The position numbers were made by a program, and so were the translations under genes. From Rubricoccus marinus (GTDB taxonomy: Bacteria; Bacteroidota; Rhodothermia; Rhodothermales; Rubricoccaceae): DNA of 64,000 bases. Each line of letters opens with the position of its first letter. The first letter of the stretch is position 1. The notes under the pieces were generated by a model that saw only the letters and a list, made by a program, of their open reading frames with translations, searched no databases and was not told the DNA's origin. Below, piece by piece: positions 1-64,000 of the stretch. Location: the NCBI RefSeq assembly GCF_002257665.1, contig NZ_MQWB01000001.1, positions 282,021-346,020 of the forward strand. The letters run 5' to 3'.

Positions 1-2
1 AC

Positions 3-30
3 GAGATCGCCGCGCTCCGCTCGCGATGAC
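3..30. repeat. Half of an interspersed hairpin repeat
   Basis: This 28-base stretch closely resembles the right arm of the hairpin at 5068-5145: both begin GAGATCGC and end CGCTCGCGATGAC. The other arm, if present, lies outside the window. Confidence 0.6.
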
Positions 31-49
31 ACCGATTGGAAAGAGAGGG

Positions 50-1078
50 CTAGGCATCGGGCGGGGCGGGCTGCTTCGTTTTCTTCTTGCGGACCGGCTT
101 GAGCTCGACGGTCGTGCCCTGGCAGGTGGGGCAGAAGTAGATGGGGCGCTTCTTCTCTTCGAGGTTGCCCTCGTCGTCCTCCCAGCGGCGCGTGACCTGC
201 TTTTTCTGGCGGACCGTGTCGCCGCAGACGAGGCAGTCGAGGTTGGTGCGGCGGAAGACCCAGTGCTTGAGGTTGTAGTCGTGCGCCTCGCCGTAGTGGA
301 GGTCCGGGTCGGCGCGCATGCGCTCGACGGCCTGGGGCGGAATCGTGCGGCCGCCGTGCGCGAAGGCGTAGGCGCAGATGGCCGGGATCTCGCGGTCGAG
401 GCAGGCCAGAGCCTCTGGCGTGAGGTCGCCGACAAACGTCCACGGGTCCAGGCGGCAGGCGTGGAGGATCTCGGCGCGGAGGTAGTTGCCGACGCCCGCG
501 AGGATGGTCTGATCGAGCAATGCCGCGCCGATGGTGCGGTCGTTGTGCGCGCCGGAGAAGAGGCGGTCGTGGAAGGCGTCCGTGTCGAAGGCCTGTGGCC
601 CCTCGTAGGGCAGCGTCTCGGGGCCGAGGTGGGCGGTCGGGCCGCCGTAGGGGCCGGACGTGGAGGCGTCCGCCTCGCCAGAGGCCCCGGGGTCTCCTTT
701 GCCGACGGCGAACTTGGGCGCGGTGGTGAGCACGGCCACGGCGTCCTCGACCTCGATGCGGGCGCGCTCGCGCTTGTCGCGCGTGACGGCCATCTCGTCG
801 TCGGGCGGGACCACGTTCCAGCGGCCCCACATCAGGAAGTGGCTCGCGAAGTAGAGCCCGCCCTCCACATCGCCCACGAGCCACTTGCCGTGGCTCCACA
901 CGCGCTCGATACGCCTGCCGACGAACAGGCCGCCCTCGGTCTCGGCGCCTTCGGGCTTGTGCGCGTCCAGCCACGCGCGCGCGGTCTTGATACGCGTCGA
1001 GAACGCGACGATCTCACGCCCAGCGAGGGCGCTGTTCAAGGCGTCCGCCGCACGGCGGACTTCGGGACCTTCGGGCAT
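50..1078 (-). CDS. nei: Fpg/Nei-family DNA glycosylase, endonuclease VIII-like
   Basis: Base-excision repair enzyme that removes oxidised bases and nicks the abasic site. The 342-residue protein starts MPEGPEVRRAAD, so the catalytic N-terminal proline (after Met removal) and adjacent glutamate are in place. The conserved lysine of the SHGKWL loop is near residue 65, and the helix-two-turn-helix signature GVGNYLRAEIL is at 195-205. A C-terminal zinc finger has cysteines at about 282, 285, 316 and 319, with a longer spacing than in E. coli Nei. The MPEGPE-IRRAAD start and the SHxxxxGRW stretch fit Nei better than Fpg (MutM). A low-complexity insert around 126-145 is partly encoded by the iterated 10-mer. 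It probably follows the phosphoesterase gene on the same strand, with a 135-bp gap holding motif palindromes. Confidence 0.9.
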   Translation of the reverse strand: MPEGPEVRRAADALNSALAGREIVAFSTRIKTARAWLDAHKPEGAETEGGLFVGRRIERVWSHGKWLVGDVEGGLYFASHFLMWGRWNVVPPDDEMAVTRDKRERARIEVEDAVAVLTTAPKFAVGKGDPGASGEADASTSGPYGGPTAHLGPETLPYEGPQAFDTDAFHDRLFSGAHNDRTIGAALLDQTILAGVGNYLRAEILHACRLDPWTFVGDLTPEALACLDREIPAICAYAFAHGGRTIPPQAVERMRADPDLHYGEAHDYNLKHWVFRRTNLDCLVCGDTVRQKKQVTRRWEDDEGNLEEKKRPIYFCPTCQGTTVELKPVRKKKTKQPAPPDA

Positions 1079-1090
1079 GGCAGAGAGGCG

Positions 1091-1108
1091 GCCTCTGGCG
1101 CCAGAGGC
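1091..1108. repeat. Motif palindrome type A
   Basis: Perfect 18-base palindrome of two 10-mers just upstream of nei. It is followed by a single copy at 1156-1165 and a type B palindrome at 1185-1202. Confidence 0.9.
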
Positions 1109-1184
1109 TCCGGGGAGGAGCGGCGCAGAAGCGGGAGAGAGGACCCGTCCTACGGCGCCAGAGGCGCGCGGGGTCCGGGCGTCT

Positions 1185-1202
1185 CGCCAGAGGCCTCTGG
1201 CG
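1185..1202. repeat. Motif palindrome type B
   Basis: Perfect 18-base palindrome centred on AGGCCT, 12 bp past the stop of the phosphoesterase gene (minus strand). Confidence 0.9.
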
Positions 1203-1213
1203 TGACGTGTCTG

Positions 1214-1966
1214 CTAGGCCGCCTGCGAGGCCTGCAACTGCTCAAGCATCGCGAGGGCCTGATCGGCAGAGGGCACGCGCTCCACGTTGTTCTGCGCGAG
1301 CGACGCCGCGTGCGGGTACTCCGAGGCGCGGATCCGCTCGGCCGCGGCGGCGAGGTCGTAGTCGGTGTGGCGGAAGGCGATGCCCTCTGGCCCGAGCACG
1401 AGCCAGTCGGCGCCGGTCTGGCCGAACGGCATCCCGACGCTCCCGGCGTTGATGACGCGCCGCCCCGCGATGCGCCGGTCGAACGGGAGGTGCGTGTGCC
1501 CGCACACCACGGTCGGGCAGTCCACGCCCACGAAGGCGGGCGCGATGGCGGCCTCTGGCGTCCGCGAGGTGAACACGCGCGAGTCGCTCTCTGGCGTGGC
1601 GTGGCAGAACAACACGCGGCCCGGACTCTCGATCTCCACCGCCAGAGGCCACGAGGTGATCCACCGGAGGTCGTCAGGGGAGAGCGTCTCGGCGAGCCAT
1701 CGCGCTTCCCCGTCGGCCCGCTCGGAGAACCCGCCCGGCGGCTGTCCCGCAGCGGCCCGCAGCGTCTCCGATTCTGCGTTGCCCCGGATGAAGAGCGTCG
1801 GGACGGGCAGCGCGCGGAGGGCGCGGAGCGACGCCGCCGGAAACGGCCCCGCGATCACGTCGCCCCCGACGATCACGCGCTCGATGCCCTCCGCCTGCAC
1901 GTCGGCGAGCACCGCTTCCAGAGCGGGCAAGTTGCCGTGGATGTCGTACAGGGCGGCGGTGCGCAT
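1214..1966 (-). CDS. Calcineurin-like metallophosphoesterase (YfcE/MJ0936-type)
   Basis: Predicted phosphodiesterase of 250 residues with two catalytic metals. The metal-binding series is visible: DIHGN at residues 8-12, GGD near 34-36, GN near 62, a CH pair in FCHATPES and GHTH near 162-165. This order is typical of the small YfcE-like phosphoesterases. The frame opens further upstream, but the extra residues are encoded by the motif palindrome at 1974-1991. I therefore start at the MRTAALYDIHGN methionine, which fits the family N-terminus. The substrate cannot be told from sequence. Upstream (2034) is a divergent gene. Confidence 0.85.
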   Translation of the reverse strand: MRTAALYDIHGNLPALEAVLADVQAEGIERVIVGGDVIAGPFPAASLRALRALPVPTLFIRGNAESETLRAAAGQPPGGFSERADGEARWLAETLSPDDLRWITSWPLAVEIESPGRVLFCHATPESDSRVFTSRTPEAAIAPAFVGVDCPTVVCGHTHLPFDRRIAGRRVINAGSVGMPFGQTGADWLVLGPEGIAFRHTDYDLAAAAERIRASEYPHAASLAQNNVERVPSADQALAMLEQLQASQAA

Positions 1967-1973
1967 GGGCGGG

Positions 1974-1991
1974 GCCTCTGGCGCCAGAGGC
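1974..1991. repeat. Motif palindrome type A
   Basis: Perfect 18-base palindrome 7 bp upstream of the phosphoesterase start, between two divergent genes. Confidence 0.9.
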
Positions 1992-2033
1992 AACGGGCGG
2001 AGTAGTTAGCCACCGAGCCTACACCGCGCGCGC

Positions 2034-2474
2034 GTGAGAGATTCTGGACTGGACGTGAGATTCGGAACCCCTGAGCACGGCTGGCTCGATGTCGAGGTGA
2101 GCACGCCCGACTGGAGCGTTTCGAGAAGCGTCTCCGACGTTCCCTGCGATTCCCTCGCGCATCTCGTGGAGGCGCTCCTTCTCCTCGCATCCGGGGGGCA
2201 GAGCGTGCGCGTTGAGTGGTCCCTGGAGCCCGCGTACTGGCACTGGTCGTTTGAGGTGGAAGGGCACGAGGTGCTCGTCGCCGTGAGCGACCCGAGCGGA
2301 CAGAGTGGACCCGCGCGGCTGCCCCTCGGCCCCACGCTCCGCGTGTTCTGCCGGAGCCTGCTCCGCTTGCGCTCCGATCCGGCCTGGAGCCGTGAGGACG
2401 CGAGCCTCACGTGGAGTTGGCCGTTCCCCAGCGACGGGCTCGATCGGTTGCGGGAGGCGGTGCTCGCCACGTAG
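2034..2474 (+). CDS. Hypothetical protein, 146 aa
   Basis: I do not recognise this protein. It starts at GTG, is acidic, has no signal peptide or membrane segment, and is rich in Trp/Ser with a plausible beta-strand pattern. The middle reads VRVEWSLEPAYWHWSFEVEG. It is a small soluble protein of the kind often annotated as a domain of unknown function. The stop is followed 1 bp later by a type B motif palindrome. The coding frame itself holds no motif copy. An earlier in-frame start was not found. Confidence 0.6.
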   Translation: MRDSGLDVRFGTPEHGWLDVEVSTPDWSVSRSVSDVPCDSLAHLVEALLLLASGGQSVRVEWSLEPAYWHWSFEVEGHEVLVAVSDPSGQSGPARLPLGPTLRVFCRSLLRLRSDPAWSREDASLTWSWPFPSDGLDRLREAVLAT

Positions 2475-2475
2475 G

Positions 2476-2493
2476 CGCCAGAGGCCTCTGGCG
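2476..2493. repeat. Motif palindrome type B at gene end
   Basis: Perfect 18-base palindrome beginning 1 bp after the stop codon of the gene at 2034-2474. Confidence 0.9.
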
Positions 2494-2609
2494 CTAGGGG
2501 CGTCGTATGAACGGGCAGCCTCGCGCTAACGAGCCGTCAACGTCGCCGTGACGGGGCTGATCACCGCCGCGCTTCTAGCGACGCTGGGAGTCTATCGGTG
2601 TCGCTCTAA

Positions 2610-2625
2610 CCTCTGGCGCCAGAGG
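2610..2625. repeat. Motif palindrome type A (16 bp)
   Basis: CCTCTGGCGCCAGAGG, located about 90 bp before the start of the AT-richer gene at 2716. Confidence 0.85.
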
Positions 2626-2715
2626 CGGGAGGGGCTCTAGATTTAGCGACAGGTGTTTCTGCGTAGAGAGGCTCGATGCCGCCAAATACCTGTTAGGCGA
2701 CCTTTCCCCAATCCG

Positions 2716-3408
2716 ATGCACGGTAAGTCTCTGGACGATATTGCGAACATGACGGACGCTGAGTTGGAAAGGCTCAATGCCCAAACGCTTTTCGTCGTCA
2801 ATGGGTTGCCTAGCTGCTGGCTCAATCATGCTGACGAGTTGCGGGATGCGGCTGAGGTTTTGTGGAACGACAAGAGCAACGGACTGCGCGTTGAGGACGA
2901 ACCAGTTGTAGAGATTGAAGAGGTACGAGATGGAAACCTGATATCTGAGGTGCCGAAGGTCAGGCGTGAGGTTTCTAAGTTTTACGCCGTGTCTCGGCCC
3001 TATTTATTGCTTGCGGGTTTCGCGATTGAGAATCTGACCAAGGGCATCTTGGTAGCGGAGGATCCCAAACTGATCTCCGACGGAGTTTTGGGGTCTGAGA
3101 TCAAGACTAACAATCTCATCCACCTGCTTGATAAGATTGATTCAGTGGAGGCTAGCGAGTCCGAGAGGAATTTTTGCTCCGTCGCTAGCAGCGCCCTCCC
3201 GTATTGGGGCCGCTACCCCATACCGCTCCATCATGGTGGCGTTATGCCTGAGGTAGGTATGGATGCCACCATGCGAGAGGCTTACCTCTCGCTCCATGAC
3301 CGTCTCGGTCTGACCTTGTACAGTCGGGTCAAAAATGGGTGGGACTCGGGCATCGGTGCACGGACGGTGAGCCTCTATTCGAGAAGGTATGAGGACATGA
3401 TGCCCTAA
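2716..3408 (+). CDS. Hypothetical protein with HEPN-like helical signature
   Basis: A 230-residue soluble, mostly helical protein. The stretch PYLLLAGFAIENLTKGILVA (about residues 95-114) resembles the helix of HEPN-type and related proteins, which often sit in defence or toxin-antitoxin loci. I see no clear RxxxxH nuclease motif, so function stays open. The base composition is visibly lower in GC than its neighbours. It uses codons such as TTT, ATT and TTG freely, and the iterated 10-mer is absent between 2626 and 3486. That fits recent horizontal gain. I prefer the ATG at 2716; a GTG at 2653 would add 21 basic residues of no clear origin. Confidence 0.7.
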   Translation: MHGKSLDDIANMTDAELERLNAQTLFVVNGLPSCWLNHADELRDAAEVLWNDKSNGLRVEDEPVVEIEEVRDGNLISEVPKVRREVSKFYAVSRPYLLLAGFAIENLTKGILVAEDPKLISDGVLGSEIKTNNLIHLLDKIDSVEASESERNFCSVASSALPYWGRYPIPLHHGGVMPEVGMDATMREAYLSLHDRLGLTLYSRVKNGWDSGIGARTVSLYSRRYEDMMP

Positions 3409-3482
3409 TGACGCGACGGCCCCCAAAGCAGCCGCCAAAGGCCACCAGCGGATACCGTCCGCAGTCGGCCTAGCGCTCCCCA

Positions 3483-3505
3483 CCAGAGGCCTCTGGCGCC
3501 AGAGT
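3483..3505. repeat. Triple motif array at the end of the esterase gene
   Basis: Three abutting copies in alternating orientation touch the stop codon of the minus-strand esterase. Confidence 0.85.
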
Positions 3506-4207
3506 CTACCGCTCGCTCCGGCGGTGCGAGAGCAGCCACGCGTACACCTCCGGGTTGGCGTAGGTCTCCGTCCACGCGTCGTGCCCGGCGTCCGGGTAGA
3601 CGGTAAAGCGCACGTCGCCGCCAGAGGCCCGCAGGCGGCTCACCATGGCGGTGGACTGGCTGATGGGCACTACGGAGTCGAGCGCGCCGTGGACGTTCCA
3701 GACCGGCACCTCGCGCGCCGCGCCGATGCCGATGGGGTTGCCGCCGCCGCAGACGATCAGCGCCGCCGCGATGCGCTCCGGGAGTCGCTCGATGGCCTCC
3801 CACGCGCCGTAGCCGCCCATGCTGAGGCCCGTCACGTACACCCGGTCCGCGTCGATGCGGTAGGCCTCTTGCGCCGCGTCCATCGCTGCGGCCACGCGCC
3901 CCATGGTCCAGCGCCCGCCCTCGGGCACCTGCGGCGCGGCGATCACGAACGGGAGGTCGCGCCCCTCGCGGCGCTCCTTCAGCGGCCCATGCACGCCGAC
4001 CGCCGCGAGGCTGTCGCCCCGCTCGCCCGCGCCGTGTAAAAACACGAGGAGCGGCCACCGGCGCTCCGCGTCGGCCTCGTAGCCCTCGGGGAGCGCGACG
4101 AGCATCTCGCCAGAGGCCGCGTCGGTCCAGCTGCCGCTGTACGGGAGAGAGGGTTGCGCTTCTGGCGCCAGAGGCAGGAGGAGCATGAGAAGTAGGAAGA
4201 GGCGCAT
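3506..4207 (-). CDS. Secreted alpha/beta-hydrolase esterase (PHB depolymerase/feruloyl esterase-like)
   Basis: Ester hydrolase of 233 residues with a signal peptide (MRLFLLLMLLLPLAPEAQ). The oxyanion-side HGAGERGD is near 58-65, the nucleophile Ser129 lies in GLSMGG, and Asp177 (GALDSVVP) and His209 (DAGHDAW) complete the triad. The arrangement matches small secreted esterases of the LpqC/feruloyl-esterase and phospholipase-carboxylesterase groups. The end of the signal peptide (PLAPEA) is encoded by motif copies. The open frame extends 30 codons upstream into the MerR operator region, so I start at MRLF. It is divergent from the MerR/TipAS regulator, which might control it. Confidence 0.85.
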   Translation of the reverse strand: MRLFLLLMLLLPLAPEAQPSLPYSGSWTDAASGEMLVALPEGYEADAERRWPLLVFLHGAGERGDSLAAVGVHGPLKERREGRDLPFVIAAPQVPEGGRWTMGRVAAAMDAAQEAYRIDADRVYVTGLSMGGYGAWEAIERLPERIAAALIVCGGGNPIGIGAAREVPVWNVHGALDSVVPISQSTAMVSRLRASGGDVRFTVYPDAGHDAWTETYANPEVYAWLLSHRRSER

Positions 4208-4246
4208 GGAGCCACGAGAAGGAGACGTGAAGCTAGCGGCTCGCGC

Positions 4247-4284
4247 TTGCGCCTCACGCGGCGTGAGGTGTGTACCCTCGCGCC
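4247..4284 (+). promoter_or_regulatory. MerR-type promoter and operator, likely leaderless
   Basis: A perfect inverted repeat CCTCACGC-G-GCGTGAGG spans 4252-4268. It sits between a -35-like TTGCGC (4247-4252) and a -10-like GTACCC (4272-4277), with a 19-bp spacer (20 bp if TACCCT is the -10). Overlong spacers with a central dyad are characteristic of MerR-family promoters. The ATG at 4285 lies where transcription should start, so the mRNA is probably leaderless. Autoregulation is inferred. Confidence 0.7.
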
Positions 4285-5031
4285 ATGACCGAGACACTCA
4301 CCGTCGGCCAACTGGCCGCCCGCACGGGGCTCACCGTCCGCGCCCTCCACCACTACGAAGAGGCCAGGCTTCTGGCGCCCTCGCGCACCGACGCCGGGCA
4401 CCGCCGCTACGGCGCGAGGGAGATCGAGCGCGTGCAGCAGATCTGCTCGCTCCGCGCCCTCGGGACGCCTCTGGCGGAGATCGGCGCCGCGCTCGACGCG
4501 CCCGACTTCGACCCGGTCGCCCTTCTGGAGCGCCAGCGCCAGAGGCTGACCGAGGAGGCGGCACAGATCGACGCGCTCCGCCAGAGGCTCGACGGCCTCG
4601 CGCGGCTCCTGCGCCAGCGGCAGGCCTCTGGCGCCCCGATCCCCACCGACACCTTCACCACCCTCATTCAGGCCATGGAGACCATCGAGACGCACTACAC
4701 CCCCGAGCAACTGCAACAACTCGCCGAGCGCCGCGAGGCGTTGGGCGAGGACACCATCCGCGAGGTCGAGGCCGAGTGGCCGCGCCTCTTCAGCGCCCTC
4801 GGCGCCGAGATGGACGCCGGGACCGATCCCACCGAGCCAGAGGCCCGCGCACTCATCAACCGCTGGGACGAGCTGGTGGCGATGTTCACCCACCACGACC
4901 CCGGCATCACCGAGTCGCTCGGCAACGTGTGGACGCACGAGGGCGAGAGCACGTCGCAGATGATGGGCCTGGACCCGGAGCGGATGCAGCGCCTCTTCGC
5001 CTACGCGCAGCAGGTCCGCGACGCGCGCTAG
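4285..5031 (+). CDS. MerR-family regulator with TipAS-like effector domain
   Basis: Transcription factor of 248 residues. An N-terminal MerR winged helix-turn-helix (TVGQLAARTGLTVRALHHYEEARLLAP, with GHRRYG following) leads into a dimerisation helix rich in Gln/Arg. The C-terminal half resembles the TipAS antibiotic/ligand-binding fold (ALGEDTIREVEAEWPRLF; the region ending in MFTHHDPGITESLGNVW). Such proteins activate promoters with overlong spacers when bound to a ligand. Several Arg-Gln-Arg triplets in the linker are read from the 10-mer. The stop TAG abuts a motif copy. The ligand is unknown. The divergent esterase is a candidate target. Confidence 0.88.
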   Translation: MTETLTVGQLAARTGLTVRALHHYEEARLLAPSRTDAGHRRYGAREIERVQQICSLRALGTPLAEIGAALDAPDFDPVALLERQRQRLTEEAAQIDALRQRLDGLARLLRQRQASGAPIPTDTFTTLIQAMETIETHYTPEQLQQLAERREALGEDTIREVEAEWPRLFSALGAEMDAGTDPTEPEARALINRWDELVAMFTHHDPGITESLGNVWTHEGESTSQMMGLDPERMQRLFAYAQQVRDAR

Positions 5032-5067
5032 CGCCAGAGGCTCAGGGCGCCCACAACCCTCACCAGT

Positions 5068-5145
5068 GTCATCGCGAGGAGCAACGCGACGCGGCGATCT
5101 AGCCGCTCAGCATCGCGAGATCGCTTCGCTGTCGCTCGCGATGAC
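5068..5145. repeat. Interspersed imperfect inverted repeat (REP-like)
   Basis: The left arm starts GTCATCGCGAGG and ends GGCGATCT. The right arm starts GAGATCGC and ends CTCGCGATGAC, and the two pair over most of their length. The right arm is repeated at 3-30. It is unrelated to the 10-mer family. Confidence 0.7.
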
Positions 5146-5263
5146 GAGTGGTTTGGAGGCAATGACGACCGGCCTGGGAAAAGCGTCCCCAGCCTGAAAG
5201 CCCGAGTTGGAGAGCCGTCGCATCCGCTCAGGATGGGAGCGCGGGCCTTCGAATTGAGACCCT

Positions 5264-5279
5264 CCTCTGGCGCCAGAGG
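5264..5279. repeat. Motif palindrome type A at gene end
   Basis: This 16-base palindrome is separated by one base from the TAA stop of the minus-strand lipoprotein gene at 5281. Confidence 0.85.
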
Positions 5280-5280
5280 C

Positions 5281-5676
5281 TTAGGCCCGCGTCAGGATGA
5301 TCGGCCCGCGGACGATGGTCGGCTGGGGGCAGTTGCTCCCGTTGACCTCAACATCGCCGTCGAGCGTCGCGCCAGAGGCCTGCACGTCGGTCGTGCCGTT
5401 GAGCACGAGGCAGCCGCCAGCGGCCTGAGCGGTCCACGTGAACCGGGTGCCGTCGAGGTCGCCGCGGAGCGTGGCCACGTCGGCGACGCCGTTGACGCTC
5501 GCCGTCCCGGTGACGACCGAGCCCGTCTGCTGGAGCACCAGCGTCGCCGTGGTGTTGGCGCCGAGGGTGACCGTCCCGGTCCAGGTGCCCGAGACCTGGG
5601 CGGGCTCAGGGGCGCTGGAGTCGCATCCCGAGAGGGCGAGAAAGAGGACGAGGGCGAGAGAAAGCGATGTGCGCAT
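5281..5676 (-). CDS. Small lipoprotein, hypothetical
   Basis: A 131-residue protein with a type II signal peptide: the hydrophobic stretch ends in the lipobox LSGC, with Cys18 as lipid anchor. The mature part is short, Thr/Gly/Val rich and strand-forming (VSGTWTGTVTLGANTTATLVLQQ). It resembles small beta-barrel or lipocalin-like lipoproteins common in Bacteroidota/Rhodothermota. Two other cysteines near 90 and 116 could form a disulphide. No partner is evident. It ends next to a motif palindrome. Confidence 0.7.
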   Translation of the reverse strand: MRTSLSLALVLFLALSGCDSSAPEPAQVSGTWTGTVTLGANTTATLVLQQTGSVVTGTASVNGVADVATLRGDLDGTRFTWTAQAAGGCLVLNGTTDVQASGATLDGDVEVNGSNCPQPTIVRGPIILTRA

Positions 5677-5751
5677 GGCAGCAGGGGAATGGGGTTCCTC
5701 TACTCACGCACGCTTCCGCGCCCACACCGATCATCCTCGAGGCCTCTGGCG

Positions 5752-6354
5752 CTACAGGTCTGGCGCGTAGCGCGCGGCCATCTCCTCCTGCGTCTCCTCG
5801 CGGTCGGCGCGGCCCGTCTGGTCGTTCAAGATCTGGCTCGTCGGCGGGAGCGCCTCGCGCGGGGTTTGCGCGTCGGCACGCCAGAGGCGGGAGCGCATCA
5901 GCGCCTTCGCGCAGTGGAGGTAGGCCTCCTCCACGGTGATCTCCAAAACTGCGCGAGGCAGGCGCCGCTCGCTGCTGAATGCGCCCAGCACCTCGGGCTC
6001 CACGCGGACGCGCGCGGAACCGTTGACGCGCAGCGTCTCGTCGACGCCCGGGATCAGGAAGAGGAGGCCCGCCCGGCCCGTCTCGGCGATGTTCGAGAAC
6101 GAGTCCAGGCGGTTGTTGCCGGGCGCGTCGGGCAGCCAGAGCGTGCGCTCGTCGTGCACGCGGACGAACCCCGGCGCGCCGCCGCGCGGGGACGCGTCCA
6201 GGCGGCCGCTGGCGTCGCCAGAGGCGAGGACGGCAAACGGCGCGAGCGCGAGAAAGCGTCGGCAGTGCGCGTCGAGGTGGTCGAGCGTTTTGTCCACGGC
6301 CCGCCCCGTCGGCTGGGGGTAGTGGTCGCGGAGGTCGGCGGCGGAGTCGATCAT
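5752..6354 (-). CDS. Pyridoxamine 5'-phosphate oxidase-family flavoprotein (MSMEG_1061-like)
   Basis: A 200-residue FMN-binding split-barrel protein. The block from PFAVLASGDASGRLDASPRGG through LWLPDAPGNNRLDSFSNI to GRAGLLFLIPGVDETLRVNGSA is characteristic of the FMN-dependent PPOX-type subgroup (MSMEG_1061/YddH-like). These are probably reductases or F420/FMN-dependent oxidoreductases of unknown substrate. The frame is open further upstream but overlaps the divergent reductase control region, so I start at MIDSAADL. The promoter is shared back-to-back with the gene at 6449. Confidence 0.85.
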   Translation of the reverse strand: MIDSAADLRDHYPQPTGRAVDKTLDHLDAHCRRFLALAPFAVLASGDASGRLDASPRGGAPGFVRVHDERTLWLPDAPGNNRLDSFSNIAETGRAGLLFLIPGVDETLRVNGSARVRVEPEVLGAFSSERRLPRAVLEITVEEAYLHCAKALMRSRLWRADAQTPREALPPTSQILNDQTGRADREETQEEMAARYAPDL

Positions 6355-6448
6355 GGGTCGCTCGGTAGACGCCGGAAGGGTACCGATGCGCGAGAGAACA
6401 ACGGGCGCCAGAGGCTCTCGCGTCCAGCCTCTGGCGCGATCTTGCGCC

Positions 6449-6967
6449 ATGCCCCGCGTCACCCTCTACGTCGCCCAGAGCCTCGACGGCTACATCGCCG
6501 ACGCCAGCGGCGGCGTCGGCTGGCTGCCGGAGCCGCCCGAGGGCGAGGACTTCGGCTACGGCGCCTTCTGGGACAGCGTGGACGCCCTCGCGATGGGCCG
6601 CGCCACCTACGACCAGATCCGCGCCTGGGACCAGTGGCTCTACGAGGGGCGCCCCACCGTCGTCTACTCCTCGCGCCCGCCCGACCCCCATCCGCCCGCC
6701 GGCGTCCGGTTCGCCTCTGGCGACCTCGCCGAAGGCCTTGCGCCGTTCGCGCCAGAGGCCCACGTCTGGCTCGTTGGCGGCGGCGACCTCGCGAGCCAGT
6801 TCCGCGACGCGGGCCTGCTCGATGCCGTGCACCTGTTCGTCGTGCCCGTTTTGCTCGGCTCCGGCGTGCGCCTCTGGCGCGAGGGCGCCGGGCCGACCGG
6901 GCTCCGCCTGGACTGGGCCGAGGCGCACGCGGGCGGAACGGAGATGCGCTACACCGTGGCGCGGTAG
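6449..6967 (+). CDS. Dihydrofolate reductase-family protein (RibD C-terminal-like)
   Basis: A 172-residue NADPH-dependent reductase of the YyaP/YwjB group, related to the RibD C-terminal domain. The N-terminal YVAQSLDGYIADASGGVGWL, the central AMGRATYDQIRAW and the C-terminal VWLVGGGDLASQF, FVVPVLLGSG and LWREG are the family blocks. True folate activity is not implied. The start is the ATG 13 bp after a motif copy; the longer upstream frame has no family similarity. It is divergent from the flavoprotein gene at 5752-6354. Confidence 0.87.
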   Translation: MPRVTLYVAQSLDGYIADASGGVGWLPEPPEGEDFGYGAFWDSVDALAMGRATYDQIRAWDQWLYEGRPTVVYSSRPPDPHPPAGVRFASGDLAEGLAPFAPEAHVWLVGGGDLASQFRDAGLLDAVHLFVVPVLLGSGVRLWREGAGPTGLRLDWAEAHAGGTEMRYTVAR

Positions 6968-6971
6968 CGGG

Positions 6972-7478
6972 CTACTCCAGCCAGGGCGCAGCGGTCGTGT
7001 CCTCGGCCCACCCGCCAGAGGGCCGGGGCGCGACCACGACCGTGGTGTCGTAGACCCAGAGCGACGAGCGGCGGCGCTCCAAGCGGATGCGCACGCGGCC
7101 GTCCGCCAGAGGCACGAGGTACTGGGCGCCAGAGGAATCGGTCCTGAGCGCGTCCACGAGGGGGACGAACCCCAGCGCGCGGTCCAAGTCGGTGACGCCC
7201 TCGATAGTGACCGAGCGCGTGAGCCACTCGCGGTCCTCCCGGGCGCCGTCGGGCCGGTCGTCGCGGTGGAGGAGGACCGAGAACGGCGCGGCGGTAAAGA
7301 AGTCGGCGTCCTGCGGGCGGAGCGTGGCCGAGACCCACGCGCCGCTCGCCTGCGTCACTAGGCTCCGTTTGGGGACCCACCGCATGTTGTTCGCGCCGAC
7401 GTTGAGGCGCACCCACGGGTCGTCCTGGCACCCGGCCAACGCGAGGGCGAACAGGAGGGCGTAGGCGGTCCGGTGCAT
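6972..7478 (-). CDS. Lipoprotein, hypothetical
   Basis: A 168-residue lipoprotein with a signal peptide ending in LALAGC (Cys17). The mature region is of unknown fold, with many Arg/Asp/Trp and no recognised domain. It converges with the reductase gene (4-bp gap) and lies 22 bp downstream of the gene at 7501, so it may be cotranscribed with it. I do not recognise the family. Confidence 0.65.
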   Translation of the reverse strand: MHRTAYALLFALALAGCQDDPWVRLNVGANNMRWVPKRSLVTQASGAWVSATLRPQDADFFTAAPFSVLLHRDDRPDGAREDREWLTRSVTIEGVTDLDRALGFVPLVDALRTDSSGAQYLVPLADGRVRIRLERRRSSLWVYDTTVVVAPRPSGGWAEDTTAAPWLE

Positions 7479-7500
7479 GGGCGCGCAACCTACCCCACCG

Positions 7501-8211
7501 CTACGCGGCTCGTCGCCAGAGGCCCGCGCCCGCCTCTGGCGGGTCCTGCGCGAGGTCCCACAGCCGGTCCGCCTGCGCCTCGGTGATCTCCGGCGGGGTG
7601 CGCGTGTTGGGGACCGTCCCGAAAATGGCCATCAGCGCCTCTGGCGTGAGGACTGGCGGCGCGAACAGCTCCACGGCGTGCGCGGCGCAGACGGCCACGG
7701 CGCCAGAGGCCTGGGCGCGCTCGCGGCAGACGGCGTCCCACTCGTCGGTGTGGAGGCGGCCGTGGTGGAGCGTGAGCGGGACCGGCAAGGGCGCGTTGCC
7801 GTCCACGACGAGGTTGCTGGGGAGCCGCAGGCCTCTGGCGCGGTAGTCGGCGGCCGCAGCCTCGTGCGACGCGAACGTCGCCTCGACGGTGAGCGCGCCG
7901 AGAAGGCGCCAGTGCGGCGTGCGGACCTCGCCCCACCGGCCCTTTGTGGTCGTGTACAGGACCGTGTCGCCGGGGCGCAGGCGTGGGGCGAAGTTGCGGC
8001 CCCGGCTGGATGCCGTGATGGCGGGGCGCCGGTGCTCCAAGTCGGGCTCGCGGCGGCTCATGCCGTTGACGAACGGCGGCAGCGCGTACTTCAAAACGGC
8101 CTCGCGGCCGCCGCGCGTCTTGCACAGCGGCCACGTGGAGCAGAGGAAAAAGCGGGGCGGGCGCGCGTCGTCGTCGCCAGAGGCCTCTGGCGGGGTGTCG
8201 GGAGTGGTCAT
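7501..8211 (-). CDS. Hypothetical protein, possibly a PUA/EVE-like nucleic-acid-binding fold
   Basis: A 236-residue soluble protein. The pattern LRPGDTVLYTTTKG followed by WRLLGALTVEA and a residue run about entering or leaving a groove is reminiscent of EVE/ASCH-type PUA-like domains. The match is weak and I would not assign function. Cysteines occur at FLCSTWPLCKTRGG. The first ten residues and the C-terminus (PPEASG, PPEAGAGLWR) are encoded by motif copies, including a type B palindrome at 8175-8192. It sits between GH15 and a lipoprotein gene on the same strand. Confidence 0.6.
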   Translation of the reverse strand: MTTPDTPPEASGDDDARPPRFFLCSTWPLCKTRGGREAVLKYALPPFVNGMSRREPDLEHRRPAITASSRGRNFAPRLRPGDTVLYTTTKGRWGEVRTPHWRLLGALTVEATFASHEAAAADYRARGLRLPSNLVVDGNAPLPVPLTLHHGRLHTDEWDAVCRERAQASGAVAVCAAHAVELFAPPVLTPEALMAIFGTVPNTRTPPEITEAQADRLWDLAQDPPEAGAGLWRRAA

Positions 8212-8299
8212 GGCGTCAAGGTCCGCCGCGGTGCTGCCACCGGCCCGTCACGCCAGAGGCGGGGCGCTCTCTCGTCGGCGGCCCGTTCCGCGCGCGGCG

Positions 8300-10306
8300 T
8301 TACCGCGCCGCCGTCGTACCCGGCTGGGAGTGCGGCGAGGCGCCGGGGTGCGTGGCGGGCGAGCCGGCGTCGCCAGAGGCCTCTGGCGCGTGGACCTCGG
8401 CGGCGCGCGAGGAGCGGAGGTCCTGCGCCTCGTTGAGCGTGCGGTCCAGGTTGTAGGCAGCCGAGATGAGGCCGAGGTGCGAGAACGCCTGCGGCGTGTT
8501 GCCGAGCGCCTGCCCGCGCAGGCCCGTCATCTCAGCGAAGAGGCCGAGGTGGTTGGAGTAGTTGAGCATCTTGGCGAACATCACCTCCGCCTTTTCGAGG
8601 TACTTGGGCTCGATGCGGCCCGCGCGCGCGAGCGCCTCCACGAGCCAGAAGGAGCACAGGTTGAAGGCGCCCTCTTCGCCGCCGACACCATCGTCCACCT
8701 CACGGGTGTTGTAGCGCCATACGAGGCAATCGCTCGTCAGCCCGCCTTCCTCTGGCGCCTTGAGCGTCTCCTCCAGCGTCGAGATCATGCGCGGGTCGTT
8801 GGGGCCGGTAAAGAAGACCAGCGGCATGAGCAGGTTGCTCGCGTCCAGCGCGTCCCCGCCAAAGGTCTGGACAAAGGCGCCGCGCTCCTCGTTGTAGCCC
8901 TTCTCCATGATGGTCTGGTAGATCAGGTCGCGCGTCTCGGTCCACCTCTGGCGCGGCGCCGGGAGCGAGCGCTTGTCCGCGAGGCGCAGCGCGCGGTCCA
9001 GCGCGACCCAGCACATGAGCTTGGAGTACACGAAGTGCTCCTGCTGGCCGCGGACCTCCCAGATGCCTTCATCGGGCCGGTCCCAGTTTTTGCAGACCCA
9101 GTCCACGTAGCGCGTGAGGTCCTGCCAGAAGTCCCACGAGATGGGGGTGCCGTACTTGTCGTAGAGGTAGACGGCGTCGAGGAGTTCGCCGTAGATGTCG
9201 AGCTGCAACTGGTCGTGCGCACCGTTGCCGATGCGGACCGGGCGCGAGTCGCGGTAGCCCGAGAGGTGGTCCAGTTCTTCCTCTTTGAGGTTGCGCCGCC
9301 CGTCGATGCCGTAGACGATCTGGAGCGGGCCGTTGGGGTCGTCCGCGACGCCGGCCTCGCAGCGCTCGCGCAGCCACAGGATGAACGACCGCACCTCGGC
9401 GGTAAAGCCGATCCGCAAGAGGCCGTAGAGCGTGAACGCGGCGTCGCGGATCCACGAGTAGCGGTAGTCCCAGTTGCGGTGCCCGCCGATGTTCTCGGGC
9501 AGGCTCGTCGTCGGCGCGGCCACGATGGCACCGGTGGGCTCGAACGTCAGCATCTTGAGCACGAGCGCGCTCCGGTGCACGGACTCCCGCCAGCGGCCGG
9601 TGTAGGAGCACGTCTTGAGCCAGCTCCGCCAGAAGCCCGTCGTGCTGCGGAACAGGGCGTACTCGTCCTCTCGCGAGAGCGGCTCGTCCAGGCTCTCGCC
9701 TTCCTCCAGAAGCCGGACCTCGAACGTGGCGCGGTCACCGCGCGTCATCTCTAGCTCGCGGACCGCGCCGGGGCCACAGGCGCCCTTGGTCAGCTCCATC
9801 CCGCGCTTGGTGGACAGCGCGAGGCGGATGGGGCCGCCGCCTTTGCCGCCAGAGGCGGCCTCGAACACGACGCCTTCGCCCTCGGTGTAGGTCGCGGTGT
9901 GCTCGGCGCGGCCGTAGTCGAAGGCGGGCTCGCAGTGAACGGAGACGTTTACGGTCCCGCGCAGCACTCGCACGTGGCGGATCAGCCGGTGGTAGCCCCC
10001 CTCGGGGCCTTCCAGCCCGACGGGCATGTAGTCCACGATCTCGGCCGCGCCCTCCTCGCCGGTAAAGCGCGTGACGAGCACGTTGGTGTCCGGGAGGTAC
10101 ACCTGCCACGTGGCGGCGTCCCCGCTTACTCGGATGTCGAAGCGACCAGCCTTTTCGGGGTCGAGGATGGCGCCGAACACGCTCGGGCTGTCAAAGTGCG
10201 GCAGGCACAGCCAGTCCACCGAGCCGTTTTTGCCGACCAGCGCGCCGGTCCGCATGTTGCCGATCAGGCCGTAGTCTTCGAGGGGGAGCGGGTCGTGCGG
10301 GGCCAC
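8300..10306 (-). CDS. Glycoside hydrolase family 15 protein (glucoamylase/trehalase-like)
   Basis: A 668-residue cytosolic enzyme acting on alpha-glucosides such as trehalose or maltodextrin. An N-terminal beta-sandwich (LEDYGLIGNMRTGALVGKNG, VDWLCLPHFDSPSVFG) precedes an (alpha/alpha)6 barrel. The barrel carries the GH15 block HRNWDYRYSWIRDAAFTLYGLL, a GYRDSRPVRIGNGAHDQLQLD segment and EEGAFNLCSFWLVEALARAG with the candidate catalytic glutamate. Length fits the GH15 trehalase/glucodextranase group. The ATG at 10459 would overlap the GNAT gene and add a low-complexity leader, so I prefer GTG at 10306. The C-terminal tail is motif-encoded (HAPEASGDAG). Confidence 0.88.
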   Translation of the reverse strand: MAPHDPLPLEDYGLIGNMRTGALVGKNGSVDWLCLPHFDSPSVFGAILDPEKAGRFDIRVSGDAATWQVYLPDTNVLVTRFTGEEGAAEIVDYMPVGLEGPEGGYHRLIRHVRVLRGTVNVSVHCEPAFDYGRAEHTATYTEGEGVVFEAASGGKGGGPIRLALSTKRGMELTKGACGPGAVRELEMTRGDRATFEVRLLEEGESLDEPLSREDEYALFRSTTGFWRSWLKTCSYTGRWRESVHRSALVLKMLTFEPTGAIVAAPTTSLPENIGGHRNWDYRYSWIRDAAFTLYGLLRIGFTAEVRSFILWLRERCEAGVADDPNGPLQIVYGIDGRRNLKEEELDHLSGYRDSRPVRIGNGAHDQLQLDIYGELLDAVYLYDKYGTPISWDFWQDLTRYVDWVCKNWDRPDEGIWEVRGQQEHFVYSKLMCWVALDRALRLADKRSLPAPRQRWTETRDLIYQTIMEKGYNEERGAFVQTFGGDALDASNLLMPLVFFTGPNDPRMISTLEETLKAPEEGGLTSDCLVWRYNTREVDDGVGGEEGAFNLCSFWLVEALARAGRIEPKYLEKAEVMFAKMLNYSNHLGLFAEMTGLRGQALGNTPQAFSHLGLISAAYNLDRTLNEAQDLRSSRAAEVHAPEASGDAGSPATHPGASPHSQPGTTAAR

Positions 10307-10427
10307 AGGCGGGTCGGGAGTGAACGGGCTCCAACCTCTGGCGCGCGCGGGAGTTCGGGGAAATGCCGGGGAAGCCGTGGGGGAGGGGCCAGTGGCGAAG
10401 CGTGCGCGGGCCGCTGGCGCCAGAGGC

Positions 10428-10871
10428 TCAGAGCATGAGCGCGTAGTGCCAGTAGGCATCGTCGCGTTCGTAGCCGAGGCTGTCGTAGAGCGCCTGCGCG
10501 CTCGCGTTCGTGCGCTCGGTCGCCAGTTCGAGGCTGACCGCGCCGTCCTCTCGCGCGAAGTCCCGCGCGGCGTTCATCAGCGCTCGCGCCACGCCGCTCC
10601 GCCGAGCCTCTGGCGCCACGAACAGGTCGTTGAGCACCCACACGCGCCGCATCCGCACCGACGAGAAAGACGGATACAACTGCGTGAACCCCGTGGGCGG
10701 GCCACCATCGCCAGAGGCCAGCAGGATCACGGACTCGCCTCTGGCGATGCGCTCCGCGAGGAAGCGTCGCGCGCCGTCGGGGTCCGGCGCCTGGCGGTAG
10801 AACTGCCGGTAGGCATCGAAAAGCGGCGCGAGAGCGTCGAGGTGCTGCGCGGTGGCGCGGATCACGGGCAT
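10428..10871 (-). CDS. GNAT-family N-acetyltransferase
   Basis: A 147-residue acetyl-CoA-dependent acetyltransferase. The acetyl-CoA loop is VAPEARRSGVARALMNAARDFA (about 85-106), followed by the SLELATERTNASAQALYDSLGYERD stretch typical of GNAT motif B. The start MPVIRATAQH is the first methionine that fits the fold; the open frame runs on into the next gene. The stop TGA abuts a motif copy. It lies 53 bp downstream of a second GNAT gene, so the two may be cotranscribed. The substrate is unknown. Confidence 0.87.
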   Translation of the reverse strand: MPVIRATAQHLDALAPLFDAYRQFYRQAPDPDGARRFLAERIARGESVILLASGDGGPPTGFTQLYPSFSSVRMRRVWVLNDLFVAPEARRSGVARALMNAARDFAREDGAVSLELATERTNASAQALYDSLGYERDDAYWHYALML

Positions 10872-10924
10872 GAGCGGAGCGAGGGGAGAGACTCCAGAGG
10901 TTGGCGGCCTCTGACGCCGGAGGC

Positions 10925-11515
10925 TCAGCGGTCCAGCTTCGCGAGGAGCCCAGCTTCGACGCGTGGCCACTCCTCGAGAAGGATGCTGAAGTAGACGGAG
11001 TCGCGGAGGTGGCCGCTGGCGGTGACCATGTGGTGGCGCAGCGTGCCCTCCTCGGTCGCGCCGATGCGGCGCATGGCCTCTTGCGAGCGCACGTTGCGCG
11101 CGTCGGTTTTGAGCTCCACGCGGTTGCACGCCAGAGGCCCGAACGCGTGGCGCAGCATGAGCAGCTTTGCCTCGGTGTTGACGGCGGTCCGTTGCCACCG
11201 CTTGCCGATCCACGTCCACCCGATCTCGACGCGCTTGTGCTGAGGCACGATGTTGCCGAACCGCGTGCTGCCCACGACCCCGCCAGAGGCCCGGTCCACG
11301 GTCGCGAACGGCAGCATCTCGCCTCTGGCGTGACCGTCCAGCGCGGCCTGGATGTAGGCGGCCATGTCCTCGCGCGTGCGGACGGGACTCGGCGTCAGGC
11401 GCCAGAGGTCCGGGTCCAGGCCGACCGCTGCGAGGGCATCCAGGTGGCTCATCGCCAGAGGCTCCAGGCGGACGTGGGCGCCGGTAAGTGTGACGGGGGA
11501 GAGGGCGTCGGGCAT
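10925..11515 (-). CDS. GNAT-family acetyltransferase, RimJ/RimL-like
   Basis: A 196-residue protein of the group related to ribosomal-protein acetyltransferases. LTGAHVRLEPLAMSHLDAL at the N-terminus and EIGWTWIGKRWQRTAVNTEAKLLMLRHAFGPL, then RVELKTDARNVRSQEAMRRIGATEEGTLRHHM, are the classic RimJ/RimL-type blocks. The true substrate may be a protein N-terminus or a small molecule. The stop is followed by a decayed motif pair. It is first of two same-strand acetyltransferase genes. Confidence 0.88.
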   Translation of the reverse strand: MPDALSPVTLTGAHVRLEPLAMSHLDALAAVGLDPDLWRLTPSPVRTREDMAAYIQAALDGHARGEMLPFATVDRASGGVVGSTRFGNIVPQHKRVEIGWTWIGKRWQRTAVNTEAKLLMLRHAFGPLACNRVELKTDARNVRSQEAMRRIGATEEGTLRHHMVTASGHLRDSVYFSILLEEWPRVEAGLLAKLDR

Positions 11516-11591
11516 GCCGGAGGATAGGCCTCTGGCGCTTCAGCCCGCCGCCTGTAGATTCGCGGCTCTGCCGGCGGGTACCGCCTCGCGT

Positions 11592-12122
11592 ATGACGTGG
11601 GAAGCCGTTGGAGCCCTGAGCGGGCTCGTCTCATCCGTCGCGGCGGTCCTCGCGCTGATCGCCGTGTTTTACGCGCTCCGGCAGTGGCAGGAGTCGCAGC
11701 GGCAGACCGTGCTCCTGACGAACGCGAACATGGCGACGGTCTACCAGCACGTCGCGGCGATGATGCTGGAGATCAACCGCTACTTCCTGGAGCACCCCGA
11801 GTGGAAGCCCTACTTCTACGATGGGGAGGAGGTGCCCGGGCGGATGGACAAGCGAGAGCGAGAGCAGATCGAGACGCTCGCGGAGATGTTCGCCGACTTT
11901 ATCGACCTGATCTCCGTGTTGGAGCAAACCACGGAGTCCCACTCCGCGACGGCGCGCCGCCACTGGGCGGAGTGGTACACCTACGTCGAGTCCGTGGTGG
12001 AGACGAGCCCCTGCCTACGCGAGTTCGTCAGCCGCCGCGAGTCGTGGTACGACCAGAAGATGCGAGTCCTCGTCTCGTCTCCAACGGCCTCCGACGACGC
12101 GCAGAGCGCCGCCGGAGGCTGA
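11592..12122 (+). CDS. Single-pass membrane protein, DUF4760-like
   Basis: A 176-residue protein with one N-terminal membrane helix (about residues 7-27: VGALSGLVSSVAAVLALIAVFY). A soluble helical domain rich in charged residues and Trp follows. The layout of one membrane helix, then a 'RQWQESQRQ' basic start and a long helical region, resembles small DUF4760 proteins, but I cannot confirm it. It is divergent from the acetyltransferases and convergent with the 2-oxoglutarate dehydrogenase gene, from which it is separated by a type B palindrome. Confidence 0.7.
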   Translation: MTWEAVGALSGLVSSVAAVLALIAVFYALRQWQESQRQTVLLTNANMATVYQHVAAMMLEINRYFLEHPEWKPYFYDGEEVPGRMDKREREQIETLAEMFADFIDLISVLEQTTESHSATARRHWAEWYTYVESVVETSPCLREFVSRRESWYDQKMRVLVSSPTASDDAQSAAGG

Positions 12123-12125
12123 ACC

Positions 12126-12143
12126 CGCCAGAGGCCTCTGGCG
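12126..12143. repeat. Motif palindrome type B between convergent genes
   Basis: Perfect 18-base palindrome that directly abuts the TAG stop of the minus-strand kgd-type gene and lies 3 bp after the plus-strand stop. Confidence 0.9.
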
Positions 12144-15100
12144 CTAGGCCTCGAGGCCCAGCGCGTCGGCCAGAAGTTGCGCCTGCTGCTTGGCGTGGAC
12201 GCTCGCGCTGCCCGTCGCGGGCGAGGCGGCGGCCTTGCGGCCGGCGTACGCGATGCGGTGGTTGCAGTCGCCTCCGTTCATCTCGGCGATGATCTCGTCG
12301 AAGCGCGGCTGCACGAAGAACCAGGCGCCCATGTTCTGCGGCTCCTCCTGGAGCCACACGACCTCGGCATCCGGGTTCGCGTCCAACTCGGCGCGGACGG
12401 CCTCGTCGGGGAACGGGTACATCTGCTCCAACCGCGCGATCGCGACGCCGGAGGCGCCAGCGTCCTCCTTCGCCTTGAGGGCGTCGTAGACCACCTTGCC
12501 GGAGCAGAACACCAGGCGGCTCGCGCCGGTCTGCCCGGACGAGATCAGCGGCTGGTACTCGCCCTCGCTCAGGTCCTCCACCGACGAGACCGCAGCGGGG
12601 TTGCGCAAGAGGCTCTTCGGCGTCATGATGATGAGCGGCTTGGCGGCCTCACGCTTCATCTGGCGCCGGAGCGCGTGGAAGTAGTTGGCGGGCGTGGAGT
12701 AGTTCGCCACGATCATGTTGTCCTCCGCGCAGAGCTGCAAGAACCGCTCGGGGCGCGCCGAGGAGTGCTCAGGTCCCTGGCCCTCGTAGCCGTGCGGCAG
12801 GAGCATGGTCAACCGCGAGGTCTGGCCCCACTTCGCCTCGGCCGACGAGATGAACTGGTCGATCATGATCTGCGCGCCGTTGACGAAGTCGCCGAATTGG
12901 CCCTCCCACATCACGAGCGCCCGGGGCTCGGCGACGGTGTAGCCGTACTCGAAGCCGAGGACGGCGTACTCGCTGAGCAGCGAGTCGTACACCTGGAAGC
13001 GCGCCTGGCTGCTGCCGTCGCCAGAAGCCTCTGGCGAGATGGGCGCGATGTTGTTGAGCGGGATGTAGCGGTGCGCATCCGTCTGGTCGTAGAGGATGGC
13101 GTGGCGCTGGCTGAACGTCGCGCGGCCGGAGTCCTGACCGCTCAGGCGGACAGGCGTGCCGTCAAGCAGGAGCGTGCCAAAGGCGAGGGCCTCGGCAAAG
13201 GCCCAGTCGATCGTGCCGCTCTCGAACTGCTTCTCGCGGCGCGTGACCACCAGGCGGGCCAGCTTTTTGTGCACGTCGAAGCTCTCGGGCAGGTCCACGA
13301 GCGCGCGCATGACCTGCGTGAGCTGCTCGCGAGAGGCCGCCGTGTCGGCCTTATCCGTCGCCTCGATGTGCGTCGGCATGGGGACCTCGGCGCCGCGGCG
13401 CTGCTCGGCGAGCTCCTTGGTGGCCTCGAAGGCCTCGTCGAGCTTGGAGCGGAAGTCGTCCAGCACTTCTTCGGCATCCTCTGGCGAGATCTCGCCTTTG
13501 CGCAAGAGGCTCTCCAGGTACAGCTTGCGGACGCTCCGGTGGCCGTTGATGTCGGCGTACATGAGCGGCTGCGTGTAGCTCGGCTCGTCGCCCTCGTTGT
13601 GGCCGTACTTCCGGTAGCAGACCATGTCGATCACGACGTCCTTGTTGAACACCTGCCGGAAGTCCAGCGCGAGGCGTGCCACGCGGACGGCGGCCTCGGG
13701 GTCGTCGCCGTTGACGTGGAAGATCGGCGCCTGGATCATCCGCGCGATATCGGTCGCGTAGGCGGAGGAGCGCGCGTGCATCGGGAGCGTCGTAAACCCG
13801 ATCTGGTTGTTGACCACGAGGTGGACCGTGCCGCCGGTCTTGTAGCCCTCCAACTGGCTGAGGTTCAGCGTTTCCGCGACGACGCCCTGGCCCGCGAAGG
13901 CCGCGTCGCCGTGGATGAGGAGCGGGAGCACGCGGTCCAGCAGGTGCTTCTGCGTCATCCCGGGGTTGGCCTCGGCGATGCGCTGCTGCTTGGCGCGCAC
14001 CATCCCCTCCACGACAGGGTTGACGGCTTCGAGGTGGCTGGGGTTGGACGCGAGCGTGAGCTCGGTCGTGGAGCCCGAGGGGGACGTGTGCGTGCCGGTC
14101 TGGCCGAGGTGGTACTTCACGTCGCCCGAGCCGTGGACGGCGTCGGGGTTGATGGTCCCCTCGAACTCGTCGAACACCTTGTTGTAGGGCTTGCCCATGA
14201 TGTTCGTGAGCACGTTCAGACGGCCGCGGTGCGCCATCCCGATCACGACCTCCTCCACGTCCTGATCGGCGGCGTCGGAGAGGACGGCGTCGATGAGGGG
14301 GATCATCGTCTCGGCGCCCTCCAGCGAGAACCGCTTGTGGCCGATGTACTTCGTGTGGATGAACTGCTCCAGCGCCTCAGCCTCATTGAGCTTGGCGAAG
14401 ATGCGCTTCTTGCGCGGCGTCGCGATGGGCTCGCGGAACTGCTGCGGCTCGATCCGCTCAATGAGCCAGCGCTTCTCCTCTGGCGAGGAGAGGTGCATGA
14501 ACTCGCTGCCGACGTGGTCGGTGTAGGTGTCCCAGAGGATGTCGAGGATGTCGCGGAGCGTCATCTTCTCGCGCCCGGCGAGGCCGCCGCGGACGCCCGC
14601 GAGGCCGCCGGTCAGGAACGTGCGGTCGAGGTCCCAGACCGAGAGGCCGTAGGAGCCGGGGTCCAGCTCGGTGTGGTTGCGGGGCTCGTAGCCCAGCGGG
14701 TTCGTGTCGGCGAGCAGGTGCCCCCGCACGCGGTAGGCGCGGATGAGCTCATAGACGCGCGCCTGCTTCTCGATCTTCTCCGCCTTCGCGCTGGAGCCGA
14801 TCCCAGCCCGACCGATCTCCGGCGTGCTGTCCGCGTTCATCGAGAACGGCGGCGTGTGGATGCCAAGGCTCGCGAAGACGTCCTGGTAGAAGCCTCTGGC
14901 GCCCGTGAGCAGTCCCGCCATGTAGGCGAGGAACTCGCCCGACTCCGCGCCCTGGATGATGCGGTGGTCGTAGGTGGACGTGATCGTCATCGTGGGCGAG
15001 AGGCCCAGGCGCGAGAGCTGCGCGGCCTTCATGCCCGCGTAGTGCGCCGGGTAGCCGATGGCGCCGACCGCCACGATGAGGCCCTGGCCCGGCATCAGCC

Positions 15101-16010
15101 GCGGCACGCTCATCACGGTCCCGATGCCGCCGGGGTTGGTCAGCGTGGCCGTCGTGTGCTGGAAGTCCGCGAGCTCCAGCTTGGAGTCCCGCGCGCGCTT
15201 GACGATGTCGTTGTACTGCCCGAGGAACTCCGCGAAGGAGAGCGAGCCCGCCTTTTTGATGTTCGGGACGAGCAGCTGCCGCTTGCCGCGCTTCTCGATG
15301 TCGATGGCGAGGCCGATGGAGATGGCCTCTGGCGAGATGCGCTCGCCGCCACCGCTCTGGGTGTGGCGGAAGGCATCTCGCATGGCCGGGACGGCCTCCA
15401 TCGCGCGCACCATGGCGTAGGCGATGAGGTGCGTGTAGCTCACCTTTTCCCCACCGGTCGCCATCTGGCGCCGGTTGATGAGGCGCCGGTTCTCGGCCAT
15501 GAGCTTGACCGGGAGGTCCCGCACGCTTGTCGCGGTCGGGATGGTCAGGCTGGCCTCCATGTTCTCGACGATGCGCGCGGCGACGCCGCGGAGCGGGCTC
15601 GTCTCGGCGCCTTCGGGAACGGCGATCTCGGGCCGCACCGGGCCGCCAGAGGCCGCAGGGGCGGAGGGCTTGGCCTCTGGCGCCTTCGGCGGCGCGGGCG
15701 CCGGAGCCTTCGGGGGCGCGCCGTCGCCAGAGGCGGATGCGGCGGCAGGCGTCGCCTCTGGGGCGGCGCCGTTGCCGGACGCAGGCGCGCTGGGCGCGGC
15801 CTCGCCAGAGGCGCTGCGGACCACCATCGCGCCGGGGTCGAAGTCGGCGAAGAACTCGCGCCAGGAGGCGCTCACGGAGTCCGGGTTCTGGAGGTACTGC
15901 GCGTAGAGGTCTTCGACGTAGCCGCTGTTGTATCCGAGGGGGTCCACAGTGGGGGCGCGCGGGGCGCGGGAGGTGCCAGAAATGCGTGGGACAAAAGTAC
16001 GCGCGGCCAT
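12144..16010 (-). CDS. kgd: Multifunctional 2-oxoglutarate decarboxylase/dehydrogenase (E2-E1 fusion)
   Basis: A 1288-residue TCA-cycle enzyme of the mycobacterial Kgd type. An OGDH N-terminal helix (about 22-57: NSGYVEDLYAQYLQNP) is followed by an Ala/Pro linker. An E2 succinyltransferase catalytic domain comes next (about 140-385, ending in TYDHRIIQGAESGEFLAY), then the thiamine-diphosphate E1 half with GDAAFAGQGVVAETLNLS, HLVVNNQIGFTT and the C-terminal transketolase-like domain. There is no lipoyl domain, so a separate lipoylated partner is needed. The linker (about nt 15640-15830) holds four motif copies giving ASG and PEA. The start MAARTFVPRIS fits family length; upstream frame residues look non-coding. 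Confidence 0.93.
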   Translation of the reverse strand: MAARTFVPRISGTSRAPRAPTVDPLGYNSGYVEDLYAQYLQNPDSVSASWREFFADFDPGAMVVRSASGEAAPSAPASGNGAAPEATPAAASASGDGAPPKAPAPAPPKAPEAKPSAPAASGGPVRPEIAVPEGAETSPLRGVAARIVENMEASLTIPTATSVRDLPVKLMAENRRLINRRQMATGGEKVSYTHLIAYAMVRAMEAVPAMRDAFRHTQSGGGERISPEAISIGLAIDIEKRGKRQLLVPNIKKAGSLSFAEFLGQYNDIVKRARDSKLELADFQHTTATLTNPGGIGTVMSVPRLMPGQGLIVAVGAIGYPAHYAGMKAAQLSRLGLSPTMTITSTYDHRIIQGAESGEFLAYMAGLLTGARGFYQDVFASLGIHTPPFSMNADSTPEIGRAGIGSSAKAEKIEKQARVYELIRAYRVRGHLLADTNPLGYEPRNHTELDPGSYGLSVWDLDRTFLTGGLAGVRGGLAGREKMTLRDILDILWDTYTDHVGSEFMHLSSPEEKRWLIERIEPQQFREPIATPRKKRIFAKLNEAEALEQFIHTKYIGHKRFSLEGAETMIPLIDAVLSDAADQDVEEVVIGMAHRGRLNVLTNIMGKPYNKVFDEFEGTINPDAVHGSGDVKYHLGQTGTHTSPSGSTTELTLASNPSHLEAVNPVVEGMVRAKQQRIAEANPGMTQKHLLDRVLPLLIHGDAAFAGQGVVAETLNLSQLEGYKTGGTVHLVVNNQIGFTTLPMHARSSAYATDIARMIQAPIFHVNGDDPEAAVRVARLALDFRQVFNKDVVIDMVCYRKYGHNEGDEPSYTQPLMYADINGHRSVRKLYLESLLRKGEISPEDAEEVLDDFRSKLDEAFEATKELAEQRRGAEVPMPTHIEATDKADTAASREQLTQVMRALVDLPESFDVHKKLARLVVTRREKQFESGTIDWAFAEALAFGTLLLDGTPVRLSGQDSGRATFSQRHAILYDQTDAHRYIPLNNIAPISPEASGDGSSQARFQVYDSLLSEYAVLGFEYGYTVAEPRALVMWEGQFGDFVNGAQIMIDQFISSAEAKWGQTSRLTMLLPHGYEGQGPEHSSARPERFLQLCAEDNMIVANYSTPANYFHALRRQMKREAAKPLIIMTPKSLLRNPAAVSSVEDLSEGEYQPLISSGQTGASRLVFCSGKVVYDALKAKEDAGASGVAIARLEQMYPFPDEAVRAELDANPDAEVVWLQEEPQNMGAWFFVQPRFDEIIAEMNGGDCNHRIAYAGRKAAASPATGSASVHAKQQAQLLADALGLEA

Positions 16011-16190
16011 TCCACCCGATCCCGGAAGGTTCGGTGGGGGATTGAGAGGGAGCCTCTGGCGTGTTCGAATGGGCGCCCGCACGCGCCCAGACGCAAGAGG
16101 CCCGGCAGCTACGTCGCCGCGAGGGCGCTATGCCGGTGCAGATCGCTGTCGCCGCGACGGATGCCGCCGCGCCACGGTGACCTTCAGGGC

Positions 16191-16607
16191 TTAGGCCGCG
16201 AGCGCCCAGCCGCCGCCGCGCTTCTGGCGGCGGACGTACGTGAGAAAGCCCGCGAGCGTAGCGGGCAGCTCACCGATGGTCCCCGCCTCCATGTCCCAGT
16301 CGGGGAACAGGCGCTGGTTTGTCCCAGCCAGCTTCGCCAGAGGCCCCTCGGCGATCGTCTCCACGTTCTGGTGGCGCGGATCGTCGGAGATGCTTTCGAA
16401 CAGCTTGCGCACGGCCTCTTCCGGCCCTTCAATCCACTGGAGAAAGGCGCCGGGGATCTCAGGCAGGTGTTCGTGTACGCCGTGCAGGAGCACGCCTGTG
16501 ACGCCCAGTTCTTTGTTTCGCTGCGCGGCCCGGACAGTGAGGGCGCGGAGGGAGAGCTCGCCCACAGGATGGGTGGCGACGGAGCGGTAGAGGAGGGCGT
16601 ACAGCAT
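16191..16607 (-). CDS. BLUF-domain blue-light photoreceptor
   Basis: A 138-residue stand-alone BLUF protein that binds FAD and responds to blue light. The family residues are in place: Tyr7 in LLYRSVA, Asn31 in NKELGVTGVLLH and Gln57 in FLQWIEGP, then DPRHQNVETIAEGP and FPDWDMEAG. The loop between the Asn and Gln positions is slightly longer than usual. There is no output domain, so it must act through a partner. It sits between the Kgd-type gene and a glycosyltransferase on the same strand, with no obvious regulator beside it. Confidence 0.85.
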   Translation of the reverse strand: MLYALLYRSVATHPVGELSLRALTVRAAQRNKELGVTGVLLHGVHEHLPEIPGAFLQWIEGPEEAVRKLFESISDDPRHQNVETIAEGPLAKLAGTNQRLFPDWDMEAGTIGELPATLAGFLTYVRRQKRGGGWALAA

Positions 16608-16723
16608 GGAGGGCTAACCCCTTGGCGCGCCCGTTTGGTTCGTCGGGAAGCCTCCTACGCGTGAAGGATTCAGCGCCAGAGGCGCTTCGGGGGGAGCCCC
16701 TATGCGGGAGCCGGGGAGAACCC

Positions 16724-18394
16724 CTAGGCCAGCGCGTCCAAACGGGTTGCGAGGCGCTCGGCGATGGCGCGCCAGTCGAACCGGGCCTCGGCCTCGCGGC
16801 GCAGCTCCGCGGCGTACTGCCGGGGGTGCTCCAGCGCGCGCGAGAGGCGGTCGGCAAGGTCGCCCACGCGGTGCTCGGCCTCGGGACGGACGAGGAGGAG
16901 CGCGCGGGCCTCTGGCGGGAGGCCGTCGGCGAGGGTGCGGAGGCTGTCGCCCATGCCGCCGATGTCGGGGCCGACCGGGAGCACGCCCGCGGCGGCGCTT
17001 TCGGGCACGACGAGCGGGGACGCCTCGCGCACGACCGAGGGGAACGCGCCTGCATCTGCCAGACCGTAGAGCGGGCCGAGCGCGGCGTGGTCGAGAAAGC
17101 CGGTGAACACGACGGAATTGTCGGTCAGGGCCTCTTGCGCGGTCGCGAAGTACGTGTCGGCTTCGCCCGCTTCGTCGAGGCCGTCGAGAAAGGCTTGGGC
17201 GGCGAAAAACGGCTCGGCGTCCAGCCCGCCCGCGCCTTCGAGCGCGCCGCCCAGCCGGACGATCTGCCGCACGAGGTCGGCGCGGCCTCTGGCGAGGGCC
17301 CAGGCGAGCGCTTCGAGCGCCTCGCGGAGCCCGCCGGTCCCGGCCACGATGAGCCTCGCGCCGGGGTGCGCGGCGGCGACGCGCGGAAACGCCATCATGA
17401 GCGCGGGCATCCCCTTGGCCGCGATCAGGCGCCCCACGAAGACGACGGTTTTGGCCTCGGCCCAGTCAATCCCGCCGAGCTTGGCTTCAAGTGCCGCGTC
17501 GGGCGCAGACCGTTCGTACTCGCCAGAGGCGAGCGCCTCGTGCACCGCCTCGTCGGACGCGCCAGGGGCGAGCGCCTCCAGCCTCTGGCGGAGGCCAGCC
17601 TCCTGCTGTGCCGTGCGGCCTCTGGCGCTGCCGGCAGCCTGGCCGATCTGCTCGACCGCGCGGGGGCGGTCCTCGCGCGCGACGAGCTGGAAAACCGACG
17701 TGTCGGTCCCGACCGGCATCCGGTCCATCTTGGCCTCGATGCCGTCCAAGCCCGCGAACACCTCCTTGATGCGGCCCTCCATCTCGCCGTTGAGCGCCCA
17801 CACGGCCGACGCGGCGCGGGCGGCTTCCTCGGCCAGGTCGCGGCTGCGCTGCTCTTTTTTGACGACGTACTCGATGGCGCTGCCGTGCGGCAGGATCGCG
17901 AACGGCGCGCCGCCCTCCGCGCGCGCCCGCGCCGCGGCGACGGCCATCATCACAGTGTGGTTGACGACCCAGCCCGTCACGCCGTTCTCTTTCGCGACGC
18001 GTTCCAGCGCCCGCGCGTTGCGCGCGATGTACTCCGCCAGAGGCGCGTCCTCCAGGTCCGGGATGTAGACGACGTAGGACGACGGGCGGCTCGGCCGCAC
18101 GTACGCCGGGAGCACCTCCAGGTCCGGCACGTGGACGGTCACGCGGCCGGGGTACCCGGTCTCGCGCGGCGCCACGCTCTGGGTCTTCTCGCCAGAGGCC
18201 GAGAGCGTCCACGCCTCGCTCACGAAGTCGAACCGCGCGGGGTTGGATTCCTGGCAGACGACGTGGACATTGCGACCGTTCGCGGCGAGGGCGCGGAGGA
18301 CGGCGCGCGTCCACAGGTTAGAGCCCGCGCCGGAGAAGCCGTAGCCGTGGACGACGCCGAGGGGTGGGGACTGGGGGCTGGGTTCGGGGGACAT
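16724..18394 (-). CDS. Glycosyltransferase family 4-like protein
   Basis: A 556-residue GT-B fold enzyme that transfers a sugar from an activated donor. The N-terminal domain starts LGVVHGYGFSGAGSNLWTRAVLRAL. The C-terminal domain contains VVFVGRLIAAKGMPALMMAFPRV, RLIVAGTGGLREALEALA and the FPSVVREASPLVVPESAAAGVLPV block typical of GT4. An insert around residues 245-300 is rich in Ala/Arg/Gln and carries motif-encoded ARG and RQR. I use the ATG that starts MSPEPSP; the upstream frame would cross the shared promoter. It is divergent from a nucleotidyltransferase, suggesting one sugar-nucleotide or glycan pathway. Confidence 0.85.
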   Translation of the reverse strand: MSPEPSPQSPPLGVVHGYGFSGAGSNLWTRAVLRALAANGRNVHVVCQESNPARFDFVSEAWTLSASGEKTQSVAPRETGYPGRVTVHVPDLEVLPAYVRPSRPSSYVVYIPDLEDAPLAEYIARNARALERVAKENGVTGWVVNHTVMMAVAAARARAEGGAPFAILPHGSAIEYVVKKEQRSRDLAEEAARAASAVWALNGEMEGRIKEVFAGLDGIEAKMDRMPVGTDTSVFQLVAREDRPRAVEQIGQAAGSARGRTAQQEAGLRQRLEALAPGASDEAVHEALASGEYERSAPDAALEAKLGGIDWAEAKTVVFVGRLIAAKGMPALMMAFPRVAAAHPGARLIVAGTGGLREALEALAWALARGRADLVRQIVRLGGALEGAGGLDAEPFFAAQAFLDGLDEAGEADTYFATAQEALTDNSVVFTGFLDHAALGPLYGLADAGAFPSVVREASPLVVPESAAAGVLPVGPDIGGMGDSLRTLADGLPPEARALLLVRPEAEHRVGDLADRLSRALEHPRQYAAELRREAEARFDWRAIAERLATRLDALA

Positions 18395-18483
18395 GGGGCT
18401 CAGGGGAGGGACTGTGCTGAACCCTGCCGCTCCCTTCGTGTTCTCCTTCTGCCAATCCCTCGTCCCCAACCCCCAGTCCCTCC

Positions 18484-19239
18484 ATGGACGCCATGATCCT
18501 CGCGGCCGGCCTCGGCACCCGCCTCCGCCCGCTGACGAACCACACGCCCAAAGCCCTCGTCGAGGTGGACGGCGTGCCCATGCTGGAGCGCGTGGCGCGG
18601 CGCCTCCTCGCCTCTGGCGCCGACCGCGTGCTGGTCAACGTCGCGCACCTCGGTGAGCAGGTGGAGGCCTACGTGCAGGACGCCGGCTGGCAGACAGGAG
18701 CGGGCGAGGGCGTCGAGGTCGTCGTCAGCCACGAGCCCGAGGGGCCGCTCGAAACCGGCGGCGGCATCAAAAAGGCCGCGGGCTTTTTCCGCCGGACCGA
18801 GCCGTTTCTCGTCCACAACGCCGACATCCTGACCAGCGTGGACCTGGGGGCGCTGTGGGCGCAGCAGACCGCCACACCCCAGGCCTTCGCGACGCTCGCC
18901 GTCGCCCCCGCCGAGACTGACCGCTACCTCCTCGTAGACGACGGCGGGCTTCTCGGCTATGCCTACGGCGGCGAGGAGCACACCAAGCGCGAGGCCTCTG
19001 GCGAGGTCCGCCGCGTCGACTTCTGCGGCGCCCAGGCCTGCGCACCCAAGCTGCTCGACGAGCTTCTGGCGGTGGAGGACGACAAGTTCTCGGTTATGAC
19101 CACCTACCTCCGCCTCGCCGCCACGCCGGGCGCCGTCCGCGTGTTCGAAGGCGATCCCGCCAACCGCTTTCTCGACGTCGGCACGCCGGAACGGCTGGAG
19201 GAGGCCACCGACGCCGTCGCCAGAGGCGAGTTCGAGTAG
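18484..19239 (+). CDS. Sugar-phosphate nucleotidyltransferase family protein
   Basis: A 251-residue NTP-transferase. The signature LAAGLGTRLRPLTNHTPKAL (residues 6-25) is the pyrophosphorylase nucleotide-binding loop. HNADILTSVDLGALW supplies the metal-binding Asp. The size resembles single-domain enzymes such as N-acetylmuramate 1-phosphate uridylyltransferase (MurU) or D-glycero-D-manno-heptose-1-P nucleotidyltransferases. Which sugar it uses cannot be read here. It is divergent from the GT4 gene, 89 bp apart. Confidence 0.85.
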   Translation: MDAMILAAGLGTRLRPLTNHTPKALVEVDGVPMLERVARRLLASGADRVLVNVAHLGEQVEAYVQDAGWQTGAGEGVEVVVSHEPEGPLETGGGIKKAAGFFRRTEPFLVHNADILTSVDLGALWAQQTATPQAFATLAVAPAETDRYLLVDDGGLLGYAYGGEEHTKREASGEVRRVDFCGAQACAPKLLDELLAVEDDKFSVMTTYLRLAATPGAVRVFEGDPANRFLDVGTPERLEEATDAVARGEFE

Positions 19240-19283
19240 GGAGGGACGGAGGATTGGGTTCGAGGGACTCGGAGTCTGCCCCG

Positions 19284-19301
19284 GCCTCTGGCGCCAGAGG
19301 C
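19284..19301. repeat. Motif palindrome type A
   Basis: Perfect 18-base palindrome downstream of the nucleotidyltransferase; a second perfect copy lies at 19384-19401. Confidence 0.9.
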
Positions 19302-19310
19302 GCCGTGTCT

Positions 19311-19353
19311 ACCCCTCCCCGAGGGGAGGTGCCCGCTAGCGGGCGGAGGGGGT
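19311..19353. repeat. GC-rich double hairpin
   Basis: Two adjacent dyads, CCTCCCC-GA-GGGGAGG and GCCCGCTAGCGGGC, lie between two motif palindromes. This is the pattern of an intergenic repeat seen in many genomes; no function is assigned. Confidence 0.55.
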
Positions 19354-19383
19354 TCCCATCGAGACGCCTCCCAAGTGCCCCCG

Positions 19384-19401
19384 GCCTCTGGCGCCAGAGG
19401 C
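19384..19401. repeat. Motif palindrome type A
   Basis: Perfect 18-base palindrome 41 bp before the DUF2237 start. Confidence 0.9.
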
Positions 19402-19442
19402 GCTCCCGCATCCCTTTTCCTATCCCGCATCCCTCCACCAGC

Positions 19443-19811
19443 ATGCAAGTCGAGACCACCCAGAACGTCCTCGGGACCGCGCTTCAGACGTGCGGAACGG
19501 ACCCCGTCACCGGCTTCTACCGCGACGGCTGCTGCGAGACCGGCCCCGACGACCACGGCACGCACGTCGTCTGCGCCGTCATGACCGCAGACTTTCTCGC
19601 GTTCACGCGCGCCAGAGGCAACGACCTCTCGACGCCGCGGCCCGAGTACCGCTTCCCGGGCCTGACCCCCGGCGACCGGTGGTGCCTGTGCGTGAGCCGC
19701 TGGCGCGAGGCGCTGGAAGCCGGCGTCGCACCGCCCGTCGTGTTGGAAGCCACGCACCGCAAGGCGCTCGACGTGGTGTCGCTGAACGACCTGCATGCGC
19801 ACGCGGTGTAG
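19443..19811 (+). CDS. DUF2237 family protein
   Basis: A 122-residue cytosolic protein that matches the DUF2237 pattern almost throughout. Its blocks are NVLGTALQTCGTDPVTGFYRDGCC, ETGPDDHGTHVVCAVMTADFL, LSTPRPEYRFPGLTPGDRWCLC and VVLEATHRKALDVVSLNDL. Conserved cysteines near 17, 29, 30 and 44 suggest metal or redox chemistry, but the family has no assigned function. The start is the ATG just after the intergenic repeats. Confidence 0.87.
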   Translation: MQVETTQNVLGTALQTCGTDPVTGFYRDGCCETGPDDHGTHVVCAVMTADFLAFTRARGNDLSTPRPEYRFPGLTPGDRWCLCVSRWREALEAGVAPPVVLEATHRKALDVVSLNDLHAHAV

Positions 19812-19912
19812 GCCTCTGGCGTCGGTGTCCGCGCCAGAGGCTTGTGCGGCGCGGGCTCATCCCGTTCGCGCGGGAGAGTTATGCCGCACCCCAAGTGGCC
19901 GATACGTGAGGC

Positions 19913-20341
19913 ATGCGCGACCTCACCTCTGCACCTCGCTGGATCGGCGTGATCTGCCTCGGCGTGGGGCTTTTCATTCTGGGCATCGCGTTCGGCGTGG
20001 TCCCTACGGACCCTGAGACCGTCCACGTGCCGCCGTGGGTGCTGGCCGCGTGCGGCCTCGTCTTTGCGCTGTGCGGCGTGGCCGTCATGACGCCCGAGCA
20101 CTCCCCGATCCGGGCCGCCGCTGGCGCCACGGTCGTTCTCGCGATGGGCTTGGTCGGCGCCTGGGTGTCGCTGTGGGGCGATGCCGGAGGGTTCTCGGGC
20201 GGCGTGCCGTTCCTCTCGCCAGAGGCCAACGTAGTCGTCGCGCGCATCGTCTTCGGGTTTGGCGCGCTGACGTGCTTCGCCATCTTCGCGTGGGGCACGT
20301 CGCGGCTCGCGCGCGGGTCAGGGGAGCAGCCAGAGGCCTAA
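19913..20341 (+). CDS. Four-helix integral membrane protein, hypothetical
   Basis: A 142-residue protein with four predicted membrane helices (about 10-30, 43-60, 68-86 and 107-126) and short loops. I do not recognise the family. The Ser-Pro-Glu-Ala segment before the last helix and the C-terminal PEA are motif-encoded. It lies 101 bp after the DUF2237 gene and 77 bp before the nuclease lipoprotein. Confidence 0.65.
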   Translation: MRDLTSAPRWIGVICLGVGLFILGIAFGVVPTDPETVHVPPWVLAACGLVFALCGVAVMTPEHSPIRAAAGATVVLAMGLVGAWVSLWGDAGGFSGGVPFLSPEANVVVARIVFGFGALTCFAIFAWGTSRLARGSGEQPEA

Positions 20342-20418
20342 CGCGAGAGAACGTGGCGCGGAGAGGAGAGAGGCGGTATCGTCTGCGGTCCCCGGGCTCT
20401 CTTCACCCTCCCTTCGCT

Positions 20419-21252
20419 ATGCGTTTTGCTCTCCCCTGGCGCGCCGCCCTCGGCGCACTCGTCCTCGCGTTCAGCCTCGCCGCGTGTGACGCCACCCAGC
20501 CTGCCTCTGGCGACGGCGTCGCGCCCGTCGCCTCCGACCCGGTCTACGAGGCCATGCTCGACGGCGTCGGCGGGCTCGACGGCTTGGCAGCGCTGTTGGA
20601 CTCCGCCTCGCCAGAGGCCCTCGAAGCGACGTTCGCCGAGTACGGCGTGGACTACGAGCAGATCGACGTGAGCACCGCGGACATGGCGGAGGCGAAGCTG
20701 GGCGACACCATCACGGAGTGCCCGCAGTACTTCCGCAGCGCCGACCGCAACAAGTGGATCACGCTTGTCGGCGCCGGCGGCTCCGAGAGCCACTACATCG
20801 ACGGGACCGGCCGGCCTCTGGCGGCCTACAAGCGGCTCCCACCGGTCACGACGGCCGCGCGCTCCACATACTGCCAGACCAACGTCGGCAACTGGGGCTC
20901 GCCCGCGTCCTCGTTCGACGGTGGGCACCTTATCGGCAGCCAACTCGGCGGCTGGGGCAAGCGCGCGAACATCGTCCCGCAGCACTACAACTTCAACCGC
21001 GGCAACTGGAAGCGCGTTGAGGACCAACTCGCGAAGTGCGACCGGCTCTCCAACGGCGTCGTGGCCTACTACGTGGTCGTCGGCTACCCGTCCGGCTCCG
21101 GCCTCACGCCGAGCACGTTTACCGCGAACGTGAGCGTGTCCAACTCGGCGTGGGAGAACGCCTACTTCTCGAACGCCTCTGGCGGCGGCTCCAATGGCAC
21201 CGCCGAGGCGACCTCGATGCAGAACTGGCTCTCGGGCCGCGGCTGCTACTAA
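20419..21252 (+). CDS. Secreted lipoprotein, DNA/RNA non-specific endonuclease
   Basis: A 277-residue extracytoplasmic nuclease with a lipobox ending LAAC (Cys23). The beta-beta-alpha-metal motif is clear: SFDGGHLIGSQLGGWGKRANIVPQHYNFNRGNWKRVE, with candidate catalytic His170 and metal-binding Asn in NFNRGNW. This subfamily (DGGHL rather than DRGH) is used in secreted nucleases and toxin modules. Cysteines at about 101, 152 and the C-terminal GRGCY could form disulphides. No immunity gene is adjacent. A role in nutrient scavenging or DNA processing at the surface is inferred. Confidence 0.87.
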   Translation: MRFALPWRAALGALVLAFSLAACDATQPASGDGVAPVASDPVYEAMLDGVGGLDGLAALLDSASPEALEATFAEYGVDYEQIDVSTADMAEAKLGDTITECPQYFRSADRNKWITLVGAGGSESHYIDGTGRPLAAYKRLPPVTTAARSTYCQTNVGNWGSPASSFDGGHLIGSQLGGWGKRANIVPQHYNFNRGNWKRVEDQLAKCDRLSNGVVAYYVVVGYPSGSGLTPSTFTANVSVSNSAWENAYFSNASGGGSNGTAEATSMQNWLSGRGCY

Positions 21253-21355
21253 GTCCCGGCTAGGCCTCTGGCGGGTAGACCGCGGTGGCGCTCTGCGCAG
21301 GCGCCAGAGGCCGGGAGGGGTGCCGCGCTCTGAGGGAAGTCCGGGCTCGCGTTCT

Positions 21356-21380
21356 CTGTCCCCCTCCGAGAAGGGGACAG
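21356..21380. repeat. Hairpin repeat copy 1
   Basis: CTGTCCCC, a 9-nt loop, then GGGGACAG: an 8-bp stem. A second copy is at 21444-21468. Confidence 0.75.
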
Positions 21381-21443
21381 CTCCGACCGCGCCTCTAGCG
21401 AGACCTCGGGCCATCCCGGTCTCTCACGAGGCTTCGGTGCCCA

Positions 21444-21468
21444 CTGTCCCCCTTACCAAGGGGGACAG
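21444..21468. repeat. Hairpin repeat copy 2
   Basis: CTGTCCCCC, a 7-nt loop (TTACCAA), then GGGGGACAG: a 9-bp stem nearly matching copy 1. Confidence 0.75.
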
Positions 21469-21540
21469 CTTCGCGACCGTAGGGCGAGCGAAGCGGGGGG
21501 TACTCTCAGGATGCTTCGAAGCCGCACGCCGTCGCCAGCG

Positions 21541-21558
21541 GCCTCTGGCGCCAGAGGC
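21541..21558. repeat. Motif palindrome type A
   Basis: Perfect 18-base palindrome 45 bp beyond the stop of the minus-strand antiporter. Confidence 0.9.
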
Positions 21559-21602
21559 TCGTCAGGCATCTGCCACTGGCTACTCGCCACTGGCCCCATC
21601 CC

Positions 21603-23018
21603 CTACAGAACGGCGCCAGTGATCGCGAAGCCGACAATGGCCACGCCACCCGCGAGGAGCGCATACGGCAGCTGCGTGCGGACGTGCGCGATGTGATCCG
21701 TCGCGGCGGCGAGGGACGAGACGATGGTGGTGTCCGAGATCGGCGAGGCGTGGTCGCCGAAGATGCCGCCGGCGAGGGACGCGGCCAGGAACGGCGCCAG
21801 AGGCAACCCGAGCGCCGCCGCGGCCGGGACCGCGATGGGGATCATGATGGCGAACGTGCCCCAGCTCGTGCCCGTCGAGAACGCCACGAAGGCACCCGTG
21901 ACGAACACGAGCGGGAGGAGCAGGACCGGCCCGACGCCCGCGTTCGCGACGCCCTCGGCCACGAAGATGCCCGCGCCCAGCTCGCGCGTGACCGCGCCGA
22001 GCGCGAGCGCGAGGAGCAAGATCAGCGCCATGCCCAGCATCCCGCCCGCGCCCTTGAGGCCGACTTCGGTCAGCTGCGTCACGTTCATCCCGCGCTGCAC
22101 GAACATGAGGACCCACGCGACCGCGAGGCCGACGAGGACGGCCCAGAGCACGCTCGTCGATCCGCTGCCGTCCAGGAGGTTGCCGTCGCCGGTGATCCAG
22201 AGCCCTAGCGGCATCGTGATCACCATCGCCGCCAGAGGCACGATCATGTTGAACGCCCGCGCCGGAATCGTCCCGACGGGCTCCGGCACGAGCGCGCCTT
22301 CGTCCACGGCGGGCGCCGAGCCCTCGTCGAAGAGGAGGCCTCTGGCGGCGCGGTCCTCGGCCTTTTTCATCGGGCCGATGGCCCAGCCCGTCACGGCCAC
22401 AAAGCCCGCGAGCGTGACCGCCGCGAGGGCGTAGAAGTTGAGCGGGATGGCCTCCACGAACAGCCGCAGCGGCTCCTCCACGCCCTGCTCGCCGAGCAGG
22501 CCAAGGATGTAGGCGCCCCACGCGTTGAGCGGGAGCAGGATGCAGACCGCCGCGCTCGTGCTGTCGATGAGGTAGGCCAGCATCTCGCGCGAGCGCTTCT
22601 GGCGGTCGAAGAGTGGGCGCGCGACCGAGCCCGCCACCAGGACCGTGATGTTGCTCTCGATAAAGATCACGACGCCCGTCAGGAACGCCAGGAGCCGCGC
22701 GCCTCTGGCGCCTGCGAACACGCCGCGGCGGTCCAGCATCTCCACAAAGCCCTTAACGCCGCCCGCGGCCTCCACCGTCGCGATAAGCGCGCCGATCACG
22801 AGCGTGAACAGGATCACGCGCGCGTTCCCCGGGTCGCCGAGCACGGTCACCAGCCCTTCGATGGCGCCGCCGATCCCCGCGATGGGGTTCCACCCCGCTA
22901 GGATGGTGAAGCCCAGCACGATGCCCGCGGCGAGCGAGAGGTACACCTGCCGCGTCCAGATCGCGAGGCCGATGGCGAGGATGGGCGGGAGCAGGCTCGT
23001 CCAGGTGGGGTCTTCCAT
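21603..23018 (-). CDS. NhaC-family Na+/H+ antiporter
   Basis: A 471-residue inner-membrane antiporter with about 11-12 predicted helices. The family features are visible: GVVIFIESNITVLVAGSVARPLFD, AYLIDSTSAAVCILLPLNAWGAYI, and FVAFSTGTSWGTFAIMIPIAVP followed by GGIFGDHASPISDTTIVSS, the conserved GDHxSPISDTT block of NhaC/MleN proteins. It probably exchanges Na+ (or a carboxylate with Na+) for H+. The central loop (AEDRAARGLLFDEG...) is variable and motif-encoded. The start is MEDPTWTSLLPPI; residues upstream in frame look non-coding. Confidence 0.9.
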   Translation of the reverse strand: MEDPTWTSLLPPILAIGLAIWTRQVYLSLAAGIVLGFTILAGWNPIAGIGGAIEGLVTVLGDPGNARVILFTLVIGALIATVEAAGGVKGFVEMLDRRGVFAGARGARLLAFLTGVVIFIESNITVLVAGSVARPLFDRQKRSREMLAYLIDSTSAAVCILLPLNAWGAYILGLLGEQGVEEPLRLFVEAIPLNFYALAAVTLAGFVAVTGWAIGPMKKAEDRAARGLLFDEGSAPAVDEGALVPEPVGTIPARAFNMIVPLAAMVITMPLGLWITGDGNLLDGSGSTSVLWAVLVGLAVAWVLMFVQRGMNVTQLTEVGLKGAGGMLGMALILLLALALGAVTRELGAGIFVAEGVANAGVGPVLLLPLVFVTGAFVAFSTGTSWGTFAIMIPIAVPAAAALGLPLAPFLAASLAGGIFGDHASPISDTTIVSSLAAATDHIAHVRTQLPYALLAGGVAIVGFAITGAVL

Positions 23019-23086
23019 GAGGGCGCGGGGTGGGGCACGGAGTTTACCGCCGCCGCGCGTGGCCGCCGGCGCGCATCCCCGCACGC

Positions 23087-23104
23087 GCCTCTGGCGCCAG
23101 AGGC
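23087..23104. repeat. Motif palindrome type A in a divergent promoter region
   Basis: Perfect 18-base palindrome between the divergent antiporter and transaldolase genes; a single copy lies about 30 bp further on. Confidence 0.9.
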
Positions 23105-23183
23105 CGCCGCTTCACTGACTCTCGCGGACCCCGCCAGAGGCCCGGACGTAGACTGACGCTCTCTCTCCCCCGACCCTCTCGCC

Positions 23184-23846
23184 ATGAAGTTCTTCATCGA
23201 CACCGCCTCCATCGACGAAATCAAGGAAGCCCACGACATGGGCGTCCTCGACGGCGTGACCACCAACCCGTCGCTGATGCGTAAGGAGGGCGCCGAGGAC
23301 TTCCAGGCGCACATCGCCAAGATCTGCGACATCGTGGACGGCGACGTCTCCGCCGAGATCGTGTCCACGACCTACGACGAGATGGTCGCCGAGGGCCGCG
23401 AGGTCGCCAAGATCGCGAGCAACGTCGTCGTCAAGGTGCCGCTCATCCTGGACGGCATCAAGACCATCAAGACGCTCTCCGACGAGGGCATCAAGACCAA
23501 CTGCACGCTGTGCTTCTCGGCGCCGCAGGCGCTGATCGCCGCCAAGGCCGGCGCGACCTACATCTCGCCGTTTATTGGTCGCCTGGACGACATCTCTTCC
23601 AACGGGCTCGAACTCATCCGGCAGATCGTGGACGTGTACAGCACGTACGGCTACGATACCGAGGTGCTCGCCGCGTCCATCCGCCACCCCATGCACGTCG
23701 TGGAGTGCATGGAGCTCGGCGCCGACGTGGCGACGATGCCGCTGGACGTGATCAAGAAGCTCCTGAAGCACCCGCTGACCGACAGCGGCCTGGAGAAATT
23801 CCTCGCCGACTGGGAGGAGTACCAGAAAGCCACCGGCCAGTCCTGA
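23184..23846 (+). CDS. tal: Transaldolase / fructose-6-phosphate aldolase
   Basis: A 220-residue Schiff-base aldolase of the short (type 3B/FSA-like) transaldolase group in the pentose phosphate pathway. Catalytic Lys84 lies in [14 protein letters not shown]; Asp6 ([11 protein letters not shown]), [12 protein letters not shown] and [13 protein letters not shown] are the other family blocks. The length is right for the decameric MipB/TAL-like enzymes. The gene itself has no motif copy, as expected for a conserved fold. Its TGA stop runs straight into a type A palindrome, followed by a stronger hairpin at 23875. Confidence 0.93.
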
Positions 23847-23864
23847 GCCTCTGGCGCCAGAGGC
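23847..23864. repeat. Motif palindrome type A at transaldolase stop
   Basis: Perfect 18-base palindrome immediately after the TGA stop codon. Confidence 0.9.
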
Positions 23865-23874
23865 CCGTTCGTTC

Positions 23875-23908
23875 CCGCGCCCCGCAGGCTTCGGCTGGCG
23901 GGGCGCGG
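23875..23908. terminator. Hairpin terminator candidate between convergent genes
   Basis: An 11-bp GC stem (CCGCGCCCCGC paired with GCGGGGCGCGG) with a short bulge and loop, followed by TTGTAT. It lies between the convergent transaldolase and TPR genes. There is no long T run, so efficiency is uncertain. Confidence 0.5.
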
Positions 23909-23917
23909 TTGTATCCG

Positions 23918-23935
23918 CGCCAGAGGCCTCTGGCG
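23918..23935. repeat. Motif palindrome type B at TPR gene stop
   Basis: Perfect 18-base palindrome abutting the stop codon of the minus-strand TPR gene. Confidence 0.9.
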
Positions 23936-25138
23936 TCAGCGCACGAGGAGGTTGCCGGCCCACGTGTACGCCACGATGCCGAAGACGTAGATGCCGCCCA
24001 GCGTGACGTGCATGTCACCGAGCGGGTTGGCCAGCATGTGGAACGCCGCGAACGCGCCGACCATCGCGAGGGCCGCGGTGTAGAGAACCGAGAGCCGCCG
24101 CTTGTCCTCCGGCGCCCGCGCCGTGCCCGCAATCGGGATAGCGAGGGCCATGAGCCCGAGGCCGACGGGGAAGAGGGCCTCTGGCGCCCCGGCCAGCCCC
24201 GCGATGCCGAGCCCGAGCCCGCCGATCAGGCACGTGCCCACGAGCGCCGCCACGGCTTTCTCCTCGCGGTTGAGCACCAGCCGCCCGAACGGGTCCAGCA
24301 AGAGCAGCAGCGAGAAGAACGAGTCCCCGGTCCACGTGAGGAGCACGACCGGCAGGTACACGATCCAGAGGAACGGGACGAGCCGAGCGGCGAGGTAGCC
24401 GCCGATGATGACGCCCCAGCGCTGCCCGCTGGAGAGCCGGTCCATCCACAGGAAGTACGCCAGGAGCCCGCGGTACACCGGGTTGCGCGCCTTCATCGCC
24501 TCCAGAATCCCCGAGCGCGCCCACTCGTTGCCGGGCTCCAGGCGCAGCGCCTCGCGGAAGGACAGCATCGCGCCCTTCACGTCGTTCTGGTGCAGCAGCG
24601 TCCAGCCGCGGTTGGCGTGCGAGACGGCGTTCTCGGGATCGCGCGAGAGCGCGCCTTCGATCGCGCCAGAGGCCTCGTCGCGCCGGCCGAGTCGCACGAG
24701 CGCGATGGCGCGGAGGTTCGTGGCGCTGGGGTGCTCGGGATCGAGCCGGAGCGCCTGCTCGGCGGCGTCCAGCGCCTCCTGCCTCTGGCGCCGCGCCGTG
24801 AGCGCCGCGCTGAGAGCGGCAAAGGCGTCGGCGTCGCCGGGGTCGATGCGGATGGCCTCTCGCGCCGAGGCCTCGGCGTCGGCGGCGCGGTCGAGCTGGA
24901 GCAGCGCCTGCGAGCGCGCGAGGTGCGCCGGAGTAAGCTCCGGCGCGAGCCCGATGGCGCGGTTGGCCTCTTCCAGCGCCTCCGCTTCGCGGTCGAGGTC
25001 GCAGAGCGCCAGCGCCAGAAGCGCGTGGGTCTCGGCGTCGTTGGGGTCCTCGGCGAGCGCGCGGCGGAGTTCGGTCTCGGCGAGGTCCACGCGGCCCTGC
25101 TGGAGCAGGAGAAACGCGCGCTGGCGGGCGGAGGTCAT
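23936..25138 (-). CDS. TPR-repeat membrane protein
   Basis: A 400-residue protein with an N-terminal array of about six tetratricopeptide repeats (residues 1-200; repeats end in DPNDAETHALLALAL, DPGDADAFAALSAAL, DPEHPSATNLRAIALV, EPGNEWARSGILEAM). Five or six membrane helices fill the C-terminal half. TPRs usually hold protein partners; here they would face the cytoplasm or periplasm as a scaffold. The function is unknown. It is downstream of the antiporter gene on the same strand (188 bp), possibly a regulator or accessory of it, but that is a guess. Confidence 0.8.
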   Translation of the reverse strand: MTSARQRAFLLLQQGRVDLAETELRRALAEDPNDAETHALLALALCDLDREAEALEEANRAIGLAPELTPAHLARSQALLQLDRAADAEASAREAIRIDPGDADAFAALSAALTARRQRQEALDAAEQALRLDPEHPSATNLRAIALVRLGRRDEASGAIEGALSRDPENAVSHANRGWTLLHQNDVKGAMLSFREALRLEPGNEWARSGILEAMKARNPVYRGLLAYFLWMDRLSSGQRWGVIIGGYLAARLVPFLWIVYLPVVLLTWTGDSFFSLLLLLDPFGRLVLNREEKAVAALVGTCLIGGLGLGIAGLAGAPEALFPVGLGLMALAIPIAGTARAPEDKRRLSVLYTAALAMVGAFAAFHMLANPLGDMHVTLGGIYVFGIVAYTWAGNLLVR

Positions 25139-25326
25139 CGGCGGAAGGTGGAGGTCGTGGGCGAGGAGAGCGCCGCTAGCGCCAGAGGCAGGCGTTCCCA
25201 ACGGGAAGGGGCGGAGCGGGTGACAGGCGGGCTCCGAAAACGTGCTCGGCTGGGGCCGCTCTGCCGGGCCCACGCGCGAGAGGTGCGTCGCGAGCGCGGC
25301 AGGTGGCCTCTGGCGCCAGCGGCGCG

Positions 25327-27222
25327 CTACAGGGTCTCGGGGGCGGCGCCCGCGCGCTCGGCCTCTGGCGCCAGAGGCGGATCGGGCACGCGGTCTGTCA
25401 GCGCGAAGAGGATGTCGCCTGCCTGCAGCGAGGGGCGGCCCTCGCCCGAGGCGACGACGCGGAGGTGGCCGTCGTCCTTGGCGATGAAAAAGGGCAGGAA
25501 GCCCTCGTGGTCCAGGCGGAGGGAGTCCATCGTTTGGCCTTCGGTGATGTCGAAGGCGTGGATGCGGGCGCCCTTTTCGAAGCGCTCGTCGAGGTCGTCG
25601 TAGGTCACGTCGCCGTCGAACAGGGGGCGCCCGCGCAAGTGGCGCGGGATCTCGCCTTCGAGGCGGCCGGGCGCGTCGGCGCGCATGGCGAGCTGGTACA
25701 CCTCGTCGCCTTCGAAGACCTCGCCGAAGTGCAGCGCGGCGAGCGCGTTGACCTCGTCGTTGGGCGTCATGGCGAGCATCCGGCCGACGCCCGAGAGGTC
25801 GAGGTCGTCTTTGACGCCTTCGGCGAGCACGTTCGCGCGCTGCGCCGGAAGGCCCCGCTTGCGCGCGCGGCGCACGTTCCCCGCGTTGGCGTCGATCATG
25901 AGCACGGTGAACCCTCGGTCCTGCAGCGCCTTCGCCATCTTCTGCGCCCACGAGTGCGCGCCCACGATGAGCACGCCCTGCGGGTCTGGCAACGCGAGCC
26001 CGAGCCACCGCGCCAGAGGCGCGATCGTGAGCCCGTAGACGGCGACCGTGCCCACGATGATGAGGAACACGATGGGCACGATGGCCTCGGCTTGGGCCGG
26101 GTAGAATTCCTCCAGGCGGAACGAGAACAGGCTGGCGACAGCCGCCGCCACGATCCCGCGCGGCGCCAGCCACGAGAGGAACACGATCTCCTTGCCCGTC
26201 AGGCCCGTGCCTCTGGCGGAGAGCCACGTCGCCAGAGGACGCACGATCACGATCAAGCCCGCGAGGAAGAGCAGGGGGCCGGGCCGCAGCATGAACTCCA
26301 GCGCGCTGAGCTCCAGCCGCGCGCTGAGCAGAATGAACAGAAGCGAGATCAGCAGCACGCGGAGGTCCTCCTTGAACTCCACGATGCGGCGGACCGAGAC
26401 GTACTTCTGGTTCGCCATAAAAATGCCGAGCAGCGTGGCTTCCAGCAGCCCAGCCTCTTCTTGCAGCGTGTTCGCGAGGGCAAACGCCGCCACGACGACC
26501 ATCAGCGCGACGGGGTTTTGCAGCCAGTCCGGGACCAGCCGCCGCCGGAGCAGGAAGATCAGCAGCGCCGCCGCGAGGATCGCCACGCCCACGCCGACGA
26601 CGATCTCGAACGCGATGCCTTCCAATAGGTGGCCCAGCACGCTCCCGATTCCTTCGCCCTCGCCAGCGGCCGAGCTCTCTTCGATCAGGATCACGGCCTC
26701 CAAGACCAGCACGGCCAGGATCGCGCCGATGGGGTCGATGGTGATGCCCTCCCACTTCGCGATCGTGCCCACGCGGCCGGCGGGCCGCACGTGGCGGAGC
26801 AGTGGCAGCACGACCGTCGGGCCGGTCACGGTGAGCAGCGCGCCGATGACCACCGCCACCTCCCACGAGAAGCCGACGAGGAAGTGCGCGCCCAGCGTGG
26901 CCAGCACGCCCGTCACGATCACGCCGATCGTGATGAGGTTGAAGACCGCTTTCCCCACGTCGCGCAGCTCGTCGAACCGCAGCGTGAGCCCGCCCTCGAA
27001 CAGGATGATGCCGACCGCGAGCGACACGAACGGAAAGAGCCAGTCCCCTTGCAACGCCTCTTGCGGAATGATCGCGATCCCGAAGTGTGCCCCGACCGGC
27101 CCGGCGAGAAATCCGAAGACGAGCAGCAGCAGGATGGACGGGAGGCGGAAACGCCACGCGAGCCACTGCGCGCCGATGCCGAGGACGACGACGGCGGCGA
27201 TCGCCAGGAGGGGAGAGGTCAT
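25327..27222 (-). CDS. CPA1-type Na+(K+)/H+ antiporter with RCK (TrkA) domains
   Basis: A 631-residue inner-membrane cation/proton antiporter. The N-terminal half has about 12 helices with LFEGGLTLRFDELRDVG, GALLTVTGPTVVLPLL and SWLAPRGIVAAAVASLF, hallmarks of CPA1 antiporters. The C-terminal half carries a Rossmann TrkA-N domain (GVLIVGAHSWAQKMAKALQDRGFTVLMIDAN) and a TrkA-C-like domain. These bind nucleotides and gate transport, as in NhaP/KefC relatives. The last 20 residues (PPLAPEAERAGAAP) are motif-encoded, including a type A palindrome at 25361-25378. Length is as expected for the fused type. Confidence 0.92.
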   Translation of the reverse strand: MTSPLLAIAAVVVLGIGAQWLAWRFRLPSILLLLVFGFLAGPVGAHFGIAIIPQEALQGDWLFPFVSLAVGIILFEGGLTLRFDELRDVGKAVFNLITIGVIVTGVLATLGAHFLVGFSWEVAVVIGALLTVTGPTVVLPLLRHVRPAGRVGTIAKWEGITIDPIGAILAVLVLEAVILIEESSAAGEGEGIGSVLGHLLEGIAFEIVVGVGVAILAAALLIFLLRRRLVPDWLQNPVALMVVVAAFALANTLQEEAGLLEATLLGIFMANQKYVSVRRIVEFKEDLRVLLISLLFILLSARLELSALEFMLRPGPLLFLAGLIVIVRPLATWLSARGTGLTGKEIVFLSWLAPRGIVAAAVASLFSFRLEEFYPAQAEAIVPIVFLIIVGTVAVYGLTIAPLARWLGLALPDPQGVLIVGAHSWAQKMAKALQDRGFTVLMIDANAGNVRRARKRGLPAQRANVLAEGVKDDLDLSGVGRMLAMTPNDEVNALAALHFGEVFEGDEVYQLAMRADAPGRLEGEIPRHLRGRPLFDGDVTYDDLDERFEKGARIHAFDITEGQTMDSLRLDHEGFLPFFIAKDDGHLRVVASGEGRPSLQAGDILFALTDRVPDPPLAPEAERAGAAPETL

Positions 27223-27349
27223 GCTGAGGCGAGGGGGGCGTGCAATTTAGCCCCGGCCTCTGGCGGCCCCGGGGGCGGGCGCGGCCCCGACCGCAAGGTT
27301 GCCTCGGGGCCGCGCACGCTAGCTTGCGCCGCCCCGCCGTTCCGCACCC

Positions 27350-28228
27350 GTGATCCGCTTACTCCCCCTCCTCGTCCTCGCCGGCTGCCTCGGCACCGCC
27401 GACTCCGAGCCTCTGGCGCCGCCCTCCTCGCCAGAGGCCCGCGCCGATACCGTCGTGGTGGACTCCGCGCGAGCGGACACCATGCGGAGCATGGAGCTGC
27501 CCCCGCCCGTCCCGATGCGCGCGCCAGAGGCCACGCGGCCCGACCTGCCCGAGGGCTTTGTGCGGCTGAGCGAGACCGCGCCCGAGATCGCGCGCGAGAT
27601 CCGCTACCACACGGCCTACAACTTCGTGGGCGAGCCTATTGACGGGTACCTCGCGCCCGAGTGCATCCTGAGCGAGGAGGCCGCCGACGCGCTCAAGCTC
27701 GTCGCCGCGGACCTGGAAGCCGACGGGCTGGGCCTCAAGGTGTACGACTGCTACCGGCCGCAGACCGCCGTCAACCACTTCGCGCGGTGGGCTGGGGGCG
27801 ACGACGCGAGCATGAAGCTCGCGTTCTACCCCGACGAGAACCGCGGGCGTCTTTTCCAGCGCGGCTACATCGCCACGCGCAGCGGCCACAGCCGCGGCTC
27901 AACGGTGGACCTCACGCTCGTGCGGCTCCCGGCGTTCGGCCACGTGCTCCAGAGCTTCCCCAGCCCCGACGAGCTCCAGCGCTGCGACCGCCCGCGCGGC
28001 GAACGTCTGGACGAGGCCGACCTCGACATGGGCACGGCCTACGACTGCCTGGACGCGTCCGCCGCGACGGCCTCTGGCGCCGTCTCGCGCGAGGCGCAGC
28101 GCAACCGCCAGCGGCTCAAGGGTGCCATGCGCGCGCGCGGCTTTATCAACTACTCCAAGGAGTGGTGGCACTTCACGCTGGGTGGCGAGCCCTTCCGCGG
28201 CCAGTACTTCGACTTCCCGGTAGAATGA
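27350..28228 (+). CDS. M15 D-alanyl-D-alanine dipeptidase (VanX-like), lipoprotein
   Basis: A 292-residue zinc peptidase that cleaves D-Ala-D-Ala and so acts in peptidoglycan recycling or turnover. A lipobox (VLAGC, Cys13) anchors it to the membrane. The catalytic pattern is present: SGHSRGSTVDLTL (SxHxxGxAxD-type) and EWWHFTL, the Glu-x-x-His end motif. YDCYRPQTAVNHFARW is the VanX substrate region. A Pro/Glu/Ala linker between Cys13 and about residue 60 is largely motif-encoded. GTG start. It overlaps the next gene by 4 bp (ATGA), implying cotranslation. Confidence 0.9.
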   Translation: MIRLLPLLVLAGCLGTADSEPLAPPSSPEARADTVVVDSARADTMRSMELPPPVPMRAPEATRPDLPEGFVRLSETAPEIAREIRYHTAYNFVGEPIDGYLAPECILSEEAADALKLVAADLEADGLGLKVYDCYRPQTAVNHFARWAGGDDASMKLAFYPDENRGRLFQRGYIATRSGHSRGSTVDLTLVRLPAFGHVLQSFPSPDELQRCDRPRGERLDEADLDMGTAYDCLDASAATASGAVSREAQRNRQRLKGAMRARGFINYSKEWWHFTLGGEPFRGQYFDFPVE

Positions 28229-28749
28229 CCGACGCGCGCTACCCCATCGGCCGGTACGCCCACGAGGGGCCGGTCTCGGACGAACAGCTCCGCGCCTGGA
28301 TCGGCGAGATCGCGGCGTTGCCCGCCCAGATCCGCGGCGCCGCCAGAGGCCTGAACGATGCGCAGCTGGACACGCCCTACCGGCCGGATGGCTGGACGCT
28401 CCGGCAGGTGATCCACCACGTCCCGGACAGCCACGCCAACGCCTACGTCCGCTTTAAATGGGCGTTGACCGAGGACACGCCCCGCATCAAGGCCTACGAC
28501 GAAGGCGCGTGGGCCGACCTCGGCGACACGCAGGTCGCGCCGGTGGAGACGAGCCTGGACCTGCTCTCGGCGCTCCACGCGCGATGGGTGGCGCTGATGA
28601 GCACGATGTCGCCCGAGGACTGGGGCCGCTCGCTCGTCCACCCCGTCGGCGGGCCGATGATGCTGCGGTGGATGGCCGGCATGTACGCGTGGCACGGGCG
28701 GCACCACCTCGCGCACCTTACGGTCACGCGCGAGCGCCACGGCTGGTAG
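28225..28749 (+). CDS. yfiT: DinB/YfiT-family metal-dependent protein (bacillithiol transferase-like)
   Basis: A 174-residue four-helix DinB-fold protein. YPIGRYAHEGPVSDEQL at the N-terminus, WTLRQVIHHVPDSHANAYVRFKWAL and YAWHGRHHLAHL match the YfiT/BstA group, with the three metal-binding histidines present (HH in VIHHV and GRHHLAHL). BstA members transfer bacillithiol to electrophiles; whether this organism makes bacillithiol is not shown here. The start overlaps the VanX-like stop. The stop TAG runs into a type A palindrome. Confidence 0.88.
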   Translation: MTDARYPIGRYAHEGPVSDEQLRAWIGEIAALPAQIRGAARGLNDAQLDTPYRPDGWTLRQVIHHVPDSHANAYVRFKWALTEDTPRIKAYDEGAWADLGDTQVAPVETSLDLLSALHARWVALMSTMSPEDWGRSLVHPVGGPMMLRWMAGMYAWHGRHHLAHLTVTRERHGW

Positions 28750-28766
28750 CCTCTGGCGCCAGAGGC
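28749..28766. repeat. Motif palindrome type A at gene end
   Basis: Perfect 18-base palindrome starting with the last base of the upstream TAG stop codon and lying 9 bp before the glutaminase ATG. Confidence 0.9.
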
Positions 28767-28775
28767 GCGGCTTCT

Positions 28776-29687
28776 ATGGACTACACCGCCATCCTCGCGG
28801 AGATCGCCGACGAGTGCCGGCCGCTCGCGCGGAGCGGGCGCGTGGCGGACTACATCGCGCCTCTGGCGGCCGTCGGCCTCGGTCCGTTCGGGATGGCGCT
28901 CCGGACGGTGGAGGGCGAGGAGTTCTCGGTCGGCGACGCGGCCGTTCCGTTCTCGATCCAGAGCATCGCGAAGGTGCTGGGGCTGGCGCACGCGATGGAA
29001 CTCGTGGGCGACGACATCTGGAGCCGCGTGGGGCGCGAGCCCTCGGGGACGCCGTTCAACTCCCTCGTGCAGTTGGAGACCGAGCGCGGGATCCCGCGCA
29101 ACCCGATGATCAACGCCGGGGCGCTCGTCGTGGTCGACGCCACTCTCGCTGCGGCGCCGTCCAACGGCGACCACCTCCTCGCGTTCGTCCGACGCGCGGC
29201 CGACGACGAGACGTTGGGGTACGACCTCGCCGTGGCCGAGGCGGAACGGGAGACGGCGCACGGCAACCGGGCGCTCGCGCACCTGCTCAAGGCCTACGGC
29301 GTCCTCCAAGGCGACCCCGACGCTGTGATCGATGCGTACTGCCGGATGTGCTCGCTCTCGATGTCGTGCGCGGAGCTGTGCCGGGCGTTCACGTTTCTCG
29401 CCAGAGCCGGGCTCTCGCCGTCGGGCGCGCGGGTGGTGAGCCCGCGGCACGCGAAGCGGATCAACGCCGTGATGCTGACCTGCGGGGTTTACGACGAGGC
29501 CGGGGACTTCGCGTACCGCGTGGGGCTCCCGGCGAAAAGCGGCGTCGGCGGCGGCATCGTCGCGGTCCTGCCGGGCGTGTTCGTCGCCACGGTGTGGTCG
29601 CCCGGGCTGGGTCCCAAGGGGAACTCCCTCGCGGGCACGATGGCGCTGGAGCTGCTGACGACGAAGACCGGCGCGTCCATCTTCTAA
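28776..29687 (+). CDS. glsA: Glutaminase
   Basis: A 303-residue serine-dependent glutaminase (glutamine to glutamate plus ammonia). The beta-lactamase-like nucleophile motif is FSIQSIAKVLGLAHAM (Ser-x-x-Lys). EPSGTPFNSLVQLE, RNPMINAGALVV and the C-terminal SGVGGGIVAVLPG block with LGPKGNSLAGTMALE are all typical of bacterial GlsA/YbaS. It lies 26 bp after the DinB gene, so probably shares its operon. One motif copy near nt 28859 gives PLA. Confidence 0.93.
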   Translation: MDYTAILAEIADECRPLARSGRVADYIAPLAAVGLGPFGMALRTVEGEEFSVGDAAVPFSIQSIAKVLGLAHAMELVGDDIWSRVGREPSGTPFNSLVQLETERGIPRNPMINAGALVVVDATLAAAPSNGDHLLAFVRRAADDETLGYDLAVAEAERETAHGNRALAHLLKAYGVLQGDPDAVIDAYCRMCSLSMSCAELCRAFTFLARAGLSPSGARVVSPRHAKRINAVMLTCGVYDEAGDFAYRVGLPAKSGVGGGIVAVLPGVFVATVWSPGLGPKGNSLAGTMALELLTTKTGASIF

Positions 29688-29724
29688 GCTCTGGCGCCAG
29701 AGGCCGCAGCCCGCGCGAGCGCTC

Positions 29725-31347
29725 TCAGCGCGAGAGGACGACCGTCCGCGCACGTCGCTCGCCGCCGCTCTCCAGCACGAGCACGTAGGTACCCGAGGCG
29801 AGGCCTCTGGCGTCCAGGCGCACGCGGTGCACGCCAGAGGCCATCTCCGCATCGGCGAAGACGGCGGCCTCGCGTCCGAGCAGGTCGAACAAGCGGAGGC
29901 GCACGTGGCCGCCGCTCGCGAGCGTGACCTCCACCTCGGAGCCTCTGGCGACGGGATGCGGCCGCGCCGCGCCGAGCGTGAGCGCCGCGCCAGAGGCGGG
30001 TGGCGCCGCTGCCGTCGGGCTGGTGGAACGGGAGAGCGTGCTCTGGTCCAGTTGCACGATGGCGGTCGCCGGCGAGCCCTCGGGCAGGCCCTCAAAGGCG
30101 AACAGGCCGTCGTTGCGGGGCTGGGCGTAGACCGAGACGCGGCTCGCCGTCGTGGCGACGCTGTAGAGGGAGGGCGTTCCGTGGACGGCGGCGAGCGTCT
30201 GCACGAGGCTCCCGTCGGCAGTGGCGTACGACTTCAGCGTGCCGAAGCCGGCGACGAAGAGCGCGTCGCTTCCGAGTGCGAAGCCGGACCCGAACGCGCC
30301 GACGTTGACCTCGGCGGGGGCGGACCACCGGAGCGCGCCAGAGGCGCTGTAGGAGCCCAGGAACGCCCGCTCGTTGCCCGAGCGCGAGTGCGAGATCGTG
30401 CCCGGCGCGGAGGGGTCCAGCGCCACGCCTGTGGCCGAACTCGTCAGCTCGCCTTCCACGTAGAGCGCGCCGCTGGCGTCGGCCTCCATCGCGGCCGGTC
30501 GGTCGCGGCCGGCCGTCGGCGTGTAGCTCCAGAGCGCGGCGCCAGAGGTCGCATCGTGCCGCTCGACGGTGAAGCGCTGGTTGGCCAGAGAGCCGTGGTG
30601 GGTCAGGGTGTACACCGCGCCGCCTCCCACCGCGACGCCCTCGGCCGTCGCCGAGGTGGGGCTGGTCGTCTCGGCGGTGAACCTCGTGCTCCCGTCTGCT
30701 GCGTCTAGCGCCAGGAGCGAGGGCGCGAAGTACTGCGCCTCTGGCGCGCCCGGGTCCGCGTCCGGCGACGGCGGAAGGAGGACGTAGACCGCGTCGCCCT
30801 CGGTCGCGAGGCCCATCCGATGGGCGGTGGAAAAGGCGCCCGTGGTCGGGACGGCCTGGTGCCACACGTACTCGCCAGAGGCGCCGTAGCGGACGACGAA
30901 CGCCAAGGGGTTGCCTGTCTGGGGCTGCACGATGGCCTCGCCCGCGCCGGGGTCGAGGTCGATCAGAACCCCCGGCGTGATGGTGCCCAGCAAGACGACG
31001 CCGCCGTCGTCCAAAACCGCGATGCGCTTTGGAAAGGCGGAGGACGCGTCGCCGAACCCGGCGCGGCGCGCTTCCAGCACGTGCGCCCACTGGAGCACGC
31101 CGTCGCCATCGAACCGCGCGAGAAATCCGGTCCCGTTGGGCGCCTCCCACTCGACGGTCGCCAGAGGCCAGTCGGGCTCTAGCGCGAGGGCGCCACCGAA
31201 CGTTCCGACCGCGTACAGGCCGCCATCGGAGGCGTGCGCGAGGCCCACCACCTCGTGCGAGGTCCCGTCGCTCACGACGGGGATGGGGAACTGCGCGCGA
31301 ACAGGTAGGGCGAGGATGAGCAGGGCGAAGGGGAGGAGAGCGCGCAT
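29725..31347 (-). CDS. Secreted beta-propeller-like protein with T9SS sorting domain
   Basis: A 540-residue exported protein. The signal peptide MRALLPFALLILALPVRA is followed by a WD/PQQ-like series of strand repeats (VVGLAHASDGGLYAVGTFGG, RFDGDGVLQWAHV, AVLDDGGVVLLGTI). A C-terminal type IX secretion sorting domain (about residues 455-540: LTLGAARPHPVARGS, VRLRLFDLLGREAAVF, DARGLASGTYVLVLESGG) follows. The function of the repeats is unknown; it may be a surface-bound or released protein. The cargo route is inferred from the C-terminal domain. Confidence 0.8.
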   Translation of the reverse strand: MRALLPFALLILALPVRAQFPIPVVSDGTSHEVVGLAHASDGGLYAVGTFGGALALEPDWPLATVEWEAPNGTGFLARFDGDGVLQWAHVLEARRAGFGDASSAFPKRIAVLDDGGVVLLGTITPGVLIDLDPGAGEAIVQPQTGNPLAFVVRYGASGEYVWHQAVPTTGAFSTAHRMGLATEGDAVYVLLPPSPDADPGAPEAQYFAPSLLALDAADGSTRFTAETTSPTSATAEGVAVGGGAVYTLTHHGSLANQRFTVERHDATSGAALWSYTPTAGRDRPAAMEADASGALYVEGELTSSATGVALDPSAPGTISHSRSGNERAFLGSYSASGALRWSAPAEVNVGAFGSGFALGSDALFVAGFGTLKSYATADGSLVQTLAAVHGTPSLYSVATTASRVSVYAQPRNDGLFAFEGLPEGSPATAIVQLDQSTLSRSTSPTAAAPPASGAALTLGAARPHPVARGSEVEVTLASGGHVRLRLFDLLGREAAVFADAEMASGVHRVRLDARGLASGTYVLVLESGGERRARTVVLSR

Positions 31348-31424
31348 GGTCCTGTGGGGCAAGGGGACCACAAGGTGGACGCGTCGCGCCCCCGCGCCTC
31401 TCCCGAGATGAGGGGAGACGCTGA

Positions 31425-31441
31425 GCCTCTGGCGCCAGAGG
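31425..31441. repeat. Motif palindrome type A (17 bp)
   Basis: Lies between the T9SS cargo start and the end of the UbiB-like gene. Confidence 0.85.
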
Positions 31442-31449
31442 TCCCTGGC

Positions 31450-33270
31450 TTACCGGTGCAGGAGCGCTTTCAGTGCCGCCCCGCCAGAGGCGACGCCCGC
31501 CACCCACACCCACGCGCCGCTCGCGGCGAACGCGAGCGCGCCGAGTCCGCAGGCCGCGACGGTCCACGTGAGGCGGTCGACCGCCGCGGCCACGCGCTCG
31601 CCAGAGGCCACGACGTCGGGGGAGCGGACGGTGAGCGCGCCGGTTTCGGCGAGCGTCAGCACACGGTCGAGGCGGCTTGGAAGGCCGAGCGCCGTTTTGA
31701 CCTCGCCGACTACGCGGTCCTTGAGCGCCTGCTTGACGCCGGGCGTGGCCTCGCCCACGAGGGGCTCTACGTAGGGCCAGACAGGGTCAAACGGGTTGAG
31801 GGCCGGGTCCAGCGCGGTCCCCAGTCCGACGAGGAGGAGCGCGGTCCGCTCCAAAAGGATCCAGTCGCGCGGCACGCGGAAGGCGCTCGCGAGGTCGCGG
31901 ATGCTCACGTTCATCTCGCGCATCTGGTCGAACGCGATGCTCTGCTGCGCCATCGACTGCTCGAACGAGATGTCGCCGAGGCTGAAGTTGGCGGGGTCGA
32001 TACCCTGCATCACCTCGGCCTGGATGTTCTCGATCAGGCTCACGACCGCCCGGTTGGTCTCGCTCGCGCCAGAGGCCGTGGACACGAAGCCCATCAGGCC
32101 GAGCGCGGCGGTCACGCGCGAGGCGTCGCGGGCGAGCGTGCCGGCGATCATCTCCGCGAGCCCCTCGCGCATGGTGGGCGTGAGGCGCGCGACGGCGCCG
32201 AAATCGAGGAAGACCAGCGCGAAGCCGTCGGGCTCGGCGGGGTCGGGCCGGACGAGGAGGTTGCCGGGGTGCGGGTCGGCGTGGTAGGCGCCCTCGGCGA
32301 AGACCATGCGGCCGTAGGCGTCCAGCATGCGCGCGGCGAGGGCGGTCCGGTCGATGCCACTGGCGTCGAGCGCGGCGAGGTCGCCGGACTTGATGCCGTC
32401 CACCCACTCGGTCGTGAGCACACGTTGCGCGGACCGCTCCGCAACGACGGTCGGTACCTCGACGCCAGAGGCCTCGCGCAAGGCTGCGCCCACGGCCTCG
32501 ACGTTGATGGCCTCTTGCCGGAAGTCCAGCTCGGCGCGGATCACGGCCTCGATCTCGTCCATCTGCGCGTTGAGTCCGCGAATCCCGAACCACCGGCCGA
32601 CAACGCGCAGGATCGTGCGGATGGCCTGGAGGTCCAGCTCGGTGATCGCCTCAATGTCGGCGTGCTGCACCTTGAGCGCCACGTCGCGGCCGTCTAGCCG
32701 CGCGCGGTGGACCTGCGCGAGACTCGCGGAGGCCACAGGCTCGGGCGAGACCCAGTCGAACAGGCCCTCTGGCGGCGCGCCGAGCTCGGAGGTCACGCGC
32801 GCGCGGACGTGCGCGAAGTCGCCGGCGGGGACCTGGTCTTGCAGGCCTTCGAGCTCGTCGCGGAAGCCCTCGGGCAGGAAGTTGGTGAGCGCGCTCGCGA
32901 GCTGCCCGGCCTTGATAAACAGGCCACGCAGCCGCAGGATGGCGCGCCGCGCGCGGCGCCCGTTGCGGACATGGAGCCTCTGGCGCCGCCGCGCCGCCCA
33001 CGCGGGTCCGCGGACCTTGGCCCAGAGGTCGAACCAGAGGTAGCTCAGCGCGATGCGCGCCGCCGCGCTGTACGCCCGCCAGAGGCGGAAGCGGCGCGAG
33101 GCCGGCGCGGCGATCTCGATGCGGGGCTCGGGCGGCAGCGGCAATGGAGCCGCGGCGGTGGGCGGCGCGATCTCCGCCAGAGGCGGGACCTCCACGGTCA
33201 CGTCGGCCGCGAGGCCGTCGCCGGAGTGGACCGCGCCAGAGGCGGTCGGGGCAGGGGGCTGGGTGCGCAT
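31450..33270 (-). CDS. ABC1/UbiB/AarF-family atypical kinase
   Basis: A 606-residue ABC1-family protein. The invariant KxGQ helix (LFIKAGQLASALTNFLPEGF), the P-loop-like SASLAQVHRARL, the catalytic DPHPGNLLV and DFGAV metal motif are all present. A C-terminal pair of hydrophobic helices completes the UbiB pattern. Such proteins support quinone synthesis or lipid transport in the inner membrane. An N-terminal Pro/Ala-rich extension of about 50 residues is motif-rich. The first 20 codons lie in a 113-bp direct repeat copied again at 34413-34525. Confidence 0.88.
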   Translation of the reverse strand: MRTQPPAPTASGAVHSGDGLAADVTVEVPPLAEIAPPTAAAPLPLPPEPRIEIAAPASRRFRLWRAYSAAARIALSYLWFDLWAKVRGPAWAARRRQRLHVRNGRRARRAILRLRGLFIKAGQLASALTNFLPEGFRDELEGLQDQVPAGDFAHVRARVTSELGAPPEGLFDWVSPEPVASASLAQVHRARLDGRDVALKVQHADIEAITELDLQAIRTILRVVGRWFGIRGLNAQMDEIEAVIRAELDFRQEAINVEAVGAALREASGVEVPTVVAERSAQRVLTTEWVDGIKSGDLAALDASGIDRTALAARMLDAYGRMVFAEGAYHADPHPGNLLVRPDPAEPDGFALVFLDFGAVARLTPTMREGLAEMIAGTLARDASRVTAALGLMGFVSTASGASETNRAVVSLIENIQAEVMQGIDPANFSLGDISFEQSMAQQSIAFDQMREMNVSIRDLASAFRVPRDWILLERTALLLVGLGTALDPALNPFDPVWPYVEPLVGEATPGVKQALKDRVVGEVKTALGLPSRLDRVLTLAETGALTVRSPDVVASGERVAAAVDRLTWTVAACGLGALAFAASGAWVWVAGVASGGAALKALLHR

Positions 33271-33325
33271 CGGGGGCTCGTACGGCCCAGGCTGCGCAAG
33301 GCTTCGCGCCTCACACGATTCTCGC
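33213..33325. repeat. 113-bp direct repeat, copy 1
   Basis: Matches 34413-34525 at 112 of 113 positions (difference at 33311 T versus 34511 G), exactly 1200 bp apart. It includes the start codon, the first 20 codons and the upstream region of the UbiB-like gene. The two copies flank the sulfotransferase gene. Confidence 0.95.
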
Positions 33326-33449
33326 GCTCTCTGTCCTAGCTTGCGCTCCTAGTGTGCACGTACCGGAGGCGCTAGGTTGCGCCGCTGTGTCTGAGGCTTC
33401 TGGTGACCCTCTGCTCTGACTGGCACCCCTTCACGCATCTCATCCCGTC

Positions 33450-34346
33450 GTGCTCCAGATCGTGTACATCGCCGCCGCGCCTCGGAGCGGGACCACGTTG
33501 CTGGGCAACATCTTGGGCAGCCTGCCCAGCGTGGCTCATGTAGGCGAGTTGGACTTGGTTTGGCGAAACCCGCAGGATTACGACGAACGGCTGTGTGGGT
33601 GTGGCCACCCACTTGCGATCTGCCCGTTCTGGAACGATGCGCTTGACGTCGCGCGGTCCTTCCACTCGCAAGTGGATGTCTCAGGCCATTACAACCAGGT
33701 TTTGGCTTGGGAGCGACGCATCGCCCATGGGGCTGCACCATCGGCGCAGGAGCAGGTGTACCTGGAGTCAATCACGGAGATGTACCGCCGCGTCACGGAG
33801 GCCAGCGGCGCCCGCGTCATCGTCGACTCGTCCAAGAGGCCGCATTACGGGGCATGCCTCCGCCGCATCCCAAGCGCCGACGTCCGCGTGCTCCACCTCG
33901 TCCGCGATCCCCGCGCGTTCGTGTACTCGCGCCAGAGCCGCCTCAAGGCGGCCCGCCCCGATGGTCGGTTCGCGCTCGACATGCCCCGTGCAGCGCTCGA
34001 CCTCTACCGCTGGCGCCGCATCAACCGCGAGGCGGCGGGACTCGCGCGCAGGGGGGCATCCATGCGCGTCCAGTACGAGAGGCTGATGGCGGACCCGGAG
34101 CGCGTGCTGGGCGAGATCGCGGCGTTCTCCAACTTGGAGGTGGACGGGCTAGGCCAAGGCGGCGCCGTCGACCTCGCGACGAGCCACACGTTCAAGGGCA
34201 ACAAGAACCGGTTCCAGACCGGCGAGGTGCGCTTGGCGGAGGACCTGCGGTGGGAGCGCGAGTTAACCCCGCTCAGCGAAGGCGCCCTCCGCGTGCTCGC
34301 AGCGCCTCTTCTCGCGTGGCCTCTGGCGCTAGAGGCTGCCGGTTGA
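33450..34346 (+). CDS. Sulfotransferase family protein
   Basis: A 298-residue PAPS-dependent sulfotransferase. The 5'-phosphosulfate loop is AAAPRSGTTLLGNILGSL (residues 8-25) and the 3'-phosphate region is VRVLHLVRDPRAFVYSRQS. VDSSKRPHYGACLRRIP lies between them. The fold and length fit single-domain cytosolic enzymes that sulfate a carbohydrate or small molecule. It starts with GTG. The gene lacks the iterated motif except at its very end, has flanking direct repeats, and its cassette looks inserted beside the UbiB gene. Confidence 0.87.
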   Translation: MLQIVYIAAAPRSGTTLLGNILGSLPSVAHVGELDLVWRNPQDYDERLCGCGHPLAICPFWNDALDVARSFHSQVDVSGHYNQVLAWERRIAHGAAPSAQEQVYLESITEMYRRVTEASGARVIVDSSKRPHYGACLRRIPSADVRVLHLVRDPRAFVYSRQSRLKAARPDGRFALDMPRAALDLYRWRRINREAAGLARRGASMRVQYERLMADPERVLGEIAAFSNLEVDGLGQGGAVDLATSHTFKGNKNRFQTGEVRLAEDLRWERELTPLSEGALRVLAAPLLAWPLALEAAG

Positions 34347-34412
34347 ACCTCTGCGGGGCGAGGCTGCCCGCGCCCTATACCTCTGAGCCAATGAGCCCTC
34401 TCTCTAGACCAG

Positions 34413-34525
34413 GGCCGTCGCCGGAGTGGACCGCGCCAGAGGCGGTCGGGGCAGGGGGCTGGGTGCGCATCGGGGGCTCGTACGGCCCAGGCTGCGCAAG
34501 GCTTCGCGCCGCACACGATTCTCGC
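34413..34525. repeat. 113-bp direct repeat, copy 2
   Basis: Second copy of 33213-33325. It ends within a type B motif palindrome, so the two copies diverge at the palindrome boundary. Confidence 0.95.
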
Positions 34526-34540
34526 CAGAGGCCTCTGGCG
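34523..34540. repeat. Motif palindrome type B at the repeat boundary
   Basis: Perfect 18-base palindrome that starts 3 bp before the end of direct-repeat copy 2. Confidence 0.9.
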
Positions 34541-34664
34541 CCGTGGTGTGCTCCCGCGAGGGGGCGGACAGCTGGACCGCGCGAAACGACTGCTCGTTCT
34601 GTTTTTCAGGCTCCTGAGACGTTTAGGTTTATACACTGACGTTCCTCTCTCTCCCCGTATCTCT

Positions 34665-37364
34665 ATGCGCCACTTTGTTACGCTCCTCGTCTTGGCTCTC
34701 CTTAGCGTCTCTGGCGTAGCGCCAGAGGCCTCTGCGCAGACGCCGGGCTCATGCGCGCTGGGAACGGCGGAGGGCGAGCTCGACGTGTCCAACGTCTTCG
34801 CCCGCGTGTTCAACACCGGGAGTCTGTTCTTTGGCAACACCACGACCAACGGCGACGGCTACCTCGCGCCGCGCTTCTCCGACCACTCCCCGCTGTTCGC
34901 GGCGGGCATCTGGCTGGGCGGGTTCGCCGAGGGCGAGCTCCGCGTCGCGGGCTCGAACTACAGCAACTTCAATTTCTACCCCGGCCCGCTCAACGAGGAC
35001 GGCATGCTGCCCGACGCCGACGACTGCTCCGCCTTCGACCGCATCTACGTCGTGAGTACCGCGGACGTGGACCGCTACGAGGCCTCTGGCGAGGCGACCG
35101 CAGACCTCGCGGCGTGGCCGGTCGGGCTGGGCGCGCCCGCCGTGGACGCCATCGGCCAACCGCTGACGGCGACCTCGCGGGAGCAGGTGCTGGACCTCGG
35201 TGCGGGCGAGCGGCCGGTGATCTACGGAAGCCAGACGGCGTGGTGGGTCATGAACGACGTGGGCGCGCCGCACACCGCTCGCGAGACGCCGCCGCTCGGT
35301 GTGGAGGTGCGCGTGAGCGCGTTCGTGATCGCAGGTGACGCGGTGGCCGGGGCGCCAGAGGCCACGTTCTACCGCTACGAGATCGTCAACCGGAGCGCGA
35401 ACGAGATCACAGGCCTCCGCGCGGGCTTCTTTAGTGACCCCGACCTGGGCGCCGCGGGAGATGACTACATCGCGACCGACACGACGCGGAGCCTCGTCAT
35501 CGCCTACAACGCCAGCCCGACAGACCTGGTGTACGGCATTCCGCCCGCGCTGGGCATAGACCTGCTGAACGGCGCTGCCGCCTCCAGCTGGTTCATCGGC
35601 GGGGAAAGCACGACGACGACGGGGGACCCGATCACGGGCGAGCAGATGTACAACGTGCTCCAGGGCTTGTGGAGCGGCGGTTCACCGGTGCGCGAGTTCG
35701 GGAACGGCTACAGGCAACCCGAGACGTACCCCGTTACGCCATTCGTCCTTGCAGGAGACCCGGTAACGGGGTCCTTCTGGAGCGAGGAGAACATCGACGG
35801 CGAGGGCACGAACGGTCCCTCTGGCGACCGCCGCATGGTCATCACGGCGCCGCCCACTACGCTGGCCTCTGGCGCGAGCCGCACGGTGGACCTCGCGGTC
35901 CTCTTCGCGCAAGGGACGGACCGCTTCGATAGCGTCACCGAACTCCGCGACATCAGCGACGAGGTACAAGTGGCATACGACGACGGCTCGCTCTTCTCAC
36001 TCGGGGACGCCCTCGCTCTTTTGCCCGCCCCCACGCCTCTGGCGCCAGAGGCCGGGCAGTACGTGGGAGCTTTGGAGAGCGTCGCCTTCTCGTGGACGCC
36101 CGTTCCTGGAGCCGAAGGCTACACGCTGAGATGGGGCGACTCGCCAGAGGCCCTCACGTCGCAGTGGGTCACGACGGAGACCGAGGTCTCCGTATCCGCC
36201 CGGAGTCTGGTAGTGGGGAGCAGCCTGCGGACCTTCTACTGGCAGGTCGAGTCGGGCGCGAATGGCGCTGTTGGGGCCGCTTCCGAGGTCCAATCAGGAG
36301 AGGTGTACGTGCCCGGCGTCTTGGAGCTGGCCTCTGGCGCTCCGGCGTACGTCGAGGTCGCCAGAGGCGACGGCGGGGATCCCTGCGGCCCGGACGCGGT
36401 GAGCCCGGACGGATGTGACGAAGTGGGTGGCAACCTCGTCTGGCGCTCGCTGAACTCGACGGGGCAGTATTACCTCCACGATAACATCCACGATACGAGC
36501 CAGCGGTTTCGGTTCACGCTCGCCGCGGCGGCGCCTAACGACTTCGAGATTCGGTTTACGGCGGGCGGCGGCCTGGCGCTATCCGCCCCCGAAGATTTTT
36601 ACTCGTATAGAGGCTTGAGCAACGTGATTCGCGTGCCGTTCGAGATCTGGGACATCGGCCCGGTGGTCGCAGGCGAGGACAATGATCCCGCCGATGACGT
36701 GAGGCTGATCCCGGCGCTGAGCTCTCTCGACGTAGATGCTTCCGGTCCAGACATTGCGGGGACGTGCGCGTTCGACCCCAGCGAGATTCCTGAATCTCGC
36801 GCCCTGCTCGATGGCTACGTCGAGAGCGACGCGATCAGCGGGTACTACCCTGAGTCGAGCTACGAGGACTTCGAGGGAGACTTTCTTGCTGAGGTTGACG
36901 CGGCCCCAGGCGGGTGCCTGGAAACGGACTCACGGAGTGCTACCCTCGCTTACCTGGACCTCTCGCGCTATCCCCCTGTTGGAGGGTACACGTTCGGCTC
37001 CCTCGCGACGGCGCCCGCGCTGCCGGAGACCGGGACCACGGTCCGGTTCTACACGACCGGTGCCCCGCCGCCCGTCGCCGCCGCCCCCTTGCCAGAGGCC
37101 TCTGGCGGAATCGCGCTGGCGGTTGGCCCGAACCCCTCGCGCGGAGCCGCGACGGTGCGCGTGACGCTCGCGGCGCCAGAGGGGGTGCGCGTGCGGCTGT
37201 TGGACATGCTCGGCCGCGAGGTGGCCGTGATCGCCGACGGGCCGCAGGCCTCTGGCGAGACGGCGTTTGCGCTTCCGGGAGACCTGGCTGCGGGCGTCTA
37301 CGCCGTAGAGGCCGTGGCGGGAGGAGCCTCGCGCGTGACGCGGCTCGTGACCGTGATTCGGTAG
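34665..37364 (+). CDS. Large secreted protein with FnIII-like and T9SS sorting domains
   Basis: An 899-residue exported protein. The signal peptide MRHFVTLLVLALLSVSG is followed by APEASAQ, which is motif-encoded. A large body of unknown fold (repeat-poor; FSDHSPLFAAGIWLGG and TFYRYEIVNRSANE) precedes a fibronectin-III-like segment (about 445-540; FSWTPVPGAEGYTLRWGDSP). The end is a T9SS sorting domain (ALAVGPNPSRGAATVRVTL, VRLLDMLGREVAVIADG, LAAGVYAVEAVAGG). It is convergent with smc, 6 bp between stops. The biological role is unknown. Confidence 0.82.
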   Translation: MRHFVTLLVLALLSVSGVAPEASAQTPGSCALGTAEGELDVSNVFARVFNTGSLFFGNTTTNGDGYLAPRFSDHSPLFAAGIWLGGFAEGELRVAGSNYSNFNFYPGPLNEDGMLPDADDCSAFDRIYVVSTADVDRYEASGEATADLAAWPVGLGAPAVDAIGQPLTATSREQVLDLGAGERPVIYGSQTAWWVMNDVGAPHTARETPPLGVEVRVSAFVIAGDAVAGAPEATFYRYEIVNRSANEITGLRAGFFSDPDLGAAGDDYIATDTTRSLVIAYNASPTDLVYGIPPALGIDLLNGAAASSWFIGGESTTTTGDPITGEQMYNVLQGLWSGGSPVREFGNGYRQPETYPVTPFVLAGDPVTGSFWSEENIDGEGTNGPSGDRRMVITAPPTTLASGASRTVDLAVLFAQGTDRFDSVTELRDISDEVQVAYDDGSLFSLGDALALLPAPTPLAPEAGQYVGALESVAFSWTPVPGAEGYTLRWGDSPEALTSQWVTTETEVSVSARSLVVGSSLRTFYWQVESGANGAVGAASEVQSGEVYVPGVLELASGAPAYVEVARGDGGDPCGPDAVSPDGCDEVGGNLVWRSLNSTGQYYLHDNIHDTSQRFRFTLAAAAPNDFEIRFTAGGGLALSAPEDFYSYRGLSNVIRVPFEIWDIGPVVAGEDNDPADDVRLIPALSSLDVDASGPDIAGTCAFDPSEIPESRALLDGYVESDAISGYYPESSYEDFEGDFLAEVDAAPGGCLETDSRSATLAYLDLSRYPPVGGYTFGSLATAPALPETGTTVRFYTTGAPPPVAAAPLPEASGGIALAVGPNPSRGAATVRVTLAAPEGVRVRLLDMLGREVAVIADGPQASGETAFALPGDLAAGVYAVEAVAGGASRVTRLVTVIR

Positions 37365-37370
37365 GCGCGC

Positions 37371-40300
37371 CTACGCTGCGGCCTCTGGTGACGGCGCGAC
37401 GGCCTCCGCATCGGCGCCGTCGCCAGAGGCGTCGTCGAAGCGGACGCCGACGAGGCGGCTGACGCCGGGCGTGGGCATCGTCACGCCGTACATCCGGTCG
37501 GCGGCCTCCATTGTGAGCTTGTTGTGGGTCACGAGGATGAACTGCGTGCGGTCCGCGAAGCGGCGGATGAGGTGCATAAAGCGGCCCACGTTGGCGTCGT
37601 CCAGGGGCGCGTCCACCTCGTCGAGGATGCAGAACGGGCTTGGCTTGACGAGGTAGATCGCGAAGAGGAGCGCGATGGCCGTCAGCGTTTTCTCGCCGCC
37701 CGAGAGCTGGCCCAGCGAGACGGGCCGCTTGCCGCTCGGCCGCGCGCGGATCTCGACGGGCGCTTCGAGCGGGTCGTCGCCGTCGAGGATGAGGTCGGCG
37801 GCGGCGTCCGACCCGAAGAGGTCGGTGAACAGCTCGGAGAAGGCGCCGCGGACGGCCTCGAAGGTCTCGCCGAAGCGCTCGGCCGCGGTCGTGTTGATCT
37901 CGTCGATCGTGGTGAGCAGCGTGTTCTCGGCGTGGGCGAGGTCGGCGCGTTGCTCTTGGAGAAAGCTCAGGCGCTCCTTTTCCTCGTCGTACTGCTCCAG
38001 CGCGAGCTCGTTGACGGCACCCAGCCCGCGAATCTTGTCGCGCAGGCGCGGGATTTCGAGCCGCGCCGTGGCGGGCTGAAACATCTCCTCCGCCTCCAGC
38101 TTGTCGAGGTGCTCCGCCGCCTCGTCCAGGCCGACGCCGTGCTCCTCGGTGAGCCGCTCGTCCAGGCCGTCCAGTCGCGTGGCGGCCTCGGCCTGCTTGA
38201 TCTCGGCACCGGAGGCCGTCTCGGCGGCGGCTTCTCGCCTCTGGCGCAGACCGCGAAGCGCGGCCTCGGCATCGGAGATGTGGGCGCGGGCCTGGAGAAC
38301 GGCGGTCTCCGCGTCCTCGGCGGCGGTTTGCAGCCCGTCGGTCAGCGCGCGGGCTTCGTCGAGCTGCTGGCGCAGACCTTCTCCGGCGCCAGAGGCTTCG
38401 GCGAGCGCGGCGTCGAGCCTCTGGCGCTCGGTCTGCCGCGTGGCCTGGCGCTGCGCGATGTCGTGGCGCGTGCCTTCGGCGCGCTCGCGGGCGGCTCGGG
38501 CGCCAGAGGCCTCGCTCTCGGCGCGGGCGTAGGCGAGGCGCGCGTCGGCCCAGGCCTCGTCGGCCTGGCGGAGCGTTTCGGCGGCTTCGCGCGCGGCGGC
38601 CTCGGCGGTTTCGAGGACGCCTCGGGCGTCGGCCTCTTGCGCCGTAGCGGCGTCGAGGGCGGTCTGGAGGTCGGCTTCGTCGGGCTCGCCAGAGGCCTCG
38701 GCGTCCAGGGCCTCGAGCCTCGCGGCGAGGCGTGTGGCCTGGGCCTCTCGCGCCTCGCGTTGGGCGGCATGGCGGTCGGCGTCGCGCTGTGCTCCCGCCA
38801 GCCTCTGGCGCGCGGCGTCGCGCTCGGACTCGGCGGCGCGGAGCGCCTGGCGCGCTTCGTCGCGGGCGTCGCGGGCGCTCCCCGCGGCCGTCTGGGCGCT
38901 CGCGAGAGCGGCCTCGGCAGCGTCCAGGGCCTCTTGCGCCGTCGCGAGCCGCTCGCGGGTGCCGAGGCGCGAGGTCTGGGCCGTGGCGCTGCCGCCGCGG
39001 ACGGCGCCGGTGCCGTCGGTCCACGCGCCGCCGGGCGTGACGAAGCGGGCGACGGGGTAGGCTTCGCGCTGCTCGCGGGCGTCTCCCAGCGACGGGACGA
39101 GAAACGTGTTGGCAAAAAGGGCGCCGGTGAGCGCGCCGTAGGCGCCGTCCACGCGGACGCGGTCCGCCAGAGGCACGGCGCCAGGGGGCGTGGGGGAGCG
39201 TTCCTGCGGAGCGCGGCCGAGGCGGCTGAGGACGAGGAACGTCGCGCGGCCCCGCTCCGACGCGCGCAAGCGGCCGATGGCGGCGTCGGCCTCGTCCTCG
39301 GTCTGAACGACGAGCGCGCCCGCCCACGGGCCGAGCGCGGCCTCGACGGCGAGCTGGTCCTCGTCCGAGCAACCGACCACGTCGGCGACGGTCGGCGCGT
39401 CCCAGTCGGGGTGCTCGCGGAGAAACGAGACGGCGTCGTCGCCGCTGCCTTCCTCCACCAGCGCGCTCAGGAGCGCGGCCTCGGCGCGGGCGCCTTCGCG
39501 CGCGGCGCGCGACGTTTGCAGCGCGGCTTCCGCTCCGTCCAGCGCCTCTTGCGCCATGTCGCGGGCCTCTCGCGCCTCGCCCATCGCCATCTCGGCGGCA
39601 GAGGCCGCCTGCTCGAACGCGGAGAGGTCCGCCTTGGGTGCCTTGTCCTCAGCGCCCGCTTCGAGCGTGGCCTGCTCGGCGGCGAGCCGCTGGCGCTCGG
39701 CCTCGCGCATCGTGCGGCGGTCGGCGAGGCGGTCCAGGGCGCGGCGGGCGCTTTGCGCCTCGCCAGAGGCTCGGCCGAGGTCCCCTCGCGCGGCATCGCG
39801 CGTGCTCCGGGCCCGCTGCGCGGCGGTGTCGGCGTCGGCGCGCGCGGTGAGCGCAGCGTCGCGGACGCCAGAGGCCTGCTCCAGCGCGGCGGCGGTCTCA
39901 CCGATGCGGGCGTCTAAGTCCTCGGTCTGCGCGTCGAGCGCCTCCAGCCTCTGGCGGTCGGCGTCGTCCTCGGCGTCCAGCCGCGCGAGGGCGCGGGCGT
40001 TCGCTTCGCGTCGCTCCGTCCCGACCCTCAGCTCGGAATCGAGCGCGCGGACGGTTTCGATGTGGGCGTCCAGCGCGCGGCGGGCGTCGCCCAGCGACTG
40101 CTCCTTGGCCACGAGGCCCGTCCGCTCCTCTTCGAGCGCGGCCTCGCCCTTGGCGATCTGCGCGTTGAGCGCGCCGACCCCTTCGCGGGCCTCTTGCGCG
40201 GCGCGGGCCGCTTCGGCGCGCTCGGCGCCCAGGCGGGCGTAGTCGTGCGCGATCATCGCCAGCTCCAGGGCGCGGAGGCGCTCGGCAAAGCGGCGGTGGC

Positions 40301-40940
40301 GCGAGGCTTTTTGCGCCTGGCGCGAGAGGCTGCGGACCTGCTTTTCGACCTCCTCGATGATGTCGTCCAGGCGCGTGAGGTCGGCCTGGGTCGCGTCCAG
40401 CTTTTTGAGCGCCTGCCCGCGGCGCACCTTGTACTTGGTGACGCCAGCGGCCTCCTCGAACAGCCGCCGCCGGTCGGCCGCGTTCTCGCTCAGGATGTCC
40501 TCGATCATCTTGAGCTCGATGACGGAGTAGGCGCCGGCGCCCATGCCGGTGTCCATGAACAGGTCCAGCACGTCCTTGAGCCGACACGTTACGCCGTTCA
40601 AGAGGTACTCGGAGTCCCCGGAGCGGTAGAGCCGCCGCGCGACCGTCACCTCGCCGTACTCGGTCGGCAGCACGCCGCGCGTGTTCTCGATCGTCAGCTC
40701 CACCTCGGCCATGCCGAGCGCCTTTTTGCCGGCGGCGCCGTTGAAGATCACGCCGGCCATGCTCTCGCTGCGCAAGAGGCGCGCGCGCTGCTCGCCGAGC
40801 ACCCACCGGATGCTGTCCACGACGTTGCTCTTGCCGCACCCGTTGGGCCCCACGATAGCCGTCACGCCCGGCGAGAAGTCGACGGCGGTTTTCTGGGCGA
40901 AGCTTTTGAACCCGTGGATCGAGAGGTTCTTGAGGTACAT
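37371..40940 (-). CDS. smc: Chromosome segregation protein SMC
   Basis: A 1189-residue condensin ATPase. Walker [10 protein letters not shown] is at 31-39 and the N-terminal [15 protein letters not shown] is canonical. Long coiled coils flank a hinge (about 510-660, around [22 protein letters not shown] and [19 protein letters not shown]). The ABC signature [18 protein letters not shown] and Walker [14 protein letters not shown] close the C-terminal head. The coiled coils carry unusually many motif-encoded triplets (RQR, ASG, PEA). The C-terminal tail is also motif-encoded. The reading frame upstream of the ATG has no SMC similarity. Confidence 0.96.
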
Positions 40941-41025
40941 CGGCTGCGGGGGCGCCCGCGAGGTGGGAGCCGGCGAAGATACCGGGCCTCTGGCGGGGGC
41001 GCGGGGCGCGCGAGGTGGTGCGCTC

Positions 41026-41043
41026 CGCCAGAGGCCTCTGGCG
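41026..41043. repeat. Motif palindrome type B in a divergent promoter region
   Basis: Perfect 18-base palindrome between the divergent smc and monooxygenase genes. Confidence 0.9.
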
Positions 41044-41117
41044 GCGTGAAGACCTCGTCCGGCCGGAATCGGGCGCCAGAGGCGCGGCGTTCGGCGGGGA
41101 AACGACTCCGCACACCG

Positions 41118-42119
41118 ATGACGCTTTCCATCCTCGACCTCGTCCCCATCACCTCTGGCGGGACCGCCGCCGAGGCCATCCGCCGGACCGTGGACCTCGC
41201 GCAGCTCGCCGACCGACTGGGCTACGAGCGGCTCTGGTACGCCGAGCACCACGGGATGCCCAGCATCGCGAGCTCGGCGCCCGAGATCATTATCGGGCAG
41301 GTGGCCTCCGCGACCGAGCGCATCCGCGTCGGCTCCGGGGGCGTGATGCTGCCCAACCACGCGCCACTGCTCGTGGCCGAGCGGTTCCACACATTGGAAA
41401 CGCTGTTCCCCGGCCGCATCGACCTCGGCCTCGGGCGCGCGCCCGGCACCAACCCGGCGCACGTCCGCGCGCTCCGCTCGTTCGACGCCGAGCAGTTCCC
41501 GCACCAGCTCGCCGAGCTCGTCACGCTCTCGCGCGGCGGCTTCCCCGACGACCACCCGTTCGCGCAGGTGCGCGTCACGCCAACGGGCGTAGACCTCCCG
41601 CCGATCTGGCTTCTCGGCTCCAGCGGCGCGAGCGCGCAGTTCGCCGGCGCCAACGGGCTGGGCTACGCCTTTGCGAGCCACTTCTCGCCCACGCCAGCGG
41701 CCCCCGCGTTGCTCGCCTACCGCGACGCGTTCCAGCCCTCCGAGGCGTTTCCCGAGCCGCACGCCATTCTCGCCGCGACCGTCGTTTGCGCCGAGACCGA
41801 CGCCGAGGCCCGCCGCCTCGCGACCACGATGGAACTCGCCTGGGCGGGCATCCGCACGGGGCGCTTCGAGCCGCTGCCGTCGCCAGAGACCGCCATCGCG
41901 CACGACTACTCTCCTGCCGAGCAGCAGGCCGTCGACCTCTACCGCCAGATTGCGATCGTGGGCACGCCAGAGGCCGTCCGCGACGAGATCACGCGCCGCG
42001 CCGAGGAAGCGGGCGCCGACGAGGTGATGGTCACGACGAACATCTACGACCCCGAGGCGCGGTTGCGCTCGTTCTCGCTTCTGGCCGAGGCCTTCGAGAT
42101 GGCGCCTCTGGCGGCCTGA
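41118..42119 (+). CDS. LLM-class flavin-dependent oxidoreductase (luciferase-like)
   Basis: A 333-residue TIM-barrel flavoprotein that uses FMNH2 or F420H2. Family blocks are present from [19 protein letters not shown] to [52 protein letters not shown], and [17 protein letters not shown]. This is the group typified by YhbW/alkanal monooxygenase-like proteins. The substrate is unknown. The C-terminus (MAPLAA) and stop region are motif-encoded. It is divergent from smc. Confidence 0.9.
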
Positions 42120-42209
42120 GCCTCTGGCCGTTTGAGCCTCTGGCGCTACAACCCACGCGCCTGTCCACAGTGTGGACGGCGTGTGGACAGCGCGCCAGAG
42201 GCCTGTCGG

Positions 42210-43781
42210 TTAGCGCCGCACGACCGCGAGTGTCGCCGAGGCGCCGCCTGCGGTCGCGCGGATTAGATACGTCCCCGGCGAGAGGCCGCTGGCGTCGAAC
42301 GCGAGAACCGTTCGGCCCGCCGCCAGAGGGCCGTCGTGTAGCGTTGCTACTTCGCGGCCGAGCACGTCGTAGGCCGCCACGTGGACCGCGAGAGGCGCGG
42401 CCGCGTCCAGCGCAAGCGTGGTGCGCTCGGCGAACGGGTTGGGACCCGCGAGGCGGAGCGCCAGAGGCCCGGAGCGCGCCGGAGGCTCGGCGGCGGTGTC
42501 CACGTCGTCGTTGAGGAGGCGGGCGGCGACGATGCCGGTCGGGTCGGACTCGCCGTTCCCGCGTTGTCCCGCGACGAGGATGCGCCCGTCGGCCTGAAGG
42601 GCGAGACCAGCGCCGACCGCGGGCGTGCCGGCGGCGACGCGGCTCACGCCGTTCGTGCCGAACGCGACGTCCAACTGCCCGCCCGTGGTCAGCCGACCCA
42701 CAAAAGCCTCTGGCGCGATAAGCGTGCCGACGGTGCCGCTGAAGAGAACCTTGCCGTCGTTCTGAATCGCGACTGCCGTGGTCTGCGCAATCGCGGCTCC
42801 CAGAGTGGAGCGGAAGATGCCGTTCTCGGCAAAGGTCGCGTCCAGCGTGCCATCGGCGAGGAAGCGGACGACGAGGGCTTCCGAGGCGCCCGCGAACAGG
42901 TCCGCGGAGATGCCGACCGCGACGGTGCGCCCTTCTGCATCCACCCGCGCATCCGTCATGAGCACGAAGGGAAAGCCCGTACTGAAGGTGGTCACGCCGT
43001 CGGCTCCAAACGACGCGTCCAGCGTGCCATCGGGGAGCACGCGAGCGAGGGCGCCGTCCAACTCGAACAACCCATCGGGCACCGCGACGCCGCCCGTGAG
43101 CGTGAGCGCGCCGTTGGCGTCGTAGACCCCCCCAAACGCCACCAGTCCAGACGAGGAGGGCGTTCTGATCACGCCGCCCGTGCCGTACGACGCGTCGAGC
43201 GCGCCGGTACGCGTGAACCGGGCCGAGAGGACGCCGCCGCCGCCCTCGCCATCCGACGCGGCGTACGTCCCGCCTGTGGCCAGCGAGCCGTCGGTAAGCT
43301 CCCGCACGGCGACGAACAGGCTCTGGTCAAACCCCTCCTCGGCCTCCAACTCCACGATGCCGCCGGTGCCGAACGTGGCCTCTGGCGCGCCAGAGGCGCT
43401 CAGCTTGAGGAGCACGCCCGCCTGGATGGTGTCGTCGTCGTCCACGCGGGCGCCGGAGAGCACGAGCGATCCATCGGCGAGCAGCGTCGCTCCCTGCGCG
43501 CGGTACGCGCGGCTGTCCGGAAACGCGGCGACGCCGTCCGTCCCGTAGGCGGTATCCACCGTGCCGTCGGCGCGGAGGGAGAGCACGGCGGCGTTGCCTT
43601 GCACCACGCCGATAAGGAGGATCCTCCCGTCGGGCCGGACGAGAACGCGAGAGGCGCCCGTGTTCGGGGCCTGGTAGCTGAACACGCCATTCCCCGCGAA
43701 CGTGGCGTCTGGCGCGCCGGGTTGCGCGGCCGCCAGAGGCGAGGCGAGGACGAGGAGGAGAGGGAGTAGGAAACGGATCAT
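42210..43781 (-). CDS. Secreted delta-60 repeat protein with T9SS sorting domain
   Basis: A 523-residue exported protein. A signal peptide (MIRFLLPLLLVLASPLAAAQ) is followed by about six delta-60 (beta-propeller) repeats of the pattern 'GTDGVAAFPDSRAY...GSLVLSG', 'GTGGIVELEAEEGFD', 'GTLDASFGADGVTTFS' and so on. It ends in a T9SS sorting domain (LRLAGPNPFAERTTLALDAAA, VAAYDVLGREVATLHDGPL, SGLSPGTYLIRATAGG). The propeller probably serves as a scaffold. Its role is unknown. The divergent intergenic region to the sigma gene at 44024 is 242 bp. Confidence 0.85.
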   Translation of the reverse strand: MIRFLLPLLLVLASPLAAAQPGAPDATFAGNGVFSYQAPNTGASRVLVRPDGRILLIGVVQGNAAVLSLRADGTVDTAYGTDGVAAFPDSRAYRAQGATLLADGSLVLSGARVDDDDTIQAGVLLKLSASGAPEATFGTGGIVELEAEEGFDQSLFVAVRELTDGSLATGGTYAASDGEGGGGVLSARFTRTGALDASYGTGGVIRTPSSSGLVAFGGVYDANGALTLTGGVAVPDGLFELDGALARVLPDGTLDASFGADGVTTFSTGFPFVLMTDARVDAEGRTVAVGISADLFAGASEALVVRFLADGTLDATFAENGIFRSTLGAAIAQTTAVAIQNDGKVLFSGTVGTLIAPEAFVGRLTTGGQLDVAFGTNGVSRVAAGTPAVGAGLALQADGRILVAGQRGNGESDPTGIVAARLLNDDVDTAAEPPARSGPLALRLAGPNPFAERTTLALDAAAPLAVHVAAYDVLGREVATLHDGPLAAGRTVLAFDASGLSPGTYLIRATAGGASATLAVVRR

Positions 43782-44023
43782 CGGCGGGGAAGGGGCTGTG
43801 CCTAACGATACAGTGGTGGACAGGAAAGGGCGGGCCACGGCGGGTTGCCGAGGCGGCCCCAGCCTCTGGCGCCGTTCGCCGGCGGCTGGGACCGGGCGAA
43901 GACGCGGCGGTTTGGGCGGGAGTCACAGAGCGTCTTCGTTTTTTTCGAGACGCCCTCGCGCCCTGCGCCGGGCCTCTGGCGGAGCGTGGGCCCGTTCCTA
44001 CCTTCCGGCATCCCACCGAGCCC

Positions 44024-44632
44024 ATGGACGACCGCACCCTCGACGCCGAAGCCACCGCGCTTGTCGACTCCCTGCGGAGAGGGGAGACCATCGACGAGGC
44101 CCCCGATGCCCTCGTGCGCCGCCTGTACGCCGACCTCCGCGATCTCGCCGGGCGCCAGCGGCGGCGCTGGGTCGGCAACGAGACGCTCAACACGACGGCG
44201 CTCGTGCACGAGGCGTACATCAAGCTGGCCGGGGGCGACCTCAAGGCCGAGAGCCGCGCGCACCTCCTCGCCATCGCGAGCCGCGCCATGCGGCAGGTGC
44301 TCGTCAACTACGCCGAGGGCCGCAACGCGCAGAAGCGCGGCGGCGGCGTGCACGACCTCGCGCTGGATGACGTGGCCGGCGTGCCGGACGGCAACCTCCT
44401 CAGCCCCTCGCAGGCCGACGACATCCGAGCGCTCGAAGCGGCGCTCTCCAAACTCGAAGCGTTCGACGCCAGAGGCGCCCGCATCGTGGAGTGCCGCTTT
44501 TTCGGAGGCATGACGGAAGCGGAGACGGCCGCCGCGCTCGGCATCTCGGAGTCCACGGTCACGCGCGGCTGGCGGGCGGCCCGCGCGTGGCTCTACACGC
44601 ACATGGAGCGCGATTTTCCGTCGCGGATCTAG
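44024..44632 (+). CDS. ECF-like sigma factor (Sig-70_X6 type)
   Basis: A 202-residue extracytoplasmic-function-like sigma factor. Region 2 includes LYADLRDLAGRQRRRW, NTTALVHEAYIKLAGG and HLLAIASRAMRQVLVNYA. Region 4 is RIVECRFFGGMTEAETAAALGISESTVTRGWRAARAWL. The group is often encoded beside a Ser/Thr kinase in Planctomycetes and Rhodothermota-like bacteria. Its partner here (44686) has lost the kinase domain. It is a tandem paralogue of the sigma gene at 45550. No anti-sigma gene is visible. Confidence 0.9.
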   Translation: MDDRTLDAEATALVDSLRRGETIDEAPDALVRRLYADLRDLAGRQRRRWVGNETLNTTALVHEAYIKLAGGDLKAESRAHLLAIASRAMRQVLVNYAEGRNAQKRGGGVHDLALDDVAGVPDGNLLSPSQADDIRALEAALSKLEAFDARGARIVECRFFGGMTEAETAAALGISESTVTRGWRAARAWLYTHMERDFPSRI

Positions 44633-44685
44633 GCGCGTGACGGGGCGCACGCCCGGTTCCGGTAGACCCGGCAGCCCCCGTGCCC

Positions 44686-45225
44686 ATGAGCCCCGACCGC
44701 TGGCGCCGCATTCAGGACCTCTTCGACGCCGTCGTGGACCTTCCCCGCGCGGAGCGCGACGCCACGCTGGCGCGGGAGGCCTCTGGCGACGCCGCGCTCC
44801 GCCGCGACGTGGACGCGCTGCTCCAAACAGAGCGCGAGGCGACGCTCTTCTTCGAGAGCCTCGGCGGCACGCTCGCCCACGCGGGCGCGCCTCTGGCGCC
44901 ATCGGACCCGCCAGAGGCGGCGTCGACGTTGCTGCGCCTCGCGGTGGTGCTGCGCGAGCAGGGGCGTCTGGACGCGGCGCGGTCGCTGGCCGAGGAGGCA
45001 GTGCGCATCCACCGCGCCGAGCACGGCGCGGCGCATCCGTTTACCGGGGCGAGCCACGGGCTCCTGGCCCGGATCGCGGCGCTGCAGGGGGACCACGCCA
45101 CTGCGATCCCGAACGAACGGCTCGCGCTGGCCTGCTTTAAAGCGGTGCACGGCGCCGATCACGCGCTCACGCGGGCCTCGCGCTCACGTCTGGAACGCTT
45201 GCTCCGCTCTGCGAGCAGTCCGTGA
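44686..45225 (+). pseudogene. Ser/Thr kinase remnant: N-terminal domain fused to TPR, kinase domain lost
   Basis: A 179-residue protein that matches the gene at 46203 at both ends but lacks its kinase and membrane segment. The N-terminus RWRRIQDLFDAVVDLPRAERDATLA... resembles RWRRIEALLDEASGAAPASREEILD of the intact kinase. The rest is TPR (LRLAVVLREQGRLDAARSLAEEAVRIH). The junction falls between two oppositely oriented motif copies near 44888-44925, so a deletion between them is likely. It may still be a functional short protein. I mark it as a remnant by comparison with its tandem paralogue. Confidence 0.7.
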
Positions 45226-45549
45226 GCCCGCTCCGCCAGAGGCGCCGCTGCCGCATCCGATCCCGCCGGCACGAAACGCCAGCGGGATCAGGCGAAGGGG
45301 AGGCCCGGGGCCGCCGCACTCCCACCACAAGGTGCGGCGGCCCCACCGTTCTTGCCGAGGGGCAAGAGATGGCTTGTAACGAGCCTCACCCTCTAATGCG
45401 GGAAAACGGTCCGATATGTGTCATGCCGCTCGAAAAAAATCGAGAACGCCCTCCAGAGGCGCGTAGAGCCGGTTTCCTCGGGGTCCCACGGCCTCTGGCG
45501 GGGAATACGCGCGTGGCCTAGCGGGGGCGCGAAATCAAAGGTGTTCAGT
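45226..45549. other. Intergenic region, 324 bp, with stacked hairpins
   Basis: Contains three hairpins in a row (45259-45289, 45307-45344, 45351-45366) and an A-loop hairpin at 45429-45444. An AT-richer stretch before the second sigma gene may hold its promoter. A motif copy with one substitution lies near 45452, and a further copy near 45492. No gene seen. Confidence 0.7.
45259..45366 (+). ncRNA. Array of three hairpins, candidate structured RNA or multiple terminators
   Basis: Hairpin 1 (45259-45289): stem GATCCCGC with outer match and inner GGC/GCC, loop of 7. Hairpin 2 (45307-45344): 12-bp perfect stem GGGGCCGCCGCA. Hairpin 3 (45351-45366): 6-bp stem CTTGCC. All lie in 108 bp between two paralogous sigma/kinase units. 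No U-tract follows, so termination is not the only reading. Confidence 0.4.
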
Positions 45550-46191
45550 ATGTTCGGGCCACCCACCCAGGTCCCCGGCATGTCCTCGACTTCTCCGGAC
45601 ACGCCTCCCCCCGGCGACGTAACCCGTCTGCTCGACGCGCTCCGCCGGGGCGAGGCCGACTCCGACGCGCTGTTCCGACGGCTCTACGACGAGCTCCGCA
45701 CGCTCGCGCGCCACCACCGCGCCCGCTGGCGCGGCAACGAGACCATGAACACGACGGCGCTCGTCCACGAGGCGTACTTCAAGCTGCTGGGGAGCGTGGA
45801 GGGCTTCGAGAACCGCTCGCACGTGCTGGGGGTGGCGAGCCGGGCGATGCGGCAGGTGCTCGTCACCTACGCCGAGGCGCAGCGCGCGCTCAAGCGCGGC
45901 GGCGGCGTCCCGAACCTCTCGCTGGACGAGGCGAGCACGGCAGACGACGGCTCGCTCCTCAGCGACGAGCAGGCCGACACCATCTCCGCGCTTGACGAAG
46001 CCCTCACGCGCCTGGCCAAAGCCGACGAGCGGGCCGCCCGCATCGTGGAGTGCCGCTTTTTCGGCGGCATGTCCGTCGAGGAAACCTCCGAGGCCCTCGG
46101 GCTCTCGGTCGCTACCGTGGGGCGGAGCTGGCGCGCGGCGCGCGCGTGGCTCTACGGCGAGCTCAAGCCCTCGCCCCTTCTCGACCTGTAG
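45550..46191 (+). CDS. ECF-like sigma factor (Sig-70_X6 type), second copy
   Basis: A 213-residue sigma factor closely related to the one at 44024 (ARHHRARWRGNETMNTTALVHEAYFKLLGS, ARIVECRFFGGMSVEETSEALGLSVATVGRSWRAARAWLY). I start at the ATG at 45550, preceded by AAAGGTG 8-9 bases upstream; the ATG at 45580 is the alternative. It pairs with the kinase gene 11 bp downstream, so the two are probably cotranscribed. Target promoters are unknown. Confidence 0.88.
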   Translation: MFGPPTQVPGMSSTSPDTPPPGDVTRLLDALRRGEADSDALFRRLYDELRTLARHHRARWRGNETMNTTALVHEAYFKLLGSVEGFENRSHVLGVASRAMRQVLVTYAEAQRALKRGGGVPNLSLDEASTADDGSLLSDEQADTISALDEALTRLAKADERAARIVECRFFGGMSVEETSEALGLSVATVGRSWRAARAWLYGELKPSPLLDL

Positions 46192-46202
46192 CCCCTGACG
46201 CC

Positions 46203-48800
46203 GTGCTGGATTCCACCCGCTGGCGTCGCATTGAGGCGCTCTTGGACGAGGCCTCTGGCGCCGCACCCGCATCGCGCGAGGAGATCCTCGACGCCGGGTG
46301 CCGGGACGAAAAGGGCGTGCTGGACGAGGCGCTGCGCGACGAAGTGCGCCGGCTGTTAGCTCTCGATGACGAAGCGGACGGGTTCTTCGGCGGCCTGCGC
46401 GACGCCACGCTGGGCGCAGGGGGCGACGGCGCGCTGGACGCCCCCGCTCTGGACGACCTGGTCGGCCGCGAGGTGGGCTGCTACCGCGTCGAGGCGCGGG
46501 TCGGCACCGGCGGCATGGGCGCCGTCTACCGCGCGCGCCGGGCCGATGGCGCCTACCGCCGCCCCGTCGCAATCAAGGTCGTGCGCCCTGGCCTTTCCGC
46601 CGACGTGGGGCCGCGCTTTCGGCGCGAGCGCGAGCTGCTGGGCTCGTTGGACCACCCCAACGTGGCGCGGCTGCTGGACACGGGCGCGCTGCCGGACGGG
46701 CGCCCGTGGCTCGCGATGGAGTACGTGGAGGGCGAGACCATCACGGCCTACGCCGACCGCCAGAGGCTCGGCGTAGACGCGCGCATCCGCCTCTTCCTGC
46801 AGGTCTGCGACGCCGTCGCCTACGCCCACCGCGCGCTGATCGTCCACCGGGACCTCAAGCCCAGCAACATCCTCGTGGCCTCTGGCGAGGCGGGGGACCC
46901 CGGGCTGCACTCCATCGAGGACGAAGGGGGCGCCTCTGGCGCCAGAGGCACGGCGCGTCCCTCGCTACCGCGGACCTCTGCCCCCCGGGTCAAGCTTCTC
47001 GACTTTGGCGTGGCCACGCTCGTGCGCGAGGACGGGGCCGCGACCACGCACACGGGCCGGACTCTTCTGACGCCCGCCTACGCCGCGCCGGAGCAGATCC
47101 GCGATGAGCCGGCCTCGACCGCCGCCGACGTGTACGCGCTCGGCGCGCTGCTCTACGAACTCCTCACCGGCTCCAAAACGGTCCAGACTGAGGGGTGCCC
47201 CGCACACGAGGTCGCGCAGGCCGTTCTGGACCACTCGCCGCCCGCGCCGTCGGCGGCGTTTACTGCGGACAACGCGGGCGCCAGAGGCCTCTCGCCCGCG
47301 CAGCTCTCGCGGCGCCTGCGGGGAGACCTGGACCGCGTGGTGATGATGGCGCTGCGCAAAGAGCCGGAGCGGCGCTACTCGTCGGTGGAGGCGTTCGCGC
47401 GCGACCTGCGGCGGCACCTGGAGGGCCGCGTGGTGGAGGCGCGGCCAGATACGGTCGGGTACCGGCTGGCGACGTTCGTGCGCCGCAACCGCGTCTCGGT
47501 CGCCGCTGGCGCCGTGGCGCTCGCGGCCGTGCTGGGTGGGGCGGGGCTGACGCTGTGGCAAGCGCGAGAGGCCCGTTCGGAGAGCGCCCGCGCCACGGCC
47601 CAGGCCGAGCGGGCCGTCGAGGTGGCCGCGTTTATGACCGATCTCCTGGGCGACTTCGACCCCAGCCGGTCTCAGGGCGGTCTCCTCAGCGCCGACTCCG
47701 TGCTCGCGCGCGCCGCCCTCCGCGTCCGCTCGGGCCTGGACGCGCACCCCGACGTGCGCGCCCAACTCTTGGGCTCGCTCGGCAAGATCTACCAGAGCTA
47801 CGCCCACTTCGACCGCGCGGACAGCCTCTTGCGCGAGGCGCTCGACCTCCGCCGAGAGCACTTCGGAAACGATCACCCCGACGTGGCGACGGGCCTCCGC
47901 GACCTGGGGTGGCTCGCCTACGTGCGCGGCGACTACGGCCGCGCCGAGGTGCTCTACACCGACGCCCTGGCCCTCCACCGGGGCGCAGCCGAGCCGGACC
48001 CGCTCGCCATCGCCGCGGACCTGGAAGGGCTGGGCATCATCAGCCGCGTCCGCGGCGAGTACGAGGCGGCGCTCCGCGAACTCCGCGAGGCCCTCGCCAT
48101 CCGCGAGGCGCAGCTCCCGCCAGAGGACGAGCGCATCACGGCGACGCTCAACCAGATCGCCTACGTGCTCTACGACCTCCAGCGCTTTCGCGAGGCCGAG
48201 CCGCTATACCAGCGCGTGCTCGAGGTTCGGCGCCGCACGATGGGCGAGCACGTCCAGACCGCGCAGGTGCTCAACGACTACGCCGCGCTGCTCCTGGCGG
48301 ACGGCCGCGCCTCGGAATCCATCGCGCTCCACAAGGAGGCCCTCGGCATCCGCCGCCGGCTGCTCGGCCCGGACCACCCGCACGTGGCGCAGAGCCTGAG
48401 CCAGGTTGGCTGGGCGCTCCAGTCCGACGGCCGCTACGCCGAGGCCGAAACGCTCTACGTCGAGGCGCTCGGCATCCGCCAGAGGCACTTCGGGGACGTG
48501 CACGTCAGCGTCGCCAACAGCCTGGTGCTCGTGGGCGAGGCCCGCGCGCTCCAGGGCGATACGTCGGCCGGCCTCGCGCTGATCGCCAGAGGCGCCCGCA
48601 CGATGGAGAGGGCGCTGGGCGCGGACAACCGGACGGCGAAGCTCGCGCGGTTGCGCTATGTGGAAGGGCTCATCGAGGCGGGGCAGATCCGCCGCGCCCG
48701 GGAGGAGGCGCGCGGCCTGTACAGCGGCCTTCGCGACGCGAGGGACCCGGACAGCCCGGCGTTCGCGCGGCTACGCGCGGTGCGCCAGCGGCTCGGCTAA
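46203..48800 (+). CDS. Membrane Ser/Thr protein kinase with TPR sensor
   Basis: An 865-residue receptor-like Hanks kinase. An N-terminal helical domain (about 1-80) precedes the kinase: glycine loop VGTGGMGAVYRARRADG, AIKVV lysine, HRDLKPSNILV catalytic loop, LLDFGVATL. One membrane helix (about 425-445; VSVAAGAVALAAVLGGAG) leads to about seven TPR units of the kinesin-light-chain type. The kinase should act on the cytosolic side and the TPR domain outside. GTG start 11 bp after the sigma stop. A type A palindrome encodes an insert near nt 46932. It is the likely partner of the upstream sigma factor. Confidence 0.9.
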   Translation: MLDSTRWRRIEALLDEASGAAPASREEILDAGCRDEKGVLDEALRDEVRRLLALDDEADGFFGGLRDATLGAGGDGALDAPALDDLVGREVGCYRVEARVGTGGMGAVYRARRADGAYRRPVAIKVVRPGLSADVGPRFRRERELLGSLDHPNVARLLDTGALPDGRPWLAMEYVEGETITAYADRQRLGVDARIRLFLQVCDAVAYAHRALIVHRDLKPSNILVASGEAGDPGLHSIEDEGGASGARGTARPSLPRTSAPRVKLLDFGVATLVREDGAATTHTGRTLLTPAYAAPEQIRDEPASTAADVYALGALLYELLTGSKTVQTEGCPAHEVAQAVLDHSPPAPSAAFTADNAGARGLSPAQLSRRLRGDLDRVVMMALRKEPERRYSSVEAFARDLRRHLEGRVVEARPDTVGYRLATFVRRNRVSVAAGAVALAAVLGGAGLTLWQAREARSESARATAQAERAVEVAAFMTDLLGDFDPSRSQGGLLSADSVLARAALRVRSGLDAHPDVRAQLLGSLGKIYQSYAHFDRADSLLREALDLRREHFGNDHPDVATGLRDLGWLAYVRGDYGRAEVLYTDALALHRGAAEPDPLAIAADLEGLGIISRVRGEYEAALRELREALAIREAQLPPEDERITATLNQIAYVLYDLQRFREAEPLYQRVLEVRRRTMGEHVQTAQVLNDYAALLLADGRASESIALHKEALGIRRRLLGPDHPHVAQSLSQVGWALQSDGRYAEAETLYVEALGIRQRHFGDVHVSVANSLVLVGEARALQGDTSAGLALIARGARTMERALGADNRTAKLARLRYVEGLIEAGQIRRAREEARGLYSGLRDARDPDSPAFARLRAVRQRLG

Positions 48801-48812
48801 CCGGGAACCGGG

Positions 48813-48830
48813 GCCTCTGGCGCCAGAGGC
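48813..48830. repeat. Motif palindrome type A
   Basis: Perfect 18-base palindrome 12 bp after the kinase stop. Confidence 0.9.
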
Positions 48831-49022
48831 AGACGGGGTGCGTGGGACCGTGCCCCGCGGCGAGGACTCGGGCCGAGCAGCCGGTGCCGCAAACGGGCCG
48901 GTTGGCAACGAAACCGGGCCTCTGGCGACGCTCCACACGCTCTCCGCAACTCGCGTCCGTTGCGGGCGTAGCCGCGCCACTTTGCCACGTCCCCACCCGC
49001 GAGCCTCTCGCGCTGTTCCGAT

Positions 49023-51590
49023 ATGTCTCTTTTCCTACGCACGCTCGCCCTCGGGCTCCTCGCAGCGGTCTCCGCGCCAGAGGCCCTCGCCCAGATGGGC
49101 GGCATGGGCGCCCCGCTCGTCGGCACCGTCGTGGACGGCTCGACGGGCGAGTCCATCGTTGGCGCCAACGTCACCATCTACCAGAACGACGCGTTCCTGA
49201 CCGGCGCCGCGACCGACCTCGATGGTCGGTTCGAGATCGGCCTCCGGCCGGGCACGTACCGCGTCCGCTTCAGCTTCGTGGGCTACACCACGATTGAGCA
49301 GGAGGACGTCGCGGTCTCCGCAGGCCCGACGGACCTCGGCGTGATCCAGATGGCGCCGGACGCCGCGCTTCTCGGCGAGGCGCAGGTGACGGCCCAGCGC
49401 GAGTTCGTAGAGCAGCAGGCCGACCGCACTGTCTATAACGTGCAGGAGCAGGCGGTCACCGCCGGCGGCAGCGCGCTTGAAACGCTGCAGACGCTTCCCT
49501 CGCTCGAAGTCGACACCGACGGCAACGTCTCGCTGCGCGGCAACCAGAACGTCGCCATCCAGATCAACGGGCGCCCCGTGCCCGTGACCGGCGCGTTCCT
49601 CGCGGCGCTGCTCCGCCAGATCCCGGCGGACAAGGTGAACAGCGTGGAGGTGATCCCCAACCCCAGCGCGAAGTACGAGCCCGACGGCATGGGCGGCATC
49701 ATCAACATCAAGCTCGCCGAGGGCACCGATCGCGGCCTCTCCGGCGGCCTCACGCTCGGCGGCGGGACCGAGCCCAGCGGCAACGTCGGCGCCAACGTCA
49801 GCTACCAGCAGGGCGCCTGGGACCTCAACGCGCAGTACGGCTTCCGCTACGACGAGCGGCAGACGCTCAGCGAGTCCTCGCTGCTGCTCCGTAACGCCTC
49901 TGGCGAGACCGTCACCAACCGCAATCAGAACGGCGAGAGCGGCAACCGCAACACCTCGCACTTCCTCAACGGCTCCGCCAACTACACCTTCTTTGAGGGC
50001 GCGGACCTGACGTTCGAGGGATCGCTCGGGCTGCGCAACGGCGTCAACGACGGCTTCACCAGCTTCGACTACCTCACCGGCGGCACGGCGGACTCCCAGC
50101 GCCTGAACGACTCCAACTCCGACGGCTTCAACGGTGACGCCGCGCTCGTCTTCCGGCGCAAGTTCGTCGGCGGCGGAGGCGGGTCGCAAGCGGCCTCTGG
50201 CGGCGGCCCCGGAGGCCCCGGTGGCATGCGCGGCGGCTTCGGCGGCCCGCGCGGCGGCGGCGGCACGACGAGCGACCACGAGCTCGCCGTCGAGGCGCGT
50301 TACACGGCCAACCAGAACGACGACCTCGGCTGCTTTGCCGACGCGTTCGGCACGGTCGCGGGCAGCGACACCGGCGAGTGCTTCGCCCTCACGAACGGCC
50401 TCGCGGCACGCCAGAGGCAGAACAGCGACCAGTCCAACGATGAGGCCTCGTTCCAGGTGGACTACACCCGGCCTCTCGGCGCGCTCAAGCTCGAAGTCGG
50501 CGGTAAGGGCACGGCCGAGTGGGTCGCGAGCGACCGGACCTACGAGCGGGCCACCGGCGGCGACTTCGAGATCGACCCCGGCCAGACGAACGCGTTCGAC
50601 TACGACCGCCAGATCGCGGCCGTCTACCTCCAGGGCGCGCGCCCCGTCGGGCCGATCCAGGTCCAGGCCGGCGTCCGCGCTGAGTACGCCAAGCGCAACT
50701 TCGACCTCTTGACCGAGGTGCCCGTCACGCCGGGCATCCCGACGGTCGACGAGGACCTCGCCTCGCAGAGCTACACCAGCCTTTTCCCGAGCGTGTTCCT
50801 GTCGTACCCGCTGGCGCAGGGCTCGCTCGTCAAGGGCTCGTACACGCGGCGCATCAACCGCCCGCGCACGTTCTCGCTCAACCCGTTCCCGTCGTTCGAG
50901 GACACCACGTTCGTCCGCGTCGGCAATCCGGCGCTCAAGCCGGAGTACACGGACTCCTTCGAACTCGGCTTCACGTACAAGTACTTCCTGACCGTCGCGC
51001 CCTTCTACCGCCGCACGACCGACGCTATCAGCCGCCAGGTCTTTACCGACCCGGTGACCGGCAACCGGACGTTCACGCAGGTCAACTTCGCGACGCAGGA
51101 TTCCTACGGCTCCGACGTGACGCTCCTGGCGCAACTCGGCCCGCTCCGCGGCTTCCTCTCCGGTAGCGTGTACCAGGAGGTGACCACGGGCGAGGGCGAG
51201 AACGAGTCCGCCAGAGGCCTCACCTGGAGCGCGCGCACGAGCGTGCAGGCCAAGCTGCGCGAGGGCACGGACCTCCAGTTCTTCCTGTTCTACCGCGGCC
51301 CGTCCAACATCGTCGGCGGCAGCCGCGAGGGCTTCGGCTTCTCCACGCTGGGCCTGAACCAGAAGCTCTCGGACCGCCTCTCGCTCTCCGCGCGCCTCAA
51401 CGACGTGTTCTCGACGGCGCGCTTCCAGTTCTCGACCGACACCGAGTTCTCCCAGACGTCGTCGGTGTTCGACCCGAACATCCAGCAGGTCTCGGCCACG
51501 CTGACCTACACGTTCGGCTCCGGCCCGCAGCGCCGCCAGCCGCAACAGCAGCCGCAGGGCGACATGGGCGGCGACGGCTTCGGCATCTAG
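49023..51590 (+). CDS. TonB-dependent-receptor-like outer-membrane beta-barrel protein
   Basis: An 855-residue outer-membrane protein. The signal peptide is followed by a carboxypeptidase-regulatory-like domain (VGTVVDGSTGESIVGANVTIYQND), a plug-like domain (TVYNVQEQAVTAGGSALETLQTLPSLEVD, VNSVEVIPNPSAKYEPDGMGGIINIKL) and a long barrel ending in aromatic residues. It resembles the 'outer membrane beta-barrel protein' group rather than a classical SusC. A Gly-rich loop near residue 385-420 (GGGGGSQAASGGGPGGPGGMRGGFGGP) is odd and may be metal-binding or flexible. The ligand is unknown. Confidence 0.87.
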   Translation: MSLFLRTLALGLLAAVSAPEALAQMGGMGAPLVGTVVDGSTGESIVGANVTIYQNDAFLTGAATDLDGRFEIGLRPGTYRVRFSFVGYTTIEQEDVAVSAGPTDLGVIQMAPDAALLGEAQVTAQREFVEQQADRTVYNVQEQAVTAGGSALETLQTLPSLEVDTDGNVSLRGNQNVAIQINGRPVPVTGAFLAALLRQIPADKVNSVEVIPNPSAKYEPDGMGGIINIKLAEGTDRGLSGGLTLGGGTEPSGNVGANVSYQQGAWDLNAQYGFRYDERQTLSESSLLLRNASGETVTNRNQNGESGNRNTSHFLNGSANYTFFEGADLTFEGSLGLRNGVNDGFTSFDYLTGGTADSQRLNDSNSDGFNGDAALVFRRKFVGGGGGSQAASGGGPGGPGGMRGGFGGPRGGGGTTSDHELAVEARYTANQNDDLGCFADAFGTVAGSDTGECFALTNGLAARQRQNSDQSNDEASFQVDYTRPLGALKLEVGGKGTAEWVASDRTYERATGGDFEIDPGQTNAFDYDRQIAAVYLQGARPVGPIQVQAGVRAEYAKRNFDLLTEVPVTPGIPTVDEDLASQSYTSLFPSVFLSYPLAQGSLVKGSYTRRINRPRTFSLNPFPSFEDTTFVRVGNPALKPEYTDSFELGFTYKYFLTVAPFYRRTTDAISRQVFTDPVTGNRTFTQVNFATQDSYGSDVTLLAQLGPLRGFLSGSVYQEVTTGEGENESARGLTWSARTSVQAKLREGTDLQFFLFYRGPSNIVGGSREGFGFSTLGLNQKLSDRLSLSARLNDVFSTARFQFSTDTEFSQTSSVFDPNIQQVSATLTYTFGSGPQRRQPQQQPQGDMGGDGFGI

Positions 51591-51616
51591 CCTCTGGCGT
51601 CGCTTCCGGTTTGTTC

Positions 51617-51651
51617 GGCCTCTGGCGGCTTCCGCCAGAGGCCGTTTTTTT
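51617..51651 (+). terminator. Intrinsic terminator built from an inverted pair of motif copies
   Basis: The stem is GGCCTCTGGCG paired with CGCCAGAGGCC (11 bp, or 12 with an extra G-C), with a 3-5 nt loop, and then G and seven T. This is a canonical intrinsic terminator for the receptor gene, made from the iterated 10-mer. Confidence 0.85.
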
Positions 51652-51817
51652 GAGGCGCCGCGTTTGCGGTGGCGCCGCGGCAAGCCTCCAATGGCCGGAT
51701 AAGGGCAAGGCTTATGTGCGAAAGGTGTTTGTGCGGCGCGAGATGTGATGGCAGGGCAGAGGCCCGGGTGGTATCGTTTTGAAGCCCCGTGCCTCTAACA
51801 TCGTGACCCGCCTGCAC

Positions 51818-54800
51818 ATGTCCGTTCGATTCGCCGCCGTTGCCCTGGCGCTGCTGCTCCCCGCTCTCGCCTCAGCGCAGAGCTTGGCTGAGCAAACGGC
51901 GGTCCGCTACCTCCAGAACAACTGGAATCGCCACAGCCTCCAGCAGGCGGACGTGTCGGATCTCGTGGTCACGGACGAGGTGCCGGGGCTCAACGGGATC
52001 CAGCACGTGTACCTCCGGCAGGCCATCGGCGGCATCGAGGTCGCCAGCGGTCCGCTCTCGGTCGGCATCGACCGGCACGGGCGCGTGTTCCACGCCGCCG
52101 GCCGCCTGACCTCTGGCGTCGCGCAGAAGCGCGGGAGCGCCACCGCCTCGCTCTCGCCAGAGGCCGCGGTGATGGCGTTGGCGCAGGCCTCTGGCGTGGC
52201 GCCGCGCACGGCGTTCACGGCCGTCTCGCAGAAAGGCGGCGCCTCGCGCGAGACCGTCCTGAGCGACGGCGGCGTAACGCGCCTGCCCGTCCGCGCCCGG
52301 CTCGTCTACGCCGAGGACGGCGGACGCCTCACGCTCGCGTGGGAGACCACGCTCTTCCTCAAGGACGGCGGCGATTGGTTCGGCCACATCGACGCCGCCA
52401 CGGGCCGCGTGATCCGCATGGAGGACCGCCTGGTGAGCGAACTCTACCCGGTGCATGGCCCCGCTCCGGCCCGCGCGCCAGAGGCCAGCCGCGCCTCAGG
52501 CCCGGCGCCGATGGTGCCGTTCGCGGTCCAGGCCGCGAAGGCGCTCGCCTCTGGCGCCAGAGGCGGCGCGACGTACCGCGCCTACCCGATGCCCATCGAG
52601 AGCCCGCTCTACTCGGACCCCGTGGCGCCCGGCGACGCGCGCATCCTCATTTCGGGCATGGAGGACGCCATCGCGTCTCCCTTTGGCTGGCACGACACTG
52701 ACGGCGTGGCCGGCGCGGAGTTCACGACGACGCGCGGCAACAACACGCACGCCTACCTCGACCGCGACGACGACGAGGAGCCGGACGCGAACGGCGAGCC
52801 CGACGGCGGCGAGAGCCTCACGTTCGACTTCCCGCTGGACTTCGCGCTGAGCCCCGAACTCAACAAGGACGCCTCCGTCGTCAACCTCTTCTACTGGAGC
52901 AACATCGTCCACGACGTCATGTACCGCTACGGCTTCGATGAGGCCAGCGGCAACTTCCAGGCGAACAACTACGGCAACGGCGGCGCCGGGGGCGACGCGG
53001 TGGACTCCGAGAGCCAGAGCGGGGCGGACATCTGCAACGAGTTCAGCCCCTGCGACACCAACGCCAACTTCTCGACGCCCCCGGACGGCCAGGAGCCCCG
53101 CATGCAGATGTACATCGGCTCCAACCCGACGCCGGACATCGACGGCTCCTTTGACCACACCGTTGTGGCGCACGAATACGGCCACGGGATCTCGACGCGC
53201 CTCACCGGAGGCCCGTCCAACGTCGGCTGCCTCCGCAACGACGAGCAAATGGGCGAGGGCTGGAGCGACTTCTTTGGCCTCATCATGACGATCGAGCCCG
53301 GAGATACGGGGGCAGACCGCCGCCCGGTGGGCAACTACCTCATCGGGCAGCCGGTCTCCGGAAACGGGATCCGCTCGGCACCTTTCCAGCCGTCGCCCGG
53401 CGCGCCGTACTCCACGGACTTCTCCGTCAACTCCGCGACCTACGGCGCGACGAACGGCGGACTCTCCGCCCCGCACGGCGTCGGCTTCGTGTGGTCCCAG
53501 ATCCTCTGGGAGGTGACGTGGGAGATGATCGAGGAGCACGGCTGGGACCCCGATCTCTACAACGCCAGCGGCACGGCGGGCAACCAGATGATGCTGGCCC
53601 TCGTGATGGAGGGCCTGAAGCTCCAGCCCTGTAGCCCCGGCTTCGTGGACGGCCGTGATGCCATCCTCGCCGCCGATCAGGCGCTTTACAACGGCGAGAA
53701 CACCGAGATCCTCTGGCGCGGCTTCGCGCGCCGCGGGCTCGGCCTCACCGCCCGCCAGGGTTCCTCGGCCTCCCGCTCCGATCAGGTCGAGAGCTTTGTG
53801 GAGCCGGAGGAGAACCCGCCAGCGGCCATCACCGACCTCTCCGCAACGGCCAACGGGGACTTCGCGACCCTCCGGTTCACGGCCACTGGCGACGACGGGA
53901 CGGTCGGTACGGCAGCGGAGTACTTCGTCCGCACGAGCGCCTCGCCGATCCTGACCGAAGAGGACTGGGCGGGCGCGACGCCGCGGATGGCCACCGGCAC
54001 GCCGCAGGTTAGCGGCACGCCAGAGGCGATCGAACTCCTCGGGTTGGACTTCGCCACGACCTACCACGTCGCGGTCAAGGCCATCGACGAGAGCTTCAAC
54101 CTCTCACCGCTCTCCAACTCCGTCGAGTTCACGACGCTGGCCGCGCCGGACGTCGAGGTGGCGTCGGACGTGATCGCGTTCGAGGCCGAGGTGGGCGGCA
54201 CGGCCGAGGCCACGCTCGACATCCAGAACACGGGTGAAGGCGACCTCCGCTTTAGCCTTTCGCTCGCCGCTTCCAGCAGCGCCACCGCCCGCCACCACGC
54301 AGCCTACGCCGCTGGCGCGGCGACCCGCCTCGCGGCAGCGCCGGAGCGGGACCCGACGCCAGAGGCCAAGGAAGCCCGCCAGGCCTCTGGCGTGGCGCCC
54401 AAGAGCCAGGGCTCCGGCGGCCCCGACGCTTTTGGCTACACGTGGACGGATTCGGACGAGGCCGGAGGCCCCGCGTTCGACTGGGTCGACATCTCCGAAA
54501 CGGGGACGGCGATATCGCTCGGGGACGACGACAGCCAGCAGGTGCTGCTCCCGTTCACGTTCTCCTTCTACGGAGAGGACCAGACGGCGGTCTACATCGG
54601 CTCCAACGGCATCCTGTCTTTTGGCGCCACCGACTCGGACTCGTACACGAACGATCCCATCCCCACCGCCGACACGCCCAACGCCATGATCGCGGCGTAC
54701 TGGGACGACCTGAACCCGTCGCTCCGCGGGCGCGTCCTGCACCAGGACATGGGGGACGGCCGGTTCGTGGTGACGTACGAGGACGTGCCGCACTACAACC

Positions 54801-55810
54801 TCTCCGGGGAGGTCTCCACGTTCCAGGTCATCCTCAGCCAGAGCGGGGCCATCGTCTTCCAGTACCTGACGATGAAGGACGACGTGAGCGACCCCACCTC
54901 GCACACCATCGGGGTCGAGAACGCGGACGGCACGGACGGACTTCAGATCGTCAACAACGCCGCGTACGTCCACGACGAACTGGCCATCCGCCTCTCCGCG
55001 TTCTGGGGCGACGCCCCGACGGCCACAGGCCGGATCGCTGGGGGCGGCTCTCAGACGGTGACGCTGCGCGCGGACGCTGCCGGCCTCGCGGTCGGGGTCT
55101 ACGATGGCGTTCTCACGATCGCCTCCAACGACCCAGACGAGGCCGTCACGACCGTTCCCCTGCAGCTCACGGTGGGCAACCCGAACGCCCCGCTGGCCTC
55201 GGTCACGCCCGGCTCCGTCACGCAAGACGTGCCCCGTGGGGAGACGCAAGAGGCCACGCTCACCATCGCCAACGCTGGCGGCGTGGCGCTGGACTGGTCC
55301 CTGGCGGACGCCAGCGGCACGCTCCCGTCCTGGCTTTCTCTCAGCGCCGCCTCTGGCGAGGTCGCCCCCGGCGCCTCGGTAGACGTGACCGCCACGCTGG
55401 CCCCTGGCGTCGAGTTCAACGCCGGGAGCACGCAGACGACGACGCTCGTGCTCACGTCCAACGACCCCAACGGGACCGTCTCGGTGGATGTCTCGATGAA
55501 CGTCCTCGCAGGCGTCGCCAACGAGGACGGGCTGGACTTTGACGGGCCGTACGTGCTCAGCGAGGTCGCGCCCAACCCCGTAGGTCGCTCGGCCACGGCC
55601 ACCTTTGCCGTGCGCGAGTCGCAGAACGTGACGATCGACGTGCTGGACCTTTTGGGGCGCCGCGTGGCATCCGTCCACAGCGGGCCCGTGGCCGGGATGA
55701 CGCGGCAGGTGGTCGAGATCGACGCCTCGCGCTTGGCCTCTGGCGCGTACGTGCTGGTGCTCCGCGGCGAGACGTTCGCTACATCGCGGCGCATCACCGT
55801 CGCGCGCTGA
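51818..55810 (+). CDS. M36 (fungalysin-type) metallopeptidase with FnIII and T9SS domains
   Basis: A 1330-residue secreted zinc protease. Signal peptide MSVRFAAVALALLLPALASA, then a fungalysin-type propeptide (about 25-240), and the catalytic domain with HEYGH at residues 452-456 followed by NVGCLRNDEQMGEGWSDFF (third ligand Glu). Fibronectin-III-like segments, an HYR/choice-of-anchor type region and a T9SS sorting domain (VLSEVAPNPVGRSATATF, VLDLLGRRVASVHSG, SRLASGAYVLVLRGE) follow. It degrades proteins outside the cell. Motif copies cluster in the propeptide and linkers, sparing the catalytic core. The open frame starts a few codons earlier; I use MSVRFAA. Confidence 0.92.
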   Translation: MSVRFAAVALALLLPALASAQSLAEQTAVRYLQNNWNRHSLQQADVSDLVVTDEVPGLNGIQHVYLRQAIGGIEVASGPLSVGIDRHGRVFHAAGRLTSGVAQKRGSATASLSPEAAVMALAQASGVAPRTAFTAVSQKGGASRETVLSDGGVTRLPVRARLVYAEDGGRLTLAWETTLFLKDGGDWFGHIDAATGRVIRMEDRLVSELYPVHGPAPARAPEASRASGPAPMVPFAVQAAKALASGARGGATYRAYPMPIESPLYSDPVAPGDARILISGMEDAIASPFGWHDTDGVAGAEFTTTRGNNTHAYLDRDDDEEPDANGEPDGGESLTFDFPLDFALSPELNKDASVVNLFYWSNIVHDVMYRYGFDEASGNFQANNYGNGGAGGDAVDSESQSGADICNEFSPCDTNANFSTPPDGQEPRMQMYIGSNPTPDIDGSFDHTVVAHEYGHGISTRLTGGPSNVGCLRNDEQMGEGWSDFFGLIMTIEPGDTGADRRPVGNYLIGQPVSGNGIRSAPFQPSPGAPYSTDFSVNSATYGATNGGLSAPHGVGFVWSQILWEVTWEMIEEHGWDPDLYNASGTAGNQMMLALVMEGLKLQPCSPGFVDGRDAILAADQALYNGENTEILWRGFARRGLGLTARQGSSASRSDQVESFVEPEENPPAAITDLSATANGDFATLRFTATGDDGTVGTAAEYFVRTSASPILTEEDWAGATPRMATGTPQVSGTPEAIELLGLDFATTYHVAVKAIDESFNLSPLSNSVEFTTLAAPDVEVASDVIAFEAEVGGTAEATLDIQNTGEGDLRFSLSLAASSSATARHHAAYAAGAATRLAAAPERDPTPEAKEARQASGVAPKSQGSGGPDAFGYTWTDSDEAGGPAFDWVDISETGTAISLGDDDSQQVLLPFTFSFYGEDQTAVYIGSNGILSFGATDSDSYTNDPIPTADTPNAMIAAYWDDLNPSLRGRVLHQDMGDGRFVVTYEDVPHYNLSGEVSTFQVILSQSGAIVFQYLTMKDDVSDPTSHTIGVENADGTDGLQIVNNAAYVHDELAIRLSAFWGDAPTATGRIAGGGSQTVTLRADAAGLAVGVYDGVLTIASNDPDEAVTTVPLQLTVGNPNAPLASVTPGSVTQDVPRGETQEATLTIANAGGVALDWSLADASGTLPSWLSLSAASGEVAPGASVDVTATLAPGVEFNAGSTQTTTLVLTSNDPNGTVSVDVSMNVLAGVANEDGLDFDGPYVLSEVAPNPVGRSATATFAVRESQNVTIDVLDLLGRRVASVHSGPVAGMTRQVVEIDASRLASGAYVLVLRGETFATSRRITVAR

Positions 55811-55831
55811 GCCCGCTCCGCCTCTAGCGAC

Positions 55832-55861
55832 GAGGGCCGCTCCGCACGCGGAGCGGCCCTC
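55832..55861 (+). terminator. Strong hairpin downstream of the M36 peptidase gene
   Basis: A 13-bp perfect stem (GAGGGCCGCTCCG) with a 4-nt loop, 21 bp after the stop. There is no T run, so it is terminator-like but may act as an mRNA 3' stabiliser. A decayed motif copy (CTCTAGCG) precedes it. Confidence 0.6.
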
Positions 55862-55930
55862 GGTGTAACTGCGCGGCATGTTAGACAGGCGTTAGCTATG
55901 GGTCTAGAGGCCGAGTCTGCCGTTTGAGCC

Positions 55931-56383
55931 ATGCGCCTACTTGTCCTTCTCGCCCTAGCCTGGGTGGCCGCCCCCGTCTCCGCGCAGTCCGGCCCGCTCC
56001 ACGATCAGGAAGTGACGTGGCGGAGCTACAACGGCGATCGGCCGCGTGCGGTGCGCGTCCGGGTGTTCGCCTCTGGCGACGAGAGGCGCCCGCATACCGT
56101 CGTCGTGGATGACCGGGCGGCCAACGGGCGAGCGCCCGTGACCGACGAGGCGCCGTACGTGGCGGAGACGATCGGGCGCGAGCTGGGCTTCAACCCGGTG
56201 GAGGCGGCCTTCGTGTTCCGGTTCACGGCCGCCTCGTTCGCGGAAGAGGGGAGCGATAGCGGCAAGGCCGTCCTCGTTAAAGCGACGTTCCGCCGGACGT
56301 CCAGCGGCTCCCTCGGCTCGCCGTCGTGGCGGGTGCTGACGCCAGAGGCGTTGGAGGACCTCACGGACCGTCAGATGCGGTGA
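55931..56383 (+). CDS. Secreted hypothetical protein
   Basis: A 150-residue protein with a clear signal peptide (MRLLVLLALAWVAAPVSA). The mature region is small and soluble, with no domain I recognise. It is rich in Arg/Thr/Val and could be a beta-sandwich. It starts 69 bp after the M36 peptidase hairpin. No lipobox. One motif copy lies near 56342 inside the frame. Confidence 0.65.
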   Translation: MRLLVLLALAWVAAPVSAQSGPLHDQEVTWRSYNGDRPRAVRVRVFASGDERRPHTVVVDDRAANGRAPVTDEAPYVAETIGRELGFNPVEAAFVFRFTAASFAEEGSDSGKAVLVKATFRRTSSGSLGSPSWRVLTPEALEDLTDRQMR

Positions 56384-56539
56384 GGCAGAGTCATCTAACC
56401 CGTTGAAGGTGAGTCGGCTGGCGCCGCGCGAACGTGCCTGGGACGAGGGCGAAAACGCAGGCGATCAGAGGGACCTTTTCGGAGCGTGTGGCGTGGAAGG
56501 TGTCACAACAACCACCGCACACTCCGGGCCTCTCCTGCC

Positions 56540-56929
56540 ATGACCGACGACGCGACCAAGCTTGACCTCGACGAACTATCCGAGGCGCTTCTCATCTCCA
56601 AACAGACTCTCGTCCGCTGGACGGACCGAGGGCTCATCAACGCGAACCTCGGTTGGGGGATTTCGAAGCGCAACCAGGAGACTCGCCTGATCGAGATCAG
56701 CCCGTCCTCCCTGGACTTCCTCAATGGCTTCGCGGCCGAGTACCGCGATGACACCGTGAGCCGGACCGAGGCGCGGCGCCTGCTCAAGCTGATCGACCGG
56801 AACCAGGTCCAGAAGCTGATCCGCCAGGGGAGCATCAAGGCCAAGAAGATCAAAGGCGAGACGCGCGTCAGCGTGGGCTCCGTGGAGGACTACCTCCGCA
56901 CGCTGGAAGAGGACGAGGCCGTCGCCTAG
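56540..56929 (+). CDS. Helix-turn-helix DNA-binding protein (two HTH units, excisionase/MerR-like)
   Basis: A 129-residue protein with two likely winged-helix segments: LDLDELSEALLISKQTLVRWTDRGLINANLGWG and TEARRLLKLIDRNQVQKLIRQGSIKAKKIKGETRVSVGSVEDYL. The second is typical of DNA-binding domain family 17/excisionase proteins. It may regulate an adjacent element or act as a small repressor. The motif is absent from the gene. The upstream part of the frame (56486-56539) looks non-coding. The stop abuts a decayed motif copy (CTCTTGCG). Target unknown. Confidence 0.75.
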   Translation: MTDDATKLDLDELSEALLISKQTLVRWTDRGLINANLGWGISKRNQETRLIEISPSSLDFLNGFAAEYRDDTVSRTEARRLLKLIDRNQVQKLIRQGSIKAKKIKGETRVSVGSVEDYLRTLEEDEAVA

Positions 56930-57035
56930 CCTCTTGCGCCAGAGGCGGCCCCGTGCGAGCAGCCTCTGGCGTAGCGCCGCGCGCAGATCGTGCGGCAAGG
57001 ACCTGCCCTGGATGCCAGAGGCGTAGGTTCGCGGT

Positions 57036-57887
57036 ATGGACCTGCTCCGCCTCACGCGCCCGCTCAACGTGATCCTCTTCCTCGCCGCGACGGCGCTGGG
57101 AGGGGCCCTCGTGGCGGGCGCCGCTGCGTTTGAGGGCGCCGCCCTGGGGGCGCTGTTCCTCGCGATGGGCTCGGCCACGCTCGTGGGCGCAGGCTCCAAC
57201 GTGGTCAACGACCTGTACGACGTGGAGATCGACCGCGTAAACCGGCCCGGGCGGCCTCTGGCGGCAGGGACGGTCTCGGCGCGCGCGGCGTGGATCTTCT
57301 GGGCGCTGCTCTCGGCGGGCGGCGTTCTCCTGGGCTCGCTGGTCTCGCCGCTGCACGCGGCGATTTCGGCGGCGTCGGTGGCGCTGCTGTGGGTGTACAG
57401 CGCGAAGCTGAAGGGGACCGTTCTGCTGGGCAACGTGGCAGTCGCGGCCGTGATTGGAATGGGCGTGGCGTTCGGTGGCCTCGCGGTTGGTCCCGCGAGA
57501 GGCCCGCTGTGGGCGGGGGGGCTGGTGGGCGCGGCCATCGTGTTCGCACGCGAGATCGCGAAGGACGTGGAGGACGCCGAGGGCGACCGCGCAGGCGGCG
57601 CGCGCACGCTGCCGATCGTGTGGGGCGAGCGCCGCGCGCTGGGGCTCAGCATTGGCGTGATCGTGCTCGTGCTGGCGGCGTTGCCTCTGGCGGCCGAGGT
57701 CGTTGGCGCATCGTTCTACGTGTGGGGCCTGCCTCTGGCGGCGTGCCTGCTGATGGCGCTATGGACGCTGGGGGCGACGTTGGGCGTGGGTGAGCCGCTC
57801 CGCGAGCCCTCGCGCCGCGCCAGTGGATGGCTCAAAGGCGCGCTCGTGGCGGGCATCGTGGGTCTGGTGATCGCGCGGCTAGGCTGA
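57036..57887 (+). CDS. UbiA-family prenyltransferase
   Basis: A 283-residue inner-membrane prenyltransferase with about eight helices. The first Asp-rich motif is NDLYDVEIDRVNRP and the second is AKDVEDAEGDRAGG, which bind the prenyl diphosphate through Mg2+. PLAAGTVSARAAW is the following conserved loop. The substrate could be a quinone precursor or a geranylgeranylglycerol-phosphate type acceptor; I cannot choose. It stops next to a motif copy shared with the convergent gene's stop. Confidence 0.88.
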   Translation: MDLLRLTRPLNVILFLAATALGGALVAGAAAFEGAALGALFLAMGSATLVGAGSNVVNDLYDVEIDRVNRPGRPLAAGTVSARAAWIFWALLSAGGVLLGSLVSPLHAAISAASVALLWVYSAKLKGTVLLGNVAVAAVIGMGVAFGGLAVGPARGPLWAGGLVGAAIVFAREIAKDVEDAEGDRAGGARTLPIVWGERRALGLSIGVIVLVLAALPLAAEVVGASFYVWGLPLAACLLMALWTLGATLGVGEPLREPSRRASGWLKGALVAGIVGLVIARLG

Positions 57888-57897
57888 GCCTCTGGCG

Positions 57898-59391
57898 CTA
57901 CCGCGCGACGGTGAACCGCGCTCTCAGCACCTCGCCGCCGACCTCGGCGCGCACGGTGTAGACGCCCGCCGCCCACGCCCGCGTGTCGACCTCCCACGCG
58001 TGATCGCCTCGCGCGCCAGAGGCTTCGCGGTGGACCTCGCGGCCTCTGGCGTCGTAGACCGTGACCGTTGCCGCCTCTGGGGTGCTCACCTCCAGCGCGA
58101 TCCGCACCGCGCCCGAGGCGGGGTTCGGGCTCACGCGCAACCGCGCGCCAGAGGCCTCTCGCGGCGGGGGCTCCCCCGCCACCGCCACGACCGGCACCGA
58201 CGTCCGCTTGTCCCACACCGGCCCTCGGGACGACACGCCCACATACAGCCGCCCGTCCGGGCCCGCCTGCGCCCATTGCGCGCGCGGGTTGCCTACCTCA
58301 GGGCCGTGCTCCTCTGGCGGGAACAGCTCCTCCCACTCCGCCCACAGCGACCACGTCTCCCCCGCGTCGCCCGTCCACCACACCGGCCCCCGCATCATCA
58401 CCGCCGCCGCCTGCCCGCCCCCGAGGTCCACGAGGTCCACGCACGTCCCGAACGCCCCGTACGGCCAGAGCTCCGCCGTCTGCCGCCACGTGTCGCCCCC
58501 GTCGTCGGAGACGCGGGCGTACACGCTGTCGGTGGGGACGCGGATGTCGTTGACGACCGTGACCACGCGGTCGCCCCCGCCGGGGGCCCGCCCGCGGAGC
58601 GTGGCGATGCAGCCCGTGGCCTGCTGGGCGTAGGCGTATTCCGGCGTGGGGTGCCAGGTGTCGCCCCCGTCGTCGGAGCGGGTGACGCCGGAGAGCCCGG
58701 CGCCGAGGAGCCGCCCGGCGTGGGGCCCCGTGGTGACGACGGCGACGCGCTCGGCGTGGGCGTCGTTGCCGTAGGCGTCGTAGAGCCAGCCGGTGGCCTC
58801 CCTCCACGACGCGCCGCGGTCGTCGGAGAGGTGCGCCATCCCGCTCCCCTGCATGGCGACGAGGCGGCCGGCGTAGGGCAGCCCCGCGGGGATCTCCACG
58901 ATCCGCAGCGTCCTACCAATGCTCTCGTGCCGGGTCCAGGACTGCCCCGCATCGACGGAGCGGTAGGCGCCCCCGAGCTCGTCGATGATGAGGGTGTCCC
59001 GCCCCAGGGCGTGGATGGCGCCCACGGCGCCCCGGGGTTGGTCCGACACCTTTACCCAGACCGCGCTGGAGTCGTAGGGCGGGGGGAGCCTGTAGATGCC
59101 GTCGTACACGACCTCCTCGCCGTCGAGGCTGTTCCGGTCCGCGAACACGCCCCAGAGCGCGCCGTCGGGGCCGAACGAGGGGGGATAGGGCGTGTTGTGG
59201 GGGTGGTTGCCCACGCGCTCCCACGTCACCTCCGGCTGCGCCGCCGCGCCAGAGGCCAGGACCATCGCGAGGAGCGCTCGCGCCACGAGCGTCCTCGCGG
59301 CGAGGCCCACGCAGGGCCGCGCACGCGAGCCGCGCTCGGGCGTCTCACGCCTTTCGCGTCTGGGCGGGGTTCCACGTCTGGGCGTCGTCAT
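57898..59391 (-). CDS. Secreted exo-alpha-sialidase-like/BNR-repeat protein with T9SS sorting domain (paralogue A)
   Basis: A 497-residue exported protein. A basic n-region precedes the hydrophobic segment LLAMVLASGAAAQ. Asp-box (BNR) repeats follow, such as SDDRGASWREA, SDDGGDTWHPT, SDDGGDTWRQTAEL and TGDAGETWSLWAEW, as in sialidases and photosynthesis-stability-like beta propellers. The end is a T9SS sorting domain (LRVSPNPASGAVRIALEVS, VTVYDARGREVHREASG, DTRAWAAGVYTVRAEVGG). It is a clear paralogue of the gene at 62990. The frame opens into a neighbouring sorting-domain fragment upstream, so I use MTTPRRGTPP. Its stop abuts a motif copy. Confidence 0.82.
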   Translation of the reverse strand: MTTPRRGTPPRRERRETPERGSRARPCVGLAARTLVARALLAMVLASGAAAQPEVTWERVGNHPHNTPYPPSFGPDGALWGVFADRNSLDGEEVVYDGIYRLPPPYDSSAVWVKVSDQPRGAVGAIHALGRDTLIIDELGGAYRSVDAGQSWTRHESIGRTLRIVEIPAGLPYAGRLVAMQGSGMAHLSDDRGASWREATGWLYDAYGNDAHAERVAVVTTGPHAGRLLGAGLSGVTRSDDGGDTWHPTPEYAYAQQATGCIATLRGRAPGGGDRVVTVVNDIRVPTDSVYARVSDDGGDTWRQTAELWPYGAFGTCVDLVDLGGGQAAAVMMRGPVWWTGDAGETWSLWAEWEELFPPEEHGPEVGNPRAQWAQAGPDGRLYVGVSSRGPVWDKRTSVPVVAVAGEPPPREASGARLRVSPNPASGAVRIALEVSTPEAATVTVYDARGREVHREASGARGDHAWEVDTRAWAAGVYTVRAEVGGEVLRARFTVAR

Positions 59392-59664
59392 CACCGGGCT
59401 ATAGAGGGCGGTGCTCGCGGCCGTCCCATCGGCCATCTCTACGCGCACGACGTAGAGCCCCGCCGGCAGCCCCGACACGTCCAGGGCTCAGCTCTCTCCG
59501 GCCTGATCGGGCGCGTCGGCGGCCCGCTCGATCACGCGGCGCCCGAGCGCGTCCACGACGACGAGGCGGGCAGCGCCGGAACCGCTCGGCCGCTGGATCG
59601 CGACCTCGACCGCCCCGGAGGCCGGGTTCGGGAAGGCGACGAGCCTCGTGCGGAAGCCGCTGTG
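59392..59664 (-). pseudogene. Orphan T9SS C-terminal sorting domain, broken by a stop
   Basis: The minus strand reads VAFPNPASGAVEVAIQRPSG, then LVVVDALGRRVIERAAD and, after an in-frame TGA at 59488-59490, ALDVSGLPAGLYVVRVEMADG. That is a sorting domain without its cargo. The frame then runs without a stop into the start of paralogue A. The missing body suggests a gene that was replaced or deleted. No motif copy occurs in it. Confidence 0.75.
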
Positions 59665-59794
59665 CCATCGGCCCGGTCCTGCCGAGCACCAGCGCGGGCG
59701 GGCCCGCACCGTACCCTTCGGCGGCAGCCCCCAGCGGAAGCTCCGCTCGCCCCTCGCTGAGCCAGGCTTGACCTGGAGGCCGGGGGAGCGCGGC

Positions 59795-62497
59795 TTAGTG
59801 AACCGTGATGAGCTGGACATATCGGCCTCCACTCGTCTCGATGGACGCGGCGTACACCCCGTGCGCGAGGTCTCCGAGGTCAACGCGGACGTCTTGCGTC
59901 CCCGCTTCCATCTCGAGCTCGAGTGGCTTACGAACCGTTCTTCCTAGCATGTCGAAGAACCTAACCGTGACGGGACCGGGGTAGCGGAGGTGAAGGCTGA
60001 ACGTGATGGGCCCGGGTGTGGGGTTGGGATACGCGTGGGCCATCGCGGCTTCGCCGGGGCCGTCGAACTCGGTGGACGTCACGAGCGATGCGATGGGCAC
60101 GACGTAGGCCCGGCCAGCGCTAGGCACGTTCCCCTCGTTCTCATACGACGCGCCGACTACGGCAACCCCGCTTCCGATGTCGAAGACGCCTACGCCTTCG
60201 GTCCGCCCGAGCGGGTGCCATATCGTACCGAGGATCGAGCCGTCCTCCCCATCCATCAGGTACACGCGGGCGGGTTCTCTAGACCCGGATGCCGCTACGG
60301 CGAAATCACCGACGCCGTCACCGTCAAGGTCGCCTGCGGGCGAGAGCCGCAGCCCGTACCACAGCCCCGCGGCTGGTGCGTCGAGGGCGTAGATCGGAGA
60401 CCCGTCCGCCCCGCTGAGCGCGTAGAGGTACGGCGCTAACTGCGTGGTGCTTGCACCGACAACGACGTCAGGGACCCCGTCCCCGTCGATGTCCCCAGGC
60501 CCTGTCAGAGACCTTCCGAACGAATGGCCCGGGTTATGAGCCCCCGGGTAGTTGAGCGTCAGGGTGGGAGAGCCGTCGCTGCCAGCGAAGACGTGTACCC
60601 GGCCTCCATCGTACGATGGGGCACCCACAGCCAGCTCTCCCAACCCATCCCCGTCGATGTCGCCGACGCCGGCCACAGCCTTTCCGAACTCGCGGCTCGC
60701 GCGCCCATCAGGGGCGTTGAACGCGTGCACGAGCGACCCGTCACGGCCCGAGAAGAGGTACGCGCGGCCCGCGTAGTTGGGCCCGTCTTCCCGCGGCGCC
60801 CCGACGGCGATGTCGCAGAACCCATCGCCGTCGGCGTCGGGCGTGGAGGCCACAGCGTGCCCGAAGCCTCCGCCCTCGACGGGGTCTGGCGACGACAGCG
60901 AGTAAAGCAGGGCCCCGTTCGCTCCGCTGAACACGGAAGCAGCGCCAGGCCCGCGGAGGGTGAGCTCGTTTCCGATCACGAAGTCTCGGACGCCATCCCC
61001 GTCTACGTCACAGGTCACGTCCGCTTCCCCTCCGAACCAGACGCTCTCAGACGGGTCTGGGGGGCTGACGGTGTAGAGGGTGGTCCCGTCGCCCGTCATG
61101 ACGTACGCCCTGGCCTCTCCGCGGGCCCCCACGAGGTAATCTGGCCGGCCGTCGCCATCGACGTCGTCGAGGACCGCGACCGCCGTCCCGAAATGCCCAC
61201 GGGGTCGGCCGGGAGTAGGCGTGAAGACCACGGCGCCACCGTCCAAGGCGTCGCCGGGGTGGAGCGCTACGATGTCGACCCTGCCGCGTCTGTCGAACTC
61301 GAAATCCGGCGCCCCGACGGCAAGGCGGACCGTCCGGCCGCCGGCCGGGGTTACCTCAACGATTGAGCTCCCGAAGTGGTCGGTGGCCGTCCCGAGGCTG
61401 CCCGCGTAGGGCCCGGAGAGGAGCTTAAGCGCGGTGCCCGTCCGTCCGCTGAACAGCGTGACCCGGCCCGCCCCAGGGGCGCCGACTGCGAGCTCGCCGA
61501 CCCCGTCCCCGTCGAGATCCCTAACAGGCGCAGCGGTGGCCCCGAACTGGGCGCCGTAGTCAGGATCCGTCGACGTGAGGGAGTAGAGGGCCTCCCCGGT
61601 CGCCCCGCTCACGGCGTACGCTCGCCCAGCCTCGTAAGCTCCGCCGACGTTTGCGCTGGGGGTACCTACGACGAGGTCGTCGACCACGTCCCCGTTCAGG
61701 TCGCCGACGCCGGTAAGCGTGGACCCGAAGTAGTCCGCGCCGCTCGGCGCAGGGATCGTTCGGACGAGGCTACCCGATGCGAATACGTAGACGTGACCAC
61801 GCGAGGTGCTGTCCGCGACTTCCGCGGGGGCGCCCACGGCGACCCCGTCGCGGGTGCCCGCCAACGCCGACCCGAACCCCCCAAACCGCATCGGGCTCGG
61901 GGACGTGAGGGAAGAGAGGACGGACCCATCGGCCCCGCTCAGCACGTAGGCGGCCCCGGCGTCCTGTACGCCGTCGACGTCCGCACCCGGAGCGCCCACC
62001 GCCACGTCCGGGACGCCGTCTTCGCTCACGTCCCCGATTCCCGCGAGGGCCGCCCCAAACCTCGTAGGGGACGCACCGGGGCCTTCAGCCGTCCAAACGG
62101 CCTCGCCGTTCGCCCCGCTCAGCAGGACGACTCGCGCCCGGCCGACCGCGACGGCGAGGTCGCGAACGCCGTCGCCCGTGACGTCGTCCGACGCTGCGAC
62201 GTGCAGGCCGGAGTCCGCGCCCGCGCCCAAGGCGGCCGTGTAGATCAGCGCCCCGTCCCGGCCGCTGATGACGTGGACTTCCCCCGAGCCGGGCTCGGCT
62301 ACGGCGACGTCGGGGTGGGCGTCTCCGTCGACGTCGCCGAGGCCGACGACCGACCGGCCAAAGAGCCCGTTCCGAACGGGGTCGGGGGCGGGGACGTGCT
62401 GAATCTCGGCGTAATAGGGGGCTTGACCGAGCGCGGGAGCGGGGACGAACGTGGCCACGAGCGCGGCGACGATCAGGAGGCGAGACGAGGTTTGCAC
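59795..62497 (-). CDS. FG-GAP (integrin-alpha-like) repeat secreted protein with T9SS sorting domain
   Basis: A 900-residue exported beta-propeller protein. About eleven or more FG-GAP/VCBS repeats carry the Ca-binding pattern DxDGDxxxD (GLGDVDGDAHPDVAVAEPG, DVTGDGVRDLAVAVG, GIGDVSEDGVPDVAVGAPG, AGDLDGDGVGDFAVAASG). The sorting domain at the end is AYPNPTPGPITFSLHLR, VRFFDMLGRTVRKP, LAHGVYAASIETSGG. The gene lacks the iterated motif altogether, unlike its neighbours. I start at GTG 62497 (signal peptide QTSSRLLIVAALVATFVPAPA); ATG 62548 is an alternative. Confidence 0.85.
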   Translation of the reverse strand: MQTSSRLLIVAALVATFVPAPALGQAPYYAEIQHVPAPDPVRNGLFGRSVVGLGDVDGDAHPDVAVAEPGSGEVHVISGRDGALIYTAALGAGADSGLHVAASDDVTGDGVRDLAVAVGRARVVLLSGANGEAVWTAEGPGASPTRFGAALAGIGDVSEDGVPDVAVGAPGADVDGVQDAGAAYVLSGADGSVLSSLTSPSPMRFGGFGSALAGTRDGVAVGAPAEVADSTSRGHVYVFASGSLVRTIPAPSGADYFGSTLTGVGDLNGDVVDDLVVGTPSANVGGAYEAGRAYAVSGATGEALYSLTSTDPDYGAQFGATAAPVRDLDGDGVGELAVGAPGAGRVTLFSGRTGTALKLLSGPYAGSLGTATDHFGSSIVEVTPAGGRTVRLAVGAPDFEFDRRGRVDIVALHPGDALDGGAVVFTPTPGRPRGHFGTAVAVLDDVDGDGRPDYLVGARGEARAYVMTGDGTTLYTVSPPDPSESVWFGGEADVTCDVDGDGVRDFVIGNELTLRGPGAASVFSGANGALLYSLSSPDPVEGGGFGHAVASTPDADGDGFCDIAVGAPREDGPNYAGRAYLFSGRDGSLVHAFNAPDGRASREFGKAVAGVGDIDGDGLGELAVGAPSYDGGRVHVFAGSDGSPTLTLNYPGAHNPGHSFGRSLTGPGDIDGDGVPDVVVGASTTQLAPYLYALSGADGSPIYALDAPAAGLWYGLRLSPAGDLDGDGVGDFAVAASGSREPARVYLMDGEDGSILGTIWHPLGRTEGVGVFDIGSGVAVVGASYENEGNVPSAGRAYVVPIASLVTSTEFDGPGEAAMAHAYPNPTPGPITFSLHLRYPGPVTVRFFDMLGRTVRKPLELEMEAGTQDVRVDLGDLAHGVYAASIETSGGRYVQLITVH

Positions 62498-62989
62498 GAG
62501 CCCTGGGATTTTGGGTGGTCCGCTAATAGCAGGGGGAAAATAGACCAACGGGCGCGTGGTTTTTGACCGCCAACACGGCTACGCCGCCGCTCCCTGCTCT
62601 GCTGGGACCAGTGGTGGAGACGCACGGGGCGGGACAATGAAGGGGGGCGGGTCTTCGTAGGCCCCTCTGACGTGACCGGAGACGCGCCAGAGGCCCCGCG
62701 GCGCGGCACGCGACGTCCCGCCAGGGGGTGGCATCGCCGTGCAATACTGGCCGGCGCGACCTGGCGCGGATCGACCCGTAAGTCCCCGGGAGTCCCCGTA
62801 TTGGTCCGTATGAAACCGCGTTGGCGCGCCGTGGCGCGTTCTGGAGAAAACGCAAAAGGGCCTGTTCCAGTCCAACGAGGCCCATTTAGAGAGGGCCCCT
62901 CGAAGCGGAACGGGGGATCCTCGGAGCGGGCCCGCCGCGGCCGCTTCTCTGGGGCCCTCGCAGGGCTGAGCCTCCCCACGTGGGGAGGC
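62498..62989. other. Intergenic region, 492 bp
   Basis: Holds the FG-GAP promoter region, one motif copy at 62685-62694, and a perfect palindrome at 62971-62988. I see no gene and no further repeat. Confidence 0.6.
62971..62988 (-). terminator. Perfect 18-bp palindrome at gene end
   Basis: CCTCCCCACGTGGGGAGG lies 1 bp past the stop of the minus-strand gene at 62990. It forms a strong hairpin but no T run follows. It is not a motif copy. Confidence 0.45.
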
Positions 62990-64000
62990 CTACCGCGCGA
63001 CGGCCAGCCGTGCGCTCACCACCTCGCCGCCGACCTCGGCGCGCACGGCGTAGACGCCCGCGGCCCACGCCCGCGTGTCGACCTCCCACGCGTGATCGCC
63101 TCGCGCGCCAGAGGCTTCGCGGTAGACCTCGCGGCCTCTGGCGTCGTAGACCGTGACCGCTACCGCCTCTGGCGTGCCCAGCTCCAGCGCGATCCGCACG
63201 GCGCCCGAGGCGGGGTTCGGGCTCACGCGCAAACGCGCGCCAGAGGCCTCCCGCGGAGCCGGCTCCCCCGCCACCGGCCACGCCGTCACGGGCTCCGATG
63301 TCCTCTTGTCGTAGACGTACTTGTCCCCGCCGGGAGTGGAGAGCCCGATGTACAGCCGCCCGTCCGGGCCCGCGAGCGCCCAGAACGCACGGGGGTCGCC
63401 CCCAACCACCTCCCTGGGCGCCACCAACTCCTCCCACTCCGCCCACCGTGCCCAGGTCTCACCGGCATCCTCGGTCCACCACACCGGCCCTCTCATCATC
63501 ACGGCTGCTGCCCGGCCGCCTCCGAGATCCACCACCTCCATGCACGTGCGGAAATCCCCGGGGAACAGGCCCGCCCCCCGCTGCCACGTCTCCCCGCCGT
63601 CGTCCGACACGCTCACGCGGACGGAGTCGTCCGGGATGCGGATGTCGTTCACGACCGTCAAAACCCGGTCGCCGCCGCTCGGTGACTGACCACGGAGCGT
63701 CGCGATGCAGTTGGTGGACTGCTGGCGGAAGGCCCACTCGGACGTGGTGTGCCACGTGTAGCCGCCGTCGTCGGAGGCGATGATGCCGGAGAGCCCCCCG
63801 GCCACGAGGCGCCCGGCGTGGGCCCCCGTCGTGACGACCGCGATGCGCTCGGCGTACCCGTTGGTAAGCCCGCTCAGGTCTGCCGGGGTCCAGGTGGCGC
63901 CTCGGTCGTCCGAGAAGGAGGCCACTTGGCCTCCACGAGCGGCGATCAAGCGCCCAGCGTGCGGCAAACCCGCGGGCATCTCGATGATCCGCGTGACACC
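62990..64000 (-). CDS. Secreted BNR-repeat protein with T9SS sorting domain (paralogue B), 5' end outside
   Basis: The C-terminal 336 residues of a protein paralogous to the gene at 57898. Asp-box repeats are visible (SDDRGATWTPADLSG, SDDGGYTWHTTSEW, SDDGGETWQRGAGL, TEDAGETWARWAEW), then a sorting domain almost identical to paralogue A (LRVSPNPASGAVRIALELG, YDARGREVYREASG, DTRAWAAGVYAVRAEVGG). The frame continues without interruption to position 64000, so the start is outside. Identity to A is highest at the C-terminus. Confidence 0.8.
   Translation of the reverse strand, partial: GVTRIIEMPAGLPHAGRLIAARGGQVASFSDDRGATWTPADLSGLTNGYAERIAVVTTGAHAGRLVAGGLSGIIASDDGGYTWHTTSEWAFRQQSTNCIATLRGQSPSGGDRVLTVVNDIRIPDDSVRVSVSDDGGETWQRGAGLFPGDFRTCMEVVDLGGGRAAAVMMRGPVWWTEDAGETWARWAEWEELVAPREVVGGDPRAFWALAGPDGRLYIGLSTPGGDKYVYDKRTSEPVTAWPVAGEPAPREASGARLRVSPNPASGAVRIALELGTPEAVAVTVYDARGREVYREASGARGDHAWEVDTRAWAAGVYAVRAEVGGEVVSARLAVAR

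Follow-up and report, generated by a model that had tools for sequence, protein, structure and literature searches.

The genome of the marine bacterium Rubricoccus marinus contains a single gene for a predicted sulfotransferase that is framed by two nearly identical duplicates of the beginning of UbiB. Most probably, ordinary recombination inserted this gene once and left the arrangement as a scar; a novel type of mobile element is the less likely reading. One event that both added the segment and duplicated its target is the shortest account of the locus. The full reading, namely that a foreign one-gene segment of 1087 bp was added beside the UbiB start in one event, with 113 bp of the target duplicated, by a single crossover of the Campbell type, is regarded here as an evenly balanced proposition. 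The locus is situated in the window, i.e., the whole 64-kb stretch of DNA that was analysed, which spans C1:282021–346020, and coordinates given without a contig label refer to this window.

The copies of the 113-nt direct repeat occupy positions 33213–33325 and 34413–34525. They are 1200 bp apart and identical at 112 of 113 nucleotides, a match that cannot be due to chance. The only mismatch is at offset 99 (T at 33311, G at 34511). The spacing and the identity had been reported in the preliminary description and were confirmed; in addition, the repeat edges are sharp, with the adjacent bases differing on both sides. Only these two full copies are present in the genome (4,430,441 bases, 15 contigs), and the third match is just 31 bp long, with 87% identity. 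Repeat pairs were surveyed in the 64-kb window and in twenty 20-kb stretches, which amounts to 464 kb, or about one-tenth of the genome. No second near-identical pair flanking a unique segment was found in the 464 kb surveyed; the other pairs were either paralogue-like, with 88–94% identity, or runs of N. The repeat-flanked unit is a one-off within these 464 kb, rather than one of a family of elements. A structured repeat was ruled out, since the sequence folds no better than its shuffled versions, and the RNA and tRNA search found no RNA family or tRNA target. The window also contains a 300-bp direct repeat (57898–58197 and 62990–63289, 91% identity, 5092 bp apart), probably representing paralogous genes.

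The UbiB/ABC1 atypical kinase gene is located on the minus strand at 31450–33270 and encodes a protein of 606 aa (Pfam ABC1, E = 1.3e-65; the match to TIGR01982 is below the equivalog cut-off). Its ATG at 33270 lies inside copy 1, so the earlier claim that the repeat holds the start of a UbiB-like gene was correct. According to the repeat comparison, copy 1 comprises, on the minus strand, the first 19 UbiB codons and 55 bp upstream of them. The UbiB frame runs on through the left edge of this copy, and the SGDGLA motif straddling that edge is kept in the UbiB of congener G001, which is 75% identical to the R. marinus protein. The UbiB-start fragment in copy 2, also on the minus strand, departs from UbiB after SGDG, and its frame reaches a stop after 31 codons. 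Judged by the reading frames, copy 1 is the original, true 5′ end of UbiB and copy 2 a putatively dead, truncated fragment, because the UbiB frame and SGDGLA are continuous through copy 1 only.

The unique insert between the copies (33326–34412, plus strand) is 1087 bp long, and its sole gene-like frame is that of the sulfotransferase (33450–34346, plus strand), an intact frame of 298 aa with a GTG start. The product matches Pfam Sulfotransfer_3 with an E-value of 2.3e-16 and 61.2 bits, passing the curated cut-off of 27 bits. The stretches PRSGTTLL and RDPRA resemble the PAPS-binding loops of the family. The protein is probably active, moving sulfate from PAPS onto an acceptor. The sole match among solved structures was 4gox, a chain named polyketide synthase (E = 5.1e-06). 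The GC-content of the insert is 66.9%, and 5.7% of same-size windows are equally low or lower.

No DNA relatives of the locus were detected in eight other genomes of the family, where only short fragments of at most 80 bp matched. Matches to the sulfotransferase at E ≤ 0.001 occur in 13 of the 60 genomes searched, with the R. marinus genome included, and the best relatives among the 60 share 29–31% identity. At E ≤ 1e-25, only two genomes match out of 296 from the phylum, one of them again that of R. marinus. The latter genome contains five Sulfotransfer_3 matches in all and no second copy of the sulfotransferase of this locus. Neither a pattern scan of genome_contigs nor a search in phages gave a match to the sulfotransferase. 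Plasmid matches comprised 81 records, all with less than 60% identity (31–36% among the matches listed).

To the right of copy 2 in R. marinus are the gene for a large protein of 899 aa with a T9SS type A sorting domain (34665–37364, plus strand; TIGR04183, 25 bits at a cut-off of 23) and the SMC gene (37371–41903, minus strand), a frame of 1510 codons in which residues 323–1488 make up the SMC part (TIGR02168, 956 bits at a cut-off of 567). In G001, the only congener compared, the UbiB start and the end of the SMC gene (TIGR02168, 973 bits at the same cut-off) are 135 bp apart, and neither a sulfotransferase nor a T9SS gene is present in the gap. Insertion with target duplication is supported by the course of UbiB through copy 1, by the truncation of copy 2 and by the lack of the segment in the congener. 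Since G001 is without the T9SS gene too, more than one event separates the two loci. No SMC gene was seen in the 18-kb stretches around UbiB of three further genomes (G004, G006 and G007), and the UbiB–SMC order is therefore known only within the genus. A scan of genome_contigs with the UbiB alignment found 57 loci, including a G001-like contig, with no closer relative among them.

The T9SS gene has two tandem paralogues at C1:3801695–3807147. The DNA similarity to them is 89%, starting at 34734, and suggests gene conversion or a recent copy. As a source of the repeat, these paralogues were rejected; they do not explain it because their similarity begins at 34734, away from the repeat edge.

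The order of events may also have been the reverse, with the sulfotransferase gene present first and 113 bp of the UbiB start copied 1.2 kb away later, by repair or template switching. Such a local copy would need neither a circle nor outside homology, and it agrees with the sharp edges and with the truncated copy. The comparison of the region upstream of UbiB in G001 with the right flanks favours neither copy (scores of 57.5 for copy 1 and 54.0 for copy 2), G001 being too divergent. However, two independent events are needed here where one suffices, and we consider a later copy possible, yet doubtful. If it were true, the repeat would be uninformative as to how the sulfotransferase gene arrived.

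Insertion by a single crossover would begin with the entry into the cell of donor DNA bearing the sulfotransferase gene together with some 113 bp from the 5′ part of UbiB. Such a donor could be, e.g., a fragment from a strain already carrying the gene at the UbiB site, circularised after uptake. A single RecA crossover inside the common 113 bp would then yield the order UbiB–113–insert–113–rest. The repeat is present as two copies around the insert; the congener G001 is too divergent to serve as the single-copy ancestor that a Campbell-type integrant calls for. A circle must already carry host-like UbiB sequence, and the first arrival of the gene is therefore pushed back to the donor; this need points to a donor strain in which the gene occupied the corresponding position. 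Homologues of ComEC and DprA were found in the R. marinus genome; they do not show competence, because they also occur in 10 of 14 and 11 of 14 control genomes, respectively.

The preliminary description had offered two routes to this footprint. Of the Campbell-type reading, the insertion with a 113-bp duplication is supported; the mechanism, which would be a single crossover, fits the anatomy and has an experimental precedent in E. coli. The other route, a tandem duplication followed by replacement, was abandoned; the insert is unrelated to the 1087 bp past copy 2 (alignment score of 25 with a shuffled mean of 24.4), although a complete replacement would be traceless.

A duplication could also arise without homology if a break with nicks spaced some 113 nt from each other had taken up foreign DNA and both ends had been filled in. 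Reasoning from the anatomy, such a capture would leave the footprint in one step and without a homologous donor. However, a Ku gene was not found in the genome, so that end joining of the classical kind would not be expected, although other forms may occur; capture at a break is considered unlikely.

An artefact of assembly is most improbable. The genome of strain SG-29T is a single short-read draft (15 scaffolds, 4,430,441 bp), and runs of N are present elsewhere in the assembly. However, the 300-base reads and the 800-bp library used for this draft span a 113-bp repeat (PMC5609423), the window is without any N, and the one mismatch between the copies speaks against an unmerged contig overlap.

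If the unit were a mobile element or an integrated cassette, the repeats would represent att sites or a long target-site duplication, and the enzyme would act from elsewhere. The genome does contain two matches to IntI above the NCBIfam cut-off, i.e., integron integrases at C10:18458–19426 and C1:1899705–1900640, together with other tyrosine recombinase-like matches, and two integron genes are mentioned in the genome paper (PMC5609423). However, the insert holds no recombinase gene, and the unstructured repeat and the lack of a second unit in 464 kb also count against an element, which we regard as highly unlikely. Target duplications made by transposons are generally shorter than 113 bp. The core consensus of attC sites is RYYYAAC/GTTRRRY; no such pair occurs in 33151–34620, and no attC-like match was obtained in the window by a simple and possibly insensitive scan. 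An integron cassette was rejected for want of this R″/R′ core pair, an exclusion that is not strong, as the same scan, of unproven sensitivity, was also blank in four stretches that contain the integrases or lie close to them. An insertion sequence or transposon was rejected as well, there being no transposase frame and no inverted-repeat pair of at least 25 nt bracketing the insert.

The genome is rich in a 10-base word, CGCCAGAGGC, which occurs 1660 times in the 464 kb on both strands (3.6 per kb). This is 134 times the second-order Markov expectation, and the commonest one-base neighbour occurs 167 times. In four relatives, of which stretches of 6.7 to 18 kb were examined, GCCAGAGG has a density of 0 to 0.11 per kb. 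Facing pairs of the abundant word are frequent, with 66 and 129 occurrences of two palindrome forms in the 464 kb. The word looks like a candidate uptake signal or HIP-like motif at unusual density. No literature on CGCCAGAGGC was found; to judge from their titles, the papers with such letters among the matches listed deal with other subjects.

One copy of the word is present within each 113-bp repeat, and an 18-bp palindrome made of two facing copies (34523–34540) overlaps copy 2 on the right, where that copy ends three bases inside the palindrome. The earlier remark that the copies diverge at a palindrome is true at copy 2 and amounts to a mild coincidence, with four edges viewed post hoc; the share of positions with this palindrome no more than 2 bp away is 0.3%, rising to 0.9% when both palindrome forms are counted. 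The scarcity of the word in the insert had been noted as well. A single copy does occur there, near the end, with a mean of 4.3 per 1087-bp window, but the shortage is not significant, since one copy or none is found in 9.3% of windows of this length within the 464 kb. For the same reason, word depletion was rejected as proof of a foreign insert. Given the repeats and the word, one may imagine an integrase-free, facultative 1200-bp cassette that would exit and re-enter at the UbiB start via the 113-bp repeats and would spread between conspecific cells by word-guided transformation, a scheme that we find hardly probable.

Comparable structures are described in the publications cited here. Among 60 Lac− recombinants of E. 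coli, 56 yielded the duplication product; in the 14 that were sequenced, 109–950 bp were duplicated, which the authors explained by a circle that had integrated through one crossover in shortened homology (PMC3240628). As in those Campbell-type integrants, presumably foreign DNA in R. marinus is placed between direct repeats of host sequence, 113 bp long here and 109–950 bp there; unlike that selected plasmid experiment, the present event is natural, with no plasmid genes (PMC3240628). Homology-facilitated illegitimate recombination similarly brings in roughly 1 kb of foreign DNA by means of one-sided homology, but usually replaces host DNA, with a deletion of similar size, whereas host DNA is duplicated in R. 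marinus (PMC3240628, PMC2884548). Transposed genes of Arabidopsis are likewise single genes between direct repeats of a genic target, for which insertion of a circle was proposed; the movement there is within the genome of a eukaryote, while the R. marinus genome contains no second copy of the gene (PMC2869330).

The locus represents a clean footprint of the gain of a single gene in a little-studied group, and the traces of additive integration are readable from one genome. As such, the sulfotransferase locus is ordinary biology and leaves general ideas unchanged. Of wider reach is its possible tie to the extremely dense 10-base word, which merits more attention.

Follow-up and report, generated by a model that had tools for sequence, protein, structure and literature searches.

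The stretch of Rubricoccus marinus DNA analyzed here (64,000 nucleotides, the window) carries on its forward strand a gene for an outer-membrane beta-barrel/TonB-dependent-receptor-like protein of 855 aa (positions 49023-51590, with its TAG stop at 51588-51590), identified from the list of open reading frames, Pfam matches (PF14905, E 1.5e-87; PF00593; PF13620), and an ortholog with 73% identity in a genome of the same genus (G001). It is followed in the same direction by a gene for an M36 fungalysin-type metallopeptidase with an FTP propeptide (51803-55810, + strand; PF02128, E 7.2e-128), the start codon of which is approximate (~51779 to ~51820), gene calls having been made with our own simple codon model rather than with a standard gene finder. 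Between the two genes, sequence and folding delineate a hairpin on the + strand, the 5' arm of which, CGGCCTCTGGCGG (51616-51628), holds one copy of a 10-mer, GCCTCTGGCG (51618-51627), whereas the 3' arm, CCGCCAGAGGCCG (51632-51644), holds an inverted copy, CGCCAGAGGC (51633-51642). The arms enclose a 3-nt loop, CTT (51629-51631), and are followed by a tract of seven T (51645-51651), in or just past which RNA 3' ends are predicted. Read directly, the two motif copies are separated by GCTTC (51628-51632), and CG (51643-51644) stands between CGCCAGAGGC and the T7 tract. The stem (51616-51644) amounts to 13 bp, made up of both 10-mers, the flanking CG/CG, and one further G-C pair, and each arm carries an exact copy of a word that is found genome-wide. 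A third copy of GCCTCTGGCG (51590-51599, + strand) lies outside the hairpin and overlaps the TAG codon at its final base; the same overlap, in the form TAGCCTCTGGCG, is found at 54 of the 344 TAG stops in our genome sample. At 50%, TAG outnumbers each of the other stop codons in this genome, which has a GC content of 70%, and it is common in relatives too.

The hairpin by itself folds with a predicted energy of -28.1 kcal/mol, and the 70-nt region reaches -38.0 kcal/mol, compared with -24.6 +/- 3.0 in shuffles (z = -4.4). It lies 25 nt past the TAG of the beta-barrel gene, on the same strand and with the polarity correct for that gene. Positions 51616-51651 therefore combine what defines an intrinsic terminator, namely a stable GC-rich stem-loop, an adjoining U-tract, and the position and polarity of a gene 3' end, and the terminator would work one way because its 5' side has no A-run. 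Judged by sequence, the site is a canonical unidirectional intrinsic terminator. An earlier note on this DNA had described two facing copies with a stem of 11-12 bp, a small loop, and seven T, which is confirmed here with a slightly longer stem; its claim that these make a complete rho-independent terminator is well supported by the predicted anatomy, the polarity, the distance to the stop codon, and the match to a set of motif-pair terminators at other genomic sites.

The word from which the hairpin is built is exceptionally abundant. A whole-genome pattern count gave 14,176 copies of GCCTCTGGCG in the 4.43-Mb genome against 61 for the backwards control, divided nearly equally between the strands (7049/7127), with a density of ~1 per 312 bp or ~3,200 per Mb. 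In the window, the 9-mer GCCTCTGGC is found 237 times compared with 1.8 in shuffles. The 10-mer is three times denser in noncoding sequence (1 per 113 bp) than in coding sequence (1 per 374 bp), where it uses all six frames; a protein-level or codon-usage origin was rejected on the basis of this noncoding density and of the six frames, which include TCT and AGA codons. A Chi/KOPS-like strand polarity was also rejected, because strand balance was within 50:50 (chi2 16.4, 40 stretches) and the correlations of motif strand with GC skew (~-0.4) and with gene strand (~0.4) were moderate only. The copies are unevenly spread in two places. Most 20-kb stretches hold 50-90 copies, but one of normal GC content (L036, contig positions 1220001-1240000) holds 15; its genes encode MmeI-like restriction-modification, IS110 transposase, ImpB-like, and ArdC-like (anti-restriction) proteins, and it is probably recently acquired DNA. 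A second stretch with few copies (L049, 2520001-2540000) has a low GC content (61%). Literature searches yielded no relevant account of the motif, nor of iterated words of this type in the lineage.

Motif totals given here refer to the whole genome, and positional statistics to sampled sequence totaling ~0.86 Mb, together with the T-run sites that were retrieved. The sample consists of 40 stretches of 20 kb (L024-L063), which with the window make 864 kb, and an unbiased set of 36 stretches (720 kb) excludes the window and four stretches that had been shifted to take in T-run sites. In the 864 kb, the commonest inverted arrangement of the word is an abutting palindrome, GCCTCTGGCGCCAGAGGC, with 172 occurrences against 2.7 expected by random placement, and the second is an overlapping tail-to-tail palindrome, GCCAGAGGCCTCTGGC, with 126, the two forms being over-represented 45-60x. 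No excess of T-tails was found at these palindromes, TTTT being present within 10 nt in 1 of 344 strand readings for the abutting form and 1 of 242 for the overlapping form. Gapped pairs number 248 genome-wide, compared with ~150 expected from even placement and ~200 when the denser noncoding sequence is allowed for, both expectations being arithmetic from motif density; this closeness to expectation fits the recruitment of chance pairs.

Among inverted pairs at large (gaps up to 14, 864 kb), there was no orientation bias, with 71 gapped head-to-head and 66 gapped tail-to-tail arrangements, and a preference is seen only among pairs with T-tails. Genome-wide, TTTT follows within 6 nt at 17 gapped head-to-head pairs but at 2 tail-to-tail pairs (Fisher p ~8e-4, the pair total being an estimate scaled from the sample), and at 11 abutting palindromes, although the latter are ~3.5x commoner than the gapped head-to-head pairs (Fisher p ~1e-5, with the palindrome total scaled from the sample). 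Of these 17 pairs, 2 lie inside predicted genes and 15 are intergenic. The T-run points in the direction of the left-hand gene in 14 of the 15, and 13 of those 14 are within 125 nt of that gene, including 8 at 22-28 nt past the stop. The numbers of T-tailed motif-pair sites are small; for example, a 10-mer pair (gap 0-12) followed by TTTTT within 5 nt is found at only 6 places genome-wide, out of 248 pairs. Terminators make up a minority of the copies of the word and a minority even of its facing pairs.

Taken with the anatomy, stability, position, and polarity at 51616-51651, the association of T-tracts with this class of pair, which is directly observed, leads us to a reading that we regard as very probably correct, namely that the site is the intrinsic terminator of the gene at 49023-51590 and was made by recruiting a chance motif pair together with a T-tract. 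The hairpin would have its origin in the saturation of the genome with a 10-bp word: such saturation would supply ready complementary arms, with intergenic facing pairs forming at close to the rate predicted from density, and GCCTCTGGCG...CGCCAGAGGC pairs that enclose a real loop and lie ~20-30 nt past a stop would be recruited by the gain of a T-tract. As polymerase passes, the facing copies would fold in the RNA as a 13-bp GC-rich hairpin, the U7 tract would free the transcript near 51645-51652, and termination would insulate the downstream M36 peptidase gene. We infer both termination in the cell and this order of events. A rival explanation is that the hairpin is a by-product of motif saturation beside a coincidental T7, that transcription of the gene is ended by Rho or at another place, and that any role of the hairpin is limited to protecting the 3' end of the mRNA. 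This would agree with the near-expected number of gapped inverted pairs, with the intragenic location of 25 of the 57 gapped pairs that the unbiased set contains, and with the sparseness of canonical terminators, of which there are only 21 in the unbiased 720 kb. Coincidence, on the other hand, would not cluster T-tracts on pairs at terminator distance, and in the 36 unbiased stretches at least four T were present in the next 10 nt at 8 of 10 gapped pairs located 15-32 nt past a stop but at 2 of 13 pairs at other downstream distances. Together with the correct polarity of all but one of the intergenic T-tailed sites (14/15), this makes the by-product explanation improbable.

Recruitment of the word nevertheless appears to account for a minor share of terminators. 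The stem is a motif pair in 3 of the 21 canonical terminators in the 720 kb, with 1 more partial case and 2 in which the hairpin contains a single copy; the non-motif terminators have stems of ~10-14 bp and are found at similar distances, mostly 20-45 nt past the stop. Motif-supplied hairpins thus appear to be co-opted as terminators on a small scale. Such double use of iterated words is known from other bacteria, and the earlier note was right that uptake sequences of Neisseria and Haemophilus double as terminators, as described by Kingsford et al. 2007 (PMC1852404), who found the word in 54-57% of Neisseria terminators and in 16-29% of those in Pasteurellaceae, counted 226 +- pairs versus 5 -+ pairs in N. 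meningitidis Z2491, and proposed that word pairs had been co-opted as terminators by point mutation. The suggestion in the same note that the R. marinus word has this dual use is borne out in part, by the head-to-head orientation and by T-tails polarized with genes, for a small subset of pairs only (~3/21 terminators); it does not extend to the bulk of inverted pairs, most of which are abutting palindromes without T-tails. As in Neisseria and Pasteurellaceae (PMC1852404), an iterated word of ~10 bp forms stems from facing pairs in one preferred orientation, with T-tails that follow gene direction. Unlike in those groups, the share of terminators appears smaller here, abutting palindromes dominate, and only T-tailed pairs show a preferred orientation. 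Flank counts also indicate that GCCTCTGGCG, unlike the neisserial and pasteurellacean words, has no built-in A/T-rich extended motif, and the T-tract would therefore have been acquired separately. What sets the recruited pairs apart from the bulk of inverted pairs is that they are looped, in one orientation, 20-30 nt past a stop, and T-tailed, and they would show that an iterated DNA word has been recruited as a terminator independently in another phylum.

The word does not extend to relatives. In G001, GCCTCTGGCG is at background (99 copies vs 101 for the control), and of 296 genomes sampled throughout the phylum, only that of R. marinus has it in anything close to this abundance. Relatives instead over-represent other words of 8-9 nucleotides, GCTGGCGG in G001 (8,020 vs 1,599 for the control) and G007 (7,454 vs 2,023) and CCGAGGCGG in G004 (4,084 vs 459), as well as in G006 and G008, a distribution that is not simply genus-wise (G007 vs G004, G006, and G008). 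Shared ancestral motif sites were considered and rejected: none of 108 aligned sites is intact in G001, most having at least two differing positions or being gapped, and the motif copies therefore postdate the split, either as new sites or through turnover. At the end of the G001 ortholog of the beta-barrel gene, the stop is followed directly by a pair of that genome's own word, and there is another hairpin as well; these hairpins are differently built and lack a T-run, and the terminator is therefore not conserved in form. Pairs of a genome's own word followed by TTTT were not found in G001, G007, G004, or G006, and one was found in G008. Because such sites are almost absent in these relatives, recruitment appears to be peculiar to this species or to the longer word that it carries.

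The larger puzzle is the motif itself, with ~14,000 copies in one species and other words in the family. One possibility, which we put forward tentatively, is that it serves as a DNA-uptake sequence of which each species has its own dialect, its use in terminators being secondary, as in Neisseriaceae. The length and density of the word, its near-equal strands, and its use of six coding frames are all consistent with uptake, as are the depletion of the motif in the normal-GC island L036 with its restriction, transposase, and anti-restriction genes, and the presence of ComEC in all six genomes tested, although ComEC is widespread and was also found in 10 of 14 control genomes. The different words of relatives resemble the DUS dialects of Neisseriaceae, where different words are over-represented within one family (PMC3630211); compared with these dialects, the words here are more divergent, far denser in this species, and not simply genus-wise, the last two points counting against uptake. 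The copy number is also far above that of known uptake sequences, whether the range of 927-1,965 per genome in PMC1852404 or the values of up to 4,265 given in PMC3630211. Inverted copies here often overlap or abut, the abutting palindromes greatly exceeding expectation, whereas neisserial pairs do not overlap (PMC3630211). The alternative is that the motif is an iterated word resembling cyanobacterial HIP1, maintained independently of uptake by a methyltransferase, a repair system, or a DNA-binding system, and merely reused by terminators. Like HIP1 (PMC4390886), the word is very dense and spread genome-wide on both strands in coding and noncoding sequence, its ~3,200 copies per Mb standing beside high-frequency words that number ~500-2,500 per Mb, and alternative words are found in relatives as in some cyanobacteria; the surplus of abutting full palindromes points the same way. 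The core of HIP1, on the other hand, is palindromic and tied to known methyltransferases (PMC4390886), whereas GCCTCTGGCG is an asymmetric 10-mer for which no methylome or cognate enzyme is known. By analogy, maintenance of this kind is a reasonable candidate, but one to which we would not give even odds, and we consider it and uptake about equally likely.

More speculatively, a family outside Proteobacteria and Cyanobacteria may keep species-specific words of 8-10 bp (GCCTCTGGCG; GCTGGCGG; CCGAGGCGG) by uptake or another form of self-recognition, and the word of its most saturated species may be starting to supply terminators. A dense species-specific motif alongside other words in relatives offers a tractable system for studying how such words spread and change. 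In our sample of the R. marinus genome, variants of the 10-mer are over-represented as well, namely GCCGCTGGCG (296) and GCCTCTTGCG (142), and the former, which is similar to the word of G001, could be a relic or an intermediate form.
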